This document shows positions 1-20,354 of a stretch of 20,354 nt of DNA, piece after piece (position 1 is the first letter of the stretch; every line of letters begins with the position of its first letter). A program made the translations under genes and the position numbers. Below the pieces are notes generated by a model. It saw only the letters and a list, made by a program, of their open reading frames with translations. It did not search any database and was not told where the DNA came from. The DNA is from a virus: positions 1 through 20,354 of IMG/VR virus record IMGVR_UViG_3300043449_000119. The stretch is one strand, 5' to 3'.

Positions 1-79
1 TCTTTACCATGTGGTACAGATTATTCACATACTCAGATGAGTATTTGTCACCCCATTTTATTGTTAGAAAGTTCATCAT
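1..79 (-). CDS. Second glycosyltransferase-like protein, N-terminal fragment (cut by window edge)
   Basis: Reading leftward from the ATG at 79-77 (or the adjacent ATG at 76-74) the frame stays open to the window edge, giving about 26 residues beginning MMNFLTIKWGDKYSSEYVNN. This resembles the start of the neighbouring 228-aa protein (LKYGTKYSKKDVDRI at its residues 7-21), so I read it as a second member of the same glycosyltransferase-like family. It overlaps the 3' end of that gene by 32 nt in a different frame, as expected for translationally coupled phage genes. The only Shine-Dalgarno-like match (AGGA, 96-93) sits rather far from the start, which is a weakness. The fold and catalytic residues lie outside the window, so the function comes only from the N-terminal resemblance. 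Confidence 0.6.
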   Translation of the reverse strand, partial: MMNFLTIKWGDKYSSEYVNNLYHMVK

Positions 80-734
80 ATTTTTTATCATATCCTGGAT
101 AATAATCTAAACCATTTAATAGACATACAGTATACTCTGGTCTATATCTATCTACAACTCGCTTCTCTGGATCGTAATAGTCTGCCCCATAAAGAAACGA
201 ATAGAACTCCCCCTTGGGAAACCACTTAAAGTCGAACTTTTCATGCCACAAAAATCTATCGTCACCCCAATATTTAATCATATAGTAATCAGCATCTTTT
301 TCAAAGTGTTCCCATATTGCCTTTGCTTTTGGACTACCAGAACGCCACAGAACAGCACTTGAATTATAATTACTAAGATATTGTTCGCTATATGAACGCG
401 CCTCTTTGTCAACCCAACTTATGTCCTTCCAATATGTATAGCATATTGTGGGGCATTCGTCAAGATAATTCCATAGATTATCGATATCTTTTTGTATTCG
501 GATATCAAGGTCAAAGTATAGAACATCACCCAAGCCCTCTAGACTATACATCCATATTTTAATGAATGTGCCATCGACATCTTTTGGGAGGGGAATTACT
601 TTTACTCTGGGATCCAAGTCTGTATCATCTGTGATACAGGCGTAATTATACTTACCACCAGTGGTTTCTATAATTCTGTCAACATCTTTTTTTGAGTATT
701 TTGTGCCATATTTTAGCATCAATATAGTTTTCAT
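48..734 (-). CDS. GT-A-like glycosyltransferase
   Basis: This 228-aa protein probably transfers a sugar from a nucleotide-sugar donor. The main evidence is a hydrophobic strand followed by an acidic DxD-type motif, VLYFDLDIRI (residues 71-80, D75-x-D77), the usual metal/nucleotide-sugar site of GT-A enzymes. Further in are an NSSAVLW segment (124-130), where such enzymes often bind acceptor, and a GDDRFLW segment (157-163). The N-terminus (KYGTKYSKKDVDRI) resembles phage-encoded family-8-like transferases. There is no signal peptide or membrane segment, so it should act in the infected cell's cytoplasm on phage DNA, virion proteins or host surface precursors; the target cannot be told. It is transcribed opposite to all structural genes, and a TATAAATA box on its strand (807-800) lies 66 nt upstream. 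It belongs to a pair with the truncated gene at 1-79. The family call is good; the substrate is unknown. Confidence 0.72.
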   Translation of the reverse strand: MKTILMLKYGTKYSKKDVDRIIETTGGKYNYACITDDTDLDPRVKVIPLPKDVDGTFIKIWMYSLEGLGDVLYFDLDIRIQKDIDNLWNYLDECPTICYTYWKDISWVDKEARSYSEQYLSNYNSSAVLWRSGSPKAKAIWEHFEKDADYYMIKYWGDDRFLWHEKFDFKWFPKGEFYSFLYGADYYDPEKRVVDRYRPEYTVCLLNGLDYYPGYDKKYDELSNNKMG

Positions 735-748
735 AGAACACCTAGGAT

Positions 749-756
749 TATAAATA
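749..756 (+). promoter_or_regulatory. T4-type late promoter for the 783 gene and fibre cassette
   Basis: Exact TATAAATA, the consensus of T4 late promoters read by the gp55/gp33-modified RNA polymerase. It ends 27 nt before the ATG at 783, so transcription would start near 762 and leave a leader of about 20 nt. Like five other exact copies in this window, it sits just upstream of a gene. Confidence 0.75.
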
Positions 757-782
757 AGTTCGAAAGATTAATAAGGGTTTTC

Positions 783-1112
783 ATGGCACAGGTTCAAAAT
801 ATTTATATTGATCAGGGAACTACATTTAGTCTGACTATTGGCGTCAACGATCAATTTGGAGACCCAAAAGACTTATCGGACTACGAGGCCGCGTCTCAAA
901 TGCGTAAGTCTTATTATACAAATACTGCAATAGATTTTACCGCAGAAATTTCTTCTCCTCTTGATGGCGAAGTTACCATATCTCTAACCGCAGAAGAAAC
1001 CTCGGCAATTAAAGCTGGCAGATATGTTTACGATATTGAAATAGTTAGTGCCGAAGAAACTCTTAGAGTTTTAGAAGGCATAGTAGTCGTTAATCCGGAG
1101 GTAACAAAATAA
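783..1112 (+). CDS. Small beta-rich virion-associated protein (BppU N-domain-like?)
   Basis: A 109-aa protein of alternating hydrophobic strands with no membrane segment. It opens with IYIDQGTTFSLTIGV, and its C-terminal part has TAEETSAIKAGRYVYDIEIV and LEGIVVVNPEVTK. The 'low-charge strand, DLSDYEAASQMRKS, S/T-A-E-E-T, AGRYVYDIE, GIVVVNPEVT' layout resembles the small N-terminal beta-domain of phage baseplate upper proteins of the BppU type and short proteins next to fibre genes in marine T4-like phages. It is first in the plus-strand fibre cassette, preceded by a late promoter (749-756) and an AAGGG ribosome-binding site. Its stop overlaps the next start by 1 nt (TAATG). A baseplate or fibre attachment role is inference. 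The minus-strand promoter at 800-807 lies inside its first codons. Confidence 0.6.
   Translation: MAQVQNIYIDQGTTFSLTIGVNDQFGDPKDLSDYEAASQMRKSYYTNTAIDFTAEISSPLDGEVTISLTAEETSAIKAGRYVYDIEIVSAEETLRVLEGIVVVNPEVTK
800..807 (-). promoter_or_regulatory. Minus-strand late promoter for the glycosyltransferase genes
   Basis: TATTTATA on the plus strand is an exact TATAAATA on the minus strand. It is the only exact minus-strand copy I found by eye, and it lies upstream of the only minus-strand genes, 66 nt before their ATG at 734. It falls inside codons 6-9 of the 783 gene and faces the plus-strand box at 749-756, so the two transcripts would overlap at their 5' ends. Function is inferred from sequence and position. 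Confidence 0.55.
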
Positions 1113-1327
1113 TGGCTATAAAAGTTACGGTACCGAATAGTAAAACTATAAATACAAATATCATTAGTAGAAAGGTAGCAGGTACAGTAGAAACACTGGC
1201 AAACGTTGATGCTGCTGGTCTACAAGATGGATATACTCTGATTTATAATTCTGAAACTAAAAAATGGGAAGCAGTTAATCCTGCCACAAGTGTTAGCTTA
1301 GATGCAATAGACGGTGGAACATACTAA
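1112..1327 (+). CDS. Small fibre-cassette protein ending in DGGTY
   Basis: A 71-aa protein with a clear ribosome-binding site (GGAGG at 1097-1101), coupled to the preceding gene by a TAATG overlap. Its middle contains LQDGYTLIYNSETKKWEAV (about residues 37-55), a pattern of 'DG-x-hydrophobic-Y-x-S-x-T-x-x-W' widely seen in phage tail-fibre and adhesin proteins. The last residues, AIDGGTY, match the end of the 550-aa fibre immediately downstream (NIDGGTY) and nearly match the end of the 67-aa protein at 3642. I infer a small structural partner of the fibres, possibly a tip or connector subunit. No enzymatic motif is visible. A TATAAATA sequence at 1147-1154 falls inside this gene and may be chance. 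Confidence 0.6.
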   Translation: MAIKVTVPNSKTINTNIISRKVAGTVETLANVDAAGLQDGYTLIYNSETKKWEAVNPATSVSLDAIDGGTY

Positions 1328-1356
1328 TAATAACTCCAAATAAAGGAAAAGTGTAA

Positions 1357-3009
1357 ATGTCAACAATTATTCAAATTAAAAGAAGTGCTGGCTCAGCCGC
1401 GCCATCAGCAAGCGATCTATTAGTCGGTGAAATGGCATATGCGCAAGATGCTGCCGCAAATGGTGCATCTGGTGTTCTATATATCGAATCCGTAAACTCT
1501 TCGGGCGCCGCATCAATCGACGCAATCGGTGGTAAGAAATATACCGCTGCCGTTGATGGTGCTACGAATGCAAATACTGCTTCAACAATCGTAAAGCGTG
1601 ATGCATCCGGCAACTTTGCTGCTGGTACAGTCACTGCCGACCTCGTTGGTGATGTAACTGGTACTGTTTCAAGCATTGCTAATCACGACACAGATGCTCT
1701 TGACGAAGGTTCAAGCAACCTTTATTTCACAACTGCAAGAGCAAGAAATGCAATCAGCGCAACTGGCGATATCTCGTATGATCCAGAAACTGGTGTAATT
1801 TCGTATAACGATGCGAACATGACAATTTCTCAGTTTGACACTGACGATCTTGCCGAAGGTGCTAATAACCTTTACTTCACAACTGCCCGCGTTGATGGTC
1901 ACCTTTCGGGTGGCACAGGCGTTTCTTACTCAAACGGCGAGATCAGCATTGGTCAAGACGTTGGAACAACCGCAAACGTTACGTTCAATTCAGTTAATGC
2001 TGACCTTACTGGTGATGTAACTGGTACTGTTTCGTCGCTTTCGAACCACAATACTGGCGCTCTTGCTGAAGGTTCGAACCTATACTTCACAACTGCCCGT
2101 GTAGAAGACGCGGTTGACGGTTATGTATCAGGCGGCGTAGGTCTATCTTATGCTAACGGAACTATCGATCTTGACAACACAGCGGTAACTGCTGGTTCGT
2201 ATGGTTCAGGTTCTGCAATCCCAACCTTCACAGTTGACGCACAAGGCCGTCTAACTGCCGCTGGCGAAGTATCTGTTTCGACCGATCTGTCGGTTGCTGG
2301 TGATACTGGTACTGACTCAATCAATCTTCTCGAAGAAACACTAACTTTCTCGGGCGGAACAGGTGTTGCTACTTCTGTATCAAACGGCGAAGTAACAATC
2401 GCAATCGGTCAGGACGTTTCGACAACTGCCGACGTTACCTTCAATGATGTTACTGTAAATGGTACATTGAATTCGGATGACCTTACTGCCACTAACGTTA
2501 CAATTGCTGGTAACCTAACTGTTGCTGGTACAACAACTACTGTTAACTCAACAACAATCTCGGTTACTGACCCACTGATTGCTGTTGGTAACGACAATAC
2601 TGCAACCGACGCAGTTGACCTTGGTTTCTTCGGTACATACCACAATGGCGCTGATAAGTATGCCGGTATGTTCCGCGATGCATCGGACGGCAAGTTCCGT
2701 CTGTTCTCGGATCTTGAAACTGCTCCGACAACAACTGTCAACGTAAGTGGCACTGGCTACTCGGTTGCTTCACTTGTTGCCAACCTCGAAGGTTCGCTAT
2801 CAGGTGGTACAGTTTCCGGTCTTTCGGCAGCTATCGCAGTTGCTGATGGTGGTACTGGCGCTGGAACGTTCACTGCAAACGGTGTTCTATTCGGTAACGG
2901 CACAGGTGCTCTTCAAGCAACCGCTGTTGGTTCCTCCGGTCAAGTTCTGATCTCAGGTGGTTCAGGTAATGCACCTTCGTTCGGTAACATCGACGGTGGT
3001 ACATACTAA
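1357..3009 (+). CDS. Tail fibre-like repeat protein, 550 aa
   Basis: A long, Thr/Ser/Gly/Ala/Asn-rich, cysteine-free protein typical of trimeric beta-structured fibres. Residues 1-10 (MSTIIQIKRS) begin a 'QIKR' N-terminal domain shared with the proteins at 3289 and 6079. Three NLYFTTAR repeats lie at residues 121-128, 171-178 and 241-248, each preceded by an acidic E-G-(S/A) turn; this motif recurs in many phage fibres. GDVTGTVSS occurs twice (98-106, 219-227), and GQDV(G/S)TTA(N/D)VTFN twice (199-211, 351-363). Residues 404-480 (DPLIAVGNDN..., FRDASDGKFRLF) and the glycine-rich GNGTGAL region (513-519) resemble shaft and C-terminal parts of marine phage fibres. It ends in NIDGGTY. The likely role is host recognition or a baseplate-attached side fibre. 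A strong terminator follows at once (3021-3051). Which T4 fibre it replaces cannot be decided. Confidence 0.75.
   Translation: MSTIIQIKRSAGSAAPSASDLLVGEMAYAQDAAANGASGVLYIESVNSSGAASIDAIGGKKYTAAVDGATNANTASTIVKRDASGNFAAGTVTADLVGDVTGTVSSIANHDTDALDEGSSNLYFTTARARNAISATGDISYDPETGVISYNDANMTISQFDTDDLAEGANNLYFTTARVDGHLSGGTGVSYSNGEISIGQDVGTTANVTFNSVNADLTGDVTGTVSSLSNHNTGALAEGSNLYFTTARVEDAVDGYVSGGVGLSYANGTIDLDNTAVTAGSYGSGSAIPTFTVDAQGRLTAAGEVSVSTDLSVAGDTGTDSINLLEETLTFSGGTGVATSVSNGEVTIAIGQDVSTTADVTFNDVTVNGTLNSDDLTATNVTIAGNLTVAGTTTTVNSTTISVTDPLIAVGNDNTATDAVDLGFFGTYHNGADKYAGMFRDASDGKFRLFSDLETAPTTTVNVSGTGYSVASLVANLEGSLSGGTVSGLSAAIAVADGGTGAGTFTANGVLFGNGTGALQATAVGSSGQVLISGGSGNAPSFGNIDGGTY
1648..2033 (+). repeat. 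Paired 23-bp exact repeat in fibre gene (1648-1670 and 2011-2033)
   Basis: The same 23 bases, coding for GDVTGTVS, occur at 1648-1670 and 2011-2033. The flanking codons also encode similar residues (NH-T-AL-EGS-NLYFTTAR), so this is part of a duplicated shaft module of about 120 residues whose third positions have mostly diverged outside the exact block. Confidence 0.7.
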
Positions 3010-3020
3010 TATATAATAAC

Positions 3021-3051
3021 GGGGGAGAGACTTTCTCTCCCCCACCTTTTT
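3021..3051 (+). terminator. Intrinsic terminator after the 550-aa fibre gene
   Basis: A perfect 10-bp stem, GGGGGAGAGA (3021-3030) pairing with TCTCTCCCCC (3034-3043), closes a 3-nt loop and is followed after ACC by five T residues (3047-3051). It lies 12 nt past the fibre stop codon. No TATAAATA box lies between it and the next gene, so the genes at 3063, 3289 and 3642 depend on read-through or an unrecognised promoter. Confidence 0.8.
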
Positions 3052-3062
3052 GGAGTTAGATT

Positions 3063-3278
3063 ATGGATCAGACTAAGTTTATCAATTCGTATATTAATAA
3101 TTTGGCAGAACAACTTAAAGCTATGACGCTTGATAATATTATGCTCAAGACCCAGTTAGCAATTGCCAATGAAACTATTGCCGAACAACAGGCAAAAATT
3201 ACAGAATTAGAGCAGGCATCACCTGCAAAGATGGCAAAAGAAAGCTGGGACGAAGGATCTTTTACGAAAGAAGAATAG
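3063..3278 (+). CDS. Small coiled-coil protein of unknown function
   Basis: A 71-aa protein with a GGAG ribosome-binding site just after the terminator. Most of its length is predicted helix: SYINNLAEQLKAMTLDNIML (9-28) and then TQLAIANETIAEQQAKITEL (30-49) give regularly spaced Leu/Ile/Ala heptad positions, as in a short coiled coil. The end is charged (KESWDEGSFTKEE). It contains no domain I can name. Lying between two fibre-type genes, it could be a trimerising segment, a fibre-assembly chaperone or a structural linker; this is inference from size, helix pattern and location. Confidence 0.55.
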   Translation: MDQTKFINSYINNLAEQLKAMTLDNIMLKTQLAIANETIAEQQAKITELEQASPAKMAKESWDEGSFTKEE

Positions 3279-3288
3279 GACCCAGTAG

Positions 3289-3639
3289 ATGTCAACAGTA
3301 GTTCAAATTAAAAGAAGCGAAGCGACTGGAGCTGAACCAGCTGCTGAGGACCTAGCAGTAGGCGAACTTGCCATCAATATGGCAGATAAAAAGATTTTCT
3401 CAAAGAAGACCGATGGTACAGTGGTAACACTGGGTGGCGTAGAAGTAAACGATGGAACGGACACAGTTAATGTTGCTACGATCTCGTTTGCAGACACAAT
3501 CTTCGGAGACTTTCAGGTAGATACCGCAAGCACACCGGGTGTTGCTGTTGTGCGCCTCAATCAAAACGCCGACTTAGATTACGGGCTAATTACAGATGAT
3601 GTTTTGGCATATAACTCAATCGATTACGGGAGTCTATAA
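3289..3639 (+). CDS. Short fibre-like protein with QIKR N-terminal domain and DYG repeats
   Basis: A 116-aa protein. Residues 1-50 (MSTVVQIKRSEATG..., AVGELAINMADKKIF, SKKTDGTVVTLGG) align residue by residue with the 80-aa protein at 6079 and, more loosely, with the start of the 550-aa fibre. A second part (about 51-116) is beta-like, and its end carries two related pentads, DYGLI and DYGSL, about 15 residues apart, finishing in IDYGSL. It lacks the long repeats of the full fibres. It looks like an independently encoded fibre base/tip unit. It lies 10 nt after the coiled-coil gene and 2 nt before the next, so co-translation is likely. The precise role is unknown. Confidence 0.62.
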   Translation: MSTVVQIKRSEATGAEPAAEDLAVGELAINMADKKIFSKKTDGTVVTLGGVEVNDGTDTVNVATISFADTIFGDFQVDTASTPGVAVVRLNQNADLDYGLITDDVLAYNSIDYGSL

Positions 3640-3641
3640 TC

Positions 3642-3845
3642 ATGGCCGCTAGAGTTAAGCTAAGAAGAGGTAGTTCCTTACAACATCAATCGTTTATTGG
3701 TTCAGAAGCGGAACTTACTGTAGACACAACCAATTGGTCAGTTAGAGTCCACGATGGTTCTACTACTGGCGGCCACGAATTGATGAAGAATTCGTTGGAA
3801 AATATACAAGACGGTGCCATTCTAGATGGTGGAACATACAACTAA
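3642..3845 (+). CDS. Stand-alone Mtd_N-like domain protein, 67 aa
   Basis: A 67-aa protein consisting almost wholly of one domain: MAARVKLRRGSSLQHQSF, then a GSEAELTVDTT strand and a VRVHDGSTTGG turn. This pattern (hydrophobic-x-hydrophobic-RRG...QH..F.G...E.TVDT....V.VHDG.T.GG) is that of the N-terminal domain of the major tropism determinant (Mtd) of Bordetella phage BPP-1, and the first 50 residues of the next gene match it closely. It ends ILDGGTYN, nearly the same tail as the proteins at 1112 and 1357. There is a GGGAG ribosome-binding site and a 2-nt gap from the previous gene. I infer a mini adhesin or adaptor for fibre assembly; no variable or lectin domain is present. Confidence 0.62.
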   Translation: MAARVKLRRGSSLQHQSFIGSEAELTVDTTNWSVRVHDGSTTGGHELMKNSLENIQDGAILDGGTYN

Positions 3846-3848
3846 ATA
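3841..3848 (+). promoter_or_regulatory. Possible variant late promoter (ACTAAATA) for the 735-aa fibre
   Basis: ACTAAATA keeps the TAAATA core of the late box and overlaps the stop codon of the preceding gene. It lies 22 nt before the ATG at 3870, close to the spacing seen for gp13 (20 nt) and gp3 (17 nt). The identical octamer stands before gp19. It has two mismatches to consensus, so this is tentative. Confidence 0.35.
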
Positions 3849-3869
3849 GAGTGGGATTAGGAGATACAA

Positions 3870-6077
3870 ATGGCAACGATTTTACAACTTAGAAGAGGTA
3901 CTTCCACACAACACTCGACATTTACGGGTGCTAACGGAGAAGTTACAGTAGATACTACAAAAAACACCATCGTCGTTCATGATGGTGAAACTGCTGGCGG
4001 TAGTCCTCTTGCAACAGAAGAATTTGTAACAACAAATCTTCAATCGGCAGATTCTTTGGGAGAACTTTCTGGTACAACAGATGATATTACAGAAGGGTCT
4101 ACTAATAAATTCTTCTCGAATACTCTTGCTCGTGGAGCATTTTCAGCTGGTACTGGTATTTCTATCACTGACGGTGCCATTTCTACTTCAATTACTCAAT
4201 ACACAGATGCACTAGCAAGAGCATCGGTCACTGTAACCGATGCAGGTGGCGACGGTTCGCTATCATATAACAATTCCACTGGCGTATTTACCTTTACTGG
4301 TCCAAGTGCAACCGATGTTCGCGCACATTTCAGCGCCGGAACTGGCATCGCTCTTACCAATGGTTCAATTGCAGTAGACTCAACTATCGCAACTAAAACC
4401 TACGCCGACAACGCAGCAACAACCGCAGTTGCCAACGTAATTGATACTGCACCAGAAGCGTTGAACACATTAAATGAACTTGCTGCGGCACTGGGTGACG
4501 ATGCAAACTTCTCGACAACGATTACTACCAGCATTGGTACTAAGCTAAATTCTTCCGCCGTTAGTGCTTTTGGTTTAACTCTTGTTGATGATGCCGATGC
4601 CGCAACCGCTAGAACTACATTAGGTCTAGGCACGGCTGCAACTACGGCTGCAACTGCTTATGCTACCGCTGCGCAGGGAACAAAGGCGGATGCTGCACTG
4701 CCGTCGGCAGACTTTAATAGCACTTTCGACACAAGATTAGGTCTAAAGTCTACTACAAATCTCACCGAAGGAACAAATCTATACTTCACGAATGCTCGTG
4801 CAAGAGGTGCAGTGAGTGCTTCTGGCGATTTAAGCTATAATAGCACAACCGGTGCATTTAGTTTCACTCAGGACAAAGCATTTAGTTCGCTGACAGGAAC
4901 TCCTACAACTCTTACGGGTTATGGTATTACAAATGCCTACACCAAAACAGAAGTTGACAGCGCGATTACAACTGCGATTGCTACCAAAGATAACAGTGAT
5001 GAGATTACAGAAGGTTCGACCAATCTGTATTTCACAACTGCTAGAGCAAGAAGTGCGATCAGCGCAGGAACTGGCATCTCTATTACAAACGGTGCAATTT
5101 CTACCACGATTACTCAATACACAGATGCACTAGCAAGAGCGGCTGTTTCAGTAACTGACTCTGGCGGCGATGGTTCACTGGCATATAATAGCATAACTGG
5201 TGTAATTACCTACACAGGACCTAGTGCGACGGATGTCCGTGCCCACTTTAGTGCTGGTACTGGTATTACAATCACCAATGGTGCAGTGGCAGTTGATTCG
5301 ACTATTGCTACAAAAACTTATGCAGACAATGCAGCAACAACTGCGGTTGCAGCGGTTATCGATGCTGCTCCAGCAACATTAGATACTCTTAATGAATTGG
5401 CCGCGGCGCTTGGCGACGATGCCAACTTCTCGTCCACTATCACAACTAGCATTGGTACTAAATTAAATTCCTCTGCCGTTAGTGCATTTGGTCTAACTCT
5501 AGTAGATGATGCAGATGCAGCAACTGCCAGAGCAACTCTCGGATTGGGAACTGCTGCAACTACTGCCGCCACTGCTTATGCTACTGCCGCTCAAGGCACC
5601 AAGGCAGATGCTGCACTTCCAGCAGCAAGTGTAAGTGTCTTCGGTGGTACGCTAATCGATGACGTAGACGCCGCCGCAGCTAGAACTACTTTGGGACTAG
5701 GCACCGCTGCAACTACGGCTGCAACTGCTTATGCTACCGCTGCGCAGGGAACTCTAGCAACCAATGCATTACCAGCAGCAAGTGTTAGTGCTTTCGGTCT
5801 TACATTGGTAGATGATGCATCTGCTAGTGCCGCAAGAACTACATTAGGTCTTGGTACTGCCGCAACTACGGCTGCTACGGATTATGCTACGGCAGCACAG
5901 GGAACTCTAGCAACCAATGCATTACCAGCAGCATCGTATACCGCGGCTGACGTTCTGACAAAAATCAAAACAGTTGACGGCGCTGGTTCCGGACTTGATG
6001 CTGACCTACTAGACGGCCAGTCAAGTGCATATTTCCGTATCAACATCTATGACTCCGCAGGGACACTATTGAACTAA
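3870..6077 (+). CDS. Tail fibre/adhesin with Mtd_N-like N-terminus, 735 aa
   Basis: Residues 1-50 (MATILQLRRGTSTQHSTFTG..., GEVTVDTTKNTIVVHDGETA) closely resemble the N-terminal domain of the BPP-1 tropism determinant Mtd. The shaft has two copies of a module of about 187 residues (92-278 and 398-584), including LNELAAALGDDANFS and SAFGLTLVDDADAATAR. Four TLGLGTAATTAAT repeats follow with L at 251, 557, 608 and 659, the last three exactly 51 residues apart. NLYFTNAR/NLYFTTAR occur at 303-310 and 385-392. The C-terminus carries VDGAGSGLDADLLDGQ (702-717), common near fibre tips, and ends YDSAGTLLN. There is no cysteine or lectin domain. The likely role is a receptor-binding side fibre. It has a TAGGAG ribosome-binding site, and the next gene starts 1 nt after the stop. 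Confidence 0.78.
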   Translation: MATILQLRRGTSTQHSTFTGANGEVTVDTTKNTIVVHDGETAGGSPLATEEFVTTNLQSADSLGELSGTTDDITEGSTNKFFSNTLARGAFSAGTGISITDGAISTSITQYTDALARASVTVTDAGGDGSLSYNNSTGVFTFTGPSATDVRAHFSAGTGIALTNGSIAVDSTIATKTYADNAATTAVANVIDTAPEALNTLNELAAALGDDANFSTTITTSIGTKLNSSAVSAFGLTLVDDADAATARTTLGLGTAATTAATAYATAAQGTKADAALPSADFNSTFDTRLGLKSTTNLTEGTNLYFTNARARGAVSASGDLSYNSTTGAFSFTQDKAFSSLTGTPTTLTGYGITNAYTKTEVDSAITTAIATKDNSDEITEGSTNLYFTTARARSAISAGTGISITNGAISTTITQYTDALARAAVSVTDSGGDGSLAYNSITGVITYTGPSATDVRAHFSAGTGITITNGAVAVDSTIATKTYADNAATTAVAAVIDAAPATLDTLNELAAALGDDANFSSTITTSIGTKLNSSAVSAFGLTLVDDADAATARATLGLGTAATTAATAYATAAQGTKADAALPAASVSVFGGTLIDDVDAAAARTTLGLGTAATTAATAYATAAQGTLATNALPAASVSAFGLTLVDDASASAARTTLGLGTAATTAATDYATAAQGTLATNALPAASYTAADVLTKIKTVDGAGSGLDADLLDGQSSAYFRINIYDSAGTLLN
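4143..5621 (+). repeat. Duplicated module of about 187 residues in the 735-aa fibre (4143-4703 and 5061-5621)
   Basis: The encoded residues 92-278 and 398-584 are very alike over their whole length, yet many codons differ synonymously, so the duplication is old or one copy has been recoded under protein-level constraint. The offset is 306 residues. Confidence 0.8.
4635..5752 (+). repeat. 47-bp exact repeat (4635-4681 and 5706-5752)
   Basis: An identical 47-base block encoding AATTAATAYATAAQGT occurs at 4635-4681 and 5706-5752, while the intervening copy of the same peptide (near 5552-5600) uses different codons. Exact identity at this distance suggests a recent recombination or gene-conversion event between repeat units. 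Confidence 0.8.
5481..5939 (+). repeat. Three tandem 153-bp (51-residue) fibre repeats
   Basis: Residues 538-588, 589-639 and 640-690 are three successive 51-residue units (x-x-F-G-x-T-L-x-D-D-x...ARxTLGLGTAATTAATxYATAAQGT...ALPAAS). A 36-bp block is exactly shared by 5745-5780 and 5898-5933. Confidence 0.8.
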
Positions 6078-6078
6078 T

Positions 6079-6321
6079 ATGACTACTATCGTCCAATTAA
6101 AAAGAACTGAAACAACAGGTGCAATCCCCGCCGCGAACGATATCGCGGTGGGGGAACTTGCTGTAAATTTGGCGGACGGCGCACTGTATTCTAAAAGAAC
6201 AGATGGTGCGATTATCGAAATAGGCGGGTACAATCCCGATCTATTTGTAATGCCAGCCGTCATGGATATGGGAGACTTGGCTGGAGTTAGTCCCGATACT
6301 TATGACATGGGAACATTATAA
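6079..6321 (+). CDS. Small QIKR-domain protein ending in DMGTL
   Basis: An 80-aa protein whose residues 1-50 (MTTIVQLKRTETTG..., AVGELAVNLADGALYSKRTD, IIEIGG) are a clear paralogue of the N-terminus of the 116-aa protein at 3289. The remainder holds two related pentads, DMGDL and DMGTL, about 13 residues apart, the latter being the C-terminus. The start lies 1 nt after the fibre stop with no close Shine-Dalgarno sequence (GGGA at 6060-6063 is distant), so translation by coupling to the long fibre is likely and stoichiometry may be linked to it. It is last in the fibre cassette; a late promoter for gp13 overlaps its stop codon. A small fibre tip or adaptor is inferred. Confidence 0.6.
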   Translation: MTTIVQLKRTETTGAIPAANDIAVGELAVNLADGALYSKRTDGAIIEIGGYNPDLFVMPAVMDMGDLAGVSPDTYDMGTL

Positions 6322-6324
6322 ATA
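6317..6324 (+). promoter_or_regulatory. T4-type late promoter for gp13
   Basis: Exact TATAAATA overlapping the stop codon of the preceding gene (TAA 6319-6321), 20 nt before the gp13 ATG. It would start a neck/packaging transcript with a very short leader containing AGAGG. Confidence 0.75.
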
Positions 6325-6343
6325 GTCCTAAAGAGGACACAAT

Positions 6344-7312
6344 ATGGCTGTTTCATCAAGACAAGGACTAATAGATTACTGTCTCCGTAGACTCGGTTTT
6401 CCGGTAATTGAAATTAACGTTGATGACGATCAAATAGAAGATCGTATCGATGATGCATTGCAGTATTTCCAGGAGTATCACTTCGATGGTGTTGAGCGAG
6501 TTTATCTCCAACACCAAATTACTGGTGCGACCTTACGGTTCTCTGGATTGTCCTCTCCATCATTTGAAATCGGTGAAACTCTTGTGGGTGCCACATCTGG
6601 CGCTTCATGTAGAGTTATATCAATCGATGGAATGACAGTATCTGCCAGCAAAGTTAGCGGCGTTTTTGTAGCAAATGAAACAGTTACAGGTGAAAATTCT
6701 GGCTTTAGTAGAGCATTATCAGCAACATCTTTCTATACACCGGGTGACATCGAAAACGGATATGTAACCATTCCGGATGCCGTTATCGGCGTAATTAGAG
6801 TGTTGCCAGTAAATGGTCCAAGCTCTGGTATGAATAATGCAAACAATATGTTCGACGTTGTATACCAGTTCCGTATGAATGATATGTATAATCTACTATC
6901 TGCGGACATGATTTACTATACTCAAATGAAGCAATACTTGTCAATGTTAGACATGCTTCTTGTTGGCGATAGGTCGTTTGCTTATAATCGTAAGACCGAT
7001 AAGCTACAAATTCATTGTAATTGGAGTGATGTATTCGATCCCGGCGATTTTATTATTGTCGAATGTTATCGGATTGTGGACCCATCAACATACACCCAAA
7101 TATATAACGATATGTTTCTAAAAAAATATGCCACAGCCCTAATCAAAAAACAATGGGGTGATAATATGAAGAAATTTGGTGGTATGCAATTACCAGGTGG
7201 TATTGTGATGAATGGCCAACAAGTCTATGACGAAGCGGTTCAGGAAATAAATCTGATCGAAGAAGAGATGCAATTGAAGGCGGAACTTCCAGTAGACTTC
7301 ATGGTGGGATAA
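6344..7312 (+). CDS. 13: Neck protein gp13 with an inserted repeat domain
   Basis: A 322-aa homologue of T4 gp13, a head-to-tail neck protein that joins the portal and closes the packaged head. The N-terminus (DYCLRRLGFPVIEINVDDDQ, residues 11-30), GYVTIPDAVIGVIRVLPV (139-156), YNDMFLKKYATALIKKQWG (254-272) and the end ELPVDFMVG (314-322) are typical of gp13 in T4-like phages. Between residues about 64 and 133 lies a segment that looks inserted: two related beta-repeats, FEIGETLVGATSGAS (74-88) and FVANETVTGENSGFS (108-122). It makes the protein longer than the gp13 lengths I remember. It has an AGAGG ribosome-binding site and its own late promoter. gp14 follows 4 nt downstream. The assignment is strong; the role of the insertion is unknown. 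Confidence 0.9.
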   Translation: MAVSSRQGLIDYCLRRLGFPVIEINVDDDQIEDRIDDALQYFQEYHFDGVERVYLQHQITGATLRFSGLSSPSFEIGETLVGATSGASCRVISIDGMTVSASKVSGVFVANETVTGENSGFSRALSATSFYTPGDIENGYVTIPDAVIGVIRVLPVNGPSSGMNNANNMFDVVYQFRMNDMYNLLSADMIYYTQMKQYLSMLDMLLVGDRSFAYNRKTDKLQIHCNWSDVFDPGDFIIVECYRIVDPSTYTQIYNDMFLKKYATALIKKQWGDNMKKFGGMQLPGGIVMNGQQVYDEAVQEINLIEEEMQLKAELPVDFMVG

Positions 7313-7316
7313 GATA

Positions 7317-8072
7317 GTGCCTACTAACTTCTACTTTCAATCAGGAAATACATCTGGCACAACAAACGAACAACGTTTGTTGGAGGACCTGGTTATCGAA
7401 AGTATGAAGATTTATGGTCACGATGTTTACTATCTTCCTAGAACGATAGCAAATGAAGACCCGATTTTAGTCGAAGACCCATTATCATACTTCACACAAG
7501 CATATCCACTCGAAATGTATCTTGAGAATACAGAAGGCTTTGAGGGTCAAGGCGAGCTACTGACAAAGTTTGGTTTCGAATTTAGGTCAACCGCAACGTT
7601 TGTTGTTGCAAGACGCCGATGGGAAGAATCTGTAGGTAGAAATGCAGAAAATCTACAGCTACCCGAACGCCCATCTGAGGGCGATCTACTGTTCTTTCCT
7701 AAAACAAAGACGTTCTTTCAGATTAGCTACGTAGACTTTCTAAATCCTTTCTATCAACTAGGAAAGATTTACACATACAGAATGTCATGTCAGGTATTCG
7801 AATTTAGTTCTGAAACTATTGATACTGGCATTGAAGATATTGATAGTATTACAGATGGCAAAACACAAGACCAGCTTGGTTGGCAATTGCTTATGCAATC
7901 GGGCGACTATGTAATTTCCCAAACCGGCGATACAATTATATTGAATGAAGCTGGAACAACCAATGTCGACCCTCTCGATCAGACCAATGAGTTTGAAAAA
8001 GAAGCGGCAGAGTTCTTAGATTTCACAGCATTTAATCCATTTGGTGAAGTTCAAGTAAGGACAACGGCATAA
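7317..8072 (+). CDS. 14: Neck protein gp14
   Basis: A 251-aa homologue of T4 gp14 (256 aa), which with gp13 seals the filled head and prepares it for tail attachment. Characteristic stretches are LLEDLVIESMKIYGHDVYYL (residues 21-40), FEFRSTATFVVARRRWEE (87-104), RPSEGDLLFFP (118-128) and the C-terminal DFTAFNPFGE (235-244). I use the GTG at 7317: it is 4 nt after gp13, and the conserved sequence begins directly after it. Residues 189-211 (LLMQSGDYVISQTGDTIILN and neighbours) form two short GD-x-x-(I/L) strands resembling a beta-hairpin motif frequent in marine phage virion proteins, perhaps a small insertion. The stop overlaps gp15 by 1 nt (TAATG). Confidence 0.88.
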   Translation: MPTNFYFQSGNTSGTTNEQRLLEDLVIESMKIYGHDVYYLPRTIANEDPILVEDPLSYFTQAYPLEMYLENTEGFEGQGELLTKFGFEFRSTATFVVARRRWEESVGRNAENLQLPERPSEGDLLFFPKTKTFFQISYVDFLNPFYQLGKIYTYRMSCQVFEFSSETIDTGIEDIDSITDGKTQDQLGWQLLMQSGDYVISQTGDTIILNEAGTTNVDPLDQTNEFEKEAAEFLDFTAFNPFGEVQVRTTA

Positions 8073-8848
8073 TGTTTTTGAAGCAGCATTTTTATCACCA
8101 GCACATTCGTAAAGCTATCATTGCTTTTGGAACGATATTCAATCAGCTAACAGTAGAACGTAAAAACTCTGCGGGTGAAGTGGCTCAGTCTATTCGAGTC
8201 CCTCTGGCATACGGACCCAAAGATAAGTTTCTAGCAAGAGTTGCCGCAGTACCCGGTAATGACCCGGCGTCGGTTGCAATCACATTACCTAGAATTGGTT
8301 TTGAGATTACAGGCCTTCAATACAATCCACAACAGAAATTAAATGTTCTAACGAAGAATATAGCAGTGGGTGTTGGTGATGATGTCGATAAAGTAAGAGT
8401 TCAATATACTAGCACACCGTATACCCTATCGATATCTCTCTTTATTGTGACAAAAAATCAGGACGACGGTCTTCAAATCATTGAACAGATTTTACCGTTC
8501 TTCAATCCAGATTTTTGTGTGACTATAACTGATATTCCAGAGATGGGAATCAAAAGGGATTTGCAAATTATACTAGATAACATTTCATATGAAGACAATT
8601 ACGAGGGTGAGTTCACGCAACGCCAGTCTATTGTATGGAATTTAAACTTCACACTTGGCCTTAACTTCTATGGACCAGTTGATATGCAGGGTTATATTAA
8701 AACTGCTATTGCAAATACATATGCAAGTATCAATCCTGACGCAGACACCTCTGAAAAAATTAAGTATCAAGTAACCTATACGCCTAATGATGCATCCTAT
8801 CTAGACGATTGGAGTTATGTGGAGCAATTTGATGAAGCCTACGAATAA
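8072..8848 (+). CDS. 15: Tail sheath terminator / tail completion protein gp15
   Basis: A 258-aa protein close in length to T4 gp15 (272 aa), the hexameric ring that caps the tail sheath and tube and docks to the neck. Recognisable segments are FLKQHFYHQHIRKAIIAFGT (residues 2-21), RVPLAYGPKDKFLARV (42-57) and a C-terminal half ending with QSIVWNLNFTLGLNFYGPVD, all typical of this family. Its start codon overlaps the gp14 stop, and its last 17 nt overlap gp16. It sits between neck and terminase genes exactly as in T4. Confidence 0.88.
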   Translation: MFLKQHFYHQHIRKAIIAFGTIFNQLTVERKNSAGEVAQSIRVPLAYGPKDKFLARVAAVPGNDPASVAITLPRIGFEITGLQYNPQQKLNVLTKNIAVGVGDDVDKVRVQYTSTPYTLSISLFIVTKNQDDGLQIIEQILPFFNPDFCVTITDIPEMGIKRDLQIILDNISYEDNYEGEFTQRQSIVWNLNFTLGLNFYGPVDMQGYIKTAIANTYASINPDADTSEKIKYQVTYTPNDASYLDDWSYVEQFDEAYE

Positions 8849-9296
8849 TCAATACGATAAACTAGATGCCATTTTTGGCACTCACATGGACGAAGTTCTA
8901 AGTTCGAAAGAAGAAAAACTGCCGATAGTGGTCGAAGAACCTTTGGTACCAGAAATTGTGTCCACTGGCGATGATATCGAAGATGATTATAATCTAGCAA
9001 GAACAAAGCTAAACTCCACACTAGACCAGACCGACCAAGCCCTACAGGGCATGTTGAACGTTGCTCTTGCTAGTGACAGTCCTCGTGCATATGAAGTTGT
9101 GGGTCAGTTACTCAAGATTAAAGGTGATGCGGCCAAAGACCTACTGGCTCTTCAACACGCAAAGAAGAAGTTGCGTCAAGAAGACCCGAAGAAACAGAAT
9201 ATTGATACGCAAAACAATATCATCTTTTCAGGTTCCACTTCCGATTTACTCAAAGCATTGAAAGCAGAGAAAGCAAAAGTCATAGATCATGAGTGA
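8832..9296 (+). CDS. 16: Terminase small subunit gp16
   Basis: A 154-aa protein matching T4 gp16 (164 aa) in size, location and layout: a central predicted helical part (DDIEDDYNLARTKLNSTLDQ, ALQGMLNVALASDS, KDLLALQHAKKKLR) for ring formation, and a C-terminal FSGSTSDLLKALKA segment like the conserved tail of this family. It recognises phage DNA and stimulates gp17. I start at the ATG at 8832, not the in-frame ATG at 8817, because GGAG at 8821-8824 is 7 nt upstream of the former while the latter has only a 2-nt spacing. It overlaps gp15 by 17 nt and gp17 by 8 nt. Confidence 0.85.
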   Translation: MKPTNNQYDKLDAIFGTHMDEVLSSKEEKLPIVVEEPLVPEIVSTGDDIEDDYNLARTKLNSTLDQTDQALQGMLNVALASDSPRAYEVVGQLLKIKGDAAKDLLALQHAKKKLRQEDPKKQNIDTQNNIIFSGSTSDLLKALKAEKAKVIDHE

Positions 9297-10932
9297 GGAA
9301 TCCTCGTACCACGGTAATATTAACTTAAAGCCGATTGGTCATAAACACAACTTTACACTGGAACAACTGGCAGAAATTGAAAAGTGCCAGGAAGATCCAA
9401 TTTATTTTATTGAGAATTATTGTCAGATTGTTACTCTGGACTATGGTCTTCAGTTGTTCAAGTTGTATGACTGTCAGAAGGAAAAAGTTAAGCATATTCT
9501 GGGCAATCGTAAAGCAATCTTAATGGAAGGTCGCCAGCAGGGTAAGACTATTACTTCGGCTGCTTGCATTCTTTGGTATACTCTCTTTCAAGATTCTAAA
9601 ACAGTTGCTATCATGGCAAACAAGACTGCGGCTGCCCGCGAAGTTATGGCTCGTTATCAAGGTATGTATGAAAACTTGCCGCTATGGATGCAGCAAGGCG
9701 TCAAGACATGGAACAAAGGGGACGTAGAGCTAGAGAACGGTTCTAAGATTTTCACCGCGGCCACAACTGCTTCTGGTATTCGTGGTAAGTCAGTTAACTG
9801 GCTATACATTGACGAAGCTGCAATCATTCCAAACACCGTCGCAGAACAATTCTTTGCTTCTGTTTATCCTACGATTTCGGCTGGTCAGACAACAAAGATT
9901 CTCTTGACTTCTACTCCCTTGGGCTACAATCACTTCTGGAAGTTCTGGAATGAAGCCGAAAAGGGTAACAATGGCTTTGTGCCGATGTTCATTCCTTACC
10001 ATAGAATTCCTGGTAGAGATGAAGCATGGGCAGAAGAACAGCTCCGCTTGCTTGGAGAACTAAAGTTCAACCAAGAAGTTCTTTGCGAGTTTCTTGGCTC
10101 AAGTAACACACTGATTAGTGCCAAGACTTTGGGGGCTATGAGTTCTATCGATCCTATTCACTCTAAAGATGGGTTGGATATTTTTGAGGAACCTATCGAT
10201 GGTCATATCTATGCAATGGGTGTAGATACGGCTCGTGGCGTAGGCGGCGATTATTCTGCATTCACGCTTTTAGATGTAACAGAAGCGCCATACAGACTAG
10301 TAGCCAAGTATCGTGATAATAAAATTGCTCCGATGTTGTTTCCTAATATCGTAGCTAAAGTAGGTAATGAATACAACAAGGCATATATTCTTGTTGAAAT
10401 TAATGATATCGGCCAACAAGTAGCCGATATTTTACACATGGAGTTAGAGTATGATAATATTCTGACTACCGTTAAGACTGCACTCAAGCAATATCTGTCA
10501 CCGGGCTTTGGTACAAAGACGCAGCGCGGTGTTAGAATGACAAAGCAAGTAAAGAGGCAGGGCTGTTTTGCCCTCAAATCTCTACTTGAAGAGAATAAAC
10601 TACTAGTATTTGATGCTGAAACAATTTCCGAGTTCTCTACTTTCATTGAAAAGCAGGGAAGTTGGATGGCAGATGAGGGTTACTTTGATGACCTTGTAAT
10701 GAGTCTTGTTCTATTAGCATGGATGACAAGTAATCCATACTTTAAAGATATGACAAATGTTGATATTCGTGAAAAGATGTATAGAGACCAAATGGATAGC
10801 ATCGAGGATGAACTAACTCCATTCGGGACAATAAGTAATGGACACCAAGAAGACTATTTTGTGTCGAATGGTGATTTATGGACAGTGACGCAAGATGATG
10901 ATGAGCCTCGACGCACAGGTTGGCTACTGTAA
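9289..10932 (+). CDS. 17: Terminase large subunit gp17 (packaging ATPase and nuclease)
   Basis: A 547-aa DNA-packaging motor. The ATPase half has Walker A GRQQGKT (residues 81-87, K86), Walker B LYIDEAA (172-178, D175 and catalytic E176) and the coupling motif LLTSTP (205-210). The RNase H-like nuclease half has VDTARGVGGDYSA (312-324, D313), ILVEIND (367-373, E370) and YFDDLVMSLVL (465-475, D467/D468). The D313-E370 distance of 57 equals that of T4 gp17 (D401-E458). It translocates DNA through the gp20 portal and cuts it into headful lengths. It is shorter than T4 gp17 (610 aa), mostly at the N-terminus. Its start overlaps the gp16 stop. All key residues are present, so it should be active. 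Confidence 0.95.
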   Translation: MSEESSYHGNINLKPIGHKHNFTLEQLAEIEKCQEDPIYFIENYCQIVTLDYGLQLFKLYDCQKEKVKHILGNRKAILMEGRQQGKTITSAACILWYTLFQDSKTVAIMANKTAAAREVMARYQGMYENLPLWMQQGVKTWNKGDVELENGSKIFTAATTASGIRGKSVNWLYIDEAAIIPNTVAEQFFASVYPTISAGQTTKILLTSTPLGYNHFWKFWNEAEKGNNGFVPMFIPYHRIPGRDEAWAEEQLRLLGELKFNQEVLCEFLGSSNTLISAKTLGAMSSIDPIHSKDGLDIFEEPIDGHIYAMGVDTARGVGGDYSAFTLLDVTEAPYRLVAKYRDNKIAPMLFPNIVAKVGNEYNKAYILVEINDIGQQVADILHMELEYDNILTTVKTALKQYLSPGFGTKTQRGVRMTKQVKRQGCFALKSLLEENKLLVFDAETISEFSTFIEKQGSWMADEGYFDDLVMSLVLLAWMTSNPYFKDMTNVDIREKMYRDQMDSIEDELTPFGTISNGHQEDYFVSNGDLWTVTQDDDEPRRTGWLL

Positions 10933-10944
10933 CTTTCACATTTT

Positions 10945-10952
10945 TATAAATA
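10945..10952 (+). promoter_or_regulatory. T4-type late promoter for gp18
   Basis: Exact TATAAATA in the 72-nt gap after gp17, with transcription expected near 10958 and a leader of about 47 nt, longer than at most other boxes here. A short inverted repeat, GACAA (10965-10969) / TTGTC (10977-10981), lies in that leader and could fold weakly. Confidence 0.75.
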
Positions 10953-11004
10953 AAAACATAAAAAGACAAGTAAATATTGTCAAGTTTACAACGAGGAGAA
11001 GAAT

Positions 11005-12660
11005 ATGGCTTTTCAATTATCGCCAGGAGTCCTAGTAACTGAGAAGGATCTAACAAACGTTATTCCAGCCGTATCTACATCGGCAGGCGCGTTTGTAGGT
11101 AACTTCAACTGGGGTCCAGTATCAGAAATTTTTACTGTTGGTTCAGAAAATGAACTACGCAAGTATTTTGGTCTACCACTAGACACCACAGATTGGTTCA
11201 CAGCAGCCAACTTTTTAGGCTATGGCAACAACCTTCAGTTAGTTCGTGCAGTCGGCACTACCGCAAAGAATGCAAAAACAAGCGGAACTGCTATTCTGAT
11301 TAAGAACCAAGACGACTACGAAGCAAACTATGCCAGCGGCTCAGCGAATGTCGGTGTCGTTGCTGCAAAGTATCCAGGCTTATATGGTAACTCACTCGAA
11401 GTTCAAATTGCAGATATCGGCACGTTTGCTGACTGGGACTATGCAGGTTTCTTTGACGGTGCTCCAGGTACTAGCGTCTTCGCCCAAATCAATGGCAGCA
11501 CCGGCGATGAGTTGCATATGGTAATCATCGATACAGATGGTAAGTTTTCTGGTTCAGCTGGTACTGTTCTTGCAACTTATCCGTTTGTATCTAAGATGGT
11601 TGGTGCTAGAATTGCAGATGGTACAAACAACTATTACAAAGAAGTTCTGAATAGCTCACAATATGTATGGTGGATGGATCACCCAACAGGTCTAAACTGG
11701 GGTTCAGGCGCCAACACAGAGTTTGATATTTTAGAAGAACCAGAAGTATACACTCTTTCGGGTGGTCTCAATGGTGCCCCATCCGCAGGCGATCTTCAAT
11801 CTGGTTATACGCTATTCGCAAATAAAGAACTAGTAGATATTTCGCTTATTCTAACTGGCGGACACGTTGCAAGCGTAGTAACTCACGCAATCGATAACGT
11901 AGCATTAGCTCGTCTAGATTGTGTAGTATTTCTATCGCCACCTCTTGCCGCAGTATATAACAATGCTGGTAGCGAAGCTGCCGATGTTGTTGCATATCGT
12001 CAAGAAGATATCAACCGCAACACTTCATATGCAGTTATGGATTCTGGCTGGAAACGCCAGTATGACCGCTATAATGATGCATATATCAATGTTCCATTGA
12101 ACGCCGATACTGCTGGTCTATGCGCCCGCACAGATCAGACAAACGATGCATGGTGGTCACCTGCTGGTTTCAATCGCGGTCAACTCAAGAATGTTGTTAA
12201 GTTGGTTTGGTCTCCGAATCAGACAGAACGCGACACACTTTACAAGAATGGTGTTAACCCAGTAGCTACCTTCCCTGGTGAAGGCACTCTGCTTTATGGT
12301 GATAAGACGCTTCTTGCTAAGCCAAGCGCATTCGACCGCATCAACGTTCGCCGTCTATTCATTGTTCTTGAAAAGGCTATCGCAACTGCGGCTAAGTATC
12401 AACTCTTTGAGTTCAACGATGTCTTTAGTCGCGCACAGTTCCGTTCGTTGGTTGAACCATTCCTACGTGACGTTCGCGGCCGTCGTGGTATCTATGACTT
12501 CCGCGTTGTTTGCGATGAAACAAACAACACTGGCGAAGTTATCGACCGCAACGAATTCGTTGCTGATATCTACATCAAGCCAGCACGTTCGATCAACTTC
12601 ATCTACCTGAACTTTGTTGCGGTTCGTACCTCAGTATCGTTCACCGAAGTTGGCGCCTAA
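11005..12660 (+). CDS. 18: Tail sheath protein gp18
   Basis: A 551-aa contractile sheath subunit. The N-terminus (LSPGVLVTEKDLTNVIPAVS, residues 5-24, then GAFVGNFNWGPV) is the classic start of T4-like sheath proteins, which contacts the tube and neighbouring subunits. The conserved C-terminal polymerisation domain runs from about residue 445 (INVRRLFIVLEKAIATAAKY) through FRSLVEPFLRDVRGRRGIYD to the end (FVAVRTSVSFTEV). It is about 100 residues shorter than T4 gp18 (659 aa); the loss presumably affects the variable outer domains. It has its own late promoter and a GAGGAG ribosome-binding site. Codon choice shifts toward C-ending codons in the last third. Confidence 0.93.
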   Translation: MAFQLSPGVLVTEKDLTNVIPAVSTSAGAFVGNFNWGPVSEIFTVGSENELRKYFGLPLDTTDWFTAANFLGYGNNLQLVRAVGTTAKNAKTSGTAILIKNQDDYEANYASGSANVGVVAAKYPGLYGNSLEVQIADIGTFADWDYAGFFDGAPGTSVFAQINGSTGDELHMVIIDTDGKFSGSAGTVLATYPFVSKMVGARIADGTNNYYKEVLNSSQYVWWMDHPTGLNWGSGANTEFDILEEPEVYTLSGGLNGAPSAGDLQSGYTLFANKELVDISLILTGGHVASVVTHAIDNVALARLDCVVFLSPPLAAVYNNAGSEAADVVAYRQEDINRNTSYAVMDSGWKRQYDRYNDAYINVPLNADTAGLCARTDQTNDAWWSPAGFNRGQLKNVVKLVWSPNQTERDTLYKNGVNPVATFPGEGTLLYGDKTLLAKPSAFDRINVRRLFIVLEKAIATAAKYQLFEFNDVFSRAQFRSLVEPFLRDVRGRRGIYDFRVVCDETNNTGEVIDRNEFVADIYIKPARSINFIYLNFVAVRTSVSFTEVGA

Positions 12661-12667
12661 TAACCCG

Positions 12668-12675
12668 ACTAAATA
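12668..12675 (+). promoter_or_regulatory. Possible variant late promoter (ACTAAATA) for gp19
   Basis: The octamer equals the one before the 735-aa fibre and keeps the TAAATA core. It ends 19 nt before the gp19 ATG, the same spacing as the exact boxes for gp13 and gp3. It could allow extra tube synthesis relative to sheath. It is tentative because of two mismatches. Confidence 0.35.
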
Positions 12676-12693
12676 GAAATAGGAGATTTATAA

Positions 12694-13206
12694 ATGGATA
12701 TTTCAAAGTTTAAGGGGTTACTAGGGGCTGGTGGTGCAAGACCAAACCAATTCCGTGTTATTCTAACATTCCCAGGCTACGTATCTTCGGTGCCTGATAC
12801 AGAATACTCGCTACTGGTTACTGGTGCGGCACTTCCTGCGTCAACAGTAAACCCAACAATCATTCAATACCGCGGCCGTGAAGTTAAGTTGGCAGGTGAG
12901 CGTATCTTTGATCCGTTCACAATCACAGTTGTCAACGACACTGCGATGTCACTTCGTCGTCCATTCGAAGAATGGATGAATGGCATGAATGATTTAGAAG
13001 CCAACACTGGTATTCTAAATCCAATTGACTATCAAGTTGATATGTCAGTAGAACATCTAGATCGTAATGACGATCCACTTATGACTTATGTTCTTTATAA
13101 TGCTTTCCCGATTAACATGTCGGAAATTGGTTTACAGTATGGTCAGAATGACGTAATTGAAGAGTTCACCGTAACCTTTAACTACTCACATTATCTGACT
13201 GCATAA
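12694..13206 (+). CDS. 19: Tail tube protein gp19
   Basis: A 170-aa major tube subunit (T4 gp19 is 163 aa). GAALPASTVNPTIIQYRGRE (residues 44-63) with REVKLAGERIFDPFTITVVN and RRPFEEWMNG is the hallmark of the T4-type tube family, and the C-terminus (IEEFTVTFNYSHYLTA) completes the beta-barrel. It forms the inner tube through which DNA passes. It lies 33 nt after the sheath gene with an AGGAG ribosome-binding site and 23 nt before the portal gene. The gp3-like protein at 19130 shows a related fold pattern but is clearly a different family member. Confidence 0.92.
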   Translation: MDISKFKGLLGAGGARPNQFRVILTFPGYVSSVPDTEYSLLVTGAALPASTVNPTIIQYRGREVKLAGERIFDPFTITVVNDTAMSLRRPFEEWMNGMNDLEANTGILNPIDYQVDMSVEHLDRNDDPLMTYVLYNAFPINMSEIGLQYGQNDVIEEFTVTFNYSHYLTA

Positions 13207-13229
13207 TTCCATCCAACTAGGATAATTTA

Positions 13230-14804
13230 ATGCAGATATTTGGTTATAAAATTGAAAAGTCTACGGCGTCACAAACTGAGAAATCGTTTGTGGCGCCAAC
13301 GGACGATGGTGGCGTAGAGACTATCAGAGCCGGTGGCTACTATGGTACATACATCGATATCGATGGCACCGCAAATAATGAAATAGAATTAATTCGTAAG
13401 TATCGTGAAATTGCTATGATGGCAGATATCGATACCGCAATTGATGATATCGTAAACGATTCAATTGCAAATCTAGATGACGAGGCTCCAGTAAAGATTG
13501 ATCTGGACGAAGTAGATTTGTCGAAGAACATCAAGAAGCTGGTCGCAGAAGAATTTCAACTACTACTTAATATGTTGGACTTCAATCTAAGAGCGCAGGA
13601 TTACTTTAGACATTGGTATATTGATGGAAGACTATTCTTTCATAAGGTCGTTGATACTGCTAATCTAAAGAAGGGTCTAGCAGACATTCGCTATATTGAC
13701 CCAAGAAAAATTAAGAAGATGAGAGAGATCCTAAAAGAAAAGGATACAAAAACTGGCGTAGAATTCATTAAAGACATTAAAGAATATTTTGTCTACAATG
13801 AACGTGGTCTGGCACCAAATAAAACGTTCACACCATCCGCCTCAATCACTTCTACCGCCGGTGCCACCATGCGCATCGAAAAAGATTCTATCTGTTTTGT
13901 TCCTTCTGGCTTGAAGGACATGGACAGAAATATGCCGCTTTCTTATTTGCATAAGGCTATTCGCCCAGCAAATCAGTTGCGTATGATGGAAAATGCCGCA
14001 GTCATCTATCGTATCACTAGAGCGCCAGAGCGCCGTGTATTCTACGTTGACGTTGGCAATCTTCCAAAGATTAAAGCCGAACAGTATCTCAAGGGTATTA
14101 TGAACCAGTATCGTAACAAGGTAGTTTACGATTCACAGACTGGTGAAATTCGTGATGATAAAAAGTTTATGTCAATGCTTGAAGATTTCTGGTTGCCGCG
14201 CCGCGAAGGTGGTAGAGGAACACAGATTGAAACTCTACCGGGTGGTCAGGGTCTAGGCGAAATGGGAGATATTGAATACTTCCAGCGCAAATTATATCAA
14301 GCGTTGAACGTTCCTATGTCAAGACTAGAACAACAGACCGGTCTAAACTTTGGTCGTGCCGCAGAAATTAATAGAGACGAATGGAAGTTCACTAAGTTCA
14401 TTTCTAAACTGCGCCGCCGTTTCACACTTCTATTTGATGATCTACTAAAGACACAACTTATTCTCAAAGGTATCATTACTGAGGCCGACTGGGAAAAGAT
14501 CCGGTATGATATCAAATATGTCTTTGCAACAGATGCTTTCTATACAGAATCCAAAGAACAGCAAATTCTACAGTCTAGAGTTGAAATTCTCCAAGGTGTT
14601 GCACCGTTTATCGGCACAATGTATAGTAAAGAATACGTTCAAGAAAATATTCTTAAATTATCAGACGACGAAATTGAAGAGATTAAGAAGCAAAATGATG
14701 CAAGTCCTCCTGAAGTTTCGCCGCCCGATTATTCACCACTAGAAGGCGAACCACCAGCGGCGGTTCAACAACAAAATCAAGGACAAGATAATGGACAACA
14801 GTAA
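13230..14804 (+). CDS. 20: Portal protein gp20
   Basis: A 524-aa protein, the same length as T4 gp20. It forms the dodecameric portal at one capsid vertex that initiates prohead assembly, serves as docking site for gp17 and later binds the neck. Family signatures are EIELIRKYREIAMMADIDTA (residues 51-70), YRITRAPERRVFYVDVGNLP (260-279), DFWLPRREGGRGTQIETLPG (319-338) and LNVPMSRLEQ (359-368). The C-terminus (about 490-524) is rich in Pro and Gln, low-complexity and probably disordered. The gene overlaps the next by 14 nt. Codon use is ordinary for the window. Confidence 0.95.
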   Translation: MQIFGYKIEKSTASQTEKSFVAPTDDGGVETIRAGGYYGTYIDIDGTANNEIELIRKYREIAMMADIDTAIDDIVNDSIANLDDEAPVKIDLDEVDLSKNIKKLVAEEFQLLLNMLDFNLRAQDYFRHWYIDGRLFFHKVVDTANLKKGLADIRYIDPRKIKKMREILKEKDTKTGVEFIKDIKEYFVYNERGLAPNKTFTPSASITSTAGATMRIEKDSICFVPSGLKDMDRNMPLSYLHKAIRPANQLRMMENAAVIYRITRAPERRVFYVDVGNLPKIKAEQYLKGIMNQYRNKVVYDSQTGEIRDDKKFMSMLEDFWLPRREGGRGTQIETLPGGQGLGEMGDIEYFQRKLYQALNVPMSRLEQQTGLNFGRAAEINRDEWKFTKFISKLRRRFTLLFDDLLKTQLILKGIITEADWEKIRYDIKYVFATDAFYTESKEQQILQSRVEILQGVAPFIGTMYSKEYVQENILKLSDDEIEEIKKQNDASPPEVSPPDYSPLEGEPPAAVQQQNQGQDNGQQ

Positions 14805-15048
14805 TATTAGTGACTTAATAAATAACATTGAAGATGGCACTTTTGCAGATGCCGAACAAGTTTTTAATGATATTATGGACCTTAAAGCAGGCGAACAATT
14901 AGATCAAATGCGACAAGATATGGCAGCCGGAATTTATAACGACACGCCAGAAGATAATGATGTTGAAGATTTCGATCACTACGAAATCACCGACGAAAAT
15001 GACCACGGCGATTTAGAAGAAATAGAGGACACCGATGACGACCTATAA
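14791..15048 (+). CDS. 67: Acidic prohead core protein, gp67-like
   Basis: An 85-aa, very acidic protein directly after the portal gene, where T4 has gp67 (80 aa, acidic). The N-terminal part is helical (NISDLINNIEDGTFADAEQV), like the T4 protein's amphipathic start, and the last 35 residues are almost wholly D/E (DVEDFDHYEITDENDHGDLE...DDDL). gp67 is part of the scaffold core, needed for head shape, and is cleaved by gp21 during maturation; an LEE triplet (L-x-E, the gp21 preference) lies near the end. It overlaps both neighbours by 14 nt, so expression is probably coupled. The identification relies on size, charge and location more than residue identity. Confidence 0.7.
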   Translation: MDNSNISDLINNIEDGTFADAEQVFNDIMDLKAGEQLDQMRQDMAAGIYNDTPEDNDVEDFDHYEITDENDHGDLEEIEDTDDDL

Positions 15049-15445
15049 GCAACTTCAAGAGCGCATCAACATGGCGAAAGCCAAAATGGGTGATGTCATC
15101 AAGGACTTCCAGGACTCCGATGCTCCTCAATTCAAGGGCAAGTCGGACGAAAAGCGCCGCCAGATGGCGATTGCAGCTAAGTTGTCCAACGAAGAAGTCG
15201 AACAGACCGACGAAGGTTATCACGTAATGCGCAATGGTCAATCAATCAGTTATCATCAAGATAAAGAATCGGCTGATAAGCGGGCAAGCGCCTCTAATAT
15301 GCGTGGCGGTTCTAATGCTACCGTTGTTAAAGATGAACGCGGCGTTAAAGAAGAACTAAAGGGCGACCAACATAAGATTGACGCCAATAAGAATGGTAAA
15401 GTTGACGGACACGATTTTAAACTTCTTCGCGGTAAGAAGAAATAA
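15035..15445 (+). CDS. Prohead core protein, gp68 position, with EF-hand/dockerin-like C-terminus
   Basis: A 136-aa basic/mixed-charge protein between the gp67-like gene and the protease region, where T4 has gp68 (141 aa). Residues 28-50 (SDAPQFKGKSDEKRRQMAIA and on) form a linear motif I associate with T4-like marine phage head-region proteins. Residues 116-127 (DANKNGKVDGHD) fit a calcium loop: D116, N118, N120, G121, V123, D124, D127, followed by FKLLRGKKK, which resembles the short helix after a dockerin/EF-hand loop. An LQE triplet near residue 9 is a possible gp21 cut site. The likely role is scaffold core; calcium binding is inference. The first 200 bases are visibly more GC-rich than the flanks. 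Confidence 0.6.
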   Translation: MTTYKQLQERINMAKAKMGDVIKDFQDSDAPQFKGKSDEKRRQMAIAAKLSNEEVEQTDEGYHVMRNGQSISYHQDKESADKRASASNMRGGSNATVVKDERGVKEELKGDQHKIDANKNGKVDGHDFKLLRGKKK

Positions 15446-15461
15446 GTAAAGGGAATAGTAA

Positions 15462-15839
15462 ATGGCGACTAAAGCAATTCTAAAACTAACACAAGTTCAT
15501 GGCGTGGTCAAAGTGCGCGGGACTGGGTCTGCCACTATTGCCCTTGCTACCGACCTAAAGAAGACATCTGAAACACAGTCTTCACCTAAAGCAAACATTC
15601 GCACACTTCACTGGGCATTGTCAGTGGGTTCTACAGCTACTATCACTAGAAATAGTGTAGTTCTGTATTATCTTTCTGGCTCAGGAAAGATGGAGTTTAT
15701 GGGCTGGTCTGACAACGAAGAAAATGGTTCAGATATTGTAGTTGACTTTTCTTCTGGTACCGGTGCAGTAGTTCTAGAACTTGCCAAGGTTTCCGGTTAT
15801 GGTCCACAACAACATCAAGATCAAGGAGACCTAGGCTAA
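15462..15839 (+). CDS. Uncharacterised beta-rich protein between core and protease genes
   Basis: A 125-aa protein that I cannot name. It is built of alternating strands (LKLTQVHGVVKVRGTGSATI, LHWALSVGSTATITRNSVVL, DIVVDFSSGTGAVVLELAKV), lacks cysteine and membrane segments, and ends in a polar tail (YGPQQHQDQGDLG). The pattern would suit a single jelly-roll or immunoglobulin-like domain, as in virion decoration proteins, but nothing proves it. It has an AAAGGG ribosome-binding site, a 16-nt gap from the preceding gene, and a TAATG overlap with the protease gene, so it is expressed with head-assembly proteins. T4 has no equivalent at this place. Confidence 0.6.
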   Translation: MATKAILKLTQVHGVVKVRGTGSATIALATDLKKTSETQSSPKANIRTLHWALSVGSTATITRNSVVLYYLSGSGKMEFMGWSDNEENGSDIVVDFSSGTGAVVLELAKVSGYGPQQHQDQGDLG

Positions 15840-16495
15840 TGAAACTTATTACCGAAGTCAACGAACAAGTTCGTTATATCACAGAAGAAAAAGAAGGTAA
15901 GAAGACTCTCTATATCGAGGGTGTTTTCCTGCAGTCCAATATTAAAAATCGTAACGGCCGTATGTACCCAGGAGACATCATGGGTAAAGAAATCAATCGT
16001 TACATGAAGGAAGCAGTAGAGAACAATAGAGCCTTTGGTGAATTAGGACATCCAGATGGTCCATCGATCAATCTAGATAGAGTATCGCATATCATTACAG
16101 AACTTCGCCAAGATGGTGATAACTGGATTGGTAAAGCGAAACTAACAGAAACACCAATGGGCAATATCGCTCGTGGTCTAATTGAATCTGGCGGTCAACT
16201 TGGCGTTTCGTCAAGAGGCCTCGGTACTTTGAAGGAAAACAGAGACGGCGTTCAAGTTGTGCAGGATGATTTTCATCTAGCAACAGCGGCTGATATCGTA
16301 GCTGACCCCTCAGCACCAGATGCCTTTGTTCGTGGTATCATGGAAAATAAAGAATGGCTAGTTGTGAATGGTGTTTGGACCGAACAGCATTGCGATATGT
16401 CTAAGAAGTATATTAAGAAAGCAAGTAAGAAACAACTCGAAGAAGCAAAGATCCAAGTCTTTGAACGTTTCTTGCGTCATCTTTCTTCAAAGTAA
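15839..16495 (+). CDS. 21: Prohead protease gp21
   Basis: A 218-aa serine protease (T4 gp21 is 212 aa) with the assemblin-like fold shared with herpesvirus maturation proteases. FLQSNIKNRNGRMYP (residues 30-44) opens the domain. GELGHPDG (67-74) carries the catalytic His71, and LGVSSRGLG (121-129) carries the catalytic Ser (S124 or S125). ADIVADPSAPDAFV (151-164) follows and probably supplies the third residue. Within the prohead it degrades the scaffold and trims the capsid protein after L/I-x-E. The C-terminal 40 residues are Lys-rich and helical. It starts by TAATG coupling to the preceding gene. The substrates gp22 and gp23 follow directly. Confidence 0.92.
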   Translation: MKLITEVNEQVRYITEEKEGKKTLYIEGVFLQSNIKNRNGRMYPGDIMGKEINRYMKEAVENNRAFGELGHPDGPSINLDRVSHIITELRQDGDNWIGKAKLTETPMGNIARGLIESGGQLGVSSRGLGTLKENRDGVQVVQDDFHLATAADIVADPSAPDAFVRGIMENKEWLVVNGVWTEQHCDMSKKYIKKASKKQLEEAKIQVFERFLRHLSSK

Positions 16496-16501
16496 TATTT
16501 T

Positions 16502-16509
16502 TATAAATA
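16502..16509 (+). promoter_or_regulatory. T4-type late promoter for gp22
   Basis: Exact TATAAATA seven bases after the gp21 stop, preceded by a T run, ending 30 nt before the gp22 ATG; TAGGAG is the ribosome-binding site. Confidence 0.75.
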
Positions 16510-16538
16510 GAATATAAAAATCCATTTAGGAGACGCAA

Positions 16539-17696
16539 ATGAGTGTAGAAAACAAAATCAGAGAGTTGCTAACTAAGAAGCAACTATCCGAGGAAGTTCT
16601 AGATGAGAAGGTTGCAGGTGATGCAACTAACCCTAAACAGGGTTCTTCCGAAGACGCACCTGCTGCTGGCAAACTAGGCGCTGCCGGCGGTAAGGATACA
16701 TCCATCCCAGCTAAGGTTGCAGGTGATCAAACTCAACCTCGCCAAGGCGATTCACAAGATGCTACTATTTCTAGTGAGCGTGATGAAGAAACTGATAATC
16801 CGGGTGCTAAGGAAGCTGCTCCAGTTTCCAGCAATCAGGCTACACTTTCTCAGGGCGGTGCAGGTAATGCACCTAACTTTACGACCCATAGTGACCCAAC
16901 TTCGGTTGTAAACATGGCATCGTCAAGAGGTAATGTTCATCAAGAAGAAACAGAGGAAGATGGCGAAATGATCGAAGAAGATTTCACTACTGATCTTGCT
17001 ACTCTCTTTGATGGTAACGAAGAACTATCAGAAGAATTCCGTGGTAAAGCATCGTCGCTGTTTGAAGCGATGGTAACTGCCCGTGTAGCCAATCAAATTC
17101 AAAACATCGAAGAAGGCCTCATTTCAGAAGCCGCAGAATTGATGGAAGAGTTCAAGGCCGACTTGACCGAGAAGGTCGATTCTTATCTTAACTATGTAAT
17201 TGAAAAGTGGGTTGAAGATAACGCACTTGCTGTTGAAAATGGTCTCCGCACCGATATCGCGGAATCATTCATCAACGGCATGAAGAACCTGTTCGCAGAA
17301 CATTATATTGATGTTCCCGAAGAGAAATATGATGTGCTTGGTGAAATGCAAGCCCAACTAGAAGAAGTATCTGCTAAGTTGGACGAACAAATTTCTGCAA
17401 ATGTAGAACTGCACAATAACAATGTAGCCCTTATGAAAGACGGTGTATTCACCGTCGTTTCTGAAGATCTTGCAAAGACCGATGCTGAAAAGTTTAAGTC
17501 GTTGGTAGCTGATGTAGAATTCGAGAACGCAGACATCTTTGAAGAAAAGCTAAACGTCATCAAGGAAAATTATTTCCCTGCTTCTAAGTCGACCATTGTG
17601 GAAGACAAACTAGAAGATGAAGGTGTTGAAGTTTTAGACGAATCGACAGTCAGTAAGTATGTCCAAGCACTGGATAAGATTGCTGCTCAAAAGTAA
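16539..17696 (+). CDS. 22: Prohead scaffold protein gp22 with long N-terminal extension
   Basis: A 385-aa major scaffold/core protein. The family core is in residues about 148-345: DLATLFDGNEELSEEF (152-167), FEAMVTARV (175-183), VDSYLNYVIEKWVEDNALAV (213-232) and IAESFINGMKNLFAEHYIDV (240-259), largely helical and coiled-coil. T4 gp22 is only 269 aa. Here residues 1-145 form a Gly/Ala/Ser/Asp-rich, probably disordered extension with a 17-residue unit repeated 35 residues apart (24-40 and 59-75, KVAGDxTxPxQGxSxDA). Several L-x-E triplets (for example LSE 16-18, LFE 174-176, LME 201-203) are candidate gp21 cut sites, as expected for a scaffold that is degraded. It has its own late promoter. 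Confidence 0.88.
   Translation: MSVENKIRELLTKKQLSEEVLDEKVAGDATNPKQGSSEDAPAAGKLGAAGGKDTSIPAKVAGDQTQPRQGDSQDATISSERDEETDNPGAKEAAPVSSNQATLSQGGAGNAPNFTTHSDPTSVVNMASSRGNVHQEETEEDGEMIEEDFTTDLATLFDGNEELSEEFRGKASSLFEAMVTARVANQIQNIEEGLISEAAELMEEFKADLTEKVDSYLNYVIEKWVEDNALAVENGLRTDIAESFINGMKNLFAEHYIDVPEEKYDVLGEMQAQLEEVSAKLDEQISANVELHNNNVALMKDGVFTVVSEDLAKTDAEKFKSLVADVEFENADIFEEKLNVIKENYFPASKSTIVEDKLEDEGVEVLDESTVSKYVQALDKIAAQK
16608..16763 (+). repeat. Repeated 17-residue unit in the gp22 N-terminus
   Basis: 16608-16658 and 16713-16763 encode KVAGDATNPKQGSSEDA and KVAGDQTQPRQGDSQDA. The period is 105 bp. The DNA of the two units is similar but not identical. Confidence 0.7.
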
Positions 17697-17701
17697 TTTT
17701 T

Positions 17702-17709
17702 TATAAATA
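17702..17709 (+). promoter_or_regulatory. T4-type late promoter for gp23
   Basis: Exact TATAAATA five bases after the gp22 stop, again behind a T run, 31 nt before the gp23 ATG with AAGGAG as a strong ribosome-binding site. The flanking sequence is nearly the same as at the gp22 promoter. Confidence 0.78.
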
Positions 17710-17739
17710 AAAGATATTGACACACAAGGAGAAAACTAA

Positions 17740-19035
17740 ATGTTTCTTTCAGAACAACTACAAAAGAAGTGGGAACCTGTTCTCAATCACGACGGCCTAG
17801 GCTCGATTAAGGACAACTACCGTCGCGCAGTTACCGCCGTCGTTCTTGAAAACCAAGAAAAGGCTCTACGCGAAGAAAAGTCTGCACTTTTCGAAGACGC
17901 TCCAGTAAATAACATTGCTGGTTCGGGTGCATCAAACATCGACCGTTATGACCCAATTCTCATCTCGCTCGTTCGTCGCGCTCTTCCTAACCTAATGGCT
18001 TATGATGTTGCTGGCGTTCAGCCAATGACAGGCCCAACCGGTCTTATCTTCGCAATGAAGTCACGCTACAGCGCACAAGATGGTGCCGAAGCTCTCTTCA
18101 ACGAAGCCGACACCGACTTCTCTGGTGATGCAAACGGCGCAACACACGCTGGTTCGAACCCAGTTGATGGTACCTACACAACAGGTACTGCAATGCCAAC
18201 AGCAACTGCCGAAGAACTTGGCTCAGCAAACGGTGAAGCGTTTGGCGAAATGGCATTCAGCATCGAAAAGACAACTGTAACTGCCAAGACTCGTGCGCTT
18301 AAGGCTGAATACACAGTTGAACTTGCACAGGATCTTAAGGCTATTCACGGTCTTGATGCTGAATCAGAACTTTCGAACATTCTTTCGCAAGAAATTCTAA
18401 ACGAAATCAACCGCGAAGTTATCCGCACAATCTACAAGGTTGCTAAGACTGGCGCTGCTTCAACAGCTACACCTGGCACATTCGACCTTGACGTTGACTC
18501 GAACGGTCGTTGGAGCGTAGAACGCTTTAAGGGTCTTCTGTTCAACATCGAACGTGACGCTAACGTAATCGCACAAGATACCCGTCGTGGTAAGGGTAAC
18601 TTCATCATCTGTTCGTCAGATGTTGCGGCTGCTCTAGCTATGGCAGGTGTTCTTGACACTGGTCGCGCTCTACAAGGTTCGCCAGACCTGAACGTTGATG
18701 ACACAGGCAACACTTTCGTTGGTACAATCAGCGGTAAGAAGGTTTATGTCGATCCTTACTCAGCTAACACGGGCGCTGCTAGCCAGTTCTACGTTGTTGG
18801 TTATAAGGGCGCCACAGCATATGATGCTGGTCTCTTCTATTGCCCATACGTTCCACTACAAATGGTTCGTGCTATCGACCCTAACAGCTTCCAGCCAAAG
18901 ATTGGCTTCAAGACACGTTATGGCATGATTGCTAACCCATACGTAACACAGTCGAACGGCACAACTGACGGTGATACATTCACTGCCAACCGTAACCAAT
19001 ACTATCGCCGCGTTAAGGTTTCGAACCTTATGTAA
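17740..19035 (+). CDS. 23: Major capsid protein gp23
   Basis: A 431-aa HK97-fold capsid protein, shorter than T4 gp23 (521 aa). The N-terminus (FLSEQLQKKWEPVLNH) and the region after the propeptide, IDRYDPILISLVRRALPNLM and YDVAGVQPMTGPTGLIFAMK, are the most conserved parts of T4-like gp23. Residues 50-52 (LFE, before D53) fit the gp21 cleavage preference L/I-x-E, so a propeptide of about 52 residues is expected. The C-terminal half has YVVGYKGA, GLFYCPYVPLQM and KTRYGMIANPY, also diagnostic. Codon use is strongly biased (TCG, AAC, TTC, CGT/CGC), fitting very high expression. It is flanked by its own promoter and a strong terminator. Confidence 0.95.
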   Translation: MFLSEQLQKKWEPVLNHDGLGSIKDNYRRAVTAVVLENQEKALREEKSALFEDAPVNNIAGSGASNIDRYDPILISLVRRALPNLMAYDVAGVQPMTGPTGLIFAMKSRYSAQDGAEALFNEADTDFSGDANGATHAGSNPVDGTYTTGTAMPTATAEELGSANGEAFGEMAFSIEKTTVTAKTRALKAEYTVELAQDLKAIHGLDAESELSNILSQEILNEINREVIRTIYKVAKTGAASTATPGTFDLDVDSNGRWSVERFKGLLFNIERDANVIAQDTRRGKGNFIICSSDVAAALAMAGVLDTGRALQGSPDLNVDDTGNTFVGTISGKKVYVDPYSANTGAASQFYVVGYKGATAYDAGLFYCPYVPLQMVRAIDPNSFQPKIGFKTRYGMIANPYVTQSNGTTDGDTFTANRNQYYRRVKVSNLM

Positions 19036-19041
19036 TCGATA

Positions 19042-19060
19042 CCTTCCCATTAGAGGAAGG
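19042..19060 (+). other. Small hairpin between gp23 stop and terminator
   Basis: CCTTCC (19042-19047) can pair with GGAAGG (19055-19060) around a 7-nt loop, 7 nt after the gp23 stop. It has no U tract, so it is probably an mRNA 3'-end stabiliser or part of a compound terminator with the hairpin at 19074-19102. Confidence 0.4.
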
Positions 19061-19073
19061 GTTGTAAGAAACT

Positions 19074-19102
19074 GGGGGGAGCAGAAATGCTCTCCCCTTT
19101 TT
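19074..19102 (+). terminator. Intrinsic terminator after gp23
   Basis: A 10-bp stem (19074-19083 with 19088-19097, one G-U pair) is capped by a GAAA tetraloop and followed at once by five T residues (19098-19102). It would separate the very abundant capsid transcript from the gp3-uvsY-uvsW genes, which have their own late promoter directly after it. Confidence 0.85.
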
Positions 19103-19105
19103 CGT

Positions 19106-19113
19106 TATAAATA
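19106..19113 (+). promoter_or_regulatory. T4-type late promoter for gp3-like gene and uvsY
   Basis: Exact TATAAATA beginning 4 nt past the terminator T tract and ending 17 nt before the ATG at 19130; the leader would consist of little more than the GGAG ribosome-binding site. Confidence 0.75.
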
Positions 19114-19129
19114 ATAGACGGAGAAAGAT

Positions 19130-19666
19130 ATGTCAAGACGAACTTTAGATAAACCTACGACTTTAAATTATCTGAAACCAAATAGTTTTCAGTTTAATAT
19201 CGACACGCTTCCTAATGTATCATTCTTTTGTCAGTCTGCCATGATTCCTGCACTATCAATTGGTAATGCATATATTGCTAACCCGTTGGTAGACTTCACT
19301 GTTCCTGGTACCAATCTTACGTATGATGAATTGACCATAAAGTTTATCGTCCAAGAAAACTTCCAAAACTATATTGAGCTACACGATTGGCTAATTGGTC
19401 TAGGCTTTCCAGAAGAACGTGAACAATATAAACAATTCAAGCAAGCCAGAGGTGGTACTGAAAAAGGCTTTAGTAGCTCCGGTGATTATTCAGATGGAAC
19501 ATTAGTCGTTCTAGATTCAGACCTAAATAAATCAATGGAAATTAAATTCATTGATTGTTACCCAACAAGTTTACAGGGTCTGGAATTTGATATCAGCGAT
19601 GGTAACGCACAGTATTTAACAGCGCAGGTTACTTTTAAATATACCATGTATAAGTTTGTTCAATAA
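19130..19666 (+). CDS. 3: Tail completion / tube-terminator-like protein gp3
   Basis: A 178-aa protein (T4 gp3 is 176 aa) that should sit at the head-proximal end of the tail tube and stop its growth. NSFQFNIDTLPNVSFFCQSA (residues 18-37) followed by MIPALSIGNAYIANP, TYDELTIKFIVQENFQNYIE and LHDWLIGLGFP gives the tube-protein fold pattern seen also in gp19 here: a hydrophobic strand, a 'P-A/S-L' turn, and a x-F-x-V-x-E...Y..L..W helix. A gene of this type follows gp23 in several T4-like phages of aquatic bacteria. The alternative is another tube-like protein such as the tube initiator gp54, but length and location favour gp3. It is 16 nt upstream of uvsY. Confidence 0.68.
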   Translation: MSRRTLDKPTTLNYLKPNSFQFNIDTLPNVSFFCQSAMIPALSIGNAYIANPLVDFTVPGTNLTYDELTIKFIVQENFQNYIELHDWLIGLGFPEEREQYKQFKQARGGTEKGFSSSGDYSDGTLVVLDSDLNKSMEIKFIDCYPTSLQGLEFDISDGNAQYLTAQVTFKYTMYKFVQ

Positions 19667-19682
19667 CTATTGAGGTTTTATT

Positions 19683-20123
19683 ATGAAATTATCAGAAGTC
19701 CAAGAAATGTGGACAAGCGATTCTAGAATAGATGAGCTAAATCTAGGCAGAGAATCCACAAAAACACCAGAACTACATGCAAAGTATTTGAATATTCTTT
19801 CGAATACTAAACTACAACTGCGAAAAGCGGAGGCGGATTACTATCGGCTACGGCGTGATAAAGGTAAATACTTTCGCGGCGAAATGACTATGGATGAATT
19901 GCAAGATAGAGGCTGGAACCAGTATCAAGGCCTAAAGCCATTGAAGCATGATATGGAAGACCGCATTAATTGTGATGAAGATATCATTCGTGCAGTAGAC
20001 AAAGTGGAATATGTTAAGGCCCTACTCTATCAGTTGGAGCAAATTATACGCTCACTAAATAGTAGAACATGGGATATTAAGAATGCCATTGAGTGGACTA
20101 AATTTACAAACGGGTTGATGTGA
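19683..20123 (+). CDS. uvsY: UvsY recombination mediator
   Basis: A 146-aa protein similar in size and layout to T4 UvsY (137 aa): an N-terminal MKLSEVQEMWTSDSRIDELN, a LHAKYLNILSNTKLQLRKAE helix (about residues 32-51), a basic YYRLRRDKGKYFRGEM segment that should contact single-stranded DNA, MTMDEL, and a C-terminal oligomerisation helix (VEYVKALLYQLEQIIRSLNS) before the final NAIEWTKFTNG. UvsY displaces gp32 and loads UvsX recombinase on ssDNA in recombination-dependent replication and repair. It has a GAGG ribosome-binding site and overlaps the uvsW start by 4 nt. Confidence 0.85.
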   Translation: MKLSEVQEMWTSDSRIDELNLGRESTKTPELHAKYLNILSNTKLQLRKAEADYYRLRRDKGKYFRGEMTMDELQDRGWNQYQGLKPLKHDMEDRINCDEDIIRAVDKVEYVKALLYQLEQIIRSLNSRTWDIKNAIEWTKFTNGLM

Positions 20124-20354
20124 GTGATCTAAAAGTTTCCAAGAAAAATGAAGTGCATCTCAGAGTTGATTGCGACCCTGGTATTGCACAAGAAATAAAC
20201 GATTACTTCACTTTTGAAGTCCCGGGTGCACGTTTCATGCCAACGTATCGCGCCAAACTTTGGGATGGTAAAGCCAGACTGTTCAACATTTGGACAAAAG
20301 AACTCTACGTTGGCCTATTACCATATCTCAGAGAGTTTGCAGAGAGACTAGACT
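20120..20354 (+). CDS. uvsW: UvsW helicase, N-terminal fragment (cut by window edge)
   Basis: From the GTG at 20120, overlapping the uvsY stop, 78 codons are open to the window edge. VHLRVDCDPGIAQEINDYFT (residues 12-31), FEVPGARFMPTYRAKLWDGK (32-51) and ARLFN match the N-terminal domain of T4 UvsW (HVRIDCEES..., FSFEADGYRFNPRFR, WDGRIRL), which precedes the two RecA-like helicase domains. UvsW is an RNA-DNA and branched-DNA helicase/annealase that unwinds R-loops and moves Holliday junctions and forks, shifting replication to the recombination-dependent mode. The Walker motifs lie beyond the window. The GTG is chosen because conserved sequence begins soon after it and no earlier in-frame start fits. 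Confidence 0.85.
   Translation, partial: MSDLKVSKKNEVHLRVDCDPGIAQEINDYFTFEVPGARFMPTYRAKLWDGKARLFNIWTKELYVGLLPYLREFAERLD

What the first reader, a model, noticed from the sequence alone, without database searches (positions are those of the whole stretch)
749..807. Face-to-face late promoters whose transcripts overlap
TATAAATA on the plus strand (749-756) and its exact minus-strand counterpart (800-807) point at each other, 43 nt apart. The minus box lies in the first codons of the 783 gene and is the only exact minus-strand copy I noticed, just upstream of the only minus-strand genes. Opposing late polymerases would collide, and the two mRNAs would have complementary 5' ends, so the pair could act as a late switch between adhesin and glycosyltransferase expression.
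Basis: partly seen in the sequence, partly recalled or inferred. Interest (0 to 1): 0.58.

Follow-up and report, generated by a model that had tools for sequence, protein, structure and literature searches.

The report
Two opposed late promoters, one misplaced

Summary
The sequence observation is correct: TATAAATA lies at 749-756 (+) and 800-807 (-), 43 nt apart, and the minus copy is the only exact one in the window. The plus box is a strong late-promoter signal, invariant in 50 of 50 close relatives that keep the gene pair. Instead, 45 of 50 carry another minus-strand box, TTATAAAT[C/G/T], fused to the fibre gene's ribosome-binding site (window 766-773), 31-51 nt before the GT start. In this window that element reads TATTAATC; the window and four relatives lack it, and all five have the codon box. 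With the conserved element the two RNAs would abut rather than overlap. Face-to-face late boxes also sit between gp4 and gp48 (57 of 60 unique relatives) and between genes 4 and 53 of T4-type phage RB10, so the layout recurs in the T4 family. A late switch between adhesin and GT has no support. No expression data exist.

The parts
749..756 (+). Late-promoter box TATAAATA of the tail-fibre-assembly gene (predicted RNA start about 762)
   Evidence: Invariant in 50 of 50 clade A regions; present 21-46 nt before the fibre start in 84 of 86 unique regions with the divergent GT; TATAAATA enriched 17.9-fold 12-62 nt upstream of genes in five relatives plus window (54 sense, 10 antisense, 3.0 expected)
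766..773 (-). Position of the conserved minus-strand late-type box (relatives TATAAAT[C/G/T]); in this window TATTAATC, changed at 770
   Evidence: 45 of 50 clade A unique regions, 31-51 nt before the GT start; columns 767-776 are 94-100% conserved while the spacer 757-766 is 36-74%
773..777 (+). Shine-Dalgarno-like AAGGG of the 783 gene, fused to the minus box in relatives (ATTTATAAGGG)
   Evidence: ATTTATAAGGG in 43 of the 45 regions that have the box; TTTATAAGG before a start codon at only 5 of 783 gene starts, 4 of them this locus
800..807 (-).
   Evidence: Exact in 14 of 50 clade A regions; middle column 803 is 36% conserved
48..734 (-). Glycosyltransferase-like gene, first gene of a minus-strand operon in relatives
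   Evidence: phrog_1962 E 1.1e-10; run of six minus-strand genes at L164:10317-14544 in relative G001
783..1112 (+). Small tail-fibre-assembly-like gene
   Evidence: phrog_1084 and phrog_3304; 40-45% identical to proteins of cyanophages, Pelagibacter and Methylophilales phages in the rows listed
1147..1154 (+). Late box embedded in the 1112 gene: positive control for a conserved in-gene late box
   Evidence: Exact in 43 of 49 clade A regions, NATAAATA in 48 of 49; codons 11-14 show no synonymous variation while codons 2-10 do

Best explanation
The 48-nt gap between the GT operon (-) and the tail-fibre-assembly gene (+) holds two face-to-face T4-type late promoters, recognised by the phage late sigma factor gp55. 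The plus promoter is the TATAAATA at 749-756. Because the boxes are only about 9 nt apart, the start sites abut (about 760 and 762): the RNAs diverge without overlap, but only one polymerase can open the site at a time, so the two promoters probably exclude each other mildly. In this window's lineage the minus box has decayed (TATTAATC); GT transcription then either starts weakly there or has moved to the exact box in the fibre codons at 800-807. Shown: sequences, positions, conservation, precedent layouts. Inferred: promoter activity, start sites, exclusion, takeover by the codon box.
For: Plus box invariant 50/50. Second conserved block ATTTATAAGG in 45/50, separated by a variable spacer. 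TTTATAAGG is not a general RBS of these phages: 5 of 783 gene starts, 4 being this locus. In L199 an 8-nt insertion separates the block from the fibre start, yet its distance to GT stays 31 nt. A -35-like TTGAA lies 18-20 nt away in most but 28 in L199 and is missing in L041, L045, L244 (counted by eye), which fits a -10-only promoter. Late sigma homologue in 4 of 5 relatives. The same layout occurs at gp4/gp48 in 57 of 60 and in RB10 between genes 4 and 53, where the opposing box is also fused to the SD (ATTTATAAGGAG). T4's listed late sites include single deviations from consensus, variant promoters are used in vitro, and late RNAs have either polarity (PMC2988020, passages).
Against: The minus element never has A at the last box position (0 of 45), although late promoters in this family keep it (NATAAATA, PMC2984593, passage); TATAAAT[C/G/T] upstream of genes is only weakly enriched (7 seen, about 2.7 expected, some of the 7 being this locus). 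In the more distant clade B, 15 of 36 unique regions show no minus box within one mismatch though the GT is kept. The block could partly be an RBS feature. No RNA data. The window itself lacks a good copy.
Confidence: 0.58

Rival explanations
1. The reader's box at 800-807 is the working GT promoter in this window and its close kin, giving opposed RNAs that overlap by 33 nt at their 5' ends. (This can be true of the window alongside the best explanation for the clade.)
For: Exact consensus; in the close clade 13 of 15 keep it and codons 6-8 have the lowest synonymous diversity of the gene (rank 1 of 103 three-codon windows). All 5 clade A regions that lack the RBS-fused box have it, against 9 of 45 that keep that box. 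Overlapping face-to-face late boxes exist at gp4/gp48.
Against: Exact in only 1 of the other 35 clade A regions. Low synonymous diversity at gene starts is common here (0.092 and 0.121 for two other genes, against 0.078 for these codons). The tree-aware test of the replacement pattern is inconclusive: 3 supported independent pairs, p 0.25-1. Codon usage alone gives the box with probability 0.31. It lies 63-67 nt from the GT start, at the far end of the usual range.
Confidence: 0.3
2. The conserved ATTTATAAGG block is only a translation signal of the fibre gene; the GT operon is transcribed from an unseen promoter inside the fibre genes or by host sigma-70.
For: AAGGG is a plausible SD; the last box base is never A; clade B keeps the GT without a consistent minus box.
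Against: ATTTATA extends beyond the SD and is absent from nearly all other gene starts; it is kept at an SD-incompatible distance in L199; no minus sigma-70-like site was found in window 600-1000.
Confidence: 0.25
3. A late regulatory switch: colliding polymerases and antisense 5' ends choose between fibre and GT expression.
Against: Pair not conserved (14 of 50); the conserved pair predicts no overlap (39 of 45 at 0 or less); at gp4/gp48 face-to-face boxes serve two structural genes.
Confidence: 0.05

Closest known systems
T4 late promoters (gp55/gp33/gp45-dependent, TATAAATA at -13 to -6)
   Same: Plus box and six other plus boxes match exactly; relatives encode a gp55 homologue
   Different: The conserved minus element differs at the last position (C/G/T), and in the window at two positions
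Divergent gene 4 / gene 53 late region of T4-type phage RB10
   Same: Two face-to-face TATAAATA boxes 7 nt apart in a 47-nt gap, the opposing box fused to the SD of gene 4 (ATTTATAAGGAG), predicted starts not overlapping
   Different: Both boxes exact; both neighbours are structural genes; no GT operon
gp4 / gp48 divergent pair of these phages and of cultured T4-like phages
   Same: Face-to-face NATAAATA boxes in 57 of 60 unique IMG/VR regions; face-to-face also in 5 of 6 cultured phages (there gene 4 with 48 or 53) when CTAAATA variants are allowed
   Different: Wider box spacing (10-32 nt) and predicted 5' overlaps of 0-22 nt

Membership tests
T4-type late promoter (plus box 749-756) | 8-bp TATAAATA box | tested here: met
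   invariant 50/50
T4-type late promoter (plus box 749-756) | Position a few tens of nt upstream of a late gene | tested here: met
   26 nt before the 783 start; structural module by PHROGs and Pfam
T4-type late promoter (plus box 749-756) | Late sigma gp55 in the phage | tested here: inconclusive
   Window is a 20-kb fragment; homologue in 4 of 5 relatives searched
T4-type late promoter (RBS-fused minus element) | NATAAATA, A at the last position kept | tested here: not met
   Last base C, G or T in 45 of 45; window TATTAATC
T4-type late promoter (RBS-fused minus element) | Conserved at promoter distance from the gene it serves | tested here: met
   31-51 nt before GT in 45 of 50 clade A regions
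   14 of 50 clade A; 19 of 86 have an exact minus box in the fibre codons or start
T4-type late promoter (any of the three) | RNA 5' end 6 nt after the box, dependent on gp55 | not testable with these tools
   no expression data

The most novel reading that the evidence does not exclude
Face-to-face late promoters fused to the opposite gene's ribosome-binding site are a conserved device of T4-like phages for divergent late genes: mutual occlusion of the shared melting region sets a fixed ratio of the two transcripts, the GT-side box is held off-consensus so that the fibre side wins, and lineages that lose it recruit an exact box inside the fibre codons.
Probability: 0.15. Interest if true: 0.6.

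Novelty: new member of a known kind. Interest (0 to 1): 0.33.

Why it matters
It replaces a switch built on one chance-prone match with a testable layout: divergent late genes of T4-like phages repeatedly place two gp55-type boxes face to face in a gap of about 50 nt, sometimes merging one box with the other gene's ribosome-binding site. If active, occlusion between late promoters becomes directly measurable in a standard T4-type laboratory phage, where the gene 4/53 pair has the same layout.

Tried and rejected
Chance and codon explanations for the minus box were tested and largely account for it. Replacement of the RBS-fused box by the codon box looked strong when counted naively (5 of 5 against 9 of 45; about 0.001 worked by hand, ignoring descent) but the tree-aware test is inconclusive (3 supported pairs, p 0.25-1), so I do not claim it. 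Host sigma-70 on the minus strand: no site found in 600-1000 and the -35-like TTGAA is not kept at fixed spacing (by eye). A palindromic reading of the plus box itself as the GT promoter was considered and dropped because the start would fall only about 5 nt before the GT start codon (inference); two distant loci (L317, L326) do have an exact minus box 12 nt from GT. No record of the 50,697-record phage collection has a tblastn match to the GT at E 1e-5, and blastn of 1-1400 found nothing there. Paper searches that found no report of face-to-face or divergent T4 late promoters: (the library lacks most subscription journals). Papers were seen only as listings or passages, none read whole.

Full report
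OBSERVATION. The window is a 20,354-base linear virus record from a T4-like phage: terminase, portal, prohead protease and major capsid proteins match T4-type Pfam families, and sheath, scaffold and tube match PHROGs. The nearest cultured capsid proteins in the rows listed are 63-67% identical (Methylophilales phage Melnitz, Pelagibacter phages Mosig and HTVC008M, cyanophages). TATAAATA occurs eight times against 1.23 expected, seven on the plus strand and one on the minus strand at 800-807.

THE PLUS BOX. In five relatives plus the window (783 upstream regions), TATAAATA lies 12-62 nt upstream of a start codon 54 times on the sense strand, 10 on the antisense strand, 3.0 expected. In 89 unique fibre-gene regions, 86 have a divergent GT; the plus box lies 21-46 nt before the fibre start in 84 of 86, missing in L076 and L077. 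In the 50 regions nearest the window (clade A: GT phmmer E of 1e-75 or better, plus two with truncated GT) all eight columns are invariant. A gp55 homologue is found in 4 of 5 relatives.

It is made of codons 6-8 (AAT ATT TAT) of the 783 gene. It is exact in 14 of 50 clade A regions; column 803 is among the least conserved of the stretch (T 18, A 11, C 11, G 10). Among 28 clade A regions that encode N-I-Y there, 14 have the box, against 0.31 expected per region from codon usage in the rest of the gene, but 13 of the 14 belong to one close clade of 15. In that clade the box codons vary least in the gene; however the first codons of two other genes vary about as little, so a gene-start effect explains much of it. 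A good contrast is the plus box inside the 1112 gene: exact in 43 of 49 clade A regions and NATAAATA in 48 of 49, with no synonymous change in its codons while the preceding codons vary freely.

A DIFFERENT MINUS ELEMENT. The gap contains one more conserved block, ATTTATAAGG (window 767-776), 94-100% per column next to a spacer at 36-74%. On the minus strand it reads CCTTATAAAT followed by C, G or T. It is present in 45 of 50 clade A regions, 31-51 nt before the GT start; other intergenic late boxes in these genomes lie mostly 16-59 nt before a start. The block includes the fibre gene's SD but is not a general RBS: TTTATAAGG stands before only 5 of 783 starts, 4 of which are this gene. In L199 it stays 31 nt from GT although an insertion moved it 8 nt away from the fibre start. 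In the window one base (770) differs from the consensus block and the box reads TATTAATC. Five regions lack it (window, L047, L052, L056, L059); all five have the exact codon box, against 9 of the 45 others. The tree-aware test has only three supported pairs and cannot decide.

GEOMETRY. Taking the box at -13 to -6 (PMC1524935, passage), the plus RNA starts near 762 and the conserved minus RNA near 760: they abut. Predicted overlap is 0 or less in 39 of 45 regions.

WHAT IT SERVES. In relative G001 the GT is the first of six tightly packed minus-strand genes, three of them matching phrog_1962 glycosyltransferases; similar runs follow it in G003, G004 and G006. Such an operon needs a promoter in or just beyond the gap.

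PRECEDENT. The same genomes have a second divergent late pair, gp4 head closure (phrog_218) and gp48 tail tube cap (phrog_230). Face-to-face NATAAATA boxes lie between them in 57 of 60 unique regions, box gaps 10-32 nt, predicted 5' overlaps 0-22 nt. In six cultured phages examined, five are face to face when CTAAATA variants are allowed (S-RIM8, ACG-2014a, Melnitz-2, RB10, phiM19; exact TATAAATA on both strands only in Melnitz-2 and RB10) and KVP40 is the other way round. In T4-type RB10 the opposing box is fused to the SD of gene 4 (ATTTATAAGGAG), the same construction as at the GT/fibre gap.

AGAINST MY READING. The minus element never has A in the last position (0 of 45), TATAAAT[C/G/T] is only weakly enriched before genes (7 against about 2.7), and 15 of 36 clade B regions keep the GT with no minus box within one mismatch. 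It may therefore be a weak promoter, or partly a translation signal. Nothing here is expression data.

VERDICT. Observation confirmed; interpretation partly supported. The layout is a new member of a known kind (T4-type late promoters of divergent genes). My searches of the paper library found no description of it, which does not show that none exists.

Noticed in passing
window 1147-1154 (+): A late box embedded in the 1112 gene, about 202 nt before the 1357 gene, exact in 43 of 49 close relatives with invariant codons; a likely in-gene late promoter for the 1357 structural gene.
   Followed up: yes
L163:3658-3695, L171, L185, L196, L180 and loci L343-L420: Face-to-face NATAAATA boxes between head closure gp4 and tail tube cap gp48, 57 of 60 unique regions, predicted RNA 5' overlaps 0-22 nt.
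   Followed up: partly
L170:6261-6272 (same kind of site at G004 4474-4485): Palindrome TATTTATAAATA that holds an exact late box on each strand, in L170 between two divergent genes.
   Followed up: no
L164:10317-14544 (-): Six-gene minus-strand operon with three phrog_1962 glycosyltransferases plus three proteins with no PHROG match; the window's copy of its first gene has no tblastn match among cultured phages.
   Followed up: partly
L197:14537-14656 (-): The only other gene start of 783 with TTTATAAGG at its RBS; it also contains TATTTATA, an exact box on the other strand, but no close divergent gene.
   Followed up: partly
window 3870-6077 (+): Large repetitive tail-fibre-like protein with an N-terminal Mtd_N domain (Pfam E 4e-14).
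   Followed up: no
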